The notes: a model not told the origin generated them from the sequence alone. Positions 1-64,000 are shown, numbered from the stretch's first letter. The stretch: 64,000 nucleotides of DNA from Haloferax marinisediminis (GCF_009674585.1 NZ_WKJP01000005.1:62001-126000); one strand, 5' to 3'. Numbers and translations: made by a program.

Positions 1-1144
1 AGTACGCACCAGTGACCCTGCCGCCGGCGTTCTGTGCTGCGGGGCCAACGATGAGCGCTTTGTGTGCGGGCAAGCCAGCGAAACGGAGTCCCGAGAAACC
101 GAACAGCGCGACGAGCACCCACTGGTTACTCGGCGCGAGGATGAGCAGGACGGGGAAGACAGCATAGACCAGGAATCCCACCGCGACGACCGGTTTGAGT
201 CCCGTTCGTTCGGCGAGTTTCGAGACGGGGAGTTTCGTCAGGATGGCGACGACCATCTCGACACTCAGGAGGATACCGAAGAAGGCGTCGGGGCGAAGTG
301 AGACGCCAAAACCGGTGAACCCGACTGCGAGAAAGTCGGTGACGACGATGACGAAGAAGACGTACACCATCCCGTTCGCGAACCGGACGAGTGTATCCGC
401 GACGAGAAGCGGACGGAGTGTCTCGGGCAGTGAACGCAGGTCTTCGCGCAGTTGTGAGAGTCCTTCGAACGATTTTCCAAGCGAGTCTTCACTAGCGTCG
501 TAGAGGAAGTGTTGGGCCACCGTCGCGAGGATACCGAACACCGCTGCCACGACGAGGACGTGCTGGAACCCGACGAGGAACGACGACGTCACAGCCAACA
601 ACGCCGCCGCGATGAGCGGGCCGAGCAAGAACCCGACACGCCGGAATATCTCGGTGCTCGCGAATCCCATGGCGAGTCGCGACGGTGGGACGCTCTGCTT
701 GACGATGGCGAACGTCGCACCCAGCCCGAACGACTTCCACGCCTGTGTGAGAAAGAGGCCGACGAAGATCCAAATCCACGGTTCGAGTGAGAATCCAGCG
801 ACCATCACCGGTGGGACCGATGGGGCGACGAACCAGAGGAGAAATCCGGCAGACGATATCGTGCCGAAGAGGGTGAGCGAGAGGCGCGACCCGAGTCGGT
901 CTGAAATCGCGCCACCGGGGTACGGGTAGAGTGCACCGATGAGATTCCCGACACTCCCATAGAGACCGACGACGGTGGCACCAGTGCCGAGCACACGGAG
1001 GTACTCGGGGACGTACCGTCCAGTCATCTGAAAGGAGAGACTGAACGCGAACATCGCAACCGAGAGGACGAGGACGTCGCGTTCGAGGCCGACGAACTGC
1101 CGAAACGAGTCGAACGCGTCTACTGCGTCCCGTCGTGCATCCAT
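1..1144 (-). CDS. MFS transporter, C-terminus cut by window edge
   Basis: Reading the minus strand from ATG at 1144 gives a continuous frame to base 1 (start MDARRDAVDAFDSFRQF), about 381 residues, with no stop. It is strongly hydrophobic with many predicted membrane helices. A loop reading GGAISDRLGSRLSL after the second helix matches the major facilitator loop 2-3 signature (G-x3-D-R-x-G-x-R), and a second half begins after a charged central loop near residues 200-220. This is an inner-membrane secondary transporter; the substrate cannot be told. The C-terminal end lies outside the window. It is followed on the same strand, upstream, by the CheW-like gene 45 bp away, so a shared transcript is possible. 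I translated this by eye because it is open at the edge. Confidence 0.8.
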   Translation of the reverse strand, partial: MDARRDAVDAFDSFRQFVGLERDVLVLSVAMFAFSLSFQMTGRYVPEYLRVLGTGATVVGLYGSVGNLIGALYPYPGGAISDRLGSRLSLTLFGTISSAGFLLWFVAPSVPPVMVAGFSLEPWIWIFVGLFLTQAWKSFGLGATFAIVKQSVPPSRLAMGFASTEIFRRVGFLLGPLIAAALLAVTSSFLVGFQHVLVVAAVFGILATVAQHFLYDASEDSLGKSFEGLSQLREDLRSLPETLRPLLVADTLVRFANGMVYVFFVIVVTDFLAVGFTGFGVSLRPDAFFGILLSVEMVVAILTKLPVSKLAERTGLKPVVAVGFLVYAVFPVLLILAPSNQWVLVALFGFSGLRFAGLPAHKALIVGPAAQNAGGRVTGAY

Positions 1145-1189
1145 CGACTTGCTAATTCGACTACGCTGGCAAGAAAGTACTCGACCCGG

Positions 1190-1627
1190 TTAGCGCTGTG
1201 TCGGGGGGGCGACCCACACCACGAGGCCATCGTCAGTTCGAACGATACCGCGGGTCCGTTCGTCACCGAACGGCGCGTCGTCGACGTCGGTTGGGTCGAG
1301 GTCGGTCACTCGGTACACTTCGTCGACGAGCCATCCATAGACGTCGTCGTCTTCTTCACCAGTATCGAAGACTATGACCCGTGACGCCGCAGGGTTCGAC
1401 TCGACACCGAGGAGTCGCGCAGTATCGACGAGCGTGGTCGTCACACCGCGGTAGTCCATCACGCCGACGACGTGGGGCGGTGCGTCGGGGAGCGACCGGG
1501 ACTGCTGTTGGTCGATAATCTCTGCAACCGAGTCGAGGACGACGCAGTAACGCTCGTCTCCGACCGTGAATTCGAGAACCTGTTTCGGGTCGTCGAACTG
1601 CGCGTCCGAGTGGTCTCCGACGGCCAT
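1190..1627 (-). CDS. CheW-like chemotaxis coupling protein
   Basis: A 145-residue single-domain protein. VLEFTVGDERYCVVLDSV, the internal PHVVGVMDYRGVTTTLVD and VIVFDTGEE are the successive strands of a CheW/SH3-like fold; CheW couples methyl-accepting receptors to the CheA kinase. Length fits a standalone CheW. Its ATG ends directly against the stop codon of the upstream MCP gene (stop at 1628-1630), so the two are almost certainly one transcript and the receptor is its likely partner. This is probably an extra, receptor-dedicated CheW and not the one of the main che operon, since no cheA, cheY or arl genes are nearby. The C-terminus is short and lacks extra domains. Confidence 0.85.
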   Translation of the reverse strand: MAVGDHSDAQFDDPKQVLEFTVGDERYCVVLDSVAEIIDQQQSRSLPDAPPHVVGVMDYRGVTTTLVDTARLLGVESNPAASRVIVFDTGEEDDDVYGWLVDEVYRVTDLDPTDVDDAPFGDERTRGIVRTDDGLVVWVAPPTQR

Positions 1628-2674
1628 CTACGCCCCCGAGTGTGCGAGTCTGTCGGTGGCCTCGTCGAGGTCGTCTTCCATCGTGTCTACCTCGTCGTCG
1701 ACGTGGTCGATGAGGAGGCTGACCTCGGAAATCTTCGCCGTCTGCTCTTCGGACGCGGCCGCGACCTGATTGATTTCGCTTGCAACCTCTTCGGCACCTC
1801 GAGACGTCTCGTCGACGAGGCTGGCGACCTCTTCCGTGCTGGCAGCCTGCTGGTCGGTTGCACGGGCGACTTCTTCGGCGCCTTCGGCAGCCTCTCCGAC
1901 AGCAACGTCGATGCTTCGAAGTGCGGACACCGCAGCGTCGACTTCCGAGAGCCCTTCGTTGACCTCTTCGTTCGCCTCCTGAATGTTGTCGACGGTGGTC
2001 TTGGTCGTCGACTGGATGTCGTCGACGACCTCCTCGATTTCAGAGACGCTCTCACGCGACTGCTCTGCGAGACTCTTGACCTCGTCGGCGACGACGGCGA
2101 ACCCCGACCCAGCCTCGCCTGCGCGGGCGGCCTCGATGGACGCGTTGAGCGCGAGCAAGTTGGTCTGGTCGGCAATCTCGTTGATGACCTCTACGACGCT
2201 GTCGATCTGGTCCACCTTCTCACGAAGTTCGAGAATCTCTTCGTGAACGTCAGAGGTGGCGTCGTCGACGGTTTCCATCGCTGACGTCGCGCTGTCGGCC
2301 GATTCGCGGCCTTCCGAGGCGAGTTCGCGGGCCTGGTCGCTCATCGACTTCGTCTGCTCGGCACTCGACGCAATCTCTTCGACGCTGGCACTCAAATTCG
2401 AGACTTCACCGGCCACTTCACGCATGTTCTCGGATTGAACGTTCGCCAGGTCGCTAATCCCCTGTGCACTGATTGCGACGGTTTCAGAAGCGCTCGAAAG
2501 TTCGGTGACGGCCGCGTCGATCTCGTCGGTTGCGTCGTCCACGTCGTCCACGTCGCCGAGGACGTCGGTCGCATCTGCTGCTGCCGCACCTGTAACGTGG
2601 TTCACTGTGCTCTCGGCGCGACTGCCGAGCTCAGTCGTGTCACGTTCTAGATTCAGTCCGTTGTCACCCGTCAT
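1628..2674 (-). CDS. Soluble methyl-accepting chemotaxis protein (transducer)
   Basis: A 348-residue, almost entirely coiled-coil acidic protein. The hairpin tip is recognisable: [20 protein letters not shown] followed by [20 protein letters not shown], the most conserved part of MCP signalling domains, which contacts CheA and CheW. There is no transmembrane helix, HAMP domain, PAS or other sensor domain; the first 60 residues are low-complexity acidic and helical. It is therefore a cytoplasmic transducer that must sense through a partner or through its own coiled coil. Glu/Gln-rich helices around residues 90-130 and 280-330 are potential methylation regions. The CheW-like gene follows without a gap. 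Confidence 0.88.
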
Positions 2675-2945
2675 GGTTGGTCGAGGGTGACAACCGACAT
2701 AAACTCTTTTCCCAGATATCAGAAAAAATAATCACTAAGTGGCGTGAATTGGAATTCGATTGGCCACATACCACACGATGTAGTGAACAATTGTCCACTC
2801 CGTTCAGTACGCAGTTCCCGCAGATATTTCGGCGGAACCACCAGACGGATATATAAATTAACTTGCAGAATCAAGGTTCACAGCCGGCGTCTCACGGGAG
2901 TGAGCATACCACCTGAATACCAGATACGTTCAGTTTTTCGAGAAC
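2675..2945. other. Intergenic region between transducer and metal-transport operon
   Basis: About 270 bp lies upstream of the transducer and downstream of the permease gene. It is clearly more A/T-rich than its surroundings, for instance around 2700-2740 and 2845-2880 (ATATATAAATTAAC). The first patch is well placed for a promoter of the minus-strand transducer starting at 2674. No credible gene was found. Confidence 0.4.
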
Positions 2946-3911
2946 CTACGTGACTCGACGACCCATCTGGATGGCAACGAACCCCCCAATCGCAACTAAG
3001 ACGATAGACCCTCCAGCGGCGAGTCCGTACACGTACGCGAGCGTGACACCAGCGACCCCTGCCACCACACCAGCCAGCACACCGTACAGCAAGAACCGTT
3101 TGTAACTCTGGCCGAGTGGTGCCGCGGTGACGACTGGAACGACGAGTAACGCCGCGACGAGGATGACACCCATAATCTGCATCGCACTGACGACGACGAA
3201 CGCGGTGAGAATCGACAACAGTGTGTTCACGGCCCGGACGTGTACCCGAGAGGCGCGGGCCGCCGTCTCGTCGAACGTGACGTACAACAACGGCCGATAG
3301 GCTGCCATCACTGCGACGGCGACCACGAACGCCATCGAAACGAGGAGACCAACGTCGGCACGGGAGACGGTCGCGAGTGAGCCGAATAGGTACTGGTTGA
3401 TGCCGACGGAGATGCCACCCCCCGTCAGTGAGATGAGGACGCTCCCGAGCGCGAATCCGCCTGTGAGGACCATCGCGAGTGCGGCATCGCTTCGGGCGTC
3501 CGTGTACTCGACGAGCACCTGCACGACGAGCGCCGCAATCGTTGCGACGACGAGCGCTCCGACGAGAGGCGGGACTGCCAACGCAAGCGTCGCATCGAGG
3601 AAGAGCGCGACTGCGACGCCGGCAAACGCAGTGTGAGCGAGTGTATCGCCGACCATCGAGAGGTCGCGGTAGACCAAGAACGACCCAACGAGCGGGCCGA
3701 CGATGCCGATGCAGATGACCGACAGATACGCCCGTTGCATGTAGGGGTACGTCAAGAATTCGAGTCCCGTCACGCCCGCGAGCCACGAGAACGACCCATC
3801 GACGACCACGGTGAGGAACCAGTCGAACATCCCAGAGAGCACGTTGAGCACGAGCAACGAAGTGAACACGTCACCCCCCGAGACGGCAGTGAACAGCGCA
3901 GTGGCAGTCAC
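2946..3911 (-). CDS. znuB: Metal ABC transporter permease (ZnuB/MntB family)
   Basis: A 321-residue protein with about eight or nine hydrophobic segments. GIVGPLVGSFLVYRDLSMVG and DTLAHTAFAGVA correspond to the N-terminal hallmark of ABC-3 family permeases for zinc or manganese. The C-terminal half has MQIMGVILVAALLVVPVVTA, also typical. It is the membrane channel of the importer encoded by the three overlapping genes here. Its start (3911) overlaps the stop of the ATPase gene by 4 bp, so translation is likely coupled. Zinc is preferred as substrate over manganese because the ATPase and the binding protein carry His-rich segments; this is inference. Confidence 0.88.
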   Translation of the reverse strand: MTATALFTAVSGGDVFTSLLVLNVLSGMFDWFLTVVVDGSFSWLAGVTGLEFLTYPYMQRAYLSVICIGIVGPLVGSFLVYRDLSMVGDTLAHTAFAGVAVALFLDATLALAVPPLVGALVVATIAALVVQVLVEYTDARSDAALAMVLTGGFALGSVLISLTGGGISVGINQYLFGSLATVSRADVGLLVSMAFVVAVAVMAAYRPLLYVTFDETAARASRVHVRAVNTLLSILTAFVVVSAMQIMGVILVAALLVVPVVTAAPLGQSYKRFLLYGVLAGVVAGVAGVTLAYVYGLAAGGSIVLVAIGGFVAIQMGRRVT

Positions 3912-4732
3912 TGTTGTTCCTCCGTCGACTCAGAAGGAGAGTCATCCGAAGGGGGACCCTCGGTGGGTGCATCGGCTTCACCGTTGTGGTGGTGATGGTG
4001 CGTGTGATCCAACACCCGCTGGTTTGTTCCATACGCTGCTGCGAGGGCGTCACTGTCGGCGAAGTCGTCGGCGGCACCGTGGAAGTAGAGACGTTTGTTC
4101 AGACAGGCGATGCGGGATGCACGGTCGGTGACGACGCCGATGTCGTGTTCGACCAAGACGATAGTCATCCCCTGTGCGTTCAGTTCACCCAGCAGGTCGT
4201 AGAACGACGCACGAGACTCCGAATCCAGTGCTACCGTCGGTTCGTCGAGTGCGAGTAAATCAGCCTCGGCGGCGAGTGCCCGGGCGACGAAGACACGCTG
4301 TCGCTGACCGCCCGAGAGCGATCCGACGCGCCGATTTGCGAGGTCAGTGATGCCGACACGGTCGAGCGCGCCATCTACGACGGCGTGGTCGACATCGGAA
4401 AACCGACCGAACAGGTTGCGGGGGTACCGCCCCATTCGGACGACTTCTCGGACGGTGATTGGCATGTCTCTCGCAGTGTTCGTCACGTCCTGTGCCACGT
4501 ACGCGATGCGTTCGCCGTCCGAAAACTCGTGAGCGGGTTCCCCGAACAACTGAACGTCACCGCTGTCGGGGCGCTGAAGACCGAGCATCAAGGTCAACAG
4601 CGTGCTCTTTCCCGACCCGTTCGGGCCGACGAGGCCGAGAAATTCACCTTCCTCCACATCGAGCGAAACACCGTCGACGACCGGGAGGTCACCGTAGGAA
4701 AAGGCGACGTCGTGGAGTGTCACTGCAGTCAT
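3908..4732 (-). CDS. znuC: Metal ABC transporter ATP-binding protein (ZnuC-like)
   Basis: Start chosen at the ATG at 4732 (MTAVTLHDVAFSYGD), which gives 274 residues and a 4-bp overlap with the upstream binding-protein stop; the longer frame to 4813 lies inside that gene. Motifs in order are Walker A GPNGSGKST, Q-loop AYVAQDV, signature LSGGQRQRV, Walker B LLALDEP and H-loop VLVEHD. The C-terminus carries a histidine cluster (DHTHHHHHNGEAD), followed by an acidic Ser/Pro/Glu tail. The cluster could bind or sense zinc on the cytoplasmic side. It energises the importer with the permease and binding protein. Confidence 0.9.
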   Translation of the reverse strand: MTAVTLHDVAFSYGDLPVVDGVSLDVEEGEFLGLVGPNGSGKSTLLTLMLGLQRPDSGDVQLFGEPAHEFSDGERIAYVAQDVTNTARDMPITVREVVRMGRYPRNLFGRFSDVDHAVVDGALDRVGITDLANRRVGSLSGGQRQRVFVARALAAEADLLALDEPTVALDSESRASFYDLLGELNAQGMTIVLVEHDIGVVTDRASRIACLNKRLYFHGAADDFADSDALAAAYGTNQRVLDHTHHHHHNGEADAPTEGPPSDDSPSESTEEQQ

Positions 4733-5712
4733 CGCACACCCAGCGCCGTTTGAAGCGACGGGAGATTTACTTCTCGCACGATGTCGATGTAGCCCCACTC
4801 TTCGTCGTCCCACTCCGCCGTCAATCCGGGAATCGACGTGAGCGGAAGGACCGATTCGGCAGCCGTCTCGGCGACGAGTTGCTTCGCGGCGCGGTCAGGT
4901 TCTAACGGGTCGGCGAGGACGTGGCGGATTCCGTGTTCCTCGATTGCCGCTTGTGCGCGTTCGATATCACGCGGTGAGGGGTCATCGTCGGGCGAAAGCC
5001 CGGTGAGCGCGACGACGTCGAAGTCGTACCGCTCTGCGAGGTATCCGAAGGCGTCGTGCCCCGCCACGAGAATCACGTCTCGCTCACGGGATTCGAGGCC
5101 CTGTTCGAACGCCGTGTCGAGGTCCGACAGTGCGGTCACGTAGGAGTCTGTGTTCTCGGCGTACGCCTCAGCGTTCGCATCGTCGACCGACTGGAACGCG
5201 TCTCGAAGCGTCTTCGTGGCAGTCGCGACACGCTCTGGGTCCATCCAGAAGTGTGGGTCGACCGCGTCGGTTCCGTGTTCCTCGTCTGTCTCGGAGTGTG
5301 CCTCGTCGTGGTGTGTGGCATCGAAGGCGTGGAGGTCTACGTCGGCGGCGATGTCGACAGACACGACGTCCGCACCGTCTGCGTCGAGCGAGGCCACGAT
5401 ATCGTCGGCCCACGGTTGAAAGTCGGCCATCCCGTGGACGAAGAGCGTCGATTCGAGGATACGCCCCTGTACGTCCGGTCCGGGTTCCCATCCGTGGCCG
5501 TGCTGCCCCAGTGGAACGAGTGTCTCGGCAGTCGCTGTGTCGCCAGCGACGTGGCGTGCAATATCACCGAAGACGAAGAACGACGCGGACGCGAGCACCT
5601 CGCCGGAGGCCGTGGTCTGCTGTTGTGTGTCGCCGCCGAGACACCCGGCGAGTGCCGCGGCAGTGGTGCCAGAGACGGCCGCGAGGAACGCGCGTCGTTT
5701 CTGTAGTTGCAT
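4729..5712 (-). CDS. znuA: Metal-binding lipoprotein of ABC importer (ZnuA-like)
   Basis: Start taken at ATG 5712 (MQLQKRRAFLAAVSG), which leaves a compact Tat/lipoprotein signal with lipobox LAGC; upstream in-frame codons to 5745 lie in the promoter. The 327-residue protein matches cluster A-I zinc/manganese binding proteins. It has a conserved first ligand region (LGQHGHGWEPGPDV), a His/Asp/Glu-rich loop at about residues 115-140 (HAFDATHHDEAHSETDEEHG), then DPHFWMDPERV and a late AGHDAFGYLAERYDF. Such His-rich loops are typical of zinc-specific ZnuA. It captures metal outside the membrane and delivers it to the permease. First gene of the operon; a palindrome abuts its start codon. Confidence 0.88.
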   Translation of the reverse strand: MQLQKRRAFLAAVSGTTAAALAGCLGGDTQQQTTASGEVLASASFFVFGDIARHVAGDTATAETLVPLGQHGHGWEPGPDVQGRILESTLFVHGMADFQPWADDIVASLDADGADVVSVDIAADVDLHAFDATHHDEAHSETDEEHGTDAVDPHFWMDPERVATATKTLRDAFQSVDDANAEAYAENTDSYVTALSDLDTAFEQGLESRERDVILVAGHDAFGYLAERYDFDVVALTGLSPDDDPSPRDIERAQAAIEEHGIRHVLADPLEPDRAAKQLVAETAAESVLPLTSIPGLTAEWDDEEWGYIDIVREVNLPSLQTALGVR

Positions 5713-5729
5713 ATTACTAAAAATGTAAT
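5713..5729 (-). promoter_or_regulatory. Candidate metal-repressor operator at znuA start
   Basis: The minus strand immediately before the ATG reads ATTACATTTTTAGTAAT, with perfect 5-bp inverted arms and a 7-bp spacer. About 10 bp further upstream is an A/T-rich TTATTAT element, placed about 26 bp before the start codon as expected for the TATA box of a leaderless haloarchaeal transcript. A palindrome between TATA box and start is the classic position for a repressor such as a DtxR/SirR- or ArsR-type metal regulator. The regulator itself is not in the window. Confidence 0.5.
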
Positions 5730-5861
5730 TTGGGATAATAAGCACTAGTATTTGGAGACTCTATTTTATTATTCTGTATCTCACGCCGTCGCCCCCGTAG
5801 AGTCAGCACTAATCATCTCGTTGGGAGATAACAGAGTCTCAAAGGAGCGTGTCGGTGGGGC

Positions 5862-6779
5862 TCACCCGGTCGACTGACTGCGGACAGACCCAGCCAACTC
5901 GATGAGTGCCCGGCGTTTGATGAGAGCGAACCCGAGGAAGATGGTGACGAACCCAAGCGCCGTGAGCGAGTCGATGAGTTGTCCCAGAAACGCCCAACTC
6001 AGCAGCGTCGCCGAGACGGGTTCGAGGTACCCGATGAGATTGATTTGCGTCGGCCCGAACCGCGAGAGCAGTTCGAAGTAGATGAGGAACGCTGCCGCAC
6101 CGCTGACGACGGCGAGGTACACGAGTGACCCGATGGCAGTCGTCGTCCACTCGATGGATGCCAGAGACTCGTTCGTCGCAACGCCACTGAGGTGGAGCAA
6201 TCCCGCGCCGAACAGCATCGCCCACGCTTGGAGGGTCCGAGCGGGGATATCCGAGGAGTACGGCCGGGTCAACACGGCACCGAGCGCGAAACACGCCGCG
6301 GCGACGAAGACGATGCCGACACCGACGACGTCGCTCGAGAGGAGCGCACTGGTGTCCGGTTGAGCGACGAGTCCGACACCGACGAACCCGAACGCGAGTC
6401 CGGCGATACCGAGCGCCGTCAGTCGGTCACCGAGCAGTCCCGCGGCGAACAGCGTCGTGAGAATCGGCCCGAGGCTGATGACGATCGCCGCGACGGCACC
6501 CGGAACGTACTGCTGTCCGATGTAGAGGAAGGCGTGGTGGCCACCAATCATCAACCCACCCGCGATACCGACGAGTTTCCAATCAGTTCGTGTCCGTGGT
6601 CGCCAGTAGTCGGTCGAGAGCGCGGCATATCCGAGGACGATGAGGCCAGCGAGATAGTATCGAATCGCGGCGAAGTGAAGCGGCGGAAAGAACTCGAGGC
6701 CGACTTCGATGGCGACGAACGAACTCCCCCAGAGAGTTGCAAGGAGGAGAAAGAGGCCTGACGCGACCCGTCCGTTCAT
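5862..6779 (-). CDS. DMT-superfamily (EamA) transporter
   Basis: A 305-residue protein with about ten hydrophobic segments arranged as two EamA repeats. The first begins LLLATLWGSSFVAIEVGLEF and the second VGVGIVFVAAACFALGAVLT. The N-terminal WGSSF motif and the mid-protein LGPILTTLFAAGLLGDRLT are characteristic of the drug/metabolite transporter family. It is an inner-membrane exporter of unknown substrate, often an amino acid or metabolite. It stands alone between the zinc importer and a lipoprotein pair, with its own promoter region of about 175 bp. Confidence 0.85.
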   Translation of the reverse strand: MNGRVASGLFLLLATLWGSSFVAIEVGLEFFPPLHFAAIRYYLAGLIVLGYAALSTDYWRPRTRTDWKLVGIAGGLMIGGHHAFLYIGQQYVPGAVAAIVISLGPILTTLFAAGLLGDRLTALGIAGLAFGFVGVGLVAQPDTSALLSSDVVGVGIVFVAAACFALGAVLTRPYSSDIPARTLQAWAMLFGAGLLHLSGVATNESLASIEWTTTAIGSLVYLAVVSGAAAFLIYFELLSRFGPTQINLIGYLEPVSATLLSWAFLGQLIDSLTALGFVTIFLGFALIKRRALIELAGSVRSQSTG

Positions 6780-6955
6780 CGAACGCTCCCCTCGATTGCA
6801 CGTTCGGAAGACCCATTCGTGAGGGATCGTTCAACGAGTTCGCATTTCCTCAGAGTTGTATCCAGCACGTGAGCGAGTAGTTACCTGACAATCGATATTA
6901 GTCGTTTTGTTCGGACTGGGTCGACTGACACCGACTCAGTTTCGACGCCGGTGCG

Positions 6956-8302
6956 TCAGTCCGCAGACTCACCCAGCGCCGCACGCATTGCGCCGAGAAG
7001 CCACGCACTCACATTCGGTGTTTCGCGGGCGGTGTACGCCACGAACGCGTACTGGCCGAGTGCATTCCGTGCCGAGCGATGCGTGTCGTCTTCGAGTGAC
7101 CGTTCGAGGTAGCGGTCACCCCGGTCGACTCGGTGTGCGACGTCGGTGAGGGCACGCCTCGTCACGTCGGGAGACGAGTGGTCCGAGCGCGCCGATTCGA
7201 GCGCTTCGAGCGCCGCGAGTTTCTCATCACGAACCTCGGCGGCAGATTGCAGTGTTCCGTACTCACCCCGTCGGACTGCTACTTTCGCGGCCTCGAAGGC
7301 TCGACGACTCCGTTCGGCGACGTGTGCTTCGAGGAGTGCGTTCGCAACTCGGTCACGACGGACTGCTTCTCGGATACCCTCGACGCCGTAATGCAAGTGG
7401 ATAAACGTCTCCACGAGGAGTTCCGCTGCCGGCGTATCTTCGATTGGTCGGTCGAAGTCGTCGAACAGCTGGCTGGTAGGTCCGTAGTCGTCGGGGTAGT
7501 CGTCTCTGCGTGCTTCGACGATATCTGAGAGCGACGAGGCAGTCTCCTCGAACACGTGGCCGAAGTCCTGCGGGTCAGAGAGGGACTGCCGATAGCGGTC
7601 GGCGAGGTGGCGGGCACTCTCCAACGACGCACGCGCGGACTCGACGGCGTCGAGCATCTCACCGACTCCGGGGGCACTCCCCCCGTGTCGGACGGGGTCG
7701 TCCGCGTTGTCGAGATAGCGCGAGGCCACGGCGAGGAAGTCTTCTATCTCGCCATGCACGACCAGTGCCGGACCGAGGTCGTCTCCGAAGTATCGATGTG
7801 CCTGTCTGAACGACTCGACCTCCTCGCGGAGTGAGTCACGTTCCGACACCACCTCGTCCTCAGTTATTTCGCCGACTGCGGCCTCGTAAGTTCCCTTGAC
7901 CATGGCCGCGTTTCCGCGGGCGTATCGGAGTGACCGCATCTGTTCGAACCGTGTCCGTTCTGTCGAGGCACGGTCGAGGGCTCGAATCGCATCGGCTCGT
8001 TCCTCGGCGTATATGTTTCGAACCGCTTCGTTCGGAACCGTCCGGGAACTCATCGACTCGGGGACCGAATCCAGTAACGTTCGCGCGCGAGAGCGACTCG
8101 TTTCGAGGAGCGTCGTTTCGATTGGTGCAGGAGTTCGCGCCGGGAACGCCGGAGACCCGAGTCGTTCGACTGCTCGAAGCGCCTCGGCGTCGAGGTCGGG
8201 ACGGTCGTCTCCGCGAGAGTCGAGTACGCCCGAACACCCGGCGAGAGACGTGATTCCAGCCGTTCCGACGAGAGCAAGCACGTCACGGCGTGTTCGTCGC
8301 AT
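6956..8302 (-). CDS. Secreted lipoprotein, mostly helical, function unknown
   Basis: The start was set to ATG 8302 (MRRTRRDVLALVGTAG), giving 448 residues with a Tat signal (RRTRRD) and lipobox SLAGC; the frame extending to 8452 lies inside the next gene and has no signal. The mature part is Glu/Arg/Ala-rich and probably all helical, with repeated ESAR-, ARAS- and LEAL-type stretches suggesting helical bundles. No recognised domain. It starts 2 bp after the stop of the upstream lipoprotein gene, so the two form an operon and may act together at the cell surface. Confidence 0.7.
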   Translation of the reverse strand: MRRTRRDVLALVGTAGITSLAGCSGVLDSRGDDRPDLDAEALRAVERLGSPAFPARTPAPIETTLLETSRSRARTLLDSVPESMSSRTVPNEAVRNIYAEERADAIRALDRASTERTRFEQMRSLRYARGNAAMVKGTYEAAVGEITEDEVVSERDSLREEVESFRQAHRYFGDDLGPALVVHGEIEDFLAVASRYLDNADDPVRHGGSAPGVGEMLDAVESARASLESARHLADRYRQSLSDPQDFGHVFEETASSLSDIVEARRDDYPDDYGPTSQLFDDFDRPIEDTPAAELLVETFIHLHYGVEGIREAVRRDRVANALLEAHVAERSRRAFEAAKVAVRRGEYGTLQSAAEVRDEKLAALEALESARSDHSSPDVTRRALTDVAHRVDRGDRYLERSLEDDTHRSARNALGQYAFVAYTARETPNVSAWLLGAMRAALGESAD

Positions 8303-8304
8303 CG

Positions 8305-8940
8305 TCACGCCTCCTCCTCGGCCGTCTTGGTTCGAAGCGATGGCGGGAGCCGACAACTGCGCCCACCTCCGTGCCCCCACCCCATAGCCTCCGAGACCGT
8401 GTACGGCAGCCGGACGAGCGAGGCAACGACGTGGCGGTCGTCGACAGAACACTCGACAGCGGCGTCACGAAGGACGCGACAGAATTCGAGGTCGACGATT
8501 CTGTCCGGCGTCGATGCGACGTACAGGAGTTCGACGTCGTAACAGCCTCTGACGCGGTGCTGTATGATGACCAACCCCTGCTCGTCGAAGTCAGTCTCGG
8601 AGATGAACTGTCGGGCGTCGTCGACACCGTCGAACTCGGCGGCAACCTCGACGGCAGCGCGTTCGTCTTCCGACCCGACGAGGAAGTGAGGCAGCGAGTA
8701 TCCTCGGTCGTCTTCCCGTTCGGTGTCGCGAAAAATCGGTTGCTCGGAGTTCGACCGGAGTTCGAGGTAGTCGTAGTCTGTGACGAGGGAGTCTGGGCGT
8801 GGTCCGTGGGGTGTCTGCGAACTGGAACCGGAACCGGAACTGGTTGCTTCGCCAGCGCAGCCGGCGAGTGCGGCGAAGATAGACGCGCCGCTCGCGTGGA
8901 GGAACTGTCTACGTGTTCGCGGGAACATCTGTCGTTTCAT
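8305..8940 (-). CDS. Secreted lipoprotein, function unknown
   Basis: Start taken at ATG 8940 (MKRQMFPRTRRQFLHASG), 211 residues; an internal ATG at 8928 is the alternative. A twin-arginine signal (TRRQFLH) is followed by the lipobox LAGC and a Ser/Gly-rich spacer, so it is predicted to be exported folded and anchored by lipid. The mature region contains two cysteines (VRGCYDVELLYV and LEFCRVLRDAAVECSV). No family recognised. It is the first gene of a two-gene operon with the helical lipoprotein and is divergent from the nuclease-like gene at 9039; the roughly 100 bp between them must hold both promoters. Confidence 0.7.
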   Translation of the reverse strand: MKRQMFPRTRRQFLHASGASIFAALAGCAGEATSSGSGSSSQTPHGPRPDSLVTDYDYLELRSNSEQPIFRDTEREDDRGYSLPHFLVGSEDERAAVEVAAEFDGVDDARQFISETDFDEQGLVIIQHRVRGCYDVELLYVASTPDRIVDLEFCRVLRDAAVECSVDDRHVVASLVRLPYTVSEAMGWGHGGGRSCRLPPSLRTKTAEEEA

Positions 8941-9038
8941 CGACTTTTTCGGGACATAATGGTCCTTGTGGTCGACCGAGTGCGGAACACGCAAATCGCG
9001 GGACCTTTCCCCGACGACTCCCTCGGTTGGACCGACGA

Positions 9039-9614
9039 ATGCGAGAGGACGAGTTGGCGACCCGTGTCGTCGAACACTTTCGGACGGCCTTCGACGACGT
9101 CGACATCCACCTCGAAGAGCCGTACGACCACTACGGGAATCGCGGCGTCGCCGACGTGTACATCCGTGTTCGAACGCCCGAGCCGGTCGATTACCTCATC
9201 GAACTCAAAGCCGACGCCGCCATCCGACACGCCACCGGTGCGAACGAGATTCTCCGCCAGTATCGCCGGATGGAGCGCTACTTCTACAAAGACGACGAAC
9301 ACGACATCCGTCCGAAACTCGCACGGAATGGCCCCGGTGTGCACGTCCTCTTGCTGTTCGCACCGACCACACGGTGTGTCGAACACGTCCACGAACACCG
9401 CGCCCTCTACGAGTCGGTCGACCCGGACGCCGTCGTCGAGGACGTCACCGCATCGCGCAAAGTGGCCTTCCTGACGAACCTCGACCGGGCGGCCCAGGGC
9501 GAACTCGGCTTTCTCTCCGTAAACGGTGAGGTTCCCTTCGATTCGGCGGCGTTCAGGGACGCCATCCCCGCCGACTCCCGACTCGCCGCGGCGCTCGAAG
9601 ACGCATCTGTCTAG
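9039..9614 (+). CDS. Hypothetical protein with PD-(D/E)XK-like nuclease motif
   Basis: Start set to ATG 9039 (MREDELATRVVEHF), giving 191 residues; the longer frame from 8913 has a non-haloarchaeal-looking leader. GVADVYIRV followed about 13 residues later by DYLIELKAD has the order D-x(n)-E-x-K seen in the catalytic core of PD-(D/E)XK nucleases, and ILRQYRRMERYF then supplies a Q-x3-R/Y-type helix as in many members. A conserved-looking core strand, VHVLLLFAP, follows. This is motif reading only; the fold may instead be a non-catalytic relative. It is the only gene on this strand between two minus-strand blocks, and its function is unknown. Confidence 0.65.
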   Translation: MREDELATRVVEHFRTAFDDVDIHLEEPYDHYGNRGVADVYIRVRTPEPVDYLIELKADAAIRHATGANEILRQYRRMERYFYKDDEHDIRPKLARNGPGVHVLLLFAPTTRCVEHVHEHRALYESVDPDAVVEDVTASRKVAFLTNLDRAAQGELGFLSVNGEVPFDSAAFRDAIPADSRLAAALEDASV

Positions 9615-9652
9615 CGGACACGCTCATACACCCCCCGGCCTTAGAGGTGCCC

Positions 9653-10111
9653 ATGGGAACGACTCGGAAGTCTGTTCGAATCCCGCTTGGTGACCTCCGA
9701 CAACAGGTTGCGGACTCACTCGGGGTGGCGGCGTCACTCGTCGACATCCACGGAATACGAATCGAAGACGGTGCGCTGGAAGTCGATGCAAGTTACCCCG
9801 ACGGCGAGAGCGTCCCGGTCGTCGAACTGTTCGTCACCGACCCGGACGGAAACACAGAGTCGTACGTCACCGAGTTAGACGGTGCGAAGAACCTCCTCAT
9901 CGCCGGCGAAGACGTACTGGTCGAACTGGTGGATTACGACGCCGAGCGTGGTGAGGTGTTCGTCTCCGTAAAACATCGCCAAGACGGCGAGATGGTGACC
10001 GTCCTCGGGTGTGGTGAACAGTGGGTCATCCCGGTCGAACGCGACGGCGAAGAACGAGCAGTGCGGTGTCGGATTCAGAGTGCTATCGACCCACCCGCAG
10101 ACGACGACTGA
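9653..10111 (+). CDS. Conserved-looking hypothetical haloarchaeal protein
   Basis: A 152-residue acidic, cytoplasmic protein from ATG 9653 (MGTTRKSVRIPLGD); a GTG two codons earlier is possible. It looks beta-rich, with alternating strands such as VVELFVTDPDG, GEVFVSVKHRQ and MVTVLGCGEQWVIPVERDG. No signal peptide, membrane segment or known motif. It follows the nuclease-like gene by 38 bp on the same strand and may be cotranscribed with it. The ORF is long for its setting and its codon use matches its neighbours, so I take it as real. Confidence 0.65.
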   Translation: MGTTRKSVRIPLGDLRQQVADSLGVAASLVDIHGIRIEDGALEVDASYPDGESVPVVELFVTDPDGNTESYVTELDGAKNLLIAGEDVLVELVDYDAERGEVFVSVKHRQDGEMVTVLGCGEQWVIPVERDGEERAVRCRIQSAIDPPADDD

Positions 10112-10144
10112 CGAGTACCTGAAACTCCGAGTCCCACGAACCTC

Positions 10145-10537
10145 CTATCCTTCGTATTCGACGTACGAGACGCAGTATCCTTCGGGTGCGATTTCGCCTT
10201 CGACGATTGCACACGCACCGAGACCGTCGTCGTTCTTGTCTTCGATGTAGTAACGGCAGTTCGAACACTGTAGCCCCTCTTTTGGCTCGTCTTGATACGC
10301 GACTGCCTCCTGTGACGAGAGACTCTCGGGGTTCCGCTGTGTCCCGTCGACTGACGTTGCTGTGGCGTACTCTTCGGGGACACCCCCGAGCGAACCCGAT
10401 TCCGAAGGTGTCGTCGTCGCCTCGGTCTCGGCCTCACCACCACCACCGCCGCCACCAGTACATCCCGCGAGACCTGCGACGGTCACAGTGCTGGTCAGCC
10501 AGATAAATCGCCGTCGCGTCCGCTGTTCGTCTCCCAT
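10145..10537 (-). CDS. High-potential iron-sulfur protein (HiPIP), Tat lipoprotein
   Basis: A 130-residue protein. The twin-arginine signal RTRRRFIWLTS and lipobox LAGC are followed by a glycine run and a Ser/Thr/Glu linker. The C-terminal 50 residues hold four cysteines spaced as in HiPIPs, QCSNCRYY then GACAIVEGEIAPEGYC, which would ligate a 4Fe-4S cluster. HiPIPs are soluble or tethered high-potential electron carriers on the outer side of the membrane. The Tat route fits a cofactor-loaded substrate. The gene lies 81 bp downstream of the P-type ATPase on the same strand; whether they share a transcript is unclear. Confidence 0.85.
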   Translation of the reverse strand: MGDEQRTRRRFIWLTSTVTVAGLAGCTGGGGGGGEAETEATTTPSESGSLGGVPEEYATATSVDGTQRNPESLSSQEAVAYQDEPKEGLQCSNCRYYIEDKNDDGLGACAIVEGEIAPEGYCVSYVEYEG

Positions 10538-10618
10538 ATCCCGGGGTCGGTCGTGAGCGAATAAATCAGGAGTGCCGTTTCTCGTCAGGTAAGAATCGTG
10601 AACCTGTTGACAAGAAGA

Positions 10619-13240
10619 CTACTCGTCGGGGCGAATCCGAGCGAGTCGCATCGCGTTCCCGGTCACACCGAGCGTCATGCCGGCGTCGCCCGCGAGGACG
10701 GCGAGCGCGACACTGACGAACCCGAAGGGAACACCCACGGCGAGGAGTGCCTTGACAGCGAGCGACGCCCAGATGTTCTGGCGGATGACGTGGTTCGCCT
10801 GGTGCGACAGTTCGTAGAGGTACGGGAGTTTCGAGAGGTCGTCGGCCATGAGTGCGATATCGGCAGTCTCCAGTGCAGTGTCGGTGCCCGCGGCACCCAT
10901 GGCGATACCGACCGTCGACGTCGCCAGTGCCGGTGCGTCGTTGATGCCGTCGCCAACCATCGCGACCGATTCGTATTCGTCGAGAAGCCCTTCGACGGCG
11001 GTGACTTTATCCTCCGGAAGCAGTCCGGCCCGGAAGTCGTCGACACCGACCTGTTGGGCGATGGCGCGGGCAGTGCCCTCGTTGTCGCCAGTGAGCATCA
11101 CCACGGAGAGACCGAACGACCGAAGTTTCTCGACAGTCGCTTTCGCGTCTGGGCGAATCTCGTCGGCGACGGCGACGATGCCTTCGAGTTCGTCTTCGGT
11201 CCCGACGAGGACGACCGTCTTCCCCTCCGCTTGCAGGCGAGGAATCGTGTCTTCGACGAGGTTGAGACAGCCCTGTCTATCACAGAGCGACCGAACGTCG
11301 TCTGAGAGCGCATCCGCGGGGTCGGTGACGTGGGTGTGTTCGAGCGCGAAGTCGAGTTCCTCGAACAGTCCGGGTTTCCCAGCGAAGTGTGGGACGCCGT
11401 CGAGTTCGGCGCGGACACCTTTGCCGGTGATGCTCTGGAATCCGGAGACCGTTCTATCGGCGACGTCCTTCCCGTCGGCAGCCGAGACGATTGCCTCGCC
11501 GATGGGGTGTTCACTCCGTGCTTCGAGGCCACGAGCACACCGGAGAACGTCGTCTTCGGTGTTCCCGTTCAGCGGCAAGACGTCGGTGACGGTGAGTTCA
11601 CCCTTGGTCAGCGTTCCGGTCTTGTCGATGGCGATGGCTTCGACCGACCCCATCGCCTCGAGATACGTCCCACCCTTGATGAGGACGCCGTTGCGGGCGG
11701 CCGAGGTGATACCGGAAACGACCGAGACGGGCGTCGAGATGACGAACGCGCACGGACACGCGAGGACGAGCATCGTGATACCGTAGACGAACCACGTCAC
11801 CCAGTCCAGTCCGAACACGAGTGGTGGAATCGTGGCGATGGCGATGGCGACAACGACCATGAACGGCGTGTAGTACGACGAAAAGCGCTCGACGAACTGT
11901 TCGCGTTCGGTTTTGTTCGCCTGTGCGTCTTCAACCATCGAGACGATACGCGAGAGCGTGTCGTCACCGGCCGCAGAGTCCACACGGACCTCCAGATAGC
12001 CTGCTTCGTTGACCGTCCCGGCGTACACCTCGTCGCCAGTGGTCTTGTCGACGGGAACAGACTCACCGGTGATTGGTGCCTGATTGACGGCGCTGTCGCC
12101 GTCGAGGACCGTTCCGTCGACGGGTATCTTCTCACCGGGTTTGACGACGACGACGTCGCCGACGACGACTTCTTCGACCGGAACGACAGTCTCGGCGCCG
12201 TCGCGCCGAACAGTCGCCTCGTCGGGAGAGAGGTCCATCAGTTCGCGCAGCGAGTTTCGCGTCTGGTCCATCGAGTAGCGTTCGAGAAGTTCAGAGACGC
12301 TAAAGAGGAACGCGAGCGTCGCAGCCTCGAAGTAGAGACTCGTCGGCGGAGAGATGAGACTCGCCGTCACGGCGCTGATAATCGCCGCCGACATCAGGAA
12401 GTCGATGTCGAGACTGCGGTTCCGTGCGGAATAGTAGCCGTTTCGGAGGATTTCCTGCCCGCCGATTGCGGCAGCAAGGATGTACAGCACCTCGACCAGC
12501 GTGAACGAGATACCGAGAATGGAGGCGACGACGAGTTCCAGACCGAGGAGGAACTCGACAGTGATACCCGCCGCGAGGAACCCACCGCTGACCCACGTTT
12601 TCATCGCGCGGGTGCTCCGCCAGACGCTCTGCGGTTCGTCGTCAGTGTCTGCGTCGTCGAGTTCGTCGGCGTCGGTTCCAGTCACTTCGTATCCGGCACG
12701 TTCGACCGCTTCGACGACCTCCGAAAGGTCCGTGTCGGCGGAGACAGTGACAATCGCCGCTCCTGTCGTCGGCCGCGTGTCGTAGTCGAGGACTCCTGGA
12801 ACAGTTTCGAGGGCGTTTTCGACCTTTCCCGCACAGGACGGACAGTCCATATCCGGGACTGTGAGCGTGACCGTGCGGACAGTCGGTTCGTCTTCGACGG
12901 CGTAGCCCGCGCCCTCGATGCTGGTTCTGATATCGTCGATGGTCGTCCGGTCAGGGTCGTAGTCGACGACGAGACGCCCCGTCGTCACCTGTGGGTCGAT
13001 GTCGCCGACGCCGTCGAGTCGTCGGACGCTCGACTCGACTTTTCCGGCACAGGACGGACAGTCCATGTCGGGGACGCCGAACTCGGCACGACTGCGAGCA
13101 GCGTCGTCACTGGGGACGCGCTGTGGCGGCAAACCCTCCTCGACGTCGACGCCGCAGGTGTCGTCACACCCGCACGCGTCGTCTGGTGGGTCCGTGGTCG
13201 TGTCTCTGCCGTCCGAGACACGTCCATCGTGTTCGCTCAT
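10619..13240 (-). CDS. zntA: Zn/Cd/Pb-type P1B ATPase (metal exporter) with two HMA domains
   Basis: Start chosen at ATG 13240 (MSEHDGRVSDGRDTT), giving 873 residues. A Cys-rich N-terminus (CGCDDTC) precedes two heavy-metal-associated domains, each with MDCPSCAGKVE. Then follow the membrane motif LACPCAF, the phosphorylation site DKTGTLTKGE, the TGES-type actuator (ITGESVPVDK) and the hinge GDGINDAPAL. The last two helices carry a lysine in LAVKALL and AGDAGMTLGV, matching the P1B-2 (Zn, Cd, Pb) signature. The copper-type asparagine/serine motifs of P1B-1 pumps are absent. It therefore exports divalent soft metals, opposing the zinc importer 5 kb away. Confidence 0.92.
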   Translation of the reverse strand: MSEHDGRVSDGRDTTTDPPDDACGCDDTCGVDVEEGLPPQRVPSDDAARSRAEFGVPDMDCPSCAGKVESSVRRLDGVGDIDPQVTTGRLVVDYDPDRTTIDDIRTSIEGAGYAVEDEPTVRTVTLTVPDMDCPSCAGKVENALETVPGVLDYDTRPTTGAAIVTVSADTDLSEVVEAVERAGYEVTGTDADELDDADTDDEPQSVWRSTRAMKTWVSGGFLAAGITVEFLLGLELVVASILGISFTLVEVLYILAAAIGGQEILRNGYYSARNRSLDIDFLMSAAIISAVTASLISPPTSLYFEAATLAFLFSVSELLERYSMDQTRNSLRELMDLSPDEATVRRDGAETVVPVEEVVVGDVVVVKPGEKIPVDGTVLDGDSAVNQAPITGESVPVDKTTGDEVYAGTVNEAGYLEVRVDSAAGDDTLSRIVSMVEDAQANKTEREQFVERFSSYYTPFMVVVAIAIATIPPLVFGLDWVTWFVYGITMLVLACPCAFVISTPVSVVSGITSAARNGVLIKGGTYLEAMGSVEAIAIDKTGTLTKGELTVTDVLPLNGNTEDDVLRCARGLEARSEHPIGEAIVSAADGKDVADRTVSGFQSITGKGVRAELDGVPHFAGKPGLFEELDFALEHTHVTDPADALSDDVRSLCDRQGCLNLVEDTIPRLQAEGKTVVLVGTEDELEGIVAVADEIRPDAKATVEKLRSFGLSVVMLTGDNEGTARAIAQQVGVDDFRAGLLPEDKVTAVEGLLDEYESVAMVGDGINDAPALATSTVGIAMGAAGTDTALETADIALMADDLSKLPYLYELSHQANHVIRQNIWASLAVKALLAVGVPFGFVSVALAVLAGDAGMTLGVTGNAMRLARIRPDE

Positions 13241-13338
13241 ACCCGCCAGTAGCAAGCCACCAGTTAATAATCCACCTGTTATAAAGTGGGGCCAAAATAA
13301 TCTATCTTAACAATATTTTTGCTGTGTTTTAATAACAT

Positions 13339-14736
13339 TCAGAGGAACGGCGGCGGGGCCGTCGGCAACGAGATAAGCCAGAGGCTGAGTATCGTGTAGA
13401 GAATCATCACGGCGACGAAGGGGAACTGGCTTCGAATCGCCTGCAGTCGACTCGGGAACGTCCGATACGCCTGTGAGTGGGCGACCCAGACGGCCACCAG
13501 ATGCCCGAGCAAGACGAACGCGACGTTGAGGCCACCGAACCACGACGGGAGCGTGAGAACGACAGGGTTTGCCGGCGGTGACAGCGGTGTCGTGAGCGCG
13601 CCGACCAGCATGGGCGACAGCGACACGAAAAAGCCGAAGTAGTGCGCGAGGTGGTAGCCAGCGGCGATTGCGAGGAGTGATGGGGCGAATCGGACTGCGA
13701 GCGCTCGCGAGGTTTCGAACGTCTCGATGCGGCGAACGGTCACTCGCGCCGCGAGAAGGTAGAGACCGAGGAAGAGAGCAAATCCGCCGAGATAGACGAC
13801 AGCGTAGACGAGAAGTGGTGGAATCCCGGCGTCGACGACTGCGCGGATGACGCCCGCGCCCTGTTCGGTCGTGACGAACCCACTGAAGGTGAGTTCCCAG
13901 ACGAGGACGACAGCGACGGCGACGTCGGCGATGTCAGTCATCTCGTCGTCGGTGACGAGACGCATTCCCGGCAAACGGAACGAGAGACCGTCGTCGTCCA
14001 CTCGAATCGGTGCGACCCGGCCGTAGAAGTGAAGGAACACGGAGACCGGGTCAGCCTTCTCGAACCACTCGTCGACGCCGACGGCGACAGCGCCGAGGAG
14101 CGTGACCACAGAGTACGCGACGAGCACAGTAGCGAGGACTGCCGGTTGGCGTGTGACGCCCGCGGCAGTTTCGACCCAAACGAGGACGAGAATGCCGACG
14201 ACAGCAGGCCATCGCCCGAGTGACTCGGGATACGCCAGGAAGCCATTGGGGAGTACGCTCGCGACCGTCCGCCACGGGTTGAGTGCCCGCCACGTATCGA
14301 CGACGAGGTAGGTGAACATCGTGTACCCCGCGCGAAGACCGGCGAAGACGACGATGATGGCAAAACTGACGGTTGGGACCTGCGGGCCGGTGTAGCCGAG
14401 GTACACGAGCAGCGCCAACAGCACGATTCCGAGGAGATGCCCAAGGACGACGAGTCCCCTGCGGAGGCCGTCAGCGAACCCAACGTCTTTCTGCCAACGG
14501 TGGACTCGGTCGATGAACCGGCGGTCGGTCACGAAACTCGCCAAGAGCGCAGAGGCACCGACGGTGGCACCACCGGTGGCGAGATATAGCCATCGGGGGA
14601 CGGAGAGGTTATCCTGTGATGCACCCGCGAGGCCGACGGCGGCGTTGCTCGCAGCGGCCGGGTCCGAGAGAAGTGCGACGAGACTCGTAAGGAGGAGGCC
14701 GAAGCCAACTCGTCGGAGCAGTTTCGTGCGAATCAT
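13339..14736 (-). CDS. Polytopic membrane protein of unknown function
   Basis: A 465-residue protein with about twelve hydrophobic segments spread over the whole length, beginning with a signal-like segment (RRVGFGLLLTSLVALLS) before a Gly/Ala-rich loop. A conserved-looking aromatic/His cluster occurs near the C-terminus (GYHLAHYFGFFVSL and LLGHLVAVWVAHSQAY); histidines in membrane helices suggest haem or metal binding, as in cytochrome-like proteins. No transporter family recognised. Its start overlaps the stop of the C2H2 membrane protein by 4 bp, and a P19-like lipoprotein lies just upstream, suggesting a three-gene surface/metal unit. Confidence 0.7.
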   Translation of the reverse strand: MIRTKLLRRVGFGLLLTSLVALLSDPAAASNAAVGLAGASQDNLSVPRWLYLATGGATVGASALLASFVTDRRFIDRVHRWQKDVGFADGLRRGLVVLGHLLGIVLLALLVYLGYTGPQVPTVSFAIIVVFAGLRAGYTMFTYLVVDTWRALNPWRTVASVLPNGFLAYPESLGRWPAVVGILVLVWVETAAGVTRQPAVLATVLVAYSVVTLLGAVAVGVDEWFEKADPVSVFLHFYGRVAPIRVDDDGLSFRLPGMRLVTDDEMTDIADVAVAVVLVWELTFSGFVTTEQGAGVIRAVVDAGIPPLLVYAVVYLGGFALFLGLYLLAARVTVRRIETFETSRALAVRFAPSLLAIAAGYHLAHYFGFFVSLSPMLVGALTTPLSPPANPVVLTLPSWFGGLNVAFVLLGHLVAVWVAHSQAYRTFPSRLQAIRSQFPFVAVMILYTILSLWLISLPTAPPPFL

Positions 14737-14990
14737 GAGGCAAAGACGATGAACAGGATGAGGAATCCAAAGTACAGGACGACGAGGACGCCGAGGGCGC
14801 GGATACGGAACGACTTCAGTTCGCGTTCTTCTTCGTAGTACGCCTCGCGATACGCTTCGACTTCGCTGGCGTCGAGAGCGTCAGGGTGACGAACACCCCG
14901 GTGGAGGACCAGCAGTTGCTCGGCCGGATACGCCTCGCCGCACGTCTCGCAGACGTGGCGGTCACGTGTCGCGTCGATGTCCGTGGTCAT
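14733..14990 (-). CDS. Small C2H2-type zinc-finger membrane protein
   Basis: An 85-residue protein. The N-terminal half has a C2H2-like pattern, HVCETCGEAYPAE then LVLHRGVRHP (Cys-x2-Cys followed by two His). The C-terminal half is a single membrane helix (ALGVLVVLYFGFLILFIVF). Such tethered zinc fingers are common in haloarchaea beside membrane transport or oxidase genes, with no assigned role. It overlaps the large membrane protein by 4 bp and probably associates with it. The start at 14990 gives the only complete N-terminus. Confidence 0.75.
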   Translation of the reverse strand: MTTDIDATRDRHVCETCGEAYPAEQLLVLHRGVRHPDALDASEVEAYREAYYEEERELKSFRIRALGVLVVLYFGFLILFIVFAS

Positions 14991-15076
14991 CCGTTGGTCA
15001 CTCGAAGGTCAGCAGTGGCGGGTTCTGAACGTTTCTGTTAGTCGCTCCGGCGCTGCACTCATCTTGGTTCGTCTCT

Positions 15077-16141
15077 TCACAGCTCGAACTGCATCGAGTC
15101 GAACGATAGGAACGCAGTCTCGTACCCGTCGTGACGAGCGACCTGTGGGGGGACGTCGACGGCGAGCGTCACGGTATCGTCCGATTCGAGCGAGTCGACG
15201 GCGACACCGTAGTGGTATCCCAGTTCAGGGTCGAGCGTGCGGCGGAGTCGCTCGCCGTCGAGGACAGGTGTCCCGTCTCGCTCGACGGTCCCGCGGACGC
15301 CCATCATCGGGAGGACGAACTCGTTGTACGGTGTTCGCGCAGAGACGTACAGGTAAGCCCCGTCGGCATCGAATGGAGAGCCGTCGTCGACGACGAACGC
15401 GTCGAAGTGTGCGTCACCACTCGTCTGCCTGCCGAGGTGGTCGCCGGGAAGTGCGTCGATTGCCGGGAGCGCGCCAGTTGGCACGTTCATCATCTCCATC
15501 GCCGGGACGGCACCGAGCGTTCCTGCCTCGTCTCCGAGACGCTCGAGTTCGACGTCGTAGAGTTCGTCTGTCTCGAACGTGAACTCGAACGTCGCGGTCT
15601 CCACCGTCTCGAACTGTCCAGCGAACGACCCCGTCCGGTGGAGCGACGTGCCGCCAACCGTCACTCGGGCCTCGTAGTCTCCCTCGCCGTCGAGGACGTA
15701 GTTCGACCCGTAGTGCATCCCCATCTGTTGTGACAACATCGGGTAGGCGACTTCTTCGCTCACGAGCGAGCCGTCGCGGAGGATTTCGATCGTGACACCG
15801 GCGTCGAACGGGAGGACCGTCCCCGTCTCGTGGTCCCACACCGATGCCATGAGGTGAACTGAGTCGTCTGCCTCGACGACGGTTTTCTGTAACTCCGGCC
15901 CGGCGACCGACCAGAACCGGTGCGGATAGGAGTACGAGAGTGCGACACCGTAGGGGCCGATGGTCGTCATCCCGTACATCTTCATCCCTTCCGTGATGGC
16001 CGGGAGGTACACCGCGTCGGGGCGGTTTTCGACGAGCGGCGGGTCACGCCAGGCGGACTGTCGTTCGAATCCACCAAGACAACCTGCGGTCGCTGTGAGT
16101 GCGCCGATTCCGAGGGTTTTGAGGGCGTCTCGTCGTCTCAT
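15077..16141 (-). CDS. Tat lipoprotein with P19/Tp34-like iron-binding features
   Basis: Start chosen at ATG 16141 (MRRRDALKTLGIG), 354 residues; an in-frame extension to 16753 runs under the divergent kinase gene and is rejected. A twin-arginine signal and lipobox TAGC begin the protein. The N-terminal domain has YLPAITEGMKMYGM and later LSQQMGMHYGSNYVLDGEGDY, echoing the Met/His-containing strands of P19/Tp34 periplasmic iron-binding proteins (usual ending near PHYGNN). A second copy-like segment appears in the C-terminal half (LPMMGVRG, LGYHYGVAV). It probably binds iron or copper outside the membrane. It sits 86 bp upstream of the zinc-finger and polytopic genes on the same strand. Confidence 0.7.
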   Translation of the reverse strand: MRRRDALKTLGIGALTATAGCLGGFERQSAWRDPPLVENRPDAVYLPAITEGMKMYGMTTIGPYGVALSYSYPHRFWSVAGPELQKTVVEADDSVHLMASVWDHETGTVLPFDAGVTIEILRDGSLVSEEVAYPMLSQQMGMHYGSNYVLDGEGDYEARVTVGGTSLHRTGSFAGQFETVETATFEFTFETDELYDVELERLGDEAGTLGAVPAMEMMNVPTGALPAIDALPGDHLGRQTSGDAHFDAFVVDDGSPFDADGAYLYVSARTPYNEFVLPMMGVRGTVERDGTPVLDGERLRRTLDPELGYHYGVAVDSLESDDTVTLAVDVPPQVARHDGYETAFLSFDSMQFEL

Positions 16142-16310
16142 GTGGTGTGTCGCCTCGAGGTACCGCCGTCTAGGCGTTTCATCGACTCTAACGGGTGGGA
16201 GGCAATGTCGGTTGCGCTTCAGCACGCCCGTTCGAGAGTCGTATTCGGAATTCTCACCGGATGACACTGCGCACTCTTGTTTATACCGACCAGTACATAC
16301 CAGATAGTGA

Positions 16311-17993
16311 ATGGACGAGACGCCACTCGATACACACGACGGCCGGGCGATTGCAACCGCGTACGTCGGCTTTGGGGCGGTGGGTATTCTGGGGGGCGAA
16401 CTCGTCCTCTCGACGCTCTTGGGGACGCCGATGGCGTCGCCGCTCGCGATCGGGAAAGGTCTACTGTTCGTCGTCGTCTCCAGTGTGTTCGTCGGCTTCC
16501 TCGTCAATCGGAAGAACCAGCGGATAGCACGCCAGCAAGCGTCCGTTCGGACGTCGCTGACGAAGTTGGAGAACGTCGTGTCGGCCTCGCCGGTTCCGAT
16601 TATCTCGGTGACTCCCGACAAGCAGGTGACTCGCTGGAACGAGGCGGCTACAGAGACCTTCGGATGGACGCAAGAGGAAGTATTGGGCAAACAACTCCCG
16701 GAGGTGACGAGTGACCGACCGGTGAGCGTCGACCAGATTCTCGACCAGACCACCGAAGAAGAAGGCCTCTCGAACCTCGAAGTCGAACTTCGGCGGCGTG
16801 ATGGGAGCGTCGGCGAGTTCTTACTCTCGACGGCGGTGATTCGTGACGACGACGGGGACGTGGTCGAACTGGTCGGTGTCTTCGTCGATACGACGGCGCA
16901 AAAACAGCGAGAGCGCCGACTCAGAGAGTTCGAGATGGCCGTCGAACAGGCAGGTCACGCCATATACCTCACTACGCCGGACGGTAAGATTACCTACGTC
17001 AACCCTGCGTTCGAGCACATCACGGGGTACACGCGCGACGAGGCCGTCGGTGAGACACCGGACATCCTCAAATCCGGAGAGATGGACGGTTCGTACTACG
17101 AATCGCTGTGGGAGACTGTCGAGTCGGGCGACACGTGGCACGAACGCATCGTCGACCAGCGAAAGAGCGGCGAGTTCTACACGGCGGTCCAGACCATCGC
17201 ACCGATTCACCAGGGCGACGAGAGTATTGGGTACGTCGCTATCCAGTCCGACATCACCGAGTCAGAGTTGGCGAAACAACGACTCGGCGTCCTGAATCGC
17301 ATGTTCCGACACAACCTCCGCAACCGGATGAACGTCATCGACGGCTACGCCGAGATGATTCGGACAGACGCAGCAAACGAAGAAACATTGGACAGGGCGA
17401 ACAATATCGTCACCGCTGCGAACGAACTCGTCGCACTCGCCGAGAAAGCACAGACCGTTGCAGACCTCCTCGAATCCGACGGCAGTACCAGATACGTCGT
17501 CGAACTCATCGACGAGGCAGTCACTCGTGCCCAGTCGTACTATCCCGATTCGACCGCGACGGTCGACGTCGAACCGGGGATTTCAGAACTCGTCGACAAT
17601 CGAGTCGGTGTGGCCGTCAACGAACTCGTGACCAACTCCCTCGAACACGGTGGTGAGACGGTCCACGTCGACGTGTTCCGGAGTCCAAGAAACGACGAGA
17701 GACTCGTTATCCGGGTGAGCGACGACGGCCCTGGCCTGCCAAAGGGTGAGTGGGACGCTATCGAACGCGGTCGTGAAACACCGCTCGAACACGGAACGGG
17801 GATGGGCCTGTGGTTGGTTCACTGGGTGGTGACGAAGGCAGGCGGGAGCACGCGGTTGGGTACGACACCACTCGGCGGAGCAGCAGTGACACTCGAACTG
17901 CCAATCGACGACGGGGACGACGACGCACGCGACGACTCGGCGGGCGTCGAACGAACGCTTAGGGGGACAACCCTCGACTCAACAGACGAATGA
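16311..17993 (+). CDS. PAS-domain sensor histidine kinase
   Basis: A 560-residue protein. Two N-terminal membrane helices (about residues 15-37 and 45-65) are followed by two PAS domains (about 85-200, PVPIISVTPDKQVTRWN; and 205-325, HAIYLTTPDGKITYVNPAF). Next is the haloarchaeal H-box MFRHNLRNRMNVIDGY with the phospho-accepting His in FRHN. The ATPase domain has N-box NELVTNSLEHGG, G1 VSDDGPGLPKGEW and G2 HGTGMGLWLVHW. It autophosphorylates in response to a signal seen by the PAS domains. The last 4 bp overlap the next gene, a DNA-binding protein and not a response regulator. Confidence 0.9.
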   Translation: MDETPLDTHDGRAIATAYVGFGAVGILGGELVLSTLLGTPMASPLAIGKGLLFVVVSSVFVGFLVNRKNQRIARQQASVRTSLTKLENVVSASPVPIISVTPDKQVTRWNEAATETFGWTQEEVLGKQLPEVTSDRPVSVDQILDQTTEEEGLSNLEVELRRRDGSVGEFLLSTAVIRDDDGDVVELVGVFVDTTAQKQRERRLREFEMAVEQAGHAIYLTTPDGKITYVNPAFEHITGYTRDEAVGETPDILKSGEMDGSYYESLWETVESGDTWHERIVDQRKSGEFYTAVQTIAPIHQGDESIGYVAIQSDITESELAKQRLGVLNRMFRHNLRNRMNVIDGYAEMIRTDAANEETLDRANNIVTAANELVALAEKAQTVADLLESDGSTRYVVELIDEAVTRAQSYYPDSTATVDVEPGISELVDNRVGVAVNELVTNSLEHGGETVHVDVFRSPRNDERLVIRVSDDGPGLPKGEWDAIERGRETPLEHGTGMGLWLVHWVVTKAGGSTRLGTTPLGGAAVTLELPIDDGDDDARDDSAGVERTLRGTTLDSTDE

Positions 17994-18853
17994 CCGACGA
18001 CGGAGCCCCGAACCCTGAATCAGCGTTCGCTGCTCTCGGAAGTGAACTCCGACTGCGTATCCTTCGGGTCATCGAGGCCGCGGAACGTCAGACTGGAAGC
18101 AGGCTCACCTTTTCGGAACTCTACGACCGCATCGATATCGAGAGTACCTCACAACTGTCGTATCATCTCGGGCAACTCGATGGCGTGTTCGTCCAGAAAT
18201 TCGATGGTTCGTACGGATTGACGCAGGCAGGAGAGCGTGTCGTCCGAACGATTCACGCTGGGACGTACACCGAACGACCCACCTTCGAGGCGACGCCGAT
18301 AGACGGGTCGTGCCCGCACTGTGCTAGCACCGGGTTGGTCGCAGCGTTCGAAGACCCGTTCTTGACCGTGGCGTGCAGTTCCTGTGACGAGACTGTCGCA
18401 CGATACGACCTTCCACCGGCGCAGGCAGCAGACCGGTCGCCGACTCAAACACTCCAGTCCTGTGACCGCCGTGTGTACCACGAGCTGGGTATGGCCCTCG
18501 AAGGGACGTGTCCGACGTGTGGGGGTGTGATGGACGCGTCGAGTCGTCCGCGGGAGTCACCGCGCTCGAACGAGTTCGTCGTCCTCGTCTCCTGTAGGCG
18601 TTGTTTCAATCAGGTGTACGCACCCGTCGAACTCTGTGTGTTCTACCACCCTGCACTCGTTGCTGCCTATTGGAAATCGGGGCGGAACGCTATGGACGTC
18701 CGTCCGTGGGAGGTGTACTCGCACACGCGTGACTGGTCCGTCGACATTGAGTCCACAGACCCCTTCGAGGCTCACGTCGAGACAGACGTCTCCGAGGACG
18801 TGTTTATCGTGAAAGTCACAGACGGGCGCGTACACATCGACGTCGAGCCGTGA
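17990..18853 (+). CDS. ArsR-like winged-helix regulator with zinc-ribbon region
   Basis: A 287-residue protein. Residues 10-85 form a winged helix (AALGSELRLRILRVIEAAE, then SQLSYHLGQLDGVFVQK), as in ArsR-type haloarchaeal regulators. A middle region has a Cys quartet, CPHCASTGL then CSSCDETV, and a further CPTCGG with SCRRC downstream, consistent with zinc ribbons. The C-terminal 90 residues are of unknown fold with conserved-looking Trp residues (RPWEVYSHTRDWSVDI). It overlaps the sensor kinase by 4 bp, so the two are made together. It has no phospho-acceptor receiver domain. Confidence 0.8.
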   Translation: MTDDGAPNPESAFAALGSELRLRILRVIEAAERQTGSRLTFSELYDRIDIESTSQLSYHLGQLDGVFVQKFDGSYGLTQAGERVVRTIHAGTYTERPTFEATPIDGSCPHCASTGLVAAFEDPFLTVACSSCDETVARYDLPPAQAADRSPTQTLQSCDRRVYHELGMALEGTCPTCGGVMDASSRPRESPRSNEFVVLVSCRRCFNQVYAPVELCVFYHPALVAAYWKSGRNAMDVRPWEVYSHTRDWSVDIESTDPFEAHVETDVSEDVFIVKVTDGRVHIDVEP

Positions 18854-18856
18854 GGT

Positions 18857-18876
18857 AGCTCAAACTTTTTTGAGTT
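18857..18876 (+). terminator. Hairpin with T-tract after regulator gene
   Basis: Four bases after the regulator stop codon the plus strand can form a stem CTCAAA/TTTGAG around a short CTTT loop, extendable by two weaker pairs, and contains a run of six T. Archaea terminate mainly at T-rich tracts, so this is a plausible end for the kinase-regulator transcript. Confidence 0.45.
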
Positions 18877-18940
18877 GTGCCTCTGACAATATGTAAATTA
18901 GTAGATAAGTTATATCTGTGCCCCCCGCGAATCTCCATGT

Positions 18941-19819
18941 ATGGCCCCCGTTTCCGACTGGATTCAGCGACATCGCATCGCCGCGTTCTTCCTCCTCACG
19001 TACGCCATCTCGTGGGGCATCGAAGGTGCCGTGAAACTCGCGGGCATGGAACCCTCGTGGACGACGTGGTTCTTCGAGGGGTTCTTGAGTCCCTTGTCAC
19101 CCGGCGTCGCCGCCGCGATCGTCCTCACTGTGAGTGGTGAGTCGGTCCGCGAGTGGTTGCGTGACATCCTCAAATTCCGCGTCCACCCCAAGTGGTACGT
19201 CCTCGCAATAGCCATCCCGTTCGTCATCACCTACGCATCGGGAATCGCCTCGTGGGCACTCGGTGGTCCTGTCGACTGGAGTTCCTTCGAGTTCGACCCC
19301 ATCTCTATCGTCATCGGCATCGTCCTCGGAACGCTCCTCGGTGGCGGTCAAGAGGAACTTGGGTGGCGTGGGTTCGCCCAGCCCGAGTTGCAGGAACGCT
19401 ACGGTGCGTTCCGGGCGGCCGTCGTCATCGGGGTGCTGTGGGGTGGATGGCACCTTCCACAGTTCGTCTTCCCCGGCGGGATGCGTGCTGACTGGCCGCT
19501 GGCGCTGACAGCCTCGTACTTCGTCGGAATCGTGGCGTTCTCGATTCTTCTCGCGTGGATCTACAACGGGTCGGGTGGGAGTGCCTTTCTCGCGATGCTC
19601 ATGCACGGGACGGACAACTCGACGCAGGGCAGGGTTCCACTCGACCTCGACATCGCCCTCACTGGGAACGTCATCAACTGGGACTCACTCGTGTCGATGT
19701 ACGTCTCGCACGCACTCATCACGTGGGCCATCGTCGCCATCGTCGTCGCGGTCGTCGGAATCCAGTTGTCTGCTGGACGGAGTGGGATTAACAGCGCTGC
19801 CGGCCAGGTGGAGGACTGA
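18941..19819 (+). CDS. CPBP-family intramembrane metalloprotease
   Basis: A 292-residue protein with seven or eight membrane helices. The CPBP (CAAX protease/bacteriocin-processing, Abi) signatures are clear: GGGQEELGWRGFAQPEL (motif EExxxR-like) with the second motif VLWGGWHLPQF and a third His in MLMHGTDNS. Glutamates and histidines form the metal-dependent active site inside the membrane. Substrates in archaea are unknown; CAAX-type cleavage is not implied. The nucleotidyltransferase-like gene begins 5 bp after the stop codon, so they are probably cotranscribed. The preceding 87 bp is A/T-rich and could hold the promoter. Confidence 0.88.
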   Translation: MAPVSDWIQRHRIAAFFLLTYAISWGIEGAVKLAGMEPSWTTWFFEGFLSPLSPGVAAAIVLTVSGESVREWLRDILKFRVHPKWYVLAIAIPFVITYASGIASWALGGPVDWSSFEFDPISIVIGIVLGTLLGGGQEELGWRGFAQPELQERYGAFRAAVVIGVLWGGWHLPQFVFPGGMRADWPLALTASYFVGIVAFSILLAWIYNGSGGSAFLAMLMHGTDNSTQGRVPLDLDIALTGNVINWDSLVSMYVSHALITWAIVAIVVAVVGIQLSAGRSGINSAAGQVED

Positions 19820-19824
19820 AAAAC

Positions 19825-20865
19825 GTGGACAACGACCGACAGATGCACGACGGTGATACCCGCCCGTCACCGACAATCGACAGACAGAATCAGGTCGACC
19901 GACTCTGGGACCACCTCGAGGCGACCCTCCCCCGATTCGAAGCGCTCCCAGGGGTCGTGGGTGTGACACTCAACGGTGGCATCTCACGCGGGTACGGAGA
20001 CGAACTGTCCGAAATAGACGTGACGCTCTACCTAACCGACACGGTACACGAAGCGTGGGTAGCTGGACGAGCACCCATCGCCACCGGCATCACCGTCGTA
20101 GACGGCCAGTTATACGACATCGCAGTCGAACGAATCGAGGCAGTCGAAGAAGGAACGTGGTCGGAGACGGAACAGTGGGACCGGTCGTACGCGGAAATTC
20201 TGTCGGACCCCGATGGCCGACTCGCTGCTACGTTCGACGAACATCTCGGTTCACCACCCGGTTTGGACCATGCTGAGGGACTCCTCTTCGACTGTTGGTG
20301 GCACTTCGAACTCGCGACCACCTGTTGGGTTCACCGCCGTGATGCTGTCCAGGCACACTACGTCCTCAGTGGGGCAGTCGAGCCCCTCATCAAATCACTG
20401 TTCGCGGTCAACGAGGCGTATCTTCCCCACGAAAAGTGGCTTGTCAACCTTAGTCGCTCCCTCAGTTGGCGCCCGGACGACTGGGAGACACGCCTCCAAT
20501 CCGCCATCGCGACTGGAGACGGGTCGATGGAAACAGTCCACGAACGACGAGACGTCATCGCGTCGCTCTGGGACGACGTCGACCGCTACGCCCGCAAACA
20601 GGCAGACGAAGACGTTCCGGTTCGGTGGATGCAACGGACGTTCTACCGGGCGCTTTCCTCTCTCGTGGAGTCTGAGCAGGTCCCATACGAGAAGTGGGAC
20701 GCTGCGTTCGGTGGCGGTCTACTCGCGATGGACCCATTCGCGTCAGTCGCCCGTCTAGATGGAGATACTGTCTCTCTGGACGAGACGGCACTGGACGAAC
20801 TGACTGCCGACGAGCTGTACGACTGGCACTATCAGGTCGTCGAAGCAGTCAGCGACCGAAATTAG
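19825..20865 (+). CDS. Nucleotidyltransferase-fold protein (DUF4037-like)
   Basis: A 346-residue cytoplasmic protein, start GTG 19825 (alternative ATG 19843). The N-terminal domain contains GVTLNGGISRGYGDELSEID, the G-[GS]-x9-D-x-D-like motif of the minimal nucleotidyltransferase fold, with a following aspartate pair formed by SEIDVTLYL and YDIAVE. The remaining 200 residues are helical (LLFDCWWHFELATTCWVH, then the DD-W-rich segment), as in aminoglycoside or lincosamide nucleotidyltransferase relatives. It may transfer a nucleotide to a small molecule or protein; the acceptor is unknown. Convergent with the next gene, sharing 4 bp at the stops. Confidence 0.75.
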   Translation: MDNDRQMHDGDTRPSPTIDRQNQVDRLWDHLEATLPRFEALPGVVGVTLNGGISRGYGDELSEIDVTLYLTDTVHEAWVAGRAPIATGITVVDGQLYDIAVERIEAVEEGTWSETEQWDRSYAEILSDPDGRLAATFDEHLGSPPGLDHAEGLLFDCWWHFELATTCWVHRRDAVQAHYVLSGAVEPLIKSLFAVNEAYLPHEKWLVNLSRSLSWRPDDWETRLQSAIATGDGSMETVHERRDVIASLWDDVDRYARKQADEDVPVRWMQRTFYRALSSLVESEQVPYEKWDAAFGGGLLAMDPFASVARLDGDTVSLDETALDELTADELYDWHYQVVEAVSDRN

Positions 20866-21497
20866 TCGTCGCGTTCGATACCCGACATCCGCTCTCGAAC
20901 GGCCGACAACGCACTCGTCGGGACGTCTGGGAGTTCGTGTGACGCGGTGGACCCGTCAGTCGACGTGATACGGAGTGTTCCAGCGTCGAAGCCGACCGAT
21001 TCGATACTCTCGTACGCGTACGTGTGCGCGTCGTCGCCGACGGTGTAGTACCGGTGTGCGAGACTCACTGTGGCGTCGTCGTGGACGACGAACGAGTCGT
21101 CACCGACGGCGAGCGTCGTCAGGTGGTACTCTCGTGCCGGTTCGACCAAGAAGAGCGTCTGTCCTGCGGTTGAGGTCGACGAGACGACGCTGTCGTCGTC
21201 GAAGCCGACGAGGTCGAGGAGGGCAGATTGGGCCTGTTCTGTGCCCGAATCGAGCACTGCTTCGTAGTTGGTATCGACGTACCGGATGCCGAGTGCCGCG
21301 AGGGCAACACTGCCGAGGATAATCCCGGCGCCTTCCAGAAGGTCGCCGAACTCGAATATGAAGTACCCTCCGAGGAACAGGCCGCCGGCGACAATCCAGA
21401 GCCACTGCCATCCGGCCGCCCACAGCGGTTGAAAGATATCTACGTCGAGTGAGTCTCTACGGCCCACAACCGAGGCCTCCGACGGGTCGTCGAGCAA
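20862..21497 (-). CDS. Membrane protein with C-terminal beta-rich cytoplasmic domain, unknown
   Basis: A 211-residue protein. Two hydrophobic segments (WLWIVAGGLFLGGYFIF and GAGIILGSVALAALGI) lie near the N-terminus. They are followed by about 120 residues with beta-strand character and PH-like spacing (TLAVGDDSFVVHDDATVSLA, then HTYAYESIESVGFDAGTLRI). This pattern is typical of membrane proteins with a bPH-type domain, but I cannot assign a family. Its stop overlaps the convergent nucleotidyltransferase stop. No operon partner. Confidence 0.65.
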   Translation of the reverse strand: MLDDPSEASVVGRRDSLDVDIFQPLWAAGWQWLWIVAGGLFLGGYFIFEFGDLLEGAGIILGSVALAALGIRYVDTNYEAVLDSGTEQAQSALLDLVGFDDDSVVSSTSTAGQTLFLVEPAREYHLTTLAVGDDSFVVHDDATVSLAHRYYTVGDDAHTYAYESIESVGFDAGTLRITSTDGSTASHELPDVPTSALSAVRERMSGIERDD

Positions 21498-21603
21498 TCA
21501 TCTGTTTTTTCTTTGGGCTGTCGAGGTATTGGGACTTCCTTTCTGCGGGAGAGACACGCAGCACAGACGCCCTCGTGCTGAGGCCACGCGCACTCAGTCA
21601 GAC

Positions 21604-22023
21604 TCAGACGTCGAGCAGTTCGACGAGGTTCCCCTCGGGGTCGCGGAGGAAGGCGATTCGCGTCCCGCTTTCGGTCGTTTGGGGGTCACTGAGCGTCTCG
21701 ACGTGTGCTGGGAGGTCGTCGAAGATGTCGTCGACGTCGTCGACCGACAGTCCGAGGTGGGTCGCGCCCGGTTGGTCGAGGGTCGCGTCGTGGCGGTGGT
21801 CGCCTTCTGGGTCGTACTCGACGAGTTCGATGCGAACGTCGCCACCATCGAGGTGGGCAAAGCGGCCCGTCGAACCCTCGACATCGACCGCTGTCGAAAA
21901 CGCTTCGCCGGCCACTTCGAACCGGTCGATGACCGACAGTCCGAGGACGTCGCGGTAGAACGCCACTGTCGATTCGAGGTCGCTGACGGTGATACCGACG
22001 TGGTGTGCAGTAGGGGGAGTCAC
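21604..22023 (-). CDS. VOC-family (glyoxalase/dioxygenase fold) protein
   Basis: The start is set at GTG 22023 (VTPPTAHHVGITVSD), because homologues of this fold begin just before the first strand; an ATG at 22050 adds nine basic residues. The 139-residue protein shows the paired beta-alpha-beta modules of vicinal oxygen chelate proteins: HHVGITVSDLESTVAFYRDV in the first, TIHLGLSVDDVDDIFDD-like in the second, and a final RIAFLRDPEGNLVELLD. The His/Glu metal ligands H in HHVG and E near the end are present. Possible methylmalonyl-CoA epimerase or glyoxalase-like isomerase; reaction unknown. Confidence 0.8.
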   Translation of the reverse strand: MTPPTAHHVGITVSDLESTVAFYRDVLGLSVIDRFEVAGEAFSTAVDVEGSTGRFAHLDGGDVRIELVEYDPEGDHRHDATLDQPGATHLGLSVDDVDDIFDDLPAHVETLSDPQTTESGTRIAFLRDPEGNLVELLDV

Positions 22024-22159
22024 AGTTCGTCTGCGAGCACAGACTGCCAAAGTCGCTTCGTTCGATGCAACGAAGCGAGACCGTGTATCCTATACCGTCT
22101 CAGCCGTCGATATACGGTACGATGGAATCGACCGGATTGCGGCACACGGAGGTACGAAC

Positions 22160-22528
22160 ATGAGCGAGAAACTCGTCGAGTCACTCCCGCCGACGGCCGT
22201 TCCCGAGTCGTTCGTACGGGAACTCGAATCACAGGAGGCCGTCCAGCAGGCCATCGCCGTGCGCGGGTACAACCTCGAACGCGATGGCGAGACCATTCGG
22301 CAGGCGTATCAGCTCCTCGTGAACGTCCGTGGGAAGTACATCCTCGGGCTCCACCTCACGAACGGTGAGTGGCGCATCGTCTTCGACACACGCGGCCACC
22401 CCGAACTCGCACAGGAAGGTGCGCGAGCGGGCTACAAAGCAGTTCACGACGCGCTCTACGAGCGTGCGCCGTCCGACGCCGAAATCGACTTCGAGGCGAC
22501 GCCAGAGTTCTGGCACGCACCGCAGTAA
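22160..22528 (+). CDS. Hypothetical cytoplasmic protein
   Basis: A 122-residue protein from ATG 22160 (MSEKLVESLPPTAVPESF); the reading frame extends upstream to 21989 but that part overlaps the divergent VOC gene promoter. It is a compact alpha/beta protein with strands (YQLLVNVRGKYILGLHL, EWRIVFDTRGH) and no signal or membrane segment. It is followed by the SRPBCC gene 73 bp away. It is divergent from the VOC gene, with about 135 bp between starts, so both promoters must lie there. No recognised family. Confidence 0.65.
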   Translation: MSEKLVESLPPTAVPESFVRELESQEAVQQAIAVRGYNLERDGETIRQAYQLLVNVRGKYILGLHLTNGEWRIVFDTRGHPELAQEGARAGYKAVHDALYERAPSDAEIDFEATPEFWHAPQ

Positions 22529-22601
22529 GCCGAATGCTCACACCTCTTACATAACGCGTCTTCAGCGCGTGTTTATCTCTTTATTCGGCGTCTCTACCGT
22601 C

Positions 22602-23099
22602 ATGGACGAACTGACGACTTCCATTGACATCGACGCGCCCGCAGAGACAGTCTGGCAGGTACTCGTCGACTTCGAACGCTATCCCGAGTGGAACGACTAC
22701 ACACGAATCGATGGCGAGGCAGTCGCGGGAACGACCCTCGCTGTCGCACCCGGTCCACAGGCCGGTCGAATGCCCACGTTCAAACCGACAGTCCTCCGCG
22801 CCGACGATGGAGAACTTCGATGGCGTGGCCACCTGTTCGTTCGAGGGCTGTTCGACGGTGAACACCGATTCGTCGTCGAAGACCTCGGAGACGGTCGCTC
22901 CCGACTGACACAAGCAGAGACGTTCACCGGCATCCTCGTCTGGCCGATCAACCGCCTGTTCGGTGACGACACGGAACGGAACTTCCACGCAGTGAACCAG
23001 GCGCTGAAGACTCGCGCAGAGTCGATGCGTACGGCCGAACCCACCGTGGGCGCGACGACGACTGTCGAGAGGTCGGCCGATGAGACCGCGGACGTCTAA
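22602..23099 (+). CDS. SRPBCC (START-like) ligand-binding protein
   Basis: The ATG at 22602 (MDELTTSIDIDAPAETVW) gives 165 residues and the expected N-terminus. The polyketide-cyclase/START-like fold is clear from IDAPAETVWQVLVDFERYPEWN and from the LRADDGELRWRGHLFVRG and FVVEDLGDGRSRLTQAETF strands, which form the beta sheet around a hydrophobic cavity. The C-terminal helix (NFHAVNQALKTRAESM) closes it. Such proteins bind or modify lipophilic ligands; the ligand is unknown. No co-located enzyme suggests one. An Orc-box-like element lies 35 bp after its stop. Confidence 0.85.
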   Translation: MDELTTSIDIDAPAETVWQVLVDFERYPEWNDYTRIDGEAVAGTTLAVAPGPQAGRMPTFKPTVLRADDGELRWRGHLFVRGLFDGEHRFVVEDLGDGRSRLTQAETFTGILVWPINRLFGDDTERNFHAVNQALKTRAESMRTAEPTVGATTTVERSADETADV

Positions 23100-23134
23100 C
23101 CGGACTATCGAGGCGCAGACGAACGGGCGCCACA

Positions 23135-23158
23135 ACACCACCATGTCCGCAGTTAATT
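23135..23158 (+). repeat. Orc-box-like element, distal left copy (a)
   Basis: Plus-strand ACACCACCATGTCCGCAGTT followed by AATT, matching the consensus found in the origin 7-10 kb away. It lies between the SRPBCC gene and the first pilin gene, well outside the orc locus. Confidence 0.6.
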
Positions 23159-23411
23159 GGCGCACGTCGAGCGGGCTTTTCGCATTCTTGTCCGACTATC
23201 AACAGCAATTATAACATCGTCTGAAGTGCCGAATTCTGCAGTTATACGGCCGCTAACCGCATCTAAACCAGTAGAATAAACCCGTTATTTTACGTGAAAT
23301 TAAATATAGACAGAACATATGGATTGCTAACAGGAATCGGCACGAGACGCCGCTCGAAGTCCCGAATGTGGGGGCACGATGTGGGCTCCGAGACCGGTCC
23401 TGAATAGAACA
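23159..23411 (+). promoter_or_regulatory. Promoter/leader of first pilin gene
   Basis: A/T-rich sequence around 23280-23310 (TTATTTTACGTGAAATTAAA) resembles a BRE/TATA region. It lies about 100 bp before the pilin start, implying a 5-prime leader of roughly 80-90 nt, longer than for typical leaderless haloarchaeal genes. No further gene is visible. Confidence 0.4.
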
Positions 23412-23867
23412 ATGGATATCAAGAAATTCCTTACAGAATCACGCGCAGTCTCGCCGGTCATCGGCGTCATCCTCATGGTCGCTATCACCGTCATCCTCGC
23501 GGCCGTCATCGGTACCTTCGTGCTGGGTCTGGGCGACCAAGTCGGCGACACCGCACCGCAGGCGAGTTTCAGTTTCGACTACGACGACTCAGTTAGCCCG
23601 TCCACGGTTACCATCAGCCACGAGAGCGGTGACGCAATCGACGCATCGCTCCTCAAGGTGACGGTCGACGGAGTGGAAGTTACCGACACTAGTACTGGAT
23701 ACGAGTACGACGCTGATGGTGCCTTCGCTGGCAGTGTTGGCGCTGGTTCGAAAGTCGTCATCGAAAAAGCATCCGACGACTGGGACGGCGAAACCATCCG
23801 CATCGTCTGGACCGCTGAAAGTGGAAGCTCCTCGGCAACCCTCCAGAAATCCACCGCACCTGCATAA
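23412..23867 (+). CDS. pilA: Archaeal type IV pilin PilA-like (copy 1)
   Basis: The start at ATG 23412 ([18 protein letters not shown]) yields 151 residues; an upstream in-frame ATG at 23379 would displace the class III signal. The N-terminus is the archaeal pilin/DUF1628 H-domain, with charged leader, prepilin peptidase site before SRAVSP and hydrophobic helix [20 protein letters not shown]. This helix packs in the pilus core after PibD cleavage. The head is Ser/Thr/Asp-rich, ending in [18 protein letters not shown]. First of three tandem pilins sharing the same H-domain; probably adhesion pili. Confidence 0.92.
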
Positions 23868-24104
23868 ACCGCTGACAAACGCTCGGCCCCCCTCTCTTTC
23901 CGTTTTTCGACTCTCGAGCGAGTGCTCTCTTCACAGAGGCACAGAACTCTCGTCACAGTTTCCGATGTGTGTACATGCGTGTCAGCGGGATTTTATTACC
24001 TTGGAGAAAGTCAGATTATCTAATAGGTCCCGGACTCACGCGCTACGGCGATTTCGAGTATTTCGCGCTTCACCGCTGTCGGCCGGTTTACCTAGGAGAA
24101 ACCA

Positions 24105-24725
24105 ATGGATATCAAGAAATTCCTTACAGAATCACGCGCGGTGTCGCCGGTTATCGGCGTCATCCTCATGGTCGCGATTACGGTCATTCTCGCGGCAGTC
24201 ATCGGAACGTTCGTGCTCGGTCTCGGCGACCAAGTGAACGAAACCGCACCGCAGGCGAGTTTCGACTTCTCGCAAGAGACGTCGACGTTTACTGGTACCG
24301 ACGGTCCTGATGATGGTACTGACCCTGACGAACCAGACCTGATTACTGTAGAGATTACTCACGCCAGTGGGGATGCAATCGAAGAAGGTAGAATCAGTGT
24401 CACCGTGAACGGGCACACTGCCTACGGAATCAGCGAAGTTGCCAGCGATGACGACGATGCTGCGGCCCTCTGGTCGGGAACAGGAACCATCAGCGCTGGC
24501 TCGTCGGTCACCGTTGGACTCTACGATGACAAGGGTGACCAGGTGACCGATGGTGGTGCCATTTCCTACGATGTGTCGGCAACCGACCAAGAGAACAAAA
24601 TCAGTGGACCACGCGACGGCGATGACGGCGCTCACGCTCTCGCCTCGGGCGACATCATCCGCGTCGTCTGGACCTCTGAATCTGGTTCGACGTCGTCGAC
24701 CCTCGTGAAGTACACCGTCGCGTAA
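24105..24725 (+). CDS. pilA: Archaeal type IV pilin PilA-like (copy 2)
   Basis: A 206-residue protein with the same N-terminal 45 residues as copy 1 ([15 protein letters not shown], then the hydrophobic core). The head domain is longer by about 55 residues, very acidic (DDGTDPDEPD) and ends IRVVWTSESGSTSSTLVK. The DNA of the H-domain differs from copy 1 at wobble positions, so the identity is kept by selection at protein level. It has its own promoter region of 237 bp, including A/T-rich sequence near 23990-24025. The minor or major pilin role cannot be told. Confidence 0.92.
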   Translation: MDIKKFLTESRAVSPVIGVILMVAITVILAAVIGTFVLGLGDQVNETAPQASFDFSQETSTFTGTDGPDDGTDPDEPDLITVEITHASGDAIEEGRISVTVNGHTAYGISEVASDDDDAAALWSGTGTISAGSSVTVGLYDDKGDQVTDGGAISYDVSATDQENKISGPRDGDDGAHALASGDIIRVVWTSESGSTSSTLVKYTVA

Positions 24726-24980
24726 TCTCACACTACGAGACCAACTTCTTTGAAAATCGCTCCCTGTCGAGTTACAACGACTCGACGTGGGACGGTGCAA
24801 CTCCGAATCCTCAGCGTACGGAAGCAGACCAGCGTATGACAACTGAAATATAATTTATAATATGACTTTAAGTATTTCCTAAACGTATAGATATTCGTCA
24901 AGAACCGGTCATCCAGCGTCTGAAATAGGGAGTTTCAACTCTCGGAATAGGTCGTCTGTGCAACGGTTCTGGTGATTTCA

Positions 24981-25481
24981 ATGGACATCAAGAAATTCCT
25001 CACAGAGTCACGTGCAGTCTCGCCAGTCATCGGCGTCATCCTCATGGTCGCTATCACAGTCATCCTCGCCGCCGTCATCGGGACGTTCGTGTTGGGTCTG
25101 GGTGACCAAGTGAGCGAGACCTCGCCGCAGGCGAGCTTTAGCTTCGAGTACACGGACAACGGAGCATCAACAGAAGACACCTTCGTGGTCACTCACGAGT
25201 CAGGGACCGCAATCAAGGCTGGTCAACTCAAGCTGGTTTCGAGTGATGAATTCGCGGTGAGCTCTGGAGTAGCCGATGGTTCAGGTGCTGAAGAATACAC
25301 ATTCGATGCGTTCGATGGGATTACAGATGCCAACACCGAAATTAGCGCTGGCACTTCGGTAACAGCGTACAGTACAACCGGTGAGACTGACCTCGGGAAC
25401 CAAGACTTCCGCATCGTCTGGACTTCCGAGTCCGGTTCGTCGTCTGCGACCCTCCAGAAGTGGAGCGGTCCACGCGCATAA
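24981..25481 (+). CDS. pilA: Archaeal type IV pilin PilA-like (copy 3)
   Basis: Start set at ATG 24981 ([15 protein letters not shown]) to align with the other two copies; the ATG three codons earlier is possible. The 166-residue protein has the identical H-domain and a diverged head, ending [18 protein letters not shown]. Upstream sequence at 24840-24900 is strongly A/T-rich and contains TATA-like stretches about 120 bp before the start. With copies 1 and 2 it forms a pilin array with separate promoters, which would allow pilus composition to be varied. Secretion machinery genes (pilB/pilC) are not in this window. Confidence 0.92.
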   Translation: MDIKKFLTESRAVSPVIGVILMVAITVILAAVIGTFVLGLGDQVSETSPQASFSFEYTDNGASTEDTFVVTHESGTAIKAGQLKLVSSDEFAVSSGVADGSGAEEYTFDAFDGITDANTEISAGTSVTAYSTTGETDLGNQDFRIVWTSESGSSSATLQKWSGPRA

Positions 25482-25631
25482 CCTCAGAACGTAACCATTA
25501 GACGGGCCATCCCGTCCTTCCAACCCCATTTTCGAAGCACTACCACACGTTCGAGCCACAGCCATTCTGCAGTATTGCACAAATAGAGCAAACTTATCCG
25601 GTGGCGAGTCGTACGACTCGGTAGAGAACCC

Positions 25632-27020
25632 ATGTCGACACCCGACACCACTCCAGCGGTTACGTACCTACGTGGGCATCGCGAGGAGATTGCTGACCTC
25701 GCGCTCACGCTCGTCGGCCACGACACACAGAACCCGCCGGGAGACACGCGGGACGTCGTCGCGTGGGTCGAATCGTTCTTTTCGGAACTCGGCATCGAGA
25801 CCGAGCGCGTCGTCTCCAACCCCGAGAAACCAAACCTCATCGCGACACTTCCCGGGTCGTCAGAGCGGACGTTGCTCCTCGAAGGCCATCTGGATACGGT
25901 CCCGTTCGAAGTCGCCGAGCAAGACTCGGCGGCCCGCCAGACGCAGTCTGACGACGCCGACCAGTGGACGTACGACCCACTCGGTGAGCGTGACGGCGAC
26001 CGAATCTACGGCCGTGGAGCGACCGACATGAAAGGGGCCGTGGCCGCGATGCTCGCGGTAGCGAAGGCGTACGTCGAGACTGACACCATCCCGGAATCGA
26101 CCATCGTCTTCGCGTTTGTGAGCGACGAAGAAGTCGCAGGGAAAGCAGGTCTCCCGACACTCCTCGACCAGCGGACACTCACTGCAGACGCGTGCGTCAT
26201 CGGAGAGACGACGTGTGAAGATGGCCGGCACTCGGTAGCGGTGGCAGACCGTGGAAGCATCTGGTTGACTCTCCGCGCGTCCGGGAAATCCGCCCACGGC
26301 TCGCGTCCGATGCTCGGGACGAACGCGATTCGTAGTCTGTGGGCTGCCATCGAGGACGTCGAGTCGACGCTCTCCGAACTGCAGTTCGACTTCGACCCCG
26401 TCGTGCAAGCCATCGTCGACGAGTCAGTCGAGTATTACGAACCCACGTTCGGTGCGCCGTCAGCACGTGAGCTGTTCGACCGGCCGTCGGTCAACCTCGG
26501 CGTCATCTCGGGAGGTGACCGAGTGAACGTGGTCCCGGACGTCGCCGAAGCGAAACTCGACATTCGTCTGACCGCAGGTGTCGATAGCCGGTGCGTTCTC
26601 GACACGATTCAGGACGTCGTTTCGGACCACGAAGCGGTCGAAATCGATGACGTGAGTTGGTCCATCGGAACGTACGAGGACCCGGATGGTCCACTGGCGA
26701 ACGCTGTCGCTGCTGTCGGAAGTGAAGTCACCGGTGACCGAGTGTACCGTCGGAGCGCGACCGGTGGCGGCGATGCAAAGCGGTTGCGGAACACCGGTAT
26801 CCCGACTGTCGAGTTCGGTCTGGGAACGAATACGGCACACGCCGTCGACGAGTTCACCACGCTCGATGCCCTCGCCGGAAACGCCGAGGTGTACGCCCGA
26901 CTCCCCGGCGAACTCGCGCGCAAACTCGACACCGGAACGGGAGCCTCCGGTTCCACAGGTATGAGTATGCTAAACACTATTATCCCATGCAGTTACCAGC
27001 TACCTGATGATACCCAATGA
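25632..27020 (+). CDS. M20-family metallopeptidase (ArgE/DapE-like deacylase)
   Basis: A 462-residue protein. M20 metal-binding motifs appear in order: LEGHLDTVPF (first His/Asp), GRGATDMKGAVAA (bridging Asp), FVSDEEVAGKAG (catalytic Glu pair), IGETTCED and the late FGLGTNTAHAVDEF (His ligand). The lid/dimerisation domain is about residues 195-320. It removes an acyl or peptide group from an amino-containing substrate; ArgE-, DapE- and carboxypeptidase G2-type reactions are all possible. The last 25 residues (after LARKLDTGTGA) look like a non-conserved tail. It overlaps the next gene by 4 bp (ATGA), so a shared pathway is likely. Confidence 0.85.
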   Translation: MSTPDTTPAVTYLRGHREEIADLALTLVGHDTQNPPGDTRDVVAWVESFFSELGIETERVVSNPEKPNLIATLPGSSERTLLLEGHLDTVPFEVAEQDSAARQTQSDDADQWTYDPLGERDGDRIYGRGATDMKGAVAAMLAVAKAYVETDTIPESTIVFAFVSDEEVAGKAGLPTLLDQRTLTADACVIGETTCEDGRHSVAVADRGSIWLTLRASGKSAHGSRPMLGTNAIRSLWAAIEDVESTLSELQFDFDPVVQAIVDESVEYYEPTFGAPSARELFDRPSVNLGVISGGDRVNVVPDVAEAKLDIRLTAGVDSRCVLDTIQDVVSDHEAVEIDDVSWSIGTYEDPDGPLANAVAAVGSEVTGDRVYRRSATGGGDAKRLRNTGIPTVEFGLGTNTAHAVDEFTTLDALAGNAEVYARLPGELARKLDTGTGASGSTGMSMLNTIIPCSYQLPDDTQ

Positions 27021-28126
27021 CTCCTGACGACCTCCGTGCGTCCATCCCCGCACTCGACGATGTCGTCTACCTGAACACCGGCGCACACGGTCCCAGTCCA
27101 CAGCGCGTCGTCGAGCGAGCGACGCAGTTCCTCGAACACCACGAGTACGTCTCTCCCTCACAGGAAGGCCCATATCCGACAGCTTTCGACGCCTACGAAG
27201 ACGTACGTGAGGATGTCGCCGCGTTCGTTGGCGCAGAGACCGACGAAATCGCGCTCACCCAGAGTACCCAAGACGGCATCAATCGAATCGCGACGGCCCT
27301 CGATTGGTCACCGGGTGACGTCGTCGTCAGAACCGACCTCGAACACCCCGCAGGCATCCTGCCGTGGCGAAATCTCGAACGTCAGGGGGTCGAAGTCCGT
27401 GTCGTCGAAAGCGAGGCGGGGCGGCTGGATATCGACCAATACACCGAGGCTGTCCAGGGTGCCGACCTCGTCTGTTTCAGCGCCGTGACGTGGAACTTCG
27501 GGACGCGACTCCCCGTTCGTAAACTGACCGACATCGCGCGCGATGCTGGAGCAATTTCGCTCGTCGATGCCGTCCAAGCGATCGGTCAGTTCCCCGTCGA
27601 TGTCCACGAGTGGGGAGCTGACATCGTCGCCAGCGCCGGCCACAAGTGGCTTCTCGGACCCTGGGGGTCGGGGTATCTTTACGTCCGGCGAGAGGTGGCG
27701 GAGTCCCTCCAACCGCACGGCGTCGGCTATCGAGGCGTGAAAGAACCGACCGGCGACAGCATGGAGTTCGAACCCGGTGCCAAGCGCTTCGAAATTGGGA
27801 CGACGAGTCCAGCACCGCACGTCGCACTTCGTGAGGCCATAGAAATCGCCGAAGAGGTAGGTCTCGAACAGACCGAGCAACGGATTTCTCGAATCGCGAC
27901 ACAGTTCGCCGATGCCGTTCCCGACGAGAGGCTCGTCAGTCCTCGCACTCCCGAATCCGGGTTAGTTTCGTTCACCGTCGACGACCCGGAATCGACCGTC
28001 GAGCAACTCAAATCGGATGGCATCGTCATCCGAAGCCTCCCAGAACCAAATGTGGTTCGCGCGTCGTTCCACGCGTTCAACGACGAATCAGACGTCGAAT
28101 CCCTGCTGGACGGGCTGGACTGGTGA
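27017..28126 (+). CDS. PLP-dependent class V aminotransferase (SufS/IscS-like fold)
   Basis: A 369-residue protein with the class V fold: VYLNTGAHGPSPQRV at the N-terminus, TQSTQDGINRIATAL in the cofactor-binding region, LVDAVQAIGQFPVDV (Asp/Gln contacts to PLP) and ASAGHKWLLGPWGSGYLYV, in which the lysine of GHKWL is the Schiff-base residue. The C-terminal domain lacks the catalytic cysteine region expected of a true cysteine desulfurase, so a kynureninase-, isopenicillin-epimerase- or desulfurase-like reaction is possible. It is coupled to the M20 deacylase by a 4-bp overlap, suggesting amino-acid salvage. Confidence 0.85.
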   Translation: MTPDDLRASIPALDDVVYLNTGAHGPSPQRVVERATQFLEHHEYVSPSQEGPYPTAFDAYEDVREDVAAFVGAETDEIALTQSTQDGINRIATALDWSPGDVVVRTDLEHPAGILPWRNLERQGVEVRVVESEAGRLDIDQYTEAVQGADLVCFSAVTWNFGTRLPVRKLTDIARDAGAISLVDAVQAIGQFPVDVHEWGADIVASAGHKWLLGPWGSGYLYVRREVAESLQPHGVGYRGVKEPTGDSMEFEPGAKRFEIGTTSPAPHVALREAIEIAEEVGLEQTEQRISRIATQFADAVPDERLVSPRTPESGLVSFTVDDPESTVEQLKSDGIVIRSLPEPNVVRASFHAFNDESDVESLLDGLDW

Positions 28127-28271
28127 TGGTAAACTACTGACGTGACTCGTCGGCCAACGGCAGACGGTGAACTGTTCACTGGAATCGGTGACCACCGGTG
28201 CTCACAACGTGTGTTGGCCAAGACGACCGCATCCGCGAACGTTCTTATTGGAAGCCGCAGAACCCGTGGGT

Positions 28272-28748
28272 ATGCATCCCACGGCGCAGACGTTCGCTGA
28301 CCAGATTCAGGAAGACTACGACTTCGAGGCGGTCGTTCAGGAGTTTCCCGAGGGAACGAAGACGGCAGCCGACGCCGCGGCGGCAATTGGATGTGACGTC
28401 GCCCAAATCGTCAAGAGCATCGTGATGCGCGTCGGCGACGAGACGGTCATCGTCCTCACGAGCGGAGCGAACCGGGTCGACGAAACCAAGTTGGCGGCCG
28501 AATTCGACGTCGACGCGGACTCGGTCCGGAGTGCGAATGCGTCAGAAGTAAAAGACGCCACGGGATGGAGCATCGGCGGCGTTCCGCCGACCTGCCACAC
28601 GACAGACTGTCCTGTCCTCGCGGACCCGACGTTCGACTCTTTCGGCGAGATCTGGGCCGCAGCGGGGACGCCAGAGACGGTGTTTCGACTCACCCCAGAT
28701 GACTTGCAGATGCTGTCGAATCCCCGCGTCGTCGACGTGTTCGAGTGA
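28272..28748 (+). CDS. YbaK/ProX-type aminoacyl-tRNA deacylase
   Basis: A 158-residue protein from ATG 28272 (MHPTAQTFADQIQEDYDF). The fold is the YbaK/EbsC editing domain: TAADAAAAIGCDVAQIVKSI with the invariant lysine, then DETVIVLTSGANRVDETK, and VRSANASEVKDATGWSIGGVPP, ending in CPVLADPTF and FRLTPDDL. YbaK-family proteins clear misacylated Cys- or Ala-tRNA or related tRNA charging errors. Length is normal. It lies 145 bp after the aminotransferase gene, so operon membership is doubtful. It is followed by an Orc-box-like element. Confidence 0.88.
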   Translation: MHPTAQTFADQIQEDYDFEAVVQEFPEGTKTAADAAAAIGCDVAQIVKSIVMRVGDETVIVLTSGANRVDETKLAAEFDVDADSVRSANASEVKDATGWSIGGVPPTCHTTDCPVLADPTFDSFGEIWAAAGTPETVFRLTPDDLQMLSNPRVVDVFE

Positions 28749-28767
28749 GTGCTGGGGGTTGCGTCAG

Positions 28768-28789
28768 ACACCACCATGTCCGCTGTTCT
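28768..28789 (+). repeat. Orc-box-like element, distal copy (b)
   Basis: Plus-strand ACACCACCATGTCCGCTGTT followed by CT, a perfect match to the consensus seen at the origin. It lies 20 bp past the YbaK stop, about 2 kb left of the main cluster. Confidence 0.7.
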
Positions 28790-28888
28790 GCCCCCCTGTA
28801 ATTACGGACACGCGGACCACGTAGTCCGAGCACCTCGGTCAGAGTGCACACCCATACCCGACGTATCAGTGAGCCCCACGTCGACGAC

Positions 28889-30100
28889 TCAGTCGTCGGT
28901 ACTGGTGAACCCCGTCAGATAGTCCTCGAGGTTGGCCAGTTCGACGTGGTCAGTCGACGGTGACCTGGTCCCGGATGCCGAGGCCTCTTTCAGGCCAGTT
29001 CCAGTCAGAACGGCGGTGACGTGGTCATCCGAGTCGATGTCGCCGCGTTCGACCAGTTGCTGGATTCCCGCAAGCGCCGTCGCCGACGACGGCTCGACGG
29101 TGATGCCAGCGTCGACTGCCAAGGCACGTTGGGCCGTGCGAATCGCGTCGTCGTCGACAGCGACGACTGCGCCACCAGTCTCACGTGCGGCCCGGAGTGC
29201 ACGGGTTCCGCTCGGTGGGTCGGGGTTTGCAATCGAGTAGGCGATGGTCTCGCCACCGACGACACGGGTTACTTCGTCAGCGTCCGCTTCGAATGCGTCG
29301 GCGATGGGTGAACAAGCCGCGGCCTGAACGAAGTAGAGCGCCGGAATACGGTCTATCGCACCCGCCTCGGACAGTTCTCGAAGCGCTTTCCACGCTCCGC
29401 TGGCGTGGCCGCCACTGCTGACCGGCATCACGAGTGCGTCGGGCGTGTCCGGAGCGAACGCCTCGCAGATTTCGAGTGCCGTGGTCTTTTGCCCCTCGAC
29501 ACGGAGGGGGACGTCGGAGTTGAGAAAGACGATTCCGTGGTCAGGCCCGCGCTCGAGCGTCTGTTCGTAGAGTCGGCCATAGTCTCCAGCGACCGTCACA
29601 GAAGTGGGGTCGAACTGGTCGATGACGTCCAATCGCTCGGGTGGGATGTCGTCAGGGACCAACACGAGACAAGGCAGGTCCGCCGCGGCAGCGAAGGCAG
29701 CAGTGCTCATCGCCATATTTCCGTGTGAGACGGTTCCGACCGCCGACACGTCGCCTGCGAGACCCCTAGCGACGGCGGCGATACCGAGCGCACTTCCACG
29801 GTCTTTGAAGCTCCCTGTGGGATGTTCGCCTTCGAGTTTGAGGTGGACGTTGGTTCCGGCGACGGCATCGATGGATGCGTCGGAGACCATCGGTGTTCCT
29901 CCTGCTGCGGCCGAGAGACCGGCTGGTCGAGAAACTGGTAAGAGCGACTCGTAGCGCCACATCCCCGGTTCGTCGGAGACGTCGTCCCAGTCGAACGTTC
30001 CAGGGTCGGTGTCGAGCCACAGCGGTTCGCCACAATCACACCGGGCGGCCGGTGCTGTCGTCCGCGCACCACAGTCGTAACAGACGCGTGTGTGAGTCAT
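28889..30100 (-). CDS. thrC: Threonine synthase
   Basis: A 403-residue PLP enzyme converting O-phosphohomoserine to threonine. An N-terminal zinc-ribbon-like start (VCYDCGARTTAPAARCDCGE) is typical of archaeal ThrC. The PLP site is HPTGSFKDRGSALG, with the Schiff-base lysine in SFKDRG, and the phosphate-binding loop is MPVSSGGHASGAWKAL. Near the C-terminus, TVEPSSATALAG and LTGTGLKEA complete the tryptophan-synthase-beta-type fold. It stands alone on the minus strand, with no homoserine kinase or dehydrogenase nearby. Its start (30100) is followed upstream by 270 bp of spacer and the aIF1A gene end. Confidence 0.92.
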   Translation of the reverse strand: MTHTRVCYDCGARTTAPAARCDCGEPLWLDTDPGTFDWDDVSDEPGMWRYESLLPVSRPAGLSAAAGGTPMVSDASIDAVAGTNVHLKLEGEHPTGSFKDRGSALGIAAVARGLAGDVSAVGTVSHGNMAMSTAAFAAAADLPCLVLVPDDIPPERLDVIDQFDPTSVTVAGDYGRLYEQTLERGPDHGIVFLNSDVPLRVEGQKTTALEICEAFAPDTPDALVMPVSSGGHASGAWKALRELSEAGAIDRIPALYFVQAAACSPIADAFEADADEVTRVVGGETIAYSIANPDPPSGTRALRAARETGGAVVAVDDDAIRTAQRALAVDAGITVEPSSATALAGIQQLVERGDIDSDDHVTAVLTGTGLKEASASGTRSPSTDHVELANLEDYLTGFTSTDD

Positions 30101-30372
30101 CCGGTAGTGTCCGACCTACGCCCAGTCTGGCGAAAGTTGTTCGGGTCGATAGACACAGTCGAGTTTGTTCCCTCTTTGGAACAAAAACGGATTCACTGCA
30201 GGCAGAGATGGTCACTGAAGGCAGAGACGGAACGTTACGACAGACCGCATGTGAGAGAACAAAAAGCGGTCGTGCGCAATCAGAAGTCGGGGTACGGGTG
30301 TCGTCTAGAGTAGTAACTGGTTCGACGACCGCACGTCACAAACGTCTAACATCCCTTTCGGGAGAAGACAGT

Positions 30373-30657
30373 CTATTGGATGTGGCCTTCGCGTCGGAGC
30401 TGGTCCGCGTCTTCGCCAGTGTAGCGCCATTCGATGTTGGCTTTCTCGTCCTGCCAGTCCCACGGTTCCACGAGGACGACGTCGCCCTCGTTGATCCAGG
30501 TGCGGTACTTCATGCGGCCGGGGATTCGGCCCATTCGGTTCTTACCGTCTTCGCAGCGGATTCGTACGTGGTTACCACCGTTGTGCTCAGTGACGACCGC
30601 GAACAGCTCGTTATCGTTGGGCATTCGAAGATTTCGGCGCCCTTGATTTTCGCTCAC
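30373..30657 (-). CDS. Translation initiation factor aIF1A
   Basis: Start set to GTG 30657, giving [20 protein letters not shown], which matches the standard aIF1A N-terminus; the ATG at 30690 adds eleven residues inside the leader. The 94-residue protein is the S1/OB-fold initiation factor: [20 protein letters not shown], then [19 protein letters not shown] and [19 protein letters not shown]. It stabilises the small subunit pre-initiation complex and scanning. A second copy elsewhere in a haloarchaeal genome is common, so this may be a paralogue. It borders the Orc-box cluster, so the origin lies directly upstream of its promoter. Confidence 0.93.
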
Positions 30658-30751
30658 GTACGTATTCAGAGGCCAAGACGGATAACTCATAGGATGTACA
30701 AGTTACCACGGCACACGTGAGGACATCACACGAGCATTTCCGAGGGTACGT

Positions 30752-30774
30752 ACACCACGATGTCCGCAGTAATT
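30752..30774 (+). repeat. Orc-box-like element (c)
   Basis: Plus strand, ACACCACGATGTCCGCAGTA then ATT. Nearest box to the aIF1A promoter. Confidence 0.7.
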
Positions 30775-30919
30775 CGGAATCCGACCGCCCGTCTGATGAA
30801 CCAAATATGACGATATACTCTAGAGAATCTGGATTCACGGTTCGGAGGATGTACACCGAGGTGCTGAATTCGAAGCGTAACTTGTCTGAGGAAGGTTCCT
30901 ACTCGACTGGTCCAACCCA

Positions 30920-30941
30920 ACACCACTGTGTCCGCTGTTCT
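30920..30941 (+). repeat. Orc-box-like element (d)
   Basis: Plus strand, ACACCACTGTGTCCGCTGTT then CT; one mismatch to consensus before TGTCC. Confidence 0.7.
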
Positions 30942-31000
30942 CGCATCTCCGCCACCGTACTCTAGTCTTTTCCGGTCACTTCTGGACTCGAATCGAAGAG

Positions 31001-31022
31001 ATTACTCCGGACATAGTGGTGT
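31001..31022 (-). repeat. Orc-box-like element (e)
   Basis: Minus strand, ACACCACTATGTCCGGAGTA then AT; the C after CCG is changed to G. Confidence 0.65.
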
Positions 31023-31148
31023 TGGAACTGAAGCCGTCGAGAGAGATCCCATCGACGACGAAGCGAGTCACTAGGGTGAAATACTGAACTCGATGTGAAT
31101 GATTTGCGGGTGTGTCGCACCTCGACTCGCGAAGAGCATTCGGTTCGT

Positions 31149-31170
31149 ACACCAGTATGTCCGCAGTAAT
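31149..31170 (+). repeat. Orc-box-like element (f)
   Basis: Plus strand, ACACCAGTATGTCCGCAGTA then AT; 40 bp past the orc stop codon. Confidence 0.65.
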
Positions 31171-31211
31171 CGACCGATTTAAACCTCGTACAGGAGACTC
31201 AGTCGTCTGCG

Positions 31212-32462
31212 CTACTGTTCGACGAAGTCGTCGAGTGTACTCGCTCTGTCCGAGTCGAGGTACGGTTCGACAGTCTCGTGGACCCCGACGAGGTCGATCG
31301 TGTCGCGCATCGCCGAAACGATGAGACCGACGTCCATGTCGAGGGCATACTCACGGTACGTTCCCCCGCGTCGACCTTCGTTGCGCTCGGTGACCGAGAC
31401 GATACCGAGCATCGCGAGTTCACTCAAGTGGTCACGCATCCGACGAGGGACGAGTGGGTCACGGTTCGCGAGTTCAGCGAATCGCGTATACCGGGGTCGG
31501 ACGTCGCGAGACCGAATCGGCGTCTCGCCCTCTAACTCGAGAGTCAACAGCGAATACAGTACGAGATGACCATGCTCGGTGAGGCCGTTGATTCCTTCTT
31601 TGATTCGCCCACGTTCGAGCGCTCGTCGGCCTCGTTTGACGTGTTCTTCGGTGATACAATCAGTGTCGTCGTCGCGCGCGAGGTCACCCGCCTTCATCAA
31701 GAGGTCGATGGATTGTCGCGCGTCACCAGCGTCTTTCGCACCGTAGGCCGCACAGAGTGGAATTACCTCGTCGGACAGCACGCTCTCTCGGAACGCCACT
31801 TCGGCACGTTGTTCGAGAATCGCCTGTAGATTCTTCGCGTTGTACGCGGGGAAGTGAATCTCTTGTTCACACAGCGAGCTTTTGACTTTCGGCGAGAGGT
31901 CGTCCCGGAACGAAAAGTCGTTCGAGATGCCGATGAGACCGACTTTTGCCTCTGACAAGTTTCCATTCGCGCGTGCGCGCGGGAGTTGATAGAGAATACT
32001 GTCGTCGTTGACGTGGTCGATCTCGTCGAGGACGACGATAATAGACCCGCCGCACTTGTCGAGTTCTTGCCACAGCATCTCGTAGACCGACCCAAGGGGG
32101 TATCCCGTGGTGCTAATCTGGTTGGATTCCGACCTGAACTCGTTGACGAGACGGGTCGCAATCTGGTACGAGCTCGTGAGTCCATCACAGTTCAAGAAGA
32201 TGACGGTGAGGTGGATGTCGTCGTACCGACTTGCATCCTCGCGGAGGTGACTGAGTAAGTAACGCGACGCTGCTGTCTTCCCGACGCCAGTTTTCCCGTA
32301 CAGGAAGATGTTGTTTGGCTGTTCACCGTTGATTACCGGTTGAAGAGCCGCCTGAAACGTCCGAAGTTCCTCGTCACGCCCCACGAGTTCCTCGGGCTGG
32401 TAATCCTCACGGAGGGCATCCCGGTCCCGATAGATTTCGGTATCTCGCTCGAAGAGGGGCAT
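31212..32462 (-). CDS. orc: Orc1/Cdc6 replication initiator protein
   Basis: A 416-residue AAA+ ATPase. Walker A is YGKTGVGKTAASRYLL, Walker B SIIVVLDEIDHV with the acidic DEID, and sensor 1 follows in KVGLIGISNDF. The segment RVGLLEQR-like helices (AILEQRAEVAFRESVL) and ARQSIDLLMKAGDLA correspond to the archaeal Orc lid and ISM region. Residues 280-410 form the winged helix that reads Orc boxes (HLVLYSLLTLELEGE). It binds origin boxes, unwinds the A/T-rich element and recruits MCM. Its own promoter is overlaid by boxes, so it probably represses itself. It is surrounded on both sides by the box family described here. Confidence 0.95.
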   Translation of the reverse strand: MPLFERDTEIYRDRDALREDYQPEELVGRDEELRTFQAALQPVINGEQPNNIFLYGKTGVGKTAASRYLLSHLREDASRYDDIHLTVIFLNCDGLTSSYQIATRLVNEFRSESNQISTTGYPLGSVYEMLWQELDKCGGSIIVVLDEIDHVNDDSILYQLPRARANGNLSEAKVGLIGISNDFSFRDDLSPKVKSSLCEQEIHFPAYNAKNLQAILEQRAEVAFRESVLSDEVIPLCAAYGAKDAGDARQSIDLLMKAGDLARDDDTDCITEEHVKRGRRALERGRIKEGINGLTEHGHLVLYSLLTLELEGETPIRSRDVRPRYTRFAELANRDPLVPRRMRDHLSELAMLGIVSVTERNEGRRGGTYREYALDMDVGLIVSAMRDTIDLVGVHETVEPYLDSDRASTLDDFVEQ

Positions 32463-32491
32463 ATCTCAGTATTCGGCCACTTCTCTGATAA

Positions 32492-32520
32492 AACCACCGC
32501 GTCCGCAGTGTCCGCTGTTC
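32492..32520 (+). repeat. Doubled Orc-box-like element (g) in orc promoter
   Basis: Two interleaved cores: AACCACCGCGTCCGCAGT (32492-32509) and GCAGTGTCCGCTGTTC (32505-32520), sharing five bases. They lie 30-58 bp before the orc start codon, between that codon and the TATA-like element. Confidence 0.6.
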
Positions 32521-32524
32521 CACG

Positions 32525-32534
32525 ATTTTATATA
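32525..32534 (-). promoter_or_regulatory. TATA-like element of orc gene
   Basis: On the minus strand the sequence TATATAAAAT lies 63-72 bp before the orc start codon. The doubled box (g) falls between it and the gene, so Orc binding there would block transcription: an autoregulatory arrangement. The distance implies a leader of about 40 nt. Confidence 0.45.
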
Positions 32535-32553
32535 GTCTGGCTCGGACACACCC

Positions 32554-32575
32554 CCTCCACTTTGTCCGCTGTTCT
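32554..32575 (+). repeat. Orc-box-like element (h)
   Basis: Plus strand, the stretch CCTCCACTTTGTCCGCTGTT then CT. The TGTCCGCTGTTCT half is perfect and the CAC-rich half is degenerate. It faces the A/T-rich region. Confidence 0.6.
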
Positions 32576-32597
32576 CGTAATCGAAGGTCTCCGGTGA

Positions 32598-32730
32598 AAC
32601 ATGTGTGAGTATAGAGTAGAAGAAAGATTTATCTTAATACGGATTAAACCAAATCCGTAATAGAAATATATCAGACGGTAAGTAGACTAGTAGTATCTAT
32701 TTTCCCACAACTCCCGGGTGTATTTTACAT
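32598..32730. other. Candidate DNA unwinding element with inverted repeat
   Basis: By my count about two thirds of bases 32641-32700 are A or T, in a genome segment that is otherwise well above 55 percent GC. Within it is a perfect inverted repeat, ACGGATT-AAACCA-AATCCGT, at 32639-32658. Box h on the left and boxes i/j on the right point inward in opposite orientation. This is the most likely site of initial melting. Confidence 0.6.
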
Positions 32731-32771
32731 CAATCGACTCAACTCTGGAAGGGGGTTTCCCTTTCACCCCG

Positions 32772-32793
32772 AGAACAGCGGACATAGTGGTGT
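32772..32793 (-). repeat. Orc-box-like element (i)
   Basis: Minus strand, ACACCACTATGTCCGCTGTT then CT; full match to consensus. Confidence 0.75.
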
Positions 32794-32888
32794 GAGTGTT
32801 CACAGAATCCGACCGTTCTCTCGTCTCACTGACCGACAGTATTTGCCGTCCTCACACACATCGCCGTCATTACCCGCGGAACCGTCCG

Positions 32889-32910
32889 AGAACAGCGGAC
32901 ATGGTGGTGT
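32889..32910 (-). repeat. Orc-box-like element (j)
   Basis: Minus strand, ACACCACCATGTCCGCTGTT then CT; full match, the same sequence as distal copy (b). Confidence 0.75.
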
Positions 32911-33230
32911 CCTCGGTACCGAGTCACGAGCAAGTTGAACCCAATTACCATAGTAGACCACGTCGTCTCGCCATCTCTTCGTGAACTGTTGCGGACTTGA
33001 CGATGTTCTCCGGGTTCCTAACCTCCGCTGTCCGGACTGTCTTGCCTCTATTCGACGAGCCCGCGAACTTCGAGTAATCCTTCGTCTCCCAGACGATCAC
33101 TCGAGTATACACGTTGCACGCTCTCGGATTCAGTTGCCTGTCTGACTACGCTCTTCTCGTTGTACTATCGAGGGAGAGTGACTACATTCTCACCCCGCCA
33201 AATTCCTACCGCTGAACAGAGGCACAGCCA

Positions 33231-33252
33231 ATTACTCCGGACGTGGTGGTGT
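33231..33252 (-). repeat. Orc-box-like element (k)
   Basis: Minus strand, ACACCACCACGTCCGGAGTA then AT; two substitutions in the TGTCCGC core, with the same CCGGAGTAAT end as copy (e). Confidence 0.6.
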
Positions 33253-33346
33253 TCGAGTTCTCACTCTTCTCGGTGCACTCGTACCTCGTTCCATGGACGG
33301 TCGTCCTCGAGCACCCCAGCACAGTCCACCGATTTACGTGGAACCA

Positions 33347-33368
33347 ACACCACGATGTCCGCTGTTTG
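33347..33368 (+). repeat. Orc-box-like element (l)
   Basis: Plus strand, ACACCACGATGTCCGCTGTT then TG; full match to the first 20 bases. Confidence 0.75.
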
Positions 33369-33598
33369 TGCCTTCACCTTTGTCCAGTCGGCTGAACGAC
33401 ACGTGGCTTCTCCGACGACAACTGTACTACTGCACCCAGTCACAACTGAGTCGCAGCAATTGATCACAGAAACTGAACCCAGACAACTGAACCGAAGCAA
33501 TCCTACCGAGGTTCCCTCACACTAGAACGTCGATGGCAACCACAGTCGTGACGTTGCTTGCTCAGTTCCGCACTGAAACCGAATCCTCGAACCCGTGA

Positions 33599-34291
33599 TT
33601 ACTCGTCTCGCGTTCGAACGATCTCGTCGGCAACTTCGTCAGGGTACGACGCCGCGATTCGGACGAGTGCATCGTGAAACTCACGCCCAGTCATATTTCG
33701 AATGTCGAACTCTCGACGGAGCAACGACTCGACTTCGAACTCGGCGTCGTCCATCCGGTCGAGTGTCTCGGTTCGGATGTAGATACTCTTCGCAGTTGTC
33801 GCCTCGAACTCGAACGCAGGGGCGCTTTTGTCGTCCTCCGAACGCTCTCCATCGTCTGCTGAGGTACTTTCGAGTTCTTCTGAACCCGCTTTCGCGCCGG
33901 CTGGACCCTCCTCGCCGTCCGATGTCTCCTCGACTGATTTTCCTACTGACTCGTCGTCTCGTGATTCCGTTTTCGTTTCCGTTTTCGTTTCCGACTCTGA
34001 CTCTGACGCTTCGGCATCGGTCGTCGATTCGTCGGCGTCCGAACGGTGTGCTGCCTCGACATCGGCGGCCGTCGACGTGTCTTTACTCGTCTCACCGGCA
34101 TCGGTTTCGTCGTTCTGCGCCGCTGCACTCGTAGCTCCCTCCGTCTCGGCACTACGTTCCCTTCCGTTTTGTTCGGGGTCGAGTTCGCGACTCTCCGAAC
34201 CTTCGGTCTCGTTACTCTCGTCTTCTGTTCCGTCGTTTCCGTCGGACTCCATCGCTTCGCCCAGGCCGGCGAATCGATTTTCCTTAGGCAT
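33599..34291 (-). CDS. Acidic ParA-partner protein, candidate centromere-binding protein
   Basis: Start set at ATG 34291 (MPKENRFAGLGEAMESDG), giving 230 residues and an 8-bp overlap with the parA stop. After an N-terminal motif (KENRFAGLGEAM) come about 130 residues of Glu/Asp/Ser/Thr/Ala low complexity. They are followed by a folded C-terminal domain of about 70 residues (FEATTAKSIYIRTETLDRMD, then FDIRNMTGREFHDALVRIAA). The C-terminal strand-helix pattern resembles small DNA-binding partition partners but shows no ParB nuclease-like domain. By position it is the partner of ParA; binding to DNA is inference. Confidence 0.7.
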   Translation of the reverse strand: MPKENRFAGLGEAMESDGNDGTEDESNETEGSESRELDPEQNGRERSAETEGATSAAAQNDETDAGETSKDTSTAADVEAAHRSDADESTTDAEASESESETKTETKTESRDDESVGKSVEETSDGEEGPAGAKAGSEELESTSADDGERSEDDKSAPAFEFEATTAKSIYIRTETLDRMDDAEFEVESLLRREFDIRNMTGREFHDALVRIAASYPDEVADEIVRTRDE

Positions 34292-35108
34292 CTTCCGGGC
34301 CTCCCCGCTCGACGACGGCAGCAAGTTCGTCTAATCGGTCGAGCATGTCGTTCGATGGGTCGTACTCACGCAGTGTTTTCCCGTCGCGCCACGCTCGGCT
34401 GAACGCGATTCGGTGACGAATTCCTGGACCTTTGGACTCTGGGTCGTCGAACAGTTCCGACCGGGCGAACTGTGGGATGTACTTTTCGAACGGAGACTCC
34501 TCGAGGTCTCGGATGATTCGGCGCTCTTCGTTGTTGCCGGTGAGGTCGTTCGGGACGATGGCCAGTATCTCGAGGTCGACTTCACGACGAATCGGTCCGA
34601 TCTGTTGTTCAAACATCCGCTCGAACCCACTCACACTGGGTTCACTCATGAGGAGCGGAACCACCACGTTTCCAGTTCCGATGAGTGCCGCGTCGGAAAG
34701 CGGTCCGAGACTCGGGGGGGAGTCGATGACGATGTAGTCGTACTCGTCCTCCAAGAGTGGGTCGACGATTCGGCGTCGAACCCAGAGGACACCGAACGTC
34801 GAGTTCCGAACACGGTCTTCGATGTCGTCGAGGTCGACGTGGGCGGGCAACACGTCGAAACTCTCTCGCGCGTGAATCGTCTCGCGAACGTCGACCGGGT
34901 CGTCGTCTGTCAGGACGTCACCGATGTTCGGGTCGGCCGACTCGTATGCGTCTTTCAACCCGACGCCTTCGGTTGCGTTTCCTTGCTGGTCGAGGTCGAC
35001 GAGCAGGACATCATTGTCTCTGGCAGCGAGGGCGTCTGCGAGATTGATCGCGACCGTCGTCTTTCCGACACCTCCTTTTTGCAAGGAGACGCTTACTGCT
35101 CGTGACAT
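34284..35108 (-). CDS. parA: ParA/Soj-family partition ATPase
   Basis: A 274-residue protein. It has the deviant Walker A box KGGVGKTTVAINLADAL with the signature lysine, a DLDQQGNATEGVGL switch I region, Walker B VIDSPPSLGPLSDAALIG and later EILAIVPNDLTGNN. These are diagnostic of ParA/Soj/Cdc-type ATPases that move or position DNA. The start at 35108 (MSRAVSVSLQKGG) is standard. The partner gene overlaps its 3-prime end by 8 bp. Upstream lies a long A/T-rich region with 9-bp periodicity, the likely centromere or operator. Together with orc it marks a replicon-maintenance module. Confidence 0.93.
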   Translation of the reverse strand: MSRAVSVSLQKGGVGKTTVAINLADALAARDNDVLLVDLDQQGNATEGVGLKDAYESADPNIGDVLTDDDPVDVRETIHARESFDVLPAHVDLDDIEDRVRNSTFGVLWVRRRIVDPLLEDEYDYIVIDSPPSLGPLSDAALIGTGNVVVPLLMSEPSVSGFERMFEQQIGPIRREVDLEILAIVPNDLTGNNEERRIIRDLEESPFEKYIPQFARSELFDDPESKGPGIRHRIAFSRAWRDGKTLREYDPSNDMLDRLDELAAVVERGGPEDA

Positions 35109-35119
35109 CTACCGGCCCT

Positions 35120-35690
35120 CCTCGACGATAGAAATTCCACAATTTGTACAATGTGTGGGCTGTACTCGCTGTTTAGACACTCCGGACTTCGCTCGAATTG
35201 TGGACTGTATGGGCATGCGGGCGCTCGAAATCACCTTCCGCCTACTCATACATAATGCTATCCACGACTTTTAGACAGTCAACACAGTCTTGACTGTTTA
35301 AAATCTCTACAAATTGTACAATTTGTATAATTTCTACAAATTGTGAAGCTTGTTAGCTGTGTACGATGTCCGAGCACTCCGGAATTCTCTCGCAGTGTCC
35401 ACATGGTGAACTGCTTCGACGGTGCCAGAATCGCAAACGGTGCGGACTGTCCACTGTTGACCGTCTTCGGTCGAGCTCGTTTCTAGTCGAGATTCTGTGA
35501 GAGCCTTGCCACTGCTCTCCATTTTCACACAGTGAGCGAACTGCTGACAGTGCAAACACTCCATACATTGTACAAATTCTAAACATTGCAAAATTTGTGA
35601 GATTTTCACACTGTCTACGAACTCCACACTCTCTCCGCATTGTCGAATTCGTAAAATGCCCACACTCTCGAATTCCTGACTTTCACGAGA
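35120..35690. repeat. Degenerate 9-bp-period A/T-rich array upstream of parA
   Basis: When written in rows of nine, the sequence lines up over long distances: TCTACAAAT, TGTACAATT, TGTATAATT and TGTGAAGCT between 35306 and 35350, then ATTGTACAA, ATTCTAAAC and ATTGCAAAA around 35567-35595. A consensus near T(G/C)TACAAAT recurs with drift. The open frames across it show matching three-residue periodicity (such as EFV/DSV/QCL/EFV/QCM). Iterated short motifs next to a parA operon are typical of centromere-like parS sites or repressor operators. Confidence 0.6.
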
Positions 35691-35701
35691 TATTACGTGA
35701 A

Positions 35702-35723
35702 GATACTGCGGACAATGTGGTGT
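35702..35723 (-). repeat. Orc-box-like element (m) beyond parA
   Basis: Minus strand, ACACCACATTGTCCGCAGTA then TC. It lies between the two periodic tracts, 2.3 kb to the right of box (l). Confidence 0.6.
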
Positions 35724-35837
35724 TGTTTGTGCCTGTCCAAACCTCGAGGTCGGGGAACCACGAATCCTCGTGAGTTCAACTGACCGACATCGGTTTAGGA
35801 CGTATCACGGCGTTTCCAACGTGGTTTTTGGAAGCGC

Positions 35838-35940
35838 AAAGTGTGTACAAATTCTACAAATTCTAAAATTTCTACAAGCTCCACAACTTTCGCGCTGTTC
35901 ACACTATCTACAATTCTTCGAACTCCCGAAAATCCACTCT
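35838..35940. repeat. Second 9-bp-period tract near msrA
   Basis: Rows of nine give TGTGTACAA, ATTCTACAA, ATTCTAAAA, TTTCTACAA, GCTCCACAA and later TATCTACAA, TTCTTCGAA: the same CTACAA/TACAAATT theme as the array 150-700 bp to the left. It sits directly downstream of msrA's stop side. Confidence 0.55.
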
Positions 35941-35996
35941 TGGTCGCTCGGTGCGAAAACGACACGGACAGAGGACCAATCGAACGGTACTGTCTC

Positions 35997-36530
35997 TCAG
36001 TTGGCGAGTTTGTCCGCGAACTTCTCGCGAACTTTTTCGATTTTTGGACTCGCGTGGAACCGACAGTATGCGTCGTTCGGGTTCTTCTCGAAGTAGTCCT
36101 GGTGGTACGTTTCGGCTTCGTAGAAGGTTTCGAGCGGTTCTAACTCCGTCACGACGTCGTCGTCGTACGACTCGTCTAGCGCCTCGATGTAGGCCGCCGC
36201 TTGGCGTTGCTGGTCGTCGTCGTGGTAGAGCACGATCGAGCGGTACTGGGTCCCGACGTCCGGGCCTTGACGATTGAGTTGCGTCGGGTCGTGGACGGCG
36301 AAGAACACCTCCAACAACTCGTCGTATCCGACGACGGCTGGGTCGTACTCGACCTGGATGACTTCGGCGTGTCCGGTGTTCCCCGAGCAAACTTGCTCGT
36401 ACGTTGGGTTTTCGACGGACCCACCTGCGTATCCCGAGGTGACGCTGCTGATGCCGTCGAGTTCTTTGAACGCTGCTTCGATACACCAGAAACACCCACC
36501 ACCGAACGTTGCGGACTTCGAGGCTACCAT
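35997..36530 (-). CDS. msrA: Peptide methionine sulfoxide reductase MsrA
   Basis: A 177-residue protein with the MsrA signature at the N-terminus (FGGGCFWCIEAAFKELDG), where the catalytic Cys is in GCFWC. Later hallmarks are SGYAGGSVENPTYEQVCSG, GHAEVIQVEYDP and FFAVHDPTQLNRQGPDVGTQYR. It repairs Met-S-sulfoxide with thioredoxin-type reductants and is cytoplasmic. The CXXC resolving cysteines of some forms are absent from the C-terminus (QDYFEKNPNDAYCRFHASPK has one Cys). A single gene, no msrB alongside. Confidence 0.94.
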   Translation of the reverse strand: MVASKSATFGGGCFWCIEAAFKELDGISSVTSGYAGGSVENPTYEQVCSGNTGHAEVIQVEYDPAVVGYDELLEVFFAVHDPTQLNRQGPDVGTQYRSIVLYHDDDQQRQAAAYIEALDESYDDDVVTELEPLETFYEAETYHQDYFEKNPNDAYCRFHASPKIEKVREKFADKLAN

Positions 36531-36611
36531 AACTAGGGTTACGTCGCGGACAAATTAAGCCCCGCGGCGGAGGCAGTCCCCTCTGGGTCTGTCTCGCCCC
36601 GGTTACACCGT

Positions 36612-36701
36612 GTCTACTCAGTCGGATTCTCTTCGTCGAGTCTGTTCAGTATGCTACCCTTCGTGCCGTGTCTGTTCATAGCCACATCTCGTGTCTGTTC
36701 A
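36612..36701 (+). repeat. Four spaced copies of GTCTGTTCA-type repeat
   Basis: GTCTACTCA at 36612, then GTCTGTTCA at 36640, 36670 and 36693 in the same orientation, spaced 28, 30 and 23 bp apart. They lie between msrA and the CBS gene, so they could be operator half-sites for either promoter. Confidence 0.45.
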
Positions 36702-36828
36702 GACACACTCACGCAGAGCCGTGTGTGCGATCATCCCGATTGGGTGTCCGAATTTACGACCTTCAATAGAACTCTTCACCAATGTGGATGATGCTAACAT
36801 TTATACACTGTCTCTGTGACCAATAATT

Positions 36829-37233
36829 ATGGAAGATATATTTGTTGCGAGACTCATGTCCACGAATCTTCACACGGTCACGGCCGACACGCTGGTGGAG
36901 GACGCAGCACAGTTGATGTTGGAGAACAACATCAGTTCGGTCATCGTTGTCGACGAGGACAACCATCTCGACGGCATTCTGACGACGACCGACTTCGTTC
37001 GAATCGTCGCGAAGAGCCAGCCGAAAGCACAGACAACGGTCGAGCGCTACATGACGACCGACGTCATCACCGCAGATGCACAGGACCCAATCACCGACGT
37101 CGCTGAGTCGATGACCAAACACGGGTTCCACCACATGCCTGTCGTCGACGACGACGAGGGTGTCATCGGTATGATCACCACGTCAGACCTCGCTTCGTAC
37201 CTTTCACAGGCAGGCCAACTGACCACGAAGTAA
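36829..37233 (+). CDS. Tandem CBS-domain protein
   Basis: A 134-residue protein made of two CBS domains. The first is ARLMSTNLHTVTADTLVEDA with VIVVDEDNHLDGILTTTDF; the second is YMTTDVITADAQDPITDV with HHMPVVDDDEGVIGMITTSD. CBS pairs bind adenosyl ligands (AMP, ATP, SAM) and act as energy or metabolite sensors, often switching a partner protein; none is adjacent, as flanking genes face the other way. The ATG at 36829 follows an A/T-rich stretch (36785-36830), so a leaderless start is likely. Confidence 0.92.
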   Translation: MEDIFVARLMSTNLHTVTADTLVEDAAQLMLENNISSVIVVDEDNHLDGILTTTDFVRIVAKSQPKAQTTVERYMTTDVITADAQDPITDVAESMTKHGFHHMPVVDDDEGVIGMITTSDLASYLSQAGQLTTK

Positions 37234-37250
37234 CGCCGTCGTGCCGACCC

Positions 37251-37287
37251 ACTTCGAACGTGTGTGTCGAACTACTTCGAACGTGTG
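37251..37287 (+). repeat. Direct repeat ACTTCGAACGTGTG downstream of CBS gene
   Basis: Two identical 14-bp copies at 37251-37264 and 37274-37287, 23 bp apart start to start. They occupy the space between the CBS stop and the convergent permease stop, so they may mark a transcription end or be remnants of an insertion. Confidence 0.45.
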
Positions 37288-37313
37288 AACTGAACAGCAC
37301 GCGACTGCACTTT

Positions 37314-38489
37314 TCATTTGAGGCGTAACGCCTCGACCGGTCGTTCGTTCGCCGCCCGCCACGCAGGGTAGAGGCCGCTTGCCAAACTGATGACCACGCC
37401 GAACAGCACGGCAAAGAGCAGGTATCCCGCCGTTCTGAGATTGACGACGACAGGAAGCGTCACTTCGGGGACGGCGAGGTACAATCCGAGTGCGACGAGG
37501 CCACTGATGACGGCGCCGATGACACCACCGACGAACCCGAGTAACCCCGCTTCGACGAGAATCGTGCGGAGCACGTCCTCTCGCTGAATCCCGACGGCTC
37601 TGAGGACGCCAATCTCACCTCGGCGTTCGGAGACGCTCATCAACATCACGTTCAGGATGCTCACCCCGGCGACGATGAGCGAGACGGCACCGATGGCGAT
37701 GAGAAAGGCGTTCAACAACCCGAAGAACTGGTCGATTCGCTCGACGATACGCGACAGTTCGAGGACGCTGACGCGCTCTTCACGAGCGTTCACTGATTCC
37801 CGAATTGCGTCGGCTGCGGCCCCTGCTTCGCTCCCTGATTCTGCGCGGACGATGACCTGTGTGTACGACTCGTCGGCGAACGCCGTCCGCGGAATCAAGA
37901 CCGCACCGTCTGGTTGCAGGAGGTTGAACCCGTCCGACTCGGCGAGGATGGCGATGACGCGGTACTCCCGACCCTCGATCGTAATCGTCCGGCCGACGTC
38001 GACGTCGAGTTCGGCGGCGACACTACTCCCGACGATGGCACCGCGGCGGTGTCGCTCAGGCAGTTCACCCGCACCTGCGACGAAGAGGTCTCCCGGGCGC
38101 TCGACGGCGTACAGTGCCGCGAACGTCCGCGACTCTCCCCGTTCGACTAACGCACCACCGGTGACGACCGGGATTACCGTCGCGTCGTTCCCGGCGGCCC
38201 GTGTGATAGTGGTCACGTCGCGGTCGGTCAGTCGTTCGATACCTGCGTCGGCGTTCGGTGAGACGATAATCTGGTCACCGAGTCCGCCGAGCGCGTCTGC
38301 GGCGGTGAGTTGGATGACGCTCCCGAGGATTCCGAGCGTCGCGATGGCGAACACACCGATGATGATGCCCAGAATGGCGAGTGTCGACCGAAGACCGTTT
38401 CGAGCCAGATTCCGGCGTGCGAGGTAGACCGAGGCGGTCACTCCGTCGGCGGTCATCCCGACTTTCCCGAGCGAGTCGCTGATACTCAT
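37314..38489 (-). CDS. MacB/FtsX-type ABC transporter permease
   Basis: A 391-residue membrane protein. An N-terminal helix (LRSTLAILGIIIGVFAIATL) is followed by a large extracellular MacB-core domain (about residues 60-260). Three C-terminal helices then carry the FtsX signature: AVSLIVAGVSILNVMLMSVS, RRGEIGVLRAVGIQREDVL and GVVISLASGLYPAWRAA. Such permeases work with a cytosolic ATPase in mechanotransmission or lipoprotein/peptide handling. No ATPase gene lies next to it in this window. Its start overlaps the stop of the upstream secreted protein by 4 bp. Confidence 0.9.
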   Translation of the reverse strand: MSISDSLGKVGMTADGVTASVYLARRNLARNGLRSTLAILGIIIGVFAIATLGILGSVIQLTAADALGGLGDQIIVSPNADAGIERLTDRDVTTITRAAGNDATVIPVVTGGALVERGESRTFAALYAVERPGDLFVAGAGELPERHRRGAIVGSSVAAELDVDVGRTITIEGREYRVIAILAESDGFNLLQPDGAVLIPRTAFADESYTQVIVRAESGSEAGAAADAIRESVNAREERVSVLELSRIVERIDQFFGLLNAFLIAIGAVSLIVAGVSILNVMLMSVSERRGEIGVLRAVGIQREDVLRTILVEAGLLGFVGGVIGAVISGLVALGLYLAVPEVTLPVVVNLRTAGYLLFAVLFGVVISLASGLYPAWRAANERPVEALRLK

Positions 38490-40153
38490 CTCGAATCGCG
38501 TCGGATGCGTATCGCTGCCGCGACAGGGAGGGCGACGAGCGTCACGAGGGCGATGACGACGACGCTTCTCGTGGTTGGGTCGACGTTCGAGAGCAGTCTT
38601 CCGGGGTCGATACCTCCGTTCGATTCGCCCGCAGCACCTGCTGCAGCTGCCGAACTGGCACCACCGCCGGCAACGCTCCCGACTGTGAACCCACCCGACT
38701 GGCCATCGTCGGGCAGGTCGAACACCGCCTCACGAACGACTTCTGCGCCGTCGACAGTGTACCGAACCGTGACAGTCACGTCCGTGGCGTCGTCTGTGAC
38801 GGTGCCGGTGAGTTCGAACGGGGCGAAGTCGCTCGGGGTGATGCGCCCGACGAAGTAGTCACGTTGTGGGTACGCCGGTGCGACGGTGTCTGTCTCCACG
38901 AGCTCGACGACGACGCCCTCGGCATCACCGCGTCCCTGATTTGCGACGTTGCCGAGGACTCTGAGTTCACCGTCGACGACGGTCACGTCCAGGTCGGTGA
39001 AGACGAGGTCAGCAACCGCGGGTCGGTAGTCGATGGTCGTCGATGTTTCACCGGACTGAACGCCGGTGCGGTACGTGGCACGAAGCGTCAGTGGACCGGA
39101 CTCACGGACCTCCGAGAGGTCGAGGGTCGCCGTTCCGGACTCTCCCGGCTGAATCGGTCCCGGAACCGACAGCCGTGGAAGTGCTGCAGTTGGTCCAATT
39201 GGTTCGACGACCACGTCGGTAACCGGTGCCGACCCGAAGTTGGTGACCACGACGTCGAAACTGGTCGCCGATTCTCCCGTCTCGTCGTCGGCACCGTCTG
39301 TCACGCCGCCACCCAGTGCGGCACCTGCACCTCCACCACCGGCGAGCAGTGACACGATATCCGGCGCGGCAGCCGCGTCGTCGCCTTCTTGAACGGGTCT
39401 GAGTGTAAGTTGGACGTCGTCTCCGAATTCAGAAACTCGCACTGGAACGTCGAGGTTCAGCGTGCGTTCAGTCCCCGACGCTGTGGTGTAGTCGACCCCT
39501 AGTTCGACCGTCGTCTCACCTGCTTCTCCGGGGACGACTGTCAGGTTTCGAATCTCGGTCGCGCCTGCCGGGAGAGTCGCGACCGAGGCGGTTCCGACTG
39601 GCGTCTCTCCTTCGAATCCAGGCACCGAGACGACGATATTTCGCATGTCTGCAGTCGTCGGATTCGACAGTGAGACCTCGATACGAGTCTCGGCATCGAC
39701 GACGGCGTCGTCGATTCGCACGTCGACGAGCGGCGGTGCGTCTTCGACGGCAATCGGAACCGGTCGTTCGATGCGGACGGTGTCTCCGTCTTCGTCGGTC
39801 CCAGTGACGGTAAGTGCAAGTCTCCGAGGACCGGACGTCTCGAACGTCAACGCGAGCGGAACGGTCACCGAGTCGCCCGGTGAAAGTCCGCCGAGTCGTC
39901 GTGCACGGACGCGACTGTCGTCGACCGGGTCCGTGAGTTCGACTTCCTCGATTTCGGCGGCCGAGGGACTCCCAACCGAGTTGGCGATTGTGACGGTGAC
40001 GACGACCTGTTCACCGACGACGGGCGTGGTCGGCGTCACCGTCGCATCGCTCACAGTGATTCGGGCGTCAGGGACCGCGGTCACGGAGCCGACGCTCGTG
40101 AGGAGGAGCATCGTGACGGCGGCGAGGGTGAGGGCTGTCCCGCGGAGACTCAT
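38486..40153 (-). CDS. Secreted CARDB/Ig-like repeat protein with C-terminal anchor
   Basis: Start set at ATG 40153 (MSLRGTALTLAAVTM), 555 residues, giving a Sec signal peptide; the frame extends to 40315 but that part is A/T-rich leader. Beta-sandwich repeats of CARDB/COG1361 type follow (VTVTIANSVGSPSAAEI, then VDVRIDDAVVDAETRIEVSL and FDVVVTNFGSAPVTDVVV), each about 100 residues. Near the C-terminus a Gly/Ala/Ser linker precedes a helix (SVVVIALVTLVALPVAAAI) and an Arg-rich tail, so it is membrane-anchored outward. It is coupled to the permease by a 4-bp overlap, probably as the extracytoplasmic partner. Confidence 0.82.
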   Translation of the reverse strand: MSLRGTALTLAAVTMLLLTSVGSVTAVPDARITVSDATVTPTTPVVGEQVVVTVTIANSVGSPSAAEIEEVELTDPVDDSRVRARRLGGLSPGDSVTVPLALTFETSGPRRLALTVTGTDEDGDTVRIERPVPIAVEDAPPLVDVRIDDAVVDAETRIEVSLSNPTTADMRNIVVSVPGFEGETPVGTASVATLPAGATEIRNLTVVPGEAGETTVELGVDYTTASGTERTLNLDVPVRVSEFGDDVQLTLRPVQEGDDAAAAPDIVSLLAGGGGAGAALGGGVTDGADDETGESATSFDVVVTNFGSAPVTDVVVEPIGPTAALPRLSVPGPIQPGESGTATLDLSEVRESGPLTLRATYRTGVQSGETSTTIDYRPAVADLVFTDLDVTVVDGELRVLGNVANQGRGDAEGVVVELVETDTVAPAYPQRDYFVGRITPSDFAPFELTGTVTDDATDVTVTVRYTVDGAEVVREAVFDLPDDGQSGGFTVGSVAGGGASSAAAAGAAGESNGGIDPGRLLSNVDPTTRSVVVIALVTLVALPVAAAIRIRRDSR

Positions 40154-40262
40154 CGGAAGATGTTGGTGTCCGAGACGGTTAGCGATACCGCCGATATACT
40201 GTGGTGAGTCGGTTGAAAATTGGCATTGTCGAAACTGCAAATTGGTGATTGGTTTCGGAGGC

Positions 40263-40332
40263 CGTGCTGAATACAAGGTGTGAGTCAGCCACTCCAGATT
40301 TAACCGCTCTGTCAAACTCTGAGGATTTCAAC
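40263..40332 (+). mobile_element. Short insertion-sequence-like remnant (two end motifs)
   Basis: An end motif CGTGCTGAATACAAGGTGTG (40263-) is followed after about 30 bp by TCAAACTCTGAGGATTTCAA at 40312-40332. Both motifs recur in this window: the first at 43005, at 62574 and inverted at 44440, the second at 63491. The 70-bp unit looks like a miniature or deleted element in the promoter region between the CARDB gene and the PQQ gene. Confidence 0.5.
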
Positions 40333-40388
40333 GAAATCTATCGGGGTAATCACAAAGCGCATATGTCGGTACTCTAGAGTTTGCGTGA

Positions 40389-41690
40389 ATGAATCGTCGT
40401 GCCCTCCTCAGCACGATTGCCACTGGTGGAACCGTGGCTCTCACTGGCTGTAACACGACAGGACAGTCCTGTGGTCCCCCCACGAACACGTTCAGCAGGA
40501 CACGCGACCGCTGGCCGACCCCTGGGTATGGCCCGACGAACACATCCTATGCCCCTGCTGGGCCGTCGAACGGAGAGATTCAGTGGCGGACCGACCGCGA
40601 CGATGTCGAGGGGCCGCGGCTAAACGGTTGGTTCAGTACTCCCATCGTTGCCGATGAAACGGTGTACGTCGCAACTCGAGAAATCGATGCGCACGACCTA
40701 GAATATCCTGGCTACCTCACCGCCCTCGACGATGAGACTGGTGAGTTGCAATGGGGAGTCGAACTTCTATCTTTGGCAGGTGGTGATCCAACACTCGCAG
40801 GAGACACCATCTTCGTTGGCGACCAAGGGGGGACACTCCACGCTATTTCGACCGACGGCGAGCGTCGGTGGACGCAAACTCTGGGCGCGGCGGTTCGAAC
40901 ACCGACCGTCATCGGCGACTACATCTACGTTCTCGACGCGTCTGCGACTCTGTACGCCTTCACCCTCGACGGGGAGCAGTGTTGGGAGTACAGCCAGTCT
41001 GACTTCTGGAATGGTATCCTCGGCGGGGGGAGTTCGTTCGCGGCCAACAGTGCACCGGCTGTGGATGAATCCCGTGTGTACGTGACGGTCAAAGAAGACT
41101 CAAACGACAAACGAACCGGTCGCGTAAGAACCGCCCACGTACAGGCGTTCGACCACGAGGGAAACGAGGAGTGGAGCTTCAGTTTCCCCACTGGATACAA
41201 GCCACCGAACACGCCCGCTGTCGTCGACGGCACCGTTCTCGTGACTGGTGGTGACCGAATCTTCGCCCTCGATGCGACGACGGGCGAGCAGCAGTGGCGA
41301 TTCGTCGTCGGCCACCGGCACACCGGTGCACCCGCAACCGACGGAGAGCGCGTCTACGTCGGCGCGAAGAACTTCTATGCACTCGACCTCGGAGATGGCA
41401 GCGAGCAGTGGCGCGTCGTCAACTACGGCGTCAGCGACGCTCTCGGATGGACAAAAAGCATCCCGTTCATGGGGCGCGCTGCGGTGACCGATGACGCTGT
41501 CTACCTCCGGGCGGGTGCGTTTGACCCCTCTGACGGAAGCCGACTGTGGGGAACCCTCGCTGAGGAAACGGTGCTCGAGTCGAACTATTCGACACGGCAC
41601 TATTCCCGGCACTCGATGACGCCACTCTCGGTGACCGCCGACGCGTTGTATCTCGCTCATCAGGTTCTGGGGGTGACGAAGGTCGCATGA
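40389..41690 (+). CDS. PQQ-like beta-propeller Tat lipoprotein (copy 1)
   Basis: A 433-residue protein with a twin-arginine signal (NRRALLSTIATGG) and lipobox LTGC. The body is built of PQQ/WD-like blades with the recurring pattern V-Y-V-A/G...ALD..G...W (for example LTALDDETGELQWG, FALDATTGEQQWRF and YALDLGDGSEQWRV), forming a propeller outside the membrane. Catalytic PQQ residues are not evident, so a scaffold or ligand-binding role is more likely. It overlaps the second copy by 4 bp (ATGA). Its promoter is partly replaced by the insertion-like remnant upstream. Confidence 0.85.
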   Translation: MNRRALLSTIATGGTVALTGCNTTGQSCGPPTNTFSRTRDRWPTPGYGPTNTSYAPAGPSNGEIQWRTDRDDVEGPRLNGWFSTPIVADETVYVATREIDAHDLEYPGYLTALDDETGELQWGVELLSLAGGDPTLAGDTIFVGDQGGTLHAISTDGERRWTQTLGAAVRTPTVIGDYIYVLDASATLYAFTLDGEQCWEYSQSDFWNGILGGGSSFAANSAPAVDESRVYVTVKEDSNDKRTGRVRTAHVQAFDHEGNEEWSFSFPTGYKPPNTPAVVDGTVLVTGGDRIFALDATTGEQQWRFVVGHRHTGAPATDGERVYVGAKNFYALDLGDGSEQWRVVNYGVSDALGWTKSIPFMGRAAVTDDAVYLRAGAFDPSDGSRLWGTLAEETVLESNYSTRHYSRHSMTPLSVTADALYLAHQVLGVTKVA

Positions 41691-42928
41691 ACCGCCGTCG
41701 ATTCCTCCGAACAGTTGGTGCGGGTGGCATGGTTGGATTGAACGCCGGGCTCGCTGGTTGTAGCCAATTCTCGGGTGGCGGCTCGAACGAGGAAGATACG
41801 GGCCGGGCAGAAGCATGCAAACCATACGAGCCGACGGTCACGGGACAGTCTGGCTGGCGAACAGTTAGGGGCGACCCCGCTGGGACAGGTGTCGTCCCGG
41901 CGAGTGAGGCACCCGAGCCACCATTATCGCTCGACTGGACGTTCACGCTCGGTGGAATGGCTGGAGCGATACAGCCTGTCGCTACCACCGACCGGGTCTA
42001 TGCACACGAGTACGATTCCATGCTGTACGCAGTCGATGCTGAATCTGGGGAGGAGGTGTGGGGGAGACGCGTCGACAGACCACGTGGGTCGCTGGCCATT
42101 GCTGATGATGTGGTTGTCGCTCTTGCTGACTCTACAGTCCTCGGACTCGACCCAGAGACGGGCGAGACGCGGTGGACCGGCCCCGAGACCCACACTGAAA
42201 CATTCCACGGCAGTCCGGTCATCGTCGACGAGACGGTCTACGTCCCGACCGAACTGTCGCTGCTCGCGCTCGACCTCGCTGACGGGTCGGTCAGGTGGCA
42301 GCACACGACGGGCGAAGAGACAATTGCAACGCCAGCTATCGTCGGTAATACGGTCTACTACGGCGACCACGACACATACGTCTACGCAGTTGATGCGGCA
42401 ACCGGTGAGGAACGCTGGCGCGTCAAGACGAACGCGCACATCGACTGCAACGTCTCGGTCGGTGACGGCGTTGTCTTTGCTGGCAGCAAGGAGGGAATCA
42501 TTCGAGCACTCGATGCAGGGTCCGGGGAACACATCTGGACGCACGACCTCGGAGCCGAACCGAACGCCATCGCGACTGATGGCTCCCACGTGTACGCACA
42601 TACCCGTGGCCAACTTCACGCGCTCGAAACCTCAAGCGGTGCATCGTGCTGGTCGACAGCGTACGGGGATACCAGAGGGATCGGTGTGGCCGTCGGTGGC
42701 GGTCGCGTGTACGTCCCGCTCACCGAAGCGGGATTCACCGAACCGCGGTCGGAGTACGGCACCCGCCCGGGCGTGCTCGATGCGGCGACCGGCGAGACGC
42801 TCGCCCAGACACAGGGAGAGTTCGAGTCGGACTACGCAAGATTTTACAAGGGTTCGGCAGTCACCGACGGCGCAGTGTACGCCTCTGGCGTCGGTGAGGG
42901 CGGTATCACGCTGGCTCGATTCAGCTGA
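41687..42928 (+). CDS. PQQ-like beta-propeller Tat lipoprotein (copy 2)
   Basis: A 413-residue paralogue of the preceding protein, with signal NRRRFLRTVGAGG and a cysteine after GLAGC. Blades again follow the pattern YAVDAESGEEVWG, LGLDPETGETRWTG and YAVDAATGEERWRV, with at least six clear units. The two probably form a pair from gene duplication. Their role is unknown; similar proteins occur beside surface enzymes. The gene ends 77 bp before an insertion-like end motif. Confidence 0.85.
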   Translation: MNRRRFLRTVGAGGMVGLNAGLAGCSQFSGGGSNEEDTGRAEACKPYEPTVTGQSGWRTVRGDPAGTGVVPASEAPEPPLSLDWTFTLGGMAGAIQPVATTDRVYAHEYDSMLYAVDAESGEEVWGRRVDRPRGSLAIADDVVVALADSTVLGLDPETGETRWTGPETHTETFHGSPVIVDETVYVPTELSLLALDLADGSVRWQHTTGEETIATPAIVGNTVYYGDHDTYVYAVDAATGEERWRVKTNAHIDCNVSVGDGVVFAGSKEGIIRALDAGSGEHIWTHDLGAEPNAIATDGSHVYAHTRGQLHALETSSGASCWSTAYGDTRGIGVAVGGGRVYVPLTEAGFTEPRSEYGTRPGVLDAATGETLAQTQGEFESDYARFYKGSAVTDGAVYASGVGEGGITLARFS

Positions 42929-43004
42929 GACGTTCTTGGCTCGTGCCATCCGATAGCCCGTTATTCCCCTTATTCGTGAACGCAATCGGGGAGGTTTTAC
43001 TGGA

Positions 43005-43026
43005 CGTGCTGAATACAGGGCGCGAG
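43005..43026 (+). repeat. Left inverted-repeat-like end of 1.4-kb unit
   Basis: CGTGCTGAATACAGGGCGCG, matching the first 19 bases at 62574 exactly and 40263 in 13 of the first 13. The inverted counterpart is at 44421-44440 on the minus strand. See the finding on this unit. Confidence 0.5.
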
Positions 43027-43172
43027 TGTCGCAGACATGCTTCTCGAATCCACGGGACATGTCTCTGTATTTTAGGCTTCGTCAGATCAGTCACAAGAAC
43101 TCGAAACGAGCGTATTTTCATGACTTTCACTAGCTACACTCTTATCATTAGAGACTCTACCTTCAACCAACG

Positions 43173-43544
43173 ATGTCGATAGACAGGGAAACCTTCGAGA
43201 ACACAAACGAGGAGGAACTCACAGACCTGTCCGTCCCGGATCAAGTCCTCGGGTTCCTCGTTGCTCACGACGATCGGGCATTTGAGGCTCGTGAGATTGC
43301 AGCACAAACAGACCTTGACGAGGGTGCGGTGAGTACTGCACTGACGCGCTTGAAGCAACGCGAACTCGTTGAACACAAGGCGACGTACTGGGCCGCGACG
43401 ACCGACGAGGAACGACTTCAATCGTATAGTGGATACGAGCGAGCGACAGCACTCTTCAACGAACGACTGGGAACCGAGAACAAGGATGAGTGGCGGGAGC
43501 ACGCACCGAAAAAAGACCATCCAAGTCTGAGGGACGAGGAGTGA
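43173..43544 (+). CDS. Winged-helix antitoxin-like protein
   Basis: A 123-residue protein. The middle is a winged helix (DQVLGFLVAHDDRAFEAREI, then GAVSTALTRLKQRELVEHK). The acidic N-terminus and the charged C-terminus (GTENKDEWREHAPKKD) could neutralise a partner. Its stop codon overlaps the GTG start of the next gene by 4 bp (GTGA). That gene encodes a PemK/MazF-like protein, so together they resemble a type II toxin-antitoxin pair in which the first gene is the DNA-binding antitoxin. The antitoxin class is unusual for MazF (normally AbrB or RHH). Confidence 0.75.
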   Translation: MSIDRETFENTNEEELTDLSVPDQVLGFLVAHDDRAFEAREIAAQTDLDEGAVSTALTRLKQRELVEHKATYWAATTDEERLQSYSGYERATALFNERLGTENKDEWREHAPKKDHPSLRDEE

Positions 43545-43894
43545 CGGACGAAGAGAAACCGCCAACGTACGAACCCGGAGATGTTGTCTACGGTGACGAC
43601 CCGTTCAAAGGTGACGAGAACGCGCGTCCGTGGCTCGTCATCTCGAATCATGAAGGACAACCATTCCATGGCGACCAGTACATTTCGGTAACGTTGACGA
43701 CGAAGACGTGGCACGAGGAGTTTATCGAGATTCCTGACACGGGTTGGGTTCGTGGTGGAACTCCCGACGAGAGCTGTATCGTCCCGTGGGGCGCCCAGTC
43801 ACTCGGAAGCGGGGACATCGACTACTGGCAAGGGACGCTCAACGACGCACTTGTCGAGGACGCAATTCAGTCGTTGATTGACTATCTCAATTAG
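43541..43894 (+). CDS. PemK/MazF-like toxin
   Basis: The start was set at GTG 43541 (VTDEEKPPTYEPGDVVYG), overlapping the antitoxin stop by 4 bp; the frame from 43490 lies inside the upstream gene. The 117-residue protein has the SH3-like barrel of PemK/MazF: PGDVVYGDDPFKGDENARPW, LVISNHEGQPFHGD and YISVTLTTK, then the late SCIVPWGAQSLGSGDI. MazF toxins are sequence-specific mRNA interferases; the usual conserved Arg and Thr/Ser positions seem present (ARPW, TLTTK), but activity is inferred. It is inside the inverted-repeat-flanked unit. Confidence 0.75.
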   Translation: MTDEEKPPTYEPGDVVYGDDPFKGDENARPWLVISNHEGQPFHGDQYISVTLTTKTWHEEFIEIPDTGWVRGGTPDESCIVPWGAQSLGSGDIDYWQGTLNDALVEDAIQSLIDYLN

Positions 43895-44011
43895 CACTTA
43901 TCCGATAACGGTGACACGGTGTGGTAAATAGAGAGCGCATATCTTTCAGACTCACCCGTCCCGTAATGTATTCGTCAGAAAACATATTGTTAGGGTTATC
44001 TTACATATTCT

Positions 44012-44422
44012 ATGACGGTCTCCGGCCAACGATATGTGACACAGAAAATTGAATCAATTTCTCGACGAACCATGATTTCACTACTTTCGGGAATGGTGCC
44101 ACTATTGTCTGGGTGCGTGCAGACAACGACGGGTCACCTCAACGGCATGGAAGTGACCACGCTCCCCCCAGACGCGACAGTTGTCACAGCATCTGATGGC
44201 CGGATTGCGGACGTGGAAGCGATACAATCCGTGGTACGGCAGGCGACTGAGCGAGATGGAGAGATTGTGACCGTTGAAATAAGCGGGAGAGAAGCGGACA
44301 GGGCAATCGACCAACTCGAAAAACTCCCGTATTACGACAGTAACTCTTCGAACTACCGTTCTGGCTGGTACATCGAGTATCAAAACCAGGTGGTGGTCGT
44401 TGAATATGCGGTGCAAGACTAA
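44012..44422 (+). CDS. Hypothetical lipoprotein
   Basis: A 136-residue protein with a twin-arginine-like start (SISRRTMISLLSGMV) and lipobox LLSGC at about residue 35. The mature part is a small alpha/beta domain (TTLPPDATVVTASDGRIADV, then GEIVTVEISGREADRAID and YIEYQNQVVVVEY). No family recognised. It is the last gene before the inverted-repeat-like end at 44421-44440, whose final bases abut its stop. It lies 117 bp after the toxin gene. Confidence 0.6.
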   Translation: MTVSGQRYVTQKIESISRRTMISLLSGMVPLLSGCVQTTTGHLNGMEVTTLPPDATVVTASDGRIADVEAIQSVVRQATERDGEIVTVEISGREADRAIDQLEKLPYYDSNSSNYRSGWYIEYQNQVVVVEYAVQD

Positions 44423-44440
44423 CCCTCTCTATTCAGCACG
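44421..44440 (-). repeat. Right inverted-repeat-like end of 1.4-kb unit
   Basis: Minus strand CGTGCTGAATAGAGAGGGTT. The first 11 bases equal the left end at 43005 and three of the next five match. It abuts the stop of the preceding gene. Confidence 0.45.
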
Positions 44441-44554
44441 CTGTTTCTGTCACTTTCCAATGGTTTGAACAGAGCCAGAAATCGTGTGGACTCAGTCGAC
44501 CGGTTGGGGACCTTCTCCGGCACTTTCCCTGCTACGGTCCGCCTCCTACGACTC

Positions 44555-45430
44555 TTATTCGATTTGTTCGGAGAGACTCTCGACGACGCTCGCGAGTTTT
44601 GGGTCCTCGGTATGGCCGTGGTGAACCGCGAGCGGCGAGACACTCACTTCGCCGTCGACCATCGCGCGGCGGTCGCTGCCGACGGGATACCGTTCTCTGT
44701 GTTCGTCTCTGGGGGGAAACGGATTCTCGTACCCGACAGTTCCCGGCCACGACACGTCGCGGAGGCGGACGAGCATCTCGTCGTCGTTGAGCGTGTCTTC
44801 TCGGTCACCGTCTCCGAGCAGATTCGTGTCGTCGTGGTGGTCCACCTGTTGGTCGTAGTCCGCGAGCGGTCGAGTCACTCGCATTCGGGGGGACGGAACG
44901 TCGATTGGTGCGTTGATGTTCAGCAGGTCGACGTCGTCGAAGATTCCGGCACCGTAGACGCGCTCTGTGACCGCGCGAGCGACGCGTGCAGGACGGGAGA
45001 AGTCGTACTCTTCCGGGGGGTGACAGAAGAAGTCTCGTGCGTGATAACTCGAAACTGCGATTGCGGGCGTGCCGAGAAACGCGGACTCGATTCCCGCCCC
45101 GACCGTTCCGGACCGCCCGACGACGTAGTTGCCTGCGTTTGGCCCGTCGTTGATGCCGGAGAGGGCGATGTCGAAGTCTGTCTCGAGGCCGCGGAGGCCG
45201 TAGGCGACGCAGTCTGCTGGGGTTCCTTCGAGGGCGTACCCCCACGGGTGGTCGCGGCGGACGGCGAGTTCGTTGCGGGCCCGCCCGACACCGCTTTGAT
45301 TCTCTGCGGGTGCCACGACGGTCACGTCACCGATGGCGGTGAGTTCTTCGCGGAGTGCAGCGATTCCGGGGGAGTCGATACCGTCGTCGTTAGTGAGGAG
45401 GATACGAAGCGGGGATGCGGAGTCGCTCAT
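44555..45430 (-). CDS. surE: 5-prime/3-prime nucleotidase SurE
   Basis: A 291-residue protein with the SurE N-terminus RILLTNDDGIDSPGIAALRE (metal site DD), then TVVAPAENQSGVGRA (Asn ligand) and ALSGINDGPNAGNYVVGRSG with a second Asn-containing metal site, plus the DLLNINAPIDVPSPRMRVTR core. SurE dephosphorylates nucleoside monophosphates in stationary phase and salvage; the family is divalent-metal dependent. The gene is monocistronic between the hypothetical lipoprotein (convergent) and the DUF6544-like gene (same strand, 76 bp upstream). Confidence 0.92.
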   Translation of the reverse strand: MSDSASPLRILLTNDDGIDSPGIAALREELTAIGDVTVVAPAENQSGVGRARNELAVRRDHPWGYALEGTPADCVAYGLRGLETDFDIALSGINDGPNAGNYVVGRSGTVGAGIESAFLGTPAIAVSSYHARDFFCHPPEEYDFSRPARVARAVTERVYGAGIFDDVDLLNINAPIDVPSPRMRVTRPLADYDQQVDHHDDTNLLGDGDREDTLNDDEMLVRLRDVSWPGTVGYENPFPPRDEHRERYPVGSDRRAMVDGEVSVSPLAVHHGHTEDPKLASVVESLSEQIE

Positions 45431-45505
45431 CTACGTCGCAGGTCCCGGTGGTGGGTGGTAGACCTTCCGGAATTACCCATCGAGACTGGGAGTACAGGTC
45501 AGACA

Positions 45506-46363
45506 TCACGGGGTGTACTCGATATCGTCGATGGCTGCCCGCCAGTACGGTCGGTCTCCATCGGGTAGATTCCACTCGACTTCACCGGCACCGGGGATGC
45601 GCAGTCCATCGACGTCGTGGTAGTCGAAGAAGTACCCTGTCCACGGGTGTAACTCGTACGACCCGTCGTCGGTCTCGTACCACCGTTCGGCCGTGACGCG
45701 CGTAATTTCGTCGTTCTCGTCGAAGTGAAACACGACGGAGGCGCTCGTTTCTCGATGGGTGAGGGTCGCGCGGGCGGAGTGAGCATCAAGTGCCTCCCAT
45801 TCGACACCCTGTCCCGGAAGGAACGCCGTGGGGAACCAGACCATCTCTGCGAGGTGGCGTGCGAGTTCGCCTTCGTCGAGTTCCCGGGTGGACTCCGCGT
45901 TCGCCAGCGGGATGAGCGAGAACAGTTTCGCGGTGAGGACTCCCGTGCCGTCGACGTAGGCATCGACGACACGAATCGGTACGTGCGGGAGGAACTCGAT
46001 GCGGGCGTCCCAGACGAATCCCGGTGGGCCGACGGTGTACTGTTGTGTCGCTTCGAGCGGTTTCCACGGCGCAGTCGAATCGCCCAGTCGGAACGCGCCG
46101 GTTTGATGCAGTCGTGCTGTGCGCACGTAGGGCCGGCCGTCTGTGATGACGTGGTCGAGGTAGCGTTGGACGGGTGCGGGAAGCCCTTCGAAGTCGTCGG
46201 CAGTGACGGTATCGGTTTGATTGGACTCCGGAACCGCATCTGCTTCGAGTCTCTCTACGAGTCGAGTACTCACACCTCCAGCCCGTACTCGACTGACAGC
46301 GAGCAGTGCAACACCACCGAGGACCACAACCCCGGCCACTCCTAGTAGACGATTGAGTGACAT
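45506..46363 (-). CDS. DUF6544/DUF6920-like membrane-anchored protein
   Basis: Start set at ATG 46363 (MSLNRLLGVAGVVVLGG), 285 residues, with one N-terminal membrane helix. The conserved-looking DDFEGLPAPVQRYLDHVI begins the domain and is followed by a mixed alpha/beta body (PPGFVWDARIEFLPHVPIRV, then LDEGELARHLAEMVWFPTAF and YFFDYHDVDGLRIPGAGEVE). This resembles the DUF6544 group of haloarchaea and bacteria. Role unknown; a lipid-like ligand is possible because the fold looks like an LolA/START relative, which is speculative. Confidence 0.75.
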   Translation of the reverse strand: MSLNRLLGVAGVVVLGGVALLAVSRVRAGGVSTRLVERLEADAVPESNQTDTVTADDFEGLPAPVQRYLDHVITDGRPYVRTARLHQTGAFRLGDSTAPWKPLEATQQYTVGPPGFVWDARIEFLPHVPIRVVDAYVDGTGVLTAKLFSLIPLANAESTRELDEGELARHLAEMVWFPTAFLPGQGVEWEALDAHSARATLTHRETSASVVFHFDENDEITRVTAERWYETDDGSYELHPWTGYFFDYHDVDGLRIPGAGEVEWNLPDGDRPYWRAAIDDIEYTP

Positions 46364-46735
46364 GTATTGTGCTACGTCTGTCACCGATATGAGTCTCGCT
46401 ACGACGCTCGGTTCTCGAACGTGTGATGAGTGGGGTCAGACGGAGAACGATGCAAAAATCTGTGAGCGACCGTGAGAACAGTGATTCACGACCCCGTGAA
46501 CAGAAAGCCACGACACCGTATACAGAAAGTTACGTCACCGAGAGTCTCGACTCGACCCGTGTCCGAACCAGTGTCGATACGCTCAAACCATCGGCCACAG
46601 ATGAATCGAACACTGACACTCTCGACTCCACCGATTTTCTGTATCCGAATTTATTCGTTCGACACTGACGTTCACGAGTTCGTGAATATACTTGCAACGA
46701 TGAATTTATGTAATTAAGTTCGAATTAACGAACGA
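46364..46735. other. Intergenic region with palindromes upstream of small ORF
   Basis: About 370 bp with no clear gene; an 81-codon open frame at 46423-46668 has no coding features. The first half reads repeated Ser/Arg/Thr-like codon patterns and contains GTGAACAGAAAG-type sequence. The last 85 bp becomes A/T-rich and holds a palindrome and a long-spaced inverted repeat described separately. Confidence 0.55.
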
Positions 46736-46737
46736 AT
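46653..46737 (+). promoter_or_regulatory. Promoter/operator region of small ORF and HTH gene
   Basis: A perfect TTCACGA-GT-TCGTGAA palindrome lies at 46671-46686. An inverted repeat, ATTCGTTCG (46653-46661) and CGAACGAAT (46729-46737), is separated by 67 bp and overlaps the ATG of the small ORF. The A/T-rich stretch AATTTATGTAATTAAG (around 46703-46718) is about 25 bp before that ATG, so a leaderless start is plausible. A winged-helix product encoded downstream may bind here. Confidence 0.5.
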
Positions 46738-46909
46738 GAGCTCCAAACTAGTGTCGCTGGCAATTCAGGCTTCCGCCACTGTAGCCGTTAATATCCTGTT
46801 AATCGGTTCAAAACGGGCTGGTTCGCCGGTGAGACACTACTCCGGAGTCGACCAGACACTGAGTGGTGCGACGAGTCACGGACGTCGACCAGGAGTGAGT
46901 GCCGCATGA
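46736..46909 (+). CDS. Small hydrophobic ORF overlapping the winged-helix gene
   Basis: A 57-codon frame, MSSKLVSLAIQASATVAV then NILLIGSKRAG and a basic, Ser/Gly/Arg-rich C-terminus ending GVSAA. It ends in ATGA shared with the start of the next gene (46906), the same overlap used at real operon junctions in this window. Residues 5-24 are hydrophobic enough for one membrane helix. It could be a leader peptide or a small membrane partner of the regulator. Its coding status rests on the overlap and on the promoter-like sequence immediately before its ATG. Confidence 0.5.
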   Translation: MSSKLVSLAIQASATVAVNILLIGSKRAGSPVRHYSGVDQTLSGATSHGRRPGVSAA

Positions 46910-47205
46910 GTTCTGCGAGTGCGATGGCTGACGACGTCCCGTGGGACGACGTCGGGTTCATCATCAGTTCACGGTACCGGGTCGACGTTCTGGAGCGCCT
47001 CGACGAGAGTCCCGCAACACCCACGCAGATTGCAGCTGATTCCAGTCACCCAGTCGCGCACGTCTCTCGTGCACTCCAGGAACTCCGAGAGCGCTCACTC
47101 GTCGAACTACTCGTTCCCGAACAGCGAAAGAAGGGGCGTGTCTACGGCATCACGGACGACGCCGAAGGCATCTGGCGAGTCATCGACAGCCAACAGATGG
47201 CGTAA
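46906..47205 (+). CDS. Winged-helix (ArsR/MarR-like) regulator
   Basis: A 99-residue DNA-binding protein: YRVDVLERLDESPATPTQIA is the recognition region lead-in, then HPVAHVSRALQELRERSL and the wing VELLVPEQRKKGRVYGIT. No ligand domain. It is the only regulator in the glycan region and precedes the FemAB-like genes (which face it), so it may control them. Translation is probably coupled to the small ORF through the ATGA overlap. Confidence 0.82.
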   Translation: MSSASAMADDVPWDDVGFIISSRYRVDVLERLDESPATPTQIAADSSHPVAHVSRALQELRERSLVELLVPEQRKKGRVYGITDDAEGIWRVIDSQQMA

Positions 47206-47220
47206 CTGAGTCGTTCTCCG

Positions 47221-48258
47221 CTACTTCGTCGGAATGCGTTCGCCGTTCTTATTCAACAGTTGGTACGTCCGCTTGGCGAGATTCATCCCGACACCCGTTG
47301 ACTCGACGGTGTAGTACGGAACCAACGACCCCCCGTACTTCGACTTGTAGTTGCAGAGTCGTTCGGTGTTCGCACCGACGAGGTCGTATTTAGTGACCGA
47401 GGCGAGGTCGTCGTCCTCTGCGATGTCTTCGAGAATCGTCCAGTGGAGGAGATTGTTGACACTGACTCCTTCGTACACACCGCGTGCGCCGCCAAGCCAG
47501 AAGTACCCGACATCGTCAGAGAAGGGGACGATGATGCCGCTGAGGTACTCGCCGTCTGGGTCACGAGCGACGTAGACGCGACATCGGTCGTCGAGATTTC
47601 GAACGAGTGTTTCGACGAACTCCCACGGCATGCCGAACGGTTCGTCCTGTTCGTCGTATCGGGAGACGACGTCTTCGTACACGCTTTTCGCCCCCTCGAT
47701 TCCTTCTCTGGTGACGGTAACGTCGAGGTCTTGGGTCTGCCGAATCTCCCGACGGAGGCTTCGACTGAACTGGCTCTGGACATCGTCGAGCGACTGTGTG
47801 GACTGGTCGATTCGGTACGTGAACGACGGCTTGATTGCGAACCCGGACCACTCGAACGGCCGCGGGTCGAGATACGACGGCGAACAGAGGATACGGACGA
47901 AGGTCCGGTTCGACCTGACGCCCAGTTCGTCCATCACGAGGTCGGCGAACTCCCTGTTTACCGATTCGTAGGCGCTCTGTTTCGGACTGTTCGGCATCAG
48001 TATCGGGCCGATGTAGGGAATCGCCATCGACGGCGGGGGTGAGACGATGACGCGACCGAGTGGGTTCTTTCGTTCGAAGGTCGGTAACAGCGCGACCGGT
48101 TCCTGTCCTTTGAATGCACCGAGGAGGCGCATCTCCCCGTCGTAATGTTGGTCGATGGCGTCGAGCACCGCGGGCGTTTGGAATACTTCGATACCTGACG
48201 AGGGGAGCGCGTCGCCCCATTCGTCGAGGCTCATCTGTTCGAGACGTAGTTGTGACAT
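47221..48258 (-). CDS. FemAB/GNAT-like transferase (copy 1)
   Basis: A 345-residue cytoplasmic protein with two GNAT-like halves. Recognisable pieces are VALLPTFERKNPLGRVIVSP (first core), RSLRREIRQTQDLDVTVTRE, YDEQDEPFGMPWEFVETLVR and FWLGGARGVYEGVSVNNLLH with TKYDLVGANTERLCNYKSKY. This matches the FemXAB/BioF2-like acyl or aminoacyl transferases found in exopolysaccharide clusters. It may N-acylate a sugar or attach an amino acid to it. It follows the second copy by 18 bp. Confidence 0.82.
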   Translation of the reverse strand: MSQLRLEQMSLDEWGDALPSSGIEVFQTPAVLDAIDQHYDGEMRLLGAFKGQEPVALLPTFERKNPLGRVIVSPPPSMAIPYIGPILMPNSPKQSAYESVNREFADLVMDELGVRSNRTFVRILCSPSYLDPRPFEWSGFAIKPSFTYRIDQSTQSLDDVQSQFSRSLRREIRQTQDLDVTVTREGIEGAKSVYEDVVSRYDEQDEPFGMPWEFVETLVRNLDDRCRVYVARDPDGEYLSGIIVPFSDDVGYFWLGGARGVYEGVSVNNLLHWTILEDIAEDDDLASVTKYDLVGANTERLCNYKSKYGGSLVPYYTVESTGVGMNLAKRTYQLLNKNGERIPTK

Positions 48259-48276
48259 CTGTGAGTGGTGTGGAGG

Positions 48277-49422
48277 TTACTGTTCGCCCGAGACGGTGTC
48301 TCCGGGGAGTGATTCGCTTCGATACGTGGTCGTTATCATCGGGACGATTCCCGAGACGAGTCTGGCTGGCATACTCGACCGATTCGAACCGGCCAGTGCC
48401 GAGATTCCCGACCCGATGCTACTCTTGTACAAGTGTGCGGCTGCGCGGATGGGGAGTGGCCCGTGTTCGATCTGATAGAACGTGACCAGTTCGGGGTTGT
48501 ACTTCCCTTTGTACCGATTGAGGCGGCGATTGTTCGCGCCGACGAGGTCGTATCGGACCCGCCCGGCGTCCTTCGCGTCGCACATTATCCGCCAGTCGAG
48601 GAGGTCGTTGACGTCGACTCGGTAGTCGCCTTTTGGACGCGCACCGCCTAGCCATCGGTAGGTCGTCTTTCCGTAGTTCAAGACGATGATGCCGCTGACG
48701 AACTCGCCGTCTGTTTTGAACACGTACGGTTGTACCTGCCCGTCCGGGAGTTCGTCGTACAGGCCGCGAACGAACGCCGACGGGATGTCGAACGCCAAAT
48801 CCTGTTCGTCGTATCTGTCTTCGACGAGTGCGAGTATCGCTTCGAGGTCTTCTCTCCCGCCGATCGAGATGTTCGACGCGACGTCTTCCCCATCACGGAT
48901 GTTCCGTCGCGCACTTCTGCTGAACGACAACAGCAGGTCTTCTTCGCTGCGGTCTAAGTCGACGTTGTAGGTGTACTTCGGCGTCACCGTACACCCACCC
49001 CACTGGAAGATTCGCATGTCGGTGTAGTAGTCACCGACCCGAACGTGGGTGTACGTCGGGTCGATATTATTGTTCACCCAGTTGGTGCAGCCTTCGATAA
49101 ACTGGTTCCGACGCCGTTCGAGCTTGCGCTGCTTGATACCCGACCCGCCCAGCAAGACGGGCCCGAGGTAGGGGACCCCGAGGTTTGGCGGTGGGGAAAA
49201 CGCCGTCTTGACGGGTCCTTTCCGGATTTCGAACACCGGATACAGCCCGATTGCTTGCTCGTTTTTGAACCCGACGAGTGGGTGAAGCGTCGAGTTCGAA
49301 TGCTTGGCCTGTAGTTCGAGGGCACGATACTGGTGGAAGATACTCGCGTCACCCGACCGCTCGACGTATCGGTCCCACTCGTCACGCCGACTCCTGTCGA
49401 ACGCTTCGATTTCGATTGTCAT
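48277..49422 (-). CDS. FemAB/GNAT-like transferase (copy 2)
   Basis: Start set at ATG 49422 (MTIEIEAFDRSRRDEWDR); the frame to 49572 has a leader full of Arg/Pro/Cys and is rejected. The 381-residue protein is a paralogue of copy 1: IGLYPVFEIRKGPVKTAFSP, SRSARRNIRDGEDVASNISI, YDEQDLAFDIPSAFVRGLYD and YRWLGGARPKGDYRVDVNDL. The C-terminus extends further, with a Ser/Thr-rich end. Two different copies suggest two separate acceptor positions on one glycan. It is the second gene of the pair. Confidence 0.82.
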   Translation of the reverse strand: MTIEIEAFDRSRRDEWDRYVERSGDASIFHQYRALELQAKHSNSTLHPLVGFKNEQAIGLYPVFEIRKGPVKTAFSPPPNLGVPYLGPVLLGGSGIKQRKLERRRNQFIEGCTNWVNNNIDPTYTHVRVGDYYTDMRIFQWGGCTVTPKYTYNVDLDRSEEDLLLSFSRSARRNIRDGEDVASNISIGGREDLEAILALVEDRYDEQDLAFDIPSAFVRGLYDELPDGQVQPYVFKTDGEFVSGIIVLNYGKTTYRWLGGARPKGDYRVDVNDLLDWRIMCDAKDAGRVRYDLVGANNRRLNRYKGKYNPELVTFYQIEHGPLPIRAAAHLYKSSIGSGISALAGSNRSSMPARLVSGIVPMITTTYRSESLPGDTVSGEQ

Positions 49423-49665
49423 GGTTGTGATGTGGAATGTGTGTCTTGGATCGGTGCGGGCGTTGGGCACCCGACGAGGACGCGTCCAACACTGGACCGA
49501 GGTTCCCGCTGGTTGGCGACCACCGTCGCATCGGCGGCGACACGGTGGCCCAATTGGGACGTGCCCAAGCATATCATCTTAGAAGACATTCTCGATTTGT
49601 GTTGACGTGTGGGTGTAGATTTGTTATGAAGCAACTATACTGAAAACAGGACAATCGAGCGCTGT
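49423..49665. other. Spacer between FemAB pair and alpha-toroid gene
   Basis: About 240 bp, mixed composition, with no gene seen. It contains TTTGTTATG at 49620-49628, a short motif recurring in other spacers of this locus, and a promoter-like A/T patch near 49610-49640. Confidence 0.45.
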
Positions 49666-50967
49666 TCAGGCAGTCTCTGTCGTCGCTCGAAGGGAGTCTA
49701 TACCGTACCCGTGGCTGGGTTCGCCGGAGATTCTCGTGGCCAGGTACTCGGCGATCGCGTACGCCATCCACGCCTGTGCCCAGCGCATCAGTGTCATGCG
49801 CTTGGTGTAGAACCGCTGTTTTCGGAAGTAGAAGCGACCTTCCTCGGGCACGTACATGTTCTTCAACGCCCAGTCGATGGCACGCTCTGCTCGGTCGTAC
49901 TGGCCGGCGTAGGTGAAGACGAGGATTCCCTGTGCGGTGGCGTGGATGTCTCTCGGATACGCGTTCTCTTCGTCGAAGTTCGGGGCACCGTCCTCGTCGA
50001 ACAACTCGCGGGCGTGGAAGTCCAAGCCGAGTTCGATTTCGTCGTCGTATCGGCCGCTTCCGACCAGTTGTTCGTACCGAAGTAGACTCTCGATGATGAA
50101 CCCGTTGTGGTGGTTGTCCATCGAGAGGTGCGAGCTCGTCGGCGGTTCACGGTAGTACCACCCGCCGCGTTCGGTCTGTTTCGACGCGACGTAGTCGAAC
50201 ACTGCCTCGGCACGTTCGAGCAACTCCTCGTCACCGAACTGTCCGTAGAGTTCGACGAAATATCGTGCCCCGATGGCCAACGCGTTGAGGGTGTAACTGT
50301 CCTTCGGGTGACCTATGTAGTAGTCCATCACTGCGCCACCGTCTTTCGGTCGGTAGTCCAGGTCTTCGACGGCGAGGTCGAACGCAGTCTTCGCGATATC
50401 TGGGTAGTTCGGGTCGAACTCTTCGCCAGCGAGCAGCGCTTTCACGCCGTACGACGTCGACACGAGATTCGGCGAGTTCGGAATCGTGTGCCGAGGGCCA
50501 CTGCGACCCGACGGATGCTGGATTCTGTGTCGGTGACTCCCACCGAAACCACTGAACCCAGTGACCTGATTGTCGACGAGCCACTCCGTCAGCGATTCGG
50601 CGTCGTTGTGGTACAGTTCGGATGATTCGCGCCCGTCGAACCAGTCACCTAATTGTGCACGTGTCCGGTTGGCCATGGCGAACAGCGCGATTCCTTTGAA
50701 GTTGCGTCGCTGCTCGACGCGGAAGAGTGGTCGCACGTTCACTGGACATCGCTTGATGAACTCTTGGACGGCGAGGTTGAACCACAAATTGTCGAAGGGT
50801 ATCGAGTGCAACACCCGACTGCTCAATCCGTCTCCGTAGTCCCACCCCGTGTAGTCTCGTTCCCGTGCGTACGCGAGAACGTCGTCGAGGACGTCGACGT
50901 ACTGCTGGAGCCGTTCGATATCGACGTCGGGTTCGGTGTGATGCTGTTTCGGTAGTTGTTGATTCAT
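49666..50967 (-). CDS. Alpha/alpha-toroid-like protein of glycan locus
   Basis: Start set at ATG 50967 (MNQQLPKQHHTEPDVDIE), 433 residues; the frame to 51063 runs into the spacer. It is helix-rich with repeated Tyr/Gly/Trp motifs, such as VDVLDDVLAYARERDYTGWD, WFNLAVQEFIKRCPVNVRPL, GGWYYREPPTSSHLSMDNHH and MRWAQAWMAYAIAEYL. This is the layout of (alpha/alpha)6-barrel enzymes such as unsaturated glucuronyl hydrolases or lyases. Repeated Asp/His-containing loops (YIGHPKDSYTLNALAIGARY) suggest an active site. A polysaccharide-trimming or modifying role fits the locus. No exact family could be named. Confidence 0.7.
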   Translation of the reverse strand: MNQQLPKQHHTEPDVDIERLQQYVDVLDDVLAYARERDYTGWDYGDGLSSRVLHSIPFDNLWFNLAVQEFIKRCPVNVRPLFRVEQRRNFKGIALFAMANRTRAQLGDWFDGRESSELYHNDAESLTEWLVDNQVTGFSGFGGSHRHRIQHPSGRSGPRHTIPNSPNLVSTSYGVKALLAGEEFDPNYPDIAKTAFDLAVEDLDYRPKDGGAVMDYYIGHPKDSYTLNALAIGARYFVELYGQFGDEELLERAEAVFDYVASKQTERGGWYYREPPTSSHLSMDNHHNGFIIESLLRYEQLVGSGRYDDEIELGLDFHARELFDEDGAPNFDEENAYPRDIHATAQGILVFTYAGQYDRAERAIDWALKNMYVPEEGRFYFRKQRFYTKRMTLMRWAQAWMAYAIAEYLATRISGEPSHGYGIDSLRATTETA

Positions 50968-51102
50968 GATGGAGAGAAATACTGTGATTGCTGATTGTCG
51001 GCTATCCGGATGGTGGCCTGCAGGAGGCTTTGTTATACAGCGAATATCGCTTCCCAGCGCCACGAGCGCCGCCCTCGAAACCGGCCGACTCGCCCACGAT
51101 GG

Positions 51103-52113
51103 TCAGTTCGTAAACGACCGCTTCGACGACTCGTCAGACTCGCCACGCTCCGGCCGCATCCGATAGCCCGTCTCACGTGTCGTCGGTCCGTTTGGTCTGC
51201 TGGACGGCGGACTCTCGGTCTCGCGTGCCGAAACAATCGCGGTCTCGTCTCGCCCTGCTGGCATCTCTTTGAGGAACTCCCGATAGTACTCTGAGACGGG
51301 GCCGACCCACGCATCTCGTTCGAGCGCCCACTCGATGAGTCGGCGATACAGCCGACGGTAGCCGGGGAACTCGGCCTCACTGAAGTAGCGAGGATGCCAG
51401 AGCACCGTCATCACGGCGTCGTTTGCTTCGGCTTCGACGAGGAGGCGCTCACACGCCGCCCACGCGTCGTCGAACGACACGCCGGGGTCGGGGAGGGCGA
51501 CCTCCATCAGCGTCAGGGGGAACACCACGAACTCGTCGTCGAACGGCCGAAACGGCTGGTAGCCGTGTTGGAACCCGAATTCGGAACTCGACCCGGGACT
51601 CGCGTCGTAGGCGAGGCCAATCTCGCGGTGATACTCCCACGTCTGGTCGGTGAGTTTGAGGTGGTGTTGTCGTCCACCGAGTATCTCGTGTCCGAGTATC
51701 GACTCCAACGCCTGTTTTTCGGTCCAGAGACGGTCGATGTCGTCGCTCGACCGGAACGACCCGTGAATCCCGACTTCCCAACCGCCGGCGTCGAGGTCCA
51801 GAATCACGTCGACGAGTGGGTCTGCGGTGATATCGTACCGACCGGCGTGCTCGATTACGTTCTTCGGGTCGAGGAGGTCCCTGACCGACCCCGTGCGGAA
51901 GAGGCTCGGTTCGTTCAGGAAGTAGAACGACGAGCGAACGCCGAGGTCGCGTTCGAGCGCCATGATGTCCTCGAACTGCCAGTAGGGGTTCTTCCGAGAG
52001 AGGAGCGTCCGAAGGTGGTACGCTGGTCGCTCTTTCGTCGCGTAGAACAGACTCTGGTACGTCTTGTACGGGCGGTCGACGTCGTGTGTCAGACAGAGTG
52101 CGAAGTCACTCAT
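51103..52113 (-). CDS. CE4-type polysaccharide deacetylase
   Basis: A 336-residue protein. The NodB-like pattern begins CLTHDVDRPYKTYQSLFYA, where the Asp-containing THDVD is the first metal-binding motif. YYFLNEPSLFRTG-like and WEVGIHGSFRSSDDID supply the His-x-x-x-H-like region, and VMTVLWHPRYFSEAEFPGY the final His. It would deacetylate N-acetylated sugars in the glycan, cytoplasmically or after export; there is no signal peptide. It overlaps the epimerase by 8 bp and is the last gene of the six-gene operon. Confidence 0.82.
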   Translation of the reverse strand: MSDFALCLTHDVDRPYKTYQSLFYATKERPAYHLRTLLSRKNPYWQFEDIMALERDLGVRSSFYFLNEPSLFRTGSVRDLLDPKNVIEHAGRYDITADPLVDVILDLDAGGWEVGIHGSFRSSDDIDRLWTEKQALESILGHEILGGRQHHLKLTDQTWEYHREIGLAYDASPGSSSEFGFQHGYQPFRPFDDEFVVFPLTLMEVALPDPGVSFDDAWAACERLLVEAEANDAVMTVLWHPRYFSEAEFPGYRRLYRRLIEWALERDAWVGPVSEYYREFLKEMPAGRDETAIVSARETESPPSSRPNGPTTRETGYRMRPERGESDESSKRSFTN

Positions 52114-53191
52114 GGTCGAACGACGAGAGGGCCTCTACGATTCGGTCTGCTGCTCTCCCGTCGCCGTAGAGCGATGGTTTCTCCGGGAGCGGTTCGGTCG
52201 ACTGCAGCGCAGTTCGAATCGCGAGTGGGTCGGCACCGACGAGGGTGTTCCATCCGGAATCGACTGTCTCGACCCACTCTGTCTCGTCTCGAAGCGTGAC
52301 ACAGCGCGTGTCGAGGTAGAACGCTTCTTTCTGGACGCCGCCCGAATCGGTTGCCACGCGCTCTGCACCGTCGAGGAGGCGAACGAAGTCGAGGTAGCCG
52401 ACCGGGTCGACGAGCAGGATGTTCTCGTCGTCGGCGACGAGTGACCAGAGGCCTGCCTCCCGAAGCGCGTTCTCGGTTCGGGGGTGGACGGGGAAGACGA
52501 CTGGTCTCCCTGCCTCCGCGAGTTCGGTGACGATTGCTTCGAGTCTCGACCAGTCGTCCGTGTTGGCTGCCCGGTGGACCGTCGCGAGGATGTATTCGTC
52601 GTCGCGAAGACCAAGGTCTTCGAGGATAGTCGACCGTTCGCGTGCTGTGTTCCGAACCTGAAGGATGGCGTCGTACTGGACGTCGCCGGGCACGTAGACA
52701 CCGTCGTGTATTCCCTCTCGTTCGAGCGCGAGGGCGGCCGACTCGGAGGGTGCAAACAGGAGGTCCGAACAGTGGTCGGTGAGGACGCGGTTCACTTCTT
52801 CCGGCATCTCCCAGTTGTGACTCCGCAGTCCCGCCTCGACGTGAGCCAGCAGTGGGTCACGTTTCGACGCGACGAGCGCCGCCGCGAGGGTCGAGTTCGT
52901 GTCACCGTAGACGAGGACGATATCGGGGTCTTCGTCGGCAATGACCTCGTCGAGTCGAACCATCATCTCGGCGGTCTGAGCCGCGTGCGACCCAGACCCG
53001 ACACCCAGATTGTAGTCCGGTTTCGGGATGTCGAGTTCGTCGAAGAACACCCCAGAGAGCGACTCGTCGTAGTGCTGACCGGTGTGGACGAGCACCTCGT
53101 CGTGGTGACGTCGCAGGGCAGACGACACCGGGAACGCCTTGATGAACTGTGGACGTGCACCGACAACGGACAGAATCTTGCGTCTAGTCAT
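52106..53191 (-). CDS. wecB: Non-hydrolysing UDP-GlcNAc 2-epimerase-type enzyme (WbpI/WecB-like)
   Basis: Start set at ATG 53191 (MTRRKILSVVGARPQFIK), which gives an 8-bp overlap with the upstream gene; the frame to 53227 is longer by twelve residues. The 361-residue protein has the GT-B epimerase signature: VVGARPQFIKAFPV, LVHTGQHYDESLSGVFF, VLVYGDTNSTLAAALVA, AHVEAGLRSHNWEMPEE and TDSGGVQKEAFYLDT with LRDETEWVET. Enzymes of this family invert C2 of UDP-HexNAc. In the context of its neighbours its substrate is probably the diacetamido-uronate (WbpI role). Confidence 0.9.
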   Translation of the reverse strand: MTRRKILSVVGARPQFIKAFPVSSALRRHHDEVLVHTGQHYDESLSGVFFDELDIPKPDYNLGVGSGSHAAQTAEMMVRLDEVIADEDPDIVLVYGDTNSTLAAALVASKRDPLLAHVEAGLRSHNWEMPEEVNRVLTDHCSDLLFAPSESAALALEREGIHDGVYVPGDVQYDAILQVRNTARERSTILEDLGLRDDEYILATVHRAANTDDWSRLEAIVTELAEAGRPVVFPVHPRTENALREAGLWSLVADDENILLVDPVGYLDFVRLLDGAERVATDSGGVQKEAFYLDTRCVTLRDETEWVETVDSGWNTLVGADPLAIRTALQSTEPLPEKPSLYGDGRAADRIVEALSSFDHE

Positions 53192-54566
53192 GGTGTCGAA
53201 CCTCCGTGTTTCGTGGGCCGGCACCAATCGTGTACACGCGGTGACCGATGTCTCCGAGCGTGCCCCTGCCGTCGATGACGACGAGGTCGTCGAAGGCGGC
53301 CCAGTCGATGTCGTCGAACTCTTCGTGCGGTGTGACCACGACGGCGGCGTCGAGGTCGTGGGCCGAGAGGTCGGCGAGCGAGACGGGCGTGGCGCCGAAC
53401 GAGGCTACGACGTCGTCGTCGAGCATCGGGTCGACTGCGAGGACTGTCGCCCCGTGTTCGGTGAGCCGGTCGATGACGCCAGCCGCAGGGGTTGCACGAG
53501 TTTCGGCGACGCCAGGTCGGTACGTCACCCCGAGGACTGCGACTGTGGCCGTCTCGATGTCGCGCCCCGCGTGGGACAGTTCGGTACGAAGTGTATCGGC
53601 GGTGAACGCCGGCATACTGTCGTTGACCTCGCGTGCCGTCAGAATCAGCGGCGTGTCGGTCGTGACACGACTCGTGATGAAGTACGGATACCACGGGATA
53701 CAGTGCCCACCGACACCCGGACCGGGTGCGTGGATGTCACAGTACGGTTGTGTGTTCGCGGCGTGGATGGCCTCTGTCACGTCGATACCGAGGTCGTCGC
53801 GTATCCGTGCGAGTTCGTTCGCGAGCGCGATGTTGACGTCTCGGTAGAGTCCTTCGAACAACTTCACCGACTCTGCAGTCGTGGCGTCGCTCACGGCGAT
53901 GACCTCGTTCGAGGTTATCTCTCCGTAGACGAGCGATGCAACACGGGTCGATTCCGTGTCCACTCCGCCGACGATTTTGGGGTGTGACCCGGTGATATCT
54001 TGCAGTGCTCGACCCGACGACGTTCGTTCGGGACAGAACGCGACGCCGAACTCCGTGCGTGAGATGCCGCTCTTCGCTTCGAGGTGTGGGACGACGAGTT
54101 CACTGCTCGTCTTCGGTGGGACGGTACATTCGACGACGACCATATCTCCGGGTGCGAGACCGGCGGCGATACTGTCCAGAACGGCTACGAACGCCGCGAG
54201 GTCTGGTTCGTGGTCGTCGGTCAGCGGCGTCGGGACGATGATGACGTGTATCGCTCCTTCTTTGGCGGCAGCGACGCTGTCGGTCGTGGCGCGGAGCGCT
54301 CCCCGCCCGGCCTGTTCGGCGACGAGTTCCGGCAGCCCAGGTTCTTTCGCCACGTGGCACTCTCCGTCGTTTACCATCCGGACGACGTCGGCGTCGATGT
54401 CGACACCGACGACGTTGCCCGTCGTCTTGGCGTAGACGGCCGCGAGCGGGAGGCCCATCTTCCCCAGACCGTACACTGTGACCGGCACAGCACCGTCTCT
54501 GAGTGCTTGTCGCTGTCCTTCCGGCGGGAGTTCGGAGTTGTAGAGTCCAGTGTATTGGTTCGTCAT
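53184..54566 (-). CDS. UDP-HexNAc 6-dehydrogenase (WbpA/WecC-like)
   Basis: A 460-residue NAD-dependent dehydrogenase that oxidises C6 of a UDP-sugar to a carboxylate. It has the Rossmann start PVTVYGLGKMGLPLAAVYAK, GVDIDADVVRMVNDGECHVA, EGAIHVIIVPTPLTDDHEPD and VECTVPPKTSSELVVPHLEA. The catalytic cysteine is in GVGGHCIPWYPYFITSRVT, and AVLGVTYRPGVAETRATPAA lies in the C-terminal domain. Length is typical of UDP-GlcNAc/UDP-ManNAc dehydrogenases. It overlaps the oxidoreductase by 4 bp and the epimerase by 8 bp. Confidence 0.92.
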   Translation of the reverse strand: MTNQYTGLYNSELPPEGQRQALRDGAVPVTVYGLGKMGLPLAAVYAKTTGNVVGVDIDADVVRMVNDGECHVAKEPGLPELVAEQAGRGALRATTDSVAAAKEGAIHVIIVPTPLTDDHEPDLAAFVAVLDSIAAGLAPGDMVVVECTVPPKTSSELVVPHLEAKSGISRTEFGVAFCPERTSSGRALQDITGSHPKIVGGVDTESTRVASLVYGEITSNEVIAVSDATTAESVKLFEGLYRDVNIALANELARIRDDLGIDVTEAIHAANTQPYCDIHAPGPGVGGHCIPWYPYFITSRVTTDTPLILTAREVNDSMPAFTADTLRTELSHAGRDIETATVAVLGVTYRPGVAETRATPAAGVIDRLTEHGATVLAVDPMLDDDVVASFGATPVSLADLSAHDLDAAVVVTPHEEFDDIDWAAFDDLVVIDGRGTLGDIGHRVYTIGAGPRNTEVRHHD

Positions 54567-55546
54567 TTCGCCTCCTCTGGTGTTGTCACAGCCTGTTGTT
54601 TCGCTGTTGCGTCGGCTTTGATGCGCTGTGCAACGTCGACTGCGCGGAGGCCATCGTCCGCAGAGACGACCACCGGACCGCCTTCCATGGCGGCCTCGAT
54701 GAACGATTCGAGTTCGTGTTTGAGTGGTTCACCCGCTTCGATCATCGGTTGCTCCATGACGACCTCGTGACGGTAGCGGATGTTGCCGTTGTCACGCAGG
54801 TAATCCGGGCGCGATTGTCGGAAGATTTGGATGGACTGGTTCACGTAATCGACGCGGATGAGTCGGTCACGTGCCGTGATGTCGAGCGTCCGGGTCTTCT
54901 GTTGGGTGAGGCGACTCGCGGTCAACGTTCCGATGACGCCGTTCGCGAACGTCAACTGCGCCGTCGCGTACTGTTCGTCCGCTGCACTCGTTGCCGAGAG
55001 GGTTTCAATCTCTGAATCGACGAGCGAGAGGATGATGTCGATGTCGTGAATCATGAGGTCCATGATGACGCCGTCATCGACATCTCGGTTGAGCGGTGGT
55101 CCGAGTCGGTTCGCCGTGATGGCGATGGGTTCGACGCCATCGAGGATTTTGTCGAGTGCGCGAACGGCCGGATTGAACCGCTCGATGTGGCCAACCTGCA
55201 GGGTCACACCGTGCCACGTGGCGAGTGCTGCCAGTTCCTCTCCGGCGTCCAGTTCCTCGACGAACGGTTTCTCGACGAGGGTGTGGACACCTGCCTCGAT
55301 ACACTTCCGCGTCACCGACTCGTGGTACGGCGTCGGAACTGCGACGGTAACGACGTCGACTTTGTCGAGGAGTTCGTCGATCGTGAACGCCTCAGTACCG
55401 AAGTCGGCGGCGACTGCCATCGCGCGGGCCATGTCCGCGTCAGCGACGCCAATCAACTCGACGTTCCGAAGTTCGGAGTAGACGCGAGCGTGGTTCGTTC
55501 CCATCGACCCGACACCGATGACGCCGGCGGCGACTGATTCGCTCAC
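54563..55546 (-). CDS. Gfo/Idh/MocA oxidoreductase (WbpB-like)
   Basis: A 327-residue NAD(P)-dependent enzyme. The Rossmann start is GVIGVGSMGTNHARVYSELR; the conserved EKP motif is in HTLVEKPFVEELDAGEELAA, and the active-site His is in DLMIHDIDIILSL. In the UDP-diacetamido-mannuronate pathway WbpB oxidises C3 of UDP-GlcNAc-uronate to a 3-keto intermediate for the aminotransferase. It sits between the dehydrogenase and the aminotransferase genes, with 4-bp overlaps on both sides. Confidence 0.9.
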   Translation of the reverse strand: MSESVAAGVIGVGSMGTNHARVYSELRNVELIGVADADMARAMAVAADFGTEAFTIDELLDKVDVVTVAVPTPYHESVTRKCIEAGVHTLVEKPFVEELDAGEELAALATWHGVTLQVGHIERFNPAVRALDKILDGVEPIAITANRLGPPLNRDVDDGVIMDLMIHDIDIILSLVDSEIETLSATSAADEQYATAQLTFANGVIGTLTASRLTQQKTRTLDITARDRLIRVDYVNQSIQIFRQSRPDYLRDNGNIRYRHEVVMEQPMIEAGEPLKHELESFIEAAMEGGPVVVSADDGLRAVDVAQRIKADATAKQQAVTTPEEAK

Positions 55547-56646
55547 GTCACTACCTCCAGATAGTTGGCAACCGTACGGCCGACGCGTTCGACGTCGTCT
55601 GCACTGAGGCCGGGGTGAACTGGGAGCGAGAGTACACGCTCTGCTGCCTGTTCAGCGACCGGTGCCGACACCGAGAGGTGTTGGTAGGGTCGTTGCTCGT
55701 GGACGGTTTTCGGATAGTATACGCCCGTTCCGATGTGGTTCGAGTCGAGGTACGACTTGAGTGCATCTCGCTCGATACCGTCGCATTGGACGGTGTACTG
55801 GTGGAAGACGTGCGTCCGCCCCGGTGGAGTGTACGGGGTCGTGACCGGTGCATCTTCGAGATACTCCGTGAGCGCGGCAGCGTTCGACTGTCGCGCACGC
55901 GTAAACTCGGGGAGCCGTTCGAGCTGGATTCGTCCGATGGCGGCGGCGATGCTCGTCATTCGGAAGTTGTGGCCGACTTCTGCGTGCTCGTAGCCAGAGA
56001 CGCGGCCGTGGTCGACGAACCGTGCGACACGTTCCGCAACGTCTGCGTGGTTCGTGGTTATCATCCCTCCTTCACTCGTGGTCATGTTCTTCGTCGGGTA
56101 GAACGAGAAGCACGCTGCGTCTCCGAACGATCCGACGCGCTGTCCATCGACTTCTGCCCCGTGTGCCTGCGCAGCGTCTTCGACCAGGAGGAAGTCGTAG
56201 GTCTCTGCGAGTTCTGTGAGGCGTTTCATGTCGGCCGGCAGCCCGTACAGGTGGACTGCGATAACCGCGTCAACCTGTTCACCGTCTCGAAGTCGTGCTT
56301 CGAGTGCGTCCGGGTCGATGTTGTACGTCTCCGGGTCGATGTCGACGAACCCCACGTCTGCGCCAGTGAACGTGACGGCGTTGGCCGTCGCGATGAACGT
56401 AAACGGCGTCGTCAGGACACGGTCTCCCGGACCAATTCCGAGTCCGTGGAGCGCGGCGTGGAGCGCAGTCGTCCCGTTCGACGTGGCGATACCGTGGTCG
56501 GCGTCGCAGTAGTCGGCAAACTCTCGCTCGAAGCCACGGACTTCTGGGCCGTCGGCGATGATGCCGCTGTCGATGACCGCGGCGATTCGGTCTTTTTCTC
56601 TTGCACCAAGTTGTGGTGCTGCGATTGAAATTATCTCGTCAGTCAT
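55543..56646 (-). CDS. DegT/DnrJ sugar aminotransferase (WbpE-like)
   Basis: A 367-residue PLP enzyme. It has the SHMT-like N-terminus APQLGAREKDRIAAVIDSGI and GIATSNGTTALHAALHGLGI, then VVPVHLYGLPADM-like VIAVHLYGLPADMKRLTELA. The Schiff-base lysine is in FSFYPTKNMTTSEGGMI, and the following FRMTSIAAAIGRIQLERLPE ends the fold. It would transaminate the 3-keto sugar to the 3-amino form. The downstream N-acetyltransferase gene overlaps it by 4 bp. Confidence 0.92.
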   Translation of the reverse strand: MTDEIISIAAPQLGAREKDRIAAVIDSGIIADGPEVRGFEREFADYCDADHGIATSNGTTALHAALHGLGIGPGDRVLTTPFTFIATANAVTFTGADVGFVDIDPETYNIDPDALEARLRDGEQVDAVIAVHLYGLPADMKRLTELAETYDFLLVEDAAQAHGAEVDGQRVGSFGDAACFSFYPTKNMTTSEGGMITTNHADVAERVARFVDHGRVSGYEHAEVGHNFRMTSIAAAIGRIQLERLPEFTRARQSNAAALTEYLEDAPVTTPYTPPGRTHVFHQYTVQCDGIERDALKSYLDSNHIGTGVYYPKTVHEQRPYQHLSVSAPVAEQAAERVLSLPVHPGLSADDVERVGRTVANYLEVVT

Positions 56647-57218
56647 CGTCGAATCTTGTTATCTCCTGTCAGTGGTTCCGGCAACTCGCGATGGACGGCC
56701 GGCGCGCCGACCGCGAGCGTTCTCGGTGGGACGTCGTGGACCACGACGGCACCGGCAGCGACGAACGCGCCTTCGCCAATCGTGACGCCGGGCAAGAGCG
56801 TCGCGTTCGCGCCAATCGAGGCGTTGTCTTCGATGGTCGGGCCGACGAGTTCTGCTTCGGTGCGTACTGGATAGGGGTCGTTCGTCATGACGACTCCCGG
56901 CCCGACGAACACGTCGTCGCCGATGTGCGTGTTCGTGGGAATGTACACGTTGGTCTGGATGCTGACTCGCGACCCGATGGTCGTCGTCCCATCGACGACT
57001 GTCTCCGTTCCGAGGAGCACAGAATCTCCGATGACGGTGTCTTCTCTCACTAGGACATTGTGTCCGGTGACGAAGTCGTTGCCGATGGTTACGTCGGAGT
57101 AGATGATGCTTCCAGAGCGAATCCGGGCACGGTCCCCGATGACCGGCGCCTCACCGTCACCGTAGCCAATCGTGACGTCGTCGTCGATGTGGGACTCCGC
57201 TCCCAGCTCGACGCTCAT
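56643..57218 (-). CDS. Left-handed-beta-helix N-acetyltransferase (WbpD-like)
   Basis: A 191-residue hexapeptide-repeat protein with successive turns of the I/V/L-G-x4 type: VTIGYGDGEAPVIGDRAR, IGSRVSIQTNVYIPTNTHIG, GPTIEDNASIGANATLLPGV and TIGEGAFVAAGAVVVHDVPP. The insert NDPYPVRTEAELVGP with its charged residues matches sugar N-acetyltransferases such as WbpD and PglD. It would acetylate the 3-amino group to give the diacetamido sugar. First gene of the six-gene operon; its start at 57218 is preceded by the spacer holding TTTGTTATG at 57341. Confidence 0.88.
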   Translation of the reverse strand: MSVELGAESHIDDDVTIGYGDGEAPVIGDRARIRSGSIIYSDVTIGNDFVTGHNVLVREDTVIGDSVLLGTETVVDGTTTIGSRVSIQTNVYIPTNTHIGDDVFVGPGVVMTNDPYPVRTEAELVGPTIEDNASIGANATLLPGVTIGEGAFVAAGAVVVHDVPPRTLAVGAPAVHRELPEPLTGDNKIRR

Positions 57219-57379
57219 CGTCCGACACCTCTGGTGTTCTGTCGGCTTCTAAACGGCCGAGTCGGCGGGAAAATTGTGGTATTCATAGTATTTCGGCGGG
57301 GAGTCTGCCTGCCTTGGTGAAAATCAGTCGTGGTGAAGGCTTTGTTATGGAGTGATTGCTCTCACGTTTGGGCGAGTTG

Positions 57380-57967
57380 TCACCGCGTAACGCTTCGACG
57401 AATTCCGTTCACAGAGCGTTTCACGAGTTCGACACCGGGCTTTCCATCGCTGAGCCACAGGCCGAACGCACTCCCGAGCAAGGCGACTTCGAAGAGTATG
57501 TACGCCCACGCCTCGGGTCTGCGGAGGTAGACGAGGAACCGGCTCAGATAGTACCACGTCTGACTGAACAGTCCCGCTGCCGACGACGGCGGCCCGTACG
57601 AAATTGGCCACAGGAAGGATTGGAGAGCGCCGTAATTACCGAAGAAGAACCCACTGTAGAACAGGTCTGCGGGGATGTGAGAGAGATATCCGAGGGCGAA
57701 CGCGACGCCCACTGCTGTCATCTTGAATCGACGGGCGACGAGGACGACGAGTACGGAAAGCGGAACTGAGACGAAAATCGAGTGCGCAACCGAAATCCCG
57801 CTCGGGAGGACGTCTAGCGACCACGCGAGGGGCTTGTCGATCAGGTCGGGAAACTGTGTCCCGAGTACGACCGCGAGTACGATGCGACCATCGAGTCGTC
57901 TGTTCGTCACTCGCGCCCACAGCGAGACGAGTATGTACCCGACAGCGACGTGCTCCCACGGCCACAT
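57380..57967 (-). CDS. YdjM/DUF457-like membrane-bound metal-dependent hydrolase
   Basis: A 195-residue protein with five membrane helices and the family motifs TQFPDLIDKPLAWSLDVLPS (Asp pair), VAHSIFVSVPLSVLVVLVAR and GYLSHIPADLFYS, where the His residues form the metal site. These are features of LexA-binding/YdjM (DUF457) membrane hydrolases. It lies 160 bp upstream of the WbpD-like gene on the same strand; a joint transcript is possible but not shown. The role in glycan export or processing is unknown. Confidence 0.78.
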   Translation of the reverse strand: MWPWEHVAVGYILVSLWARVTNRRLDGRIVLAVVLGTQFPDLIDKPLAWSLDVLPSGISVAHSIFVSVPLSVLVVLVARRFKMTAVGVAFALGYLSHIPADLFYSGFFFGNYGALQSFLWPISYGPPSSAAGLFSQTWYYLSRFLVYLRRPEAWAYILFEVALLGSAFGLWLSDGKPGVELVKRSVNGIRRSVTR

Positions 57968-58316
57968 CTACGAGATACCTCCACGGTCGCTCGCCGGTCG
58001 CTGTGTCAGAGACTGCACCGTGTAGGCATGCACTCGTGAGTGCAGCGTGTGTATACAGGACATGTGGATATTGGTGTGGGCGACTGCGCCACCGCAGTGG
58101 TACGCCGGATTGAACCCCGTCTCGGACCACGATTCGACACCGTGCGCAGTGACCAACGTCGTGAGGTAAAGAAAGCCACTCCGTCGTTTTGTTATGGCGA
58201 CTGTAACGGACTCTGATGTTAGGTTGAGTCGCTGGTGTCGGTCTAACAGACGTCTCTCTGATAGGTAGACGCCGAATAACTACTGCTTCCCGAGACGTTC
58301 TCCATCGGTAGAGAGT
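57968..58316. other. Divergent spacer upstream of glycosyltransferase genes
   Basis: About 350 bp with no clear gene. It contains the perfect arm pair TGCACTC-GT-GAGTGCA at 58029-58044 and TTTGTTATG at 58188-58196. It must hold promoters for the minus-strand membrane hydrolase and the plus-strand glycosyltransferase starting at 58317. Confidence 0.55.
58029..58044. promoter_or_regulatory. Palindrome TGCACTC-GT-GAGTGCA in divergent spacer
   Basis: A 16-bp sequence with perfect 7-bp arms lying 62 bp upstream of the membrane hydrolase start. Symmetry and position fit a dimeric regulator, but a short hairpin is the alternative. Confidence 0.4.
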
Positions 58317-59396
58317 ATGCGCTACCTGTTCTTTACAAACACGCCTGCCCACGTCCACCTCTACAAATACGCTGTCAGAGAACTCCAACGGCAAGGACAC
58401 GACGTGCTCATCCTCGGCCGTGACTACGGGTGTACGAAAGACCTCCTCGAGTACTACGACCTCCCCCACGAAATCTACGGGTCCTGTGGGACGACCAAGT
58501 ACTCGCTGTTCAAATCGCTCCCCTTCCACTACGTGAACATCTTCAGGGAAGTCCGTCGGTTCAAGCCGGACCTCATCTTCGGGATGGGTGGATACGCGGC
58601 GCACGCGGGTGCCGTGTCGCGGACGCCGGTCGTCCTCGTCATCGACTCTGAGCCGACGTCACTGGACCACCTGGTCTCGCGTCCCTTCGCGAAGGCGATA
58701 CTGACCCCACACACGTTCGGCAAAGAGATTTCGGAGAACCACTACCAGTTCCGCGGGTTCAAAGAGACGGCGTATCTCCACCCCGACGTGTACGAACCGT
58801 CGGTGGATATCCGCGACGAACTGGGCCTCGATCCCGACGAGAAGTTCGTCGTCGTCCGCTTCAACGCGTTCGGCTCCCACCACGACGTCGGCCATCAGGG
58901 GTTCACTCCCGAGCGTCGACGAGAACTCATCGAGATGTTGAGTGCCCACGCGACAGTGTTCGTCCTCGACGAGAGCAAAGAACGGAACGACGGCGACGTC
59001 GACACGCGTCCGTTCGACTTCCATCCCGCCCTCGTCCACGACGTCTTAGCCGAAGCGGACCTGCTCGTCGCAGACACACAGACCATGGTCACCGAGGCCG
59101 CATTGCTCGGGACACCGGCGATTCGGTCGAACTCGTTCGTCGGTGAGAACGATATGGGGAACTTCATCGAACTCGAAGCACACGGACTCATCTCCAACCT
59201 CAAATCGTTCGACGAAGTCATGGAACGAGCAGAGTCGTTGCTCACCGACGATGGTGCCAAACAGCGCTGGCGAGCACGCAGAGACGAGTTCCTCGCAGAC
59301 AAAGTCAACCTGACCGAGGTCATCGTGCAGGTCGCGTTGAGTTACGGGGCCGTCGAGCGGATTGGGTCGCTCTCGCGGCACAGTGTCCCCGCGTGA
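58317..59396 (+). CDS. DUF354-type glycosyltransferase-like protein
   Basis: A 359-residue protein with the GT-B-like DUF354 fold: MRYLFFTNTPAHVHLYKYAV, FGMGGYAAHAGAVSRTPVVL, VIDSEPTSLDHLVS and LLVADTQTMVTEAALLGTPA with SNSFVGENDMGN. This family is found in archaeal glycan clusters and resembles UDP-GlcNAc epimerase/GT28-type enzymes without a proven reaction. The start at 58317 is directly preceded by leader sequence without a clear Shine-Dalgarno. It faces away from the membrane hydrolase and is followed by the second glycosyltransferase after 154 bp. Confidence 0.85.
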   Translation: MRYLFFTNTPAHVHLYKYAVRELQRQGHDVLILGRDYGCTKDLLEYYDLPHEIYGSCGTTKYSLFKSLPFHYVNIFREVRRFKPDLIFGMGGYAAHAGAVSRTPVVLVIDSEPTSLDHLVSRPFAKAILTPHTFGKEISENHYQFRGFKETAYLHPDVYEPSVDIRDELGLDPDEKFVVVRFNAFGSHHDVGHQGFTPERRRELIEMLSAHATVFVLDESKERNDGDVDTRPFDFHPALVHDVLAEADLLVADTQTMVTEAALLGTPAIRSNSFVGENDMGNFIELEAHGLISNLKSFDEVMERAESLLTDDGAKQRWRARRDEFLADKVNLTEVIVQVALSYGAVERIGSLSRHSVPA

Positions 59397-59550
59397 CGGG
59401 TCTCCCGGTGCCCCCGTCGGTAAAATCGGTGTCCTGTCGGCAAAACACACACGCAGAACACACAGTCAACCAATCCATAACTATCCTCCCGAGGACCCAT
59501 TTTTTCGCACGGACTGACGCGGCCGAGTCGCGTCTCACCTCACGCTTCCT

Positions 59551-60609
59551 ATGAATCACAACACGAAACTCCTCATCGTCGGCCCACGAGGGACCGGGGG
59601 TATCGACCAGTACATCACCGAACAGCGCCGGTACCTCGAAGACCGGATGGACGTCCGCCTCTACACGCGGTACACTGCACCCAAAGGGGAGGGTCTCGAA
59701 CGGGCCGCTCGGATGATTCTCTCGTCGGTTCTGGCGATCCTCCTGTTCCCCTTTCAACGTCGCCCGGACATCGTCCACGTCCACTCGTCACACACGTATT
59801 CGTTCTACCGCTCGGCGTTCTTCGTCCTCTTCTCGGCGTACGTCTGGCGCGTTCCCGTAATCCTTCACATCCACGGGTCTTCGTTCGACGAGTTCCTCGA
59901 CACCGACTCGGTTCTCGTTCGGCGACTCCAGTCACTCGTCTTCGAGACGGTCGACGACGTCGTGGTCCTCTCGGAGTACTGGCGCGGCCTCGTCTCCCGG
60001 CGGGCGAGTTCCGACAAGGTACACGTGATGGCTAATGCTGTCGAACCTGCCGAGTATACGCCGACGTTCCAGGCAGACCCTGTCCACATCGTCTTCGTCT
60101 CGAACCTCATCGAGCGGAAGGGTATCGGTGAGTTGCTCGACGCCATCGAGGCACTGGAGTCGATGCCCGACCTCTCGTTCACCGTGAGCATCGGTGGCCG
60201 TGGCCCCTTCGCCGACCGAGCAGCGGCCGTCGCCGAGGCCTACGACAACGTCGAATATCTCGGGTTCCTCTCGGAAGAGGAAAAACAGGACCTCCTCAGT
60301 CGCGGCACTGTGTTCGTCCTGCCAACCTACGCAGAGGGCCTTCCCATCGCGATGTTAGAGGGCATGGCCGGGGGCAACGCCATCGTAACCACGCCTGTCG
60401 GGAGTATCCCCGAAGTCATCACCGAAGACCGAGGTATCCTCGTCACTCCTGGGAATTCTGACGAACTGACTCGGGCACTCGCACGTCTCATCGCCGACCC
60501 AGACGGAGCGGTTCGAATGGGACGGGCGAACCGCGCGTTGATCGAAGAGCGGTACTCGTGGGAATCCAACGCGAACAACCTCGTAGAGATGTACGCACAA
60601 GCGGACTGA
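59551..60609 (+). CDS. Family 4 glycosyltransferase
   Basis: A 352-residue GT-B enzyme. The N-terminal loop IVGPRGTGGIDQYITEQRRY and the helix LILSSVLAILLFPF-like segment (SSVLAILLFPFQRRPDIVHV) precede the nucleotide-binding half: VHIVFVSNLIERKGIGELLD, SIGGRGPFADRAAAVAEAYD and LPTYAEGLPIAMLEGMAGG with the EGxxxxxLEGMA motif typical of GT4. A hydrophobic stretch in the first domain suggests membrane association. It would transfer a sugar to a lipid-linked glycan. Adjacent to the sugar-nucleotide operon, the likely donor supplier. Confidence 0.88.
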   Translation: MNHNTKLLIVGPRGTGGIDQYITEQRRYLEDRMDVRLYTRYTAPKGEGLERAARMILSSVLAILLFPFQRRPDIVHVHSSHTYSFYRSAFFVLFSAYVWRVPVILHIHGSSFDEFLDTDSVLVRRLQSLVFETVDDVVVLSEYWRGLVSRRASSDKVHVMANAVEPAEYTPTFQADPVHIVFVSNLIERKGIGELLDAIEALESMPDLSFTVSIGGRGPFADRAAAVAEAYDNVEYLGFLSEEEKQDLLSRGTVFVLPTYAEGLPIAMLEGMAGGNAIVTTPVGSIPEVITEDRGILVTPGNSDELTRALARLIADPDGAVRMGRANRALIEERYSWESNANNLVEMYAQAD

Positions 60610-60615
60610 GCTTCT

Positions 60616-60635
60616 CCCTTCCCTTCCCTTCCCTT
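60616..60635 (+). repeat. CCCTT tandem repeat
   Basis: Four successive CCCTT units after the glycosyltransferase stop. A pyrimidine-rich tract of this kind could help end transcription, but it may be a simple sequence slippage. Confidence 0.5.
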
Positions 60636-60708
60636 ATGAACGAAGGGGGACGAACGCAGAAGCACGACTGCTCAGAACAGGGAATGTGACTACTGCCCTC
60701 CCCGGAGA

Positions 60709-60945
60709 CTATTTTCGCATATCAATCAATGCCACCCCTGCGAATCCAATAAACATCGTAATCAGTAGGCACAGGACCACGATTAGATACTCACCTAGTT
60801 CAGAGTTCACGAGATGAACACCAAACAGGTTACCGAGTAAGACTCCCAGAAATGCAAAAACTGGCGCGCCAAGAATGACATACTTGGGATTGTTCCAAGC
60901 CTCGTTGTCGAACCCGAATAGTCTAGCTTTTAGCGATTCCCCCAT
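60709..60945 (-). CDS. Small membrane protein, function unknown
   Basis: Start placed at ATG 60945 (MGESLKARLFGFDNEAW), 78 residues; an upstream ATG at 60969 is equally possible and sits just after A/T-rich sequence. It has two membrane segments (VILGAPVFAFLGVLLGNLF and EYLIVVLCLLITMFIGFAGV) and a short charged end. Lower GC than its neighbours and no recognisable motif; possibly a recently acquired gene. Convergent with the glycosyltransferase. Confidence 0.65.
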   Translation of the reverse strand: MGESLKARLFGFDNEAWNNPKYVILGAPVFAFLGVLLGNLFGVHLVNSELGEYLIVVLCLLITMFIGFAGVALIDMRK

Positions 60946-61068
60946 ACCGAAATATGTGCGGTGAGACACATTTAATTGGCGGTCAGTAGGCAGGTCGACC
61001 GATCAACTGATTCAGGACAGAGTGTTCGGAACAGCCGATACTTCGAAAGAATGTCGGGTGAGAACGTT

Positions 61069-62454
61069 TCAGACGGCGGGCTCGATGTTCTGGTTGAGGT
61101 GGAACACGTTATCGGGGTCGTATTGGTTCTTGAGCTTGGCGAGACGCCGGTAGGTGTACTCACCGTAGGATTCGCGGACCCGTTGCGTGCCGTCATCCGC
61201 ATCGAGGAAATTCACGTAGACCCCCTCTCGGTGGGGTTCGAGCGCGTCGAAGAATCGACGGGTCCACGCTGTTTCCGACTCGGCGTACTTCTTCTCCTCG
61301 TCGGGACGCCAGACACCGTTGATGTTGATGTTGTGAGTCGAGTTCCGGCCGGTGTAGGCGGTGGCGTCATCATCGACGCGGCTCACCGCTCCGCCGAGAT
61401 GGAACAGCACCGAGTACGAGCGAGGTGACTCCGCCGAGAACGCGTGGTCGACGAACACGTCGATCAGGCCATCGGACAACTCCGGCAGGTCTGTCGACTT
61501 CCAATAGTAGTGCCATCCATGGGGGACGGTGCTGTCGAGCCCGCCTTGGTGTGCCAGATAGGGCTTGGAGGAGACCAGGTCGAAAAGTGGTGTGCCGTAC
61601 TCACGCAACGGTCGGAGGACGCGTTCACCCTCGTCGACTGGCGCAGCGTAGCAGGTGTTGATGGCCACGGCGGGTCGCCAGTGAAGCTCCTCCGGGACGG
61701 CTGGGAGGGGAGGAATAGTCCCGAACCTGATAACGGTGCCAAGCTCGTCGGGAGCATCCCGCGCGAAGTCACGATAGAATCGTAGCACGTCGGCGGTGTC
61801 GTCCGCCGCCCAGAACACGGGGCCGGCGAGTACAGCGGGACCGACAGGGTGGAGGGAGAACTCGAAGGAAGTCACGATTCCGAAGTTTCCGCCGCCACCT
61901 CGGAGCGCCCAGAACAGGTCCGCATGCTCGTCGTCTGAGGCACGGATGAACTCGCCATCGGCGGTCACTACATCGGCGGAGAGTAAGTTGTCGGCGGTGA
62001 GGCCGTGCTTGCGCATCAACCAGCCGATCCCACCGCCGAGTGTGAGTCCAGCGACGCCGGTGTGGCTGACGATGCCGCCCGTGGTTGCCAAGCCGTGAGG
62101 CTGGGTCTCGTGGTCGACATCACTCCACAGAGCACCGGCCTGTACCCGGGCGGTCCGCGCACGGGGGTCGACCCATACGGCTCGCATCGCTGAGAGATCA
62201 ATAACGATGCCGTCGTCACAGACGGCGGTACCGGCAACATTGTGGCCGCCGCCGCGTACCGCGACTTCGAGGTCGTGTTCCCGTGCGAAGTTCACAGCCG
62301 CAATCACATCGGCGGTACCTGCACACTTGGTGATAATCGCAGGATGGCGATCGATTGTCCCGTTCCAGACTGCACGGGACTCGTGGTAGCCCTTGTCGTG
62401 GGGCTGGATCAGGGTGCCCCGAAGCATTTCCCGGAAGTCGTTAATCGATACCAT
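61069..62454 (-). CDS. FAD-linked oxidase, BBE family
   Basis: A 461-residue flavoprotein of the berberine-bridge-enzyme type. The FAD site begins VRGGGHNVAGTAVCDDGIVI, with the His of GGGHN for covalent 8-alpha linkage. TTGGIVSHTGVAGLTLGGGI lacks the second cysteine, so attachment is probably single. FWALRGGGGNFGIVTSFEF follows, and the C-terminal BBE segment ESYGEYTYRRLAKLKNQYDP closes the fold. It oxidises a sugar, alkaloid-like or amide substrate with oxygen. Codon use appears more relaxed than in neighbours. A bicupin on the same strand lies 168 bp upstream. Confidence 0.92.
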   Translation of the reverse strand: MVSINDFREMLRGTLIQPHDKGYHESRAVWNGTIDRHPAIITKCAGTADVIAAVNFAREHDLEVAVRGGGHNVAGTAVCDDGIVIDLSAMRAVWVDPRARTARVQAGALWSDVDHETQPHGLATTGGIVSHTGVAGLTLGGGIGWLMRKHGLTADNLLSADVVTADGEFIRASDDEHADLFWALRGGGGNFGIVTSFEFSLHPVGPAVLAGPVFWAADDTADVLRFYRDFARDAPDELGTVIRFGTIPPLPAVPEELHWRPAVAINTCYAAPVDEGERVLRPLREYGTPLFDLVSSKPYLAHQGGLDSTVPHGWHYYWKSTDLPELSDGLIDVFVDHAFSAESPRSYSVLFHLGGAVSRVDDDATAYTGRNSTHNININGVWRPDEEKKYAESETAWTRRFFDALEPHREGVYVNFLDADDGTQRVRESYGEYTYRRLAKLKNQYDPDNVFHLNQNIEPAV

Positions 62455-62573
62455 GTTTTACTGTTTCCTACGACACGAATCGCGTTATCCGTTACCGTAG
62501 CACAACGGCTGGTGCATACATCCACTATCTATTGCATTCGGCGTCTGGCAGCGATTGGTGAGGCTTCTACGGG

Positions 62574-62592
62574 CGTGCTGAATACAGGGCGC
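62574..62592 (+). mobile_element. Insertion-sequence-like end 5-prime of the bicupin region
   Basis: CGTGCTGAATACAGGGCGC, identical over 19 bases to the end at 43005. Together with the second motif TCAAACTCTGAGGATTTCAA at 63491-63511 it brackets the whole bicupin gene in a 938-bp segment. In the 70-bp unit at 40263 the same two motifs are much closer together. Confidence 0.5.
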
Positions 62593-62621
62593 AAATTCAG
62601 CAGCCGCCATCGGATACGAAG

Positions 62622-63392
62622 TCACTCCCCGCTGTTGGCTGGCTCATCCACGTGGACAACTCGTGGTTCAGTTCCCGTAAGCCAGAGGAGGTAGTCCTGC
62701 TCATCGTCACTCGGATTGACATCACGGTGGACCAATCCGGGCGGAATATGGAAGAAATCTCCTGCGTGAGCGATTTTTCGCTCGCCATCACCGAGTCCCC
62801 ATTCAACGTACCCCTCGCCGTTGAGCACGTACCCGAAAACGTCGTTGTCGCCGTGGTGATGCCAACTCGATTCGATTCGTCCCGTGGCGTGGCCACGGAT
62901 CTGCTGAACGGCGGCGTCGGGAAACGGTGTCAGCCGGGTGAGGTTCTCAAGTATACCCGTTGGGATGAGGTCGTCCGTGCCAGCCACCCTGGGTTCTCGG
63001 GCGGGAAGTCGTAACGGGGGTTCCTTAACCGAGACCACCGGCATCCCGGAACCGACGAACCCCGCGATGATGACCTGCTCGTCGCCGGTTGGGTTGACGT
63101 TTCGATGAACCACCTCGGCAGGAATATGAAAAAAGTCGCCGGTATCCGCGTCGATACTGTCCTTATCACGGGAACCGTATTCGAACCGTGCCCGGCCCTC
63201 GATGACGACACCGTACACCTCGTGCTCACCGAATGTGTGCCAGCCGGACGTATCGCCACCGCCGAGGCGGGCACGTACCACCAGTACCCGGTCCGTGTAG
63301 AAGGCAATCTCCCAGGTCGTATTCGGTGGCGACACCTCGGATGTGTCGAACTCGGTACTCGCGATCACTTCGACGGCTTGCGAAGGAGCCAT
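62622..63392 (-). CDS. Bicupin protein
   Basis: A 256-residue protein made of two cupin domains. The first has WHTFGEHEVYGVVIEGRARF, with metal-ligand His residues, and DTGDFFHIPAEVVHRNVNPT. The second repeats the pattern as SSWHHHGDNDVFGYVLNGEG and AGDFFHIPPGLVHRDVNPSD, so the domains are duplicates. It could be a metal-dependent dioxygenase, isomerase or a binding protein. Start at 63392 is MAPSQAVEVIASTEFD. It lies inside the two insertion-like ends and 168 bp from the flavin oxidase, so the pair may have moved together or separately. Confidence 0.85.
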   Translation of the reverse strand: MAPSQAVEVIASTEFDTSEVSPPNTTWEIAFYTDRVLVVRARLGGGDTSGWHTFGEHEVYGVVIEGRARFEYGSRDKDSIDADTGDFFHIPAEVVHRNVNPTGDEQVIIAGFVGSGMPVVSVKEPPLRLPAREPRVAGTDDLIPTGILENLTRLTPFPDAAVQQIRGHATGRIESSWHHHGDNDVFGYVLNGEGYVEWGLGDGERKIAHAGDFFHIPPGLVHRDVNPSDDEQDYLLWLTGTEPRVVHVDEPANSGE

Positions 63393-63490
63393 ACCGAAGT
63401 ACAGGTGCTGAATGACGACAAAGCTATCCAGTACTCGGCTCCGGATCGCTTGTGATGGATGGACCCTCTGTCTGTGTCACGCCACACCTA

Positions 63491-63511
63491 TCAAACTCTG
63501 AGGATTTCAAC
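63491..63511 (+). mobile_element. Insertion-sequence-like end 3-prime of the bicupin region
   Basis: TCAAACTCTGAGGATTTCAA plus C, identical over 21 bases to 40312-40332. It lies about 100 bp upstream of the bicupin start on the minus strand. Confidence 0.5.
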
Positions 63512-63589
63512 AGACCTTCTCACGACGATCTATTCGAAAACGATGTACAAGTATACAGAACAGATGGCTCACTCGTAAACGACGCCCAG

Positions 63590-64000
63590 TCACTGAATCT
63601 GTTCGAGGGGGTCGTCATCTTGTGAGTCCGTTTCGTGATTCTCGCCCTCCAACACCTGCTCGTCCGCTGTTGTCTCTCTGGGGTTTGCCAACACGTCCAT
63701 CGTGCTAACTGCCCGTTGAAGGTGTTCTCCCTCCCTGTTGTCAAGCAACACCGCCCCAACGAGTGAGAGGATGCCGGCCAGGACACGGGTGCCGGAGCCA
63801 GCAGCGTGAGGCTGGCCGAGGAGTCGCCGCCCGAGTCGGACGATACCTGCGAGGATCCCCAAGACACCGAGGACGTACATCCCGACGAGCGGGTGTGGTC
63901 CACTGGAGAGGTACTTCACGTGGAGGCGCCAGAGGAATCCTTTGAGGAGCAGGAACGAGAGTCCCGGAACGAAACTCGAGTATCGGATTCCGCTCTCTTC
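63590..64000 (-). CDS. Membrane protein C-terminus, N-terminus cut by window edge
   Basis: The frame is open from base 64000 to the stop at 63590. It reads SGIRYSSFVPGLSFLLLKGF, then FLWRLHVKYLSSGPHPLVGM and LGVLGILAGIVRLGRRLLG, with two hydrophobic segments, then an acidic tail ending DDDPLEQIQ. Such a WR-L-x-K-Y-L amphipathic region followed by membrane helices is seen at the ends of haloarchaeal family 2 glycosyltransferases that act on dolichol lipids, but the catalytic part lies outside the window, so this is tentative. Because the start is missing, the internal ATG at 63919 should not be taken as the real N-terminus. Confidence 0.55.
   Translation of the reverse strand, partial: EESGIRYSSFVPGLSFLLLKGFLWRLHVKYLSSGPHPLVGMYVLGVLGILAGIVRLGRRLLGQPHAAGSGTRVLAGILSLVGAVLLDNREGEHLQRAVSTMDVLANPRETTADEQVLEGENHETDSQDDDPLEQIQ

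Follow-up and report, generated by a model that had tools for sequence, protein, structure and literature searches.

Haloferax marinisediminis carries on one of its plasmids an orc gene surrounded by copies of a short repeated box. Does this locus act as a replication origin, which initiator would serve it, and what does it share with other haloarchaeal origins? We addressed these questions in a window of 64 kb, the whole stretch of DNA analysed, which corresponds to C5:62001-126000. Contig C5 is a plasmid of 249,596 bp in a genome of 3.49 Mb. Positions are counted from the first letter of the window unless they are given for C5.

A box family clustered around a plasmid orc gene

An earlier, sequence-only reading had proposed an origin of the Orc1/Cdc6 type at this locus, based on at least 13 copies of a box of which ten were placed within 30752-33368. 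Scanning the window with CACCACNATGTCCGCWGT and up to three mismatches, we found 14 matches in 64 kb compared to 0.36 expected, a number reached in none of 100 shuffles. The match at 7847 (three mismatches) appears to be due to chance and was dropped. The 13 box copies left are found at 23136 (+), 28769 (+), 30753 (+), 30921 (+), 31004 (-), 31150 (+), 32492 (+), 32555 (+), 32775 (-), 32892 (-), 33234 (-), 33348 (+) and 35705 (-). Ten of them are located at 30753-33365, in agreement with the earlier count, and their alignment lengthened the box core to ACACCACnnTGTCCGCWGT.

Random scattering of the box across the genome had been named as one observation that would speak against an origin. We found no such scattering: when the whole genome of 3.49 Mb was scanned, C5 alone gave matches with two or fewer mismatches, and 12 of 13 are clustered within 12.6 kb around orc.

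The orc gene (31212..32462, minus strand) adjoins the boxes and encodes an initiator of the Orc1/Cdc6 family with 416 aa. The protein is complete, with AAA+, lid and winged helix all present (Pfam AAA, Cdc6_lid and Cdc6_C), and its nearest solved structures are the Aeropyrum and Sulfolobus Orc1 proteins (PDB 2v1u and 2qby). No second orc was found on C5. Next to the origin, parA (34284..35108, minus strand) encodes a ParA-family ATPase. A gene for an acidic protein (33599..34324, minus strand; no Pfam match) is paired with parA in the Haloferax orthologues and encodes a putative partition partner.

Orc is 93-95% identical to its orthologues on Haloferax plasmids and 73% identical to the cdc6K product of pHH400, which is the only Orc of that plasmid. 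We identify it as the orthologue of Orc3 of Haloferax volcanii (ori-pHV4), Cdc6M of H. mediterranei (pHM500) and Cdc6K of Haloarcula hispanica. The assignment to Orc3 was made through H. gibbonsii pHGLR2, a pHV4-like plasmid, and not by comparison with pHV4 itself. It is based on this likeness, on gene position and on the 98% identity of the orc3 and cdc6M products (PMC4595724). The orthologue opens pHGLR2 at 152-1399, and H. volcanii orc3, which has been assigned to ori-pHV4, opens pHV4 at 152-1402. The 94% match on pHM500 must be Cdc6M because the other Orc of pHM500 is 49% identical to ours and because of the close identity between Cdc6M and Orc3.

As a separate observation, published primers for the deletion of orc3 match H. 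alexandrinus at the expected places with 2-7 mismatches, which are partly engineered restriction sites; given these mismatches, the match was not counted as proof.

Box sequence follows the Orc family

A search of other haloarchaeal genomes, already suggested by the sequence-only reading, revealed that the box and its layout recur at the orthologous orc in about 40 relatives from four families. The same box and layout are found in Haloferax, Halobellus, Halogeometricum, Halobaculum, Salarchaeum, Halarchaeum, Natrinema, Haloarcula and others. The copies of H. mediterranei, H. hispanica and H. marismortui have the same box and the same arrangement of inverted boxes around an A/T-rich stretch. 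Compared to ori-pHV4 (orc3), oriP2-cdc6M and oriP-cdc6K, the Orc is orthologous (73-95% identity among those searched), whereas the number and place of the outer boxes vary and the Haloferax flanks are inverted between lineages.

In H. marinisediminis itself, the box is absent at all other orc loci. One of these paralogues, 52% identical, has its own distinct repeat, and different repeats are found at several paralogous loci, among them TACTGGAAATGGTGG (C6) and CCCTCGCGTTTGTAA (C4). In a clade of Orcs with 60% identity (L080-L083) the repeat has changed to ACACTGGACACAGTGG. The box also comes in two subtypes in which the W position is tied to the next bases, GCTGTTC versus GCAGTAA (chi-square p ~1e-19, from pooled and related sites).

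These data support a family-specific pair of Orc and box, as predicted from sequence. The earlier proposal that the box may define its own initiator-box pair is supported: the box tracks the Orc clade across species and is missing at the paralogues of the same genome. The pair is not a new kind because the linkage of ORB and Orc in each family has been described by Wu et al. (2012), who found every haloarchaeal Orc family with its own ORB.

A difference from the oriC1-type ORB had also been claimed. It holds for the core, which is AGCGGACA here and not the oriC1 core, and in most copies the sequence stops at GTGGTGT with no long G-string. The canonical ORB frame is nevertheless kept, with a GGA-type core, a spacer, GTGG and, in the 32555 copy, a G-string.

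An A/T-rich stretch between inverted boxes

The boxes are inverted around an A/T-rich stretch, as described before from the sequence: 32492 (+) and 32555 (+) are located on its left and 32775 (-), 32892 (-) and 33234 (-) on its right. This stretch (32595..32740), the predicted duplex-unwinding region (DUE), is AT-rich in the orthologues as well. It reaches 71% AT over 100 bp and ranks within the top 148 when all 249,497 windows of the plasmid are ordered by AT content. The first box to its right (32775..32792, minus strand) is inverted relative to the left boxes, and the first right box is on the minus strand in 39 of 42 loci. The mismatch scan adds the boxes at 32892..32909 (-), 33234..33251 (-), which is of the A type (GGAGTAATT), and 33348..33365 (+).

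On C5, the cumulative AT skew has its maximum at 90.6 kb and the purine skew at 92.4 kb, 2-4 kb from the origin at 94.5 kb. The GC skew of C5 has no peak at the origin.

The perfect inverted repeat that had been noted in this stretch does exist (TACGGATT at 32638-32645 and AATCCGTA at 32652-32659), but the weight placed on it is not borne out: of its two arms, orthologues keep the right one alone. With the left arm unconserved, we rejected TACGGATT/AATCCGTA as a functional inverted repeat and consider the palindrome incidental. The conserved right arm is part of another element, TTTAT-N20/21-TCCGTA. A hairpin of conserved structure to the right of TCCGTA was also rejected for the window (p = 0.68); it has p < 0.05 in 12 of 45 loci and is strong in some lineages (Halobellus).

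A bipartite element found at origins of several Orc families

Aligning the A/T-rich stretch of 46 loci revealed this element, which is distinct from the ORBs and consists of TTTAT, 20-21 bp and TCCGTA. It is the most constrained part of the DUE among the aligned loci. In the window it has the form GATTTAT-N21-TCCGTA (32626..32659, plus strand), reads away from orc and is conserved in about 40 orthologous origins. The element is kept in the 60%-identity Orc clade although the ORB there has changed.

It is also found at other types of origin. In H. marinisediminis the same element, TTTTATATTGGTGGATAACAAGTTAGTCCGTAGGATA, is located upstream of the orc on C6, and the second orc of pHM500 is accompanied by a similar sequence. 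Searching the H. marinisediminis genome with TTTAN{20,21}GTCCGTA gave one site, the C6 origin; the C5 copy reads ATCCGTA. With a matrix trained without the sites of this genome and run on about 390 kb of its sequence, the two best matches are the DUEs of C6 and C5. The oriC1 of H. marinisediminis carries a variant, TTTTAT-N21-ACCGTAG, between inverted ORBs and at the AT peak (PWM rank 12). The element is absent at the origin-like loci of four other orc genes of this genome. Accordingly, with only a variant at oriC1 and none at these four loci, the element is not universal.

We then searched 119 genomes of Haloferacaceae in an unbiased way and used an Orc HMM to identify the orc genes near the sites. 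For TTTA-N18/19-TAGTCCGTA, 27 of 28 sites are within 2.5 kb of an orc, in counts that are not independent since many of the loci are related by descent, and that include a few loci added from another search and one site of the H. marinisediminis genome counted twice (L102/L105). In the same genomes, all GGTCCGTAG sites (7/7) are beside orc, compared to 0/8 for GGTCCGTA, which is without the final G, and 2/24 for sites with other flanks. When the spacer after TTTA was set to 14 bp, a single site was left. The orc genes of the element-bearing loci find their best match among the oriC1-type orc1 (68-88%), C5, C6 and C4-like (~35%) Orcs of H. marinisediminis.

Among 24 strict matches across the whole order, 14 have an orc within their 1.5-kb flanks. 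When viral contigs were scanned with the element, the hits, among the matches listed, were scattered over unrelated viral contigs, an uninformative result.

The element is shared by haloarchaeal origins of different Orc families including oriC1, and it is origin-specific. We found no description of it in the open-access literature, and it is apparently previously undescribed; a partial earlier description is possible in work outside this search (Norais 2007; Coker 2009 on Halobacterium oriC1).

Possible functions of the DUE element

We consider two models for the element, a site for a general origin factor and a promoter, and hold them to be about equally probable. In the first, which is possible but falls short of an even chance, the element is a common, oriented site in the middle of the DUE that does not depend on the Orc/ORB pair. 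It would be bound by a dedicated haloarchaeal factor acting after Orc binding, for example in MCM activation or separation. The element would then be an independently arisen, functional counterpart of the Sulfolobus ucm. The ucm, which is bound by UBP and required for origin activity, is likewise a short motif of the DUE with inverted ORBs on either side, and it recurs at origins that use different initiators. The haloarchaeal element differs in being bipartite and oriented. We claim no homology; ubp has been reported solely from Desulfurococcales and Sulfolobales.

In the second model, equally tentative, the element is a promoter. TTTAT would be a TATA box following a BRE-like GAAAG, TCCGTA would cover the start site, and a non-coding transcript directed away from orc would open or prime the origin. 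Transcription opens or primes some bacterial and phage origins. The spacing is promoter-like: from the first T of TTTA to the A of CCGTA there are 30-31 nt, near the TTTA-ATG distance of 29-32 nt at presumed leaderless genes of this genome, which peaks at 29 and 32 nt (small counts). In addition, the sequence before TTTAT is A-rich in C5- and C6-type origins, and the element is mostly oriented away from orc. Nonetheless, no gene is conserved downstream, no Rfam match was found near the origin, and the oriC1-type copies are G-rich and not BRE-like before TTTAT. Furthermore, nearly all TAGTCCGTA sites with such spacing in Haloferacaceae are next to an orc; being so closely tied to orc neighbourhoods, the motif is not a general initiator.

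Boxes at the orc promoter and beyond

The box at 32555-32572 (+) is included in a full haloarchaeal-type ORB with G-string (32546..32574, minus strand; GAACAGCGGACAAAGTGGAGGGGGTGTGT on that strand), and a box is found at this place in 43 of 46 orthologous loci. The G-string is present in this ORB and its orthologues and missing from most other box copies. Closer to orc, a weak box (32492..32509, plus strand) is formed by tandem 9-bp half-boxes abutting TTTTAT; in 37 of 46 loci a box in the same orientation is located 25-50 bp from the orc ATG. TTTTAT (32493-32488, minus strand), which joins the half-boxes directly and at leaderless-promoter distance, is the probable TATA box of orc. A second TATA-like element (32526..32534, minus strand) is found between the two orc-proximal boxes, and orthologues have an AT-rich 8-mer at the matching place.

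Read on the orc strand toward the ATG, the order is GAACAGCGGACAAAGTGGAGGGGGTGTGT, the TATA-like 8-mer, GAACAGCGGACACTGCGGACGCGGTGGTTTTAT, about 25 nt and the ATG, and the box pair brackets TATA-like sequences in nearly all loci. This arrangement suggests autorepression: as the orc-proximal boxes overlap the orc promoter, bound Orc would probably repress its own gene. Helical phasing of the two boxes was considered and rejected, the shifts in spacing being added 9-bp half-box units and not 10.5-bp steps.

Downstream of orc there is a cluster of four boxes (30753..31167) with copies at 30753 (+), 30921 (+), 31004 (-) and 31150 (+). Orthologues have 0-10 boxes downstream of orc, mostly 2-6. In H. 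hispanica, oriC2 is held in check by the 11 ORBs of oriC2D, which follow the initiator gene and probably titrate Cdc6E. Our cluster is likewise directly downstream of the initiator gene, with four boxes compared to 11, and by analogy it probably titrates the initiator.

Other boxes are more distant. One (35705..35722, minus strand) is about 600 bp upstream of parA; 12 Haloferax loci have a box at the matching intergenic position although the sequences around it have diverged. Another (28769..28786, plus strand) is just downstream of a YbaK/tRNA-editing gene (28167-28748), with a box at the matching place in L019, L053 and L068, and a further one (23136..23153, plus strand) is located between the coding frames 22329-23099 and 23379-23867 (type IV pilin). 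These distal boxes were found by sequence, so that their identity to the box is no evidence and their conserved position is. Upstream of parA and downstream of the YbaK gene, the boxes keep their intergenic places in several Haloferax species with flanks only 27-42% identical.

A predicted plasmid origin

We interpret the locus as an Orc-dependent origin of the 250-kb plasmid, belonging to the ori-pHV4/oriP2-cdc6M/oriP-cdc6K family, with family-specific boxes and a shared DUE element independent of the initiator (probability about 0.88). The original proposal of an Orc1/Cdc6 origin is upheld by the full Orc1/Cdc6 protein, by proven origins among the orthologous loci that share its box and layout, and by the AT and purine skew peaks nearby. 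In H. mediterranei, oriP2-cdc6M is active in ARS assays and accounts for the single marker-frequency peak of pHM500; in H. hispanica, oriP-cdc6K of pHH400 is likewise ARS-active, and attempts to delete it failed. Since orthologous origins have been shown by ARS, deletion and marker-frequency work, the function of the family is established in relatives, and orthology predicts the H. marinisediminis copy to be active.

Given that H. mediterranei has dormant origins with intact ORBs, the origin could be genuine but dormant in this strain, like oriP1-cdc6L on pHM500. We consider this highly improbable: the orc is the only one found on C5, the orthologous locus is the active origin of pHM500 and the essential origin of pHH400, and the skew extremes of C5 adjoin the locus. 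Even less probable is a main role of the boxes in partition of the plasmid or in control of transcription and not in initiation, as the nearby parA, the box upstream of it and the other distal boxes in promoters or intergenic places might indicate, because the box tracks the orc clade and not parA, which is missing from the stretch examined at several orthologous loci and is about 7 kb or more distant at others.

For the origin as we interpret it, the orthologues and the known archaeal pathway point to a mechanism in which the adjacent Orc would bind the family-specific boxes on both sides of 32595-32740 and direct the loading of MCM at this stretch. Through the two orc-nearest boxes, which overlap the orc promoter, Orc would probably repress its own gene. 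The downstream cluster, perhaps together with singleton boxes up to 9 kb away, would probably titrate the initiator, as proposed for oriC2D. In the middle of the DUE, TTTAT-N20/21-TCCGTA would be either a ucm-like site for a general origin factor or an origin-specific promoter.

Haloarchaeal origins have been described as diverse replicator-initiator pairs that have only an A/T-rich stretch in common. The present origin is of a known, experimentally active kind, and what is new is the DUE element. Because origins that use different initiators share it, this element suggests that they also share a step following origin recognition. It may also aid origin prediction, as 27 of the 28 Haloferacaceae sites found by sequence are beside orc. 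A 2025 paper on the Sulfolobus ucm asks whether other archaeal lineages possess such a factor. With the element defined in a group that includes the genetically tractable Haloferax volcanii, H. mediterranei and Haloarcula hispanica, this question becomes directly testable.

Sequence elements at the origin

Across the boxes (the predicted Orc-binding repeats) of the window and its orthologues, the W position correlates strongly with the 3′ flank. Two subtypes, GCTGTTC and GCAGTAA, are found in this set. In several lineages (orthologous origin loci L023, L058, L060-L063, L065, L069, L074 and L076) an inverted repeat of varying sequence lies directly to the right of TCCGTA, the right part of the conserved DUE element (window 32626-32659). 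When 45 loci were compared, a repeat at this position was found with p < 0.05 in 12, and the window was without one.

Orientation and neighbouring genes

A comparison of the window with L019-L022 and L050-L078 shows that orc (31212-32462, minus strand), together with both box clusters, has opposite orientations with respect to the outer flanks in different Haloferax lineages, the pattern that inversions around an origin would be expected to leave. parA lies left of the orc/box unit in some of these lineages and right of it in others.

The gene for translation initiation factor eIF-1A (30373-30690, minus strand) adjoins the origin on the plasmid, and likewise stands beside it in Haloferax relatives. 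Farther out, 23379-25481 holds a cluster of type IV pilin genes, at least three in number, close to a distal box (a single outlying copy) at 23136.

A ParA-family ATPase and an acidic partner (33599-35108, minus strand) form a pair adjoining the origin, also in Haloferax orthologues, and the long intergenic stretch upstream of parA contains one distal box. The pair or this upstream stretch possibly harbours a partition site.
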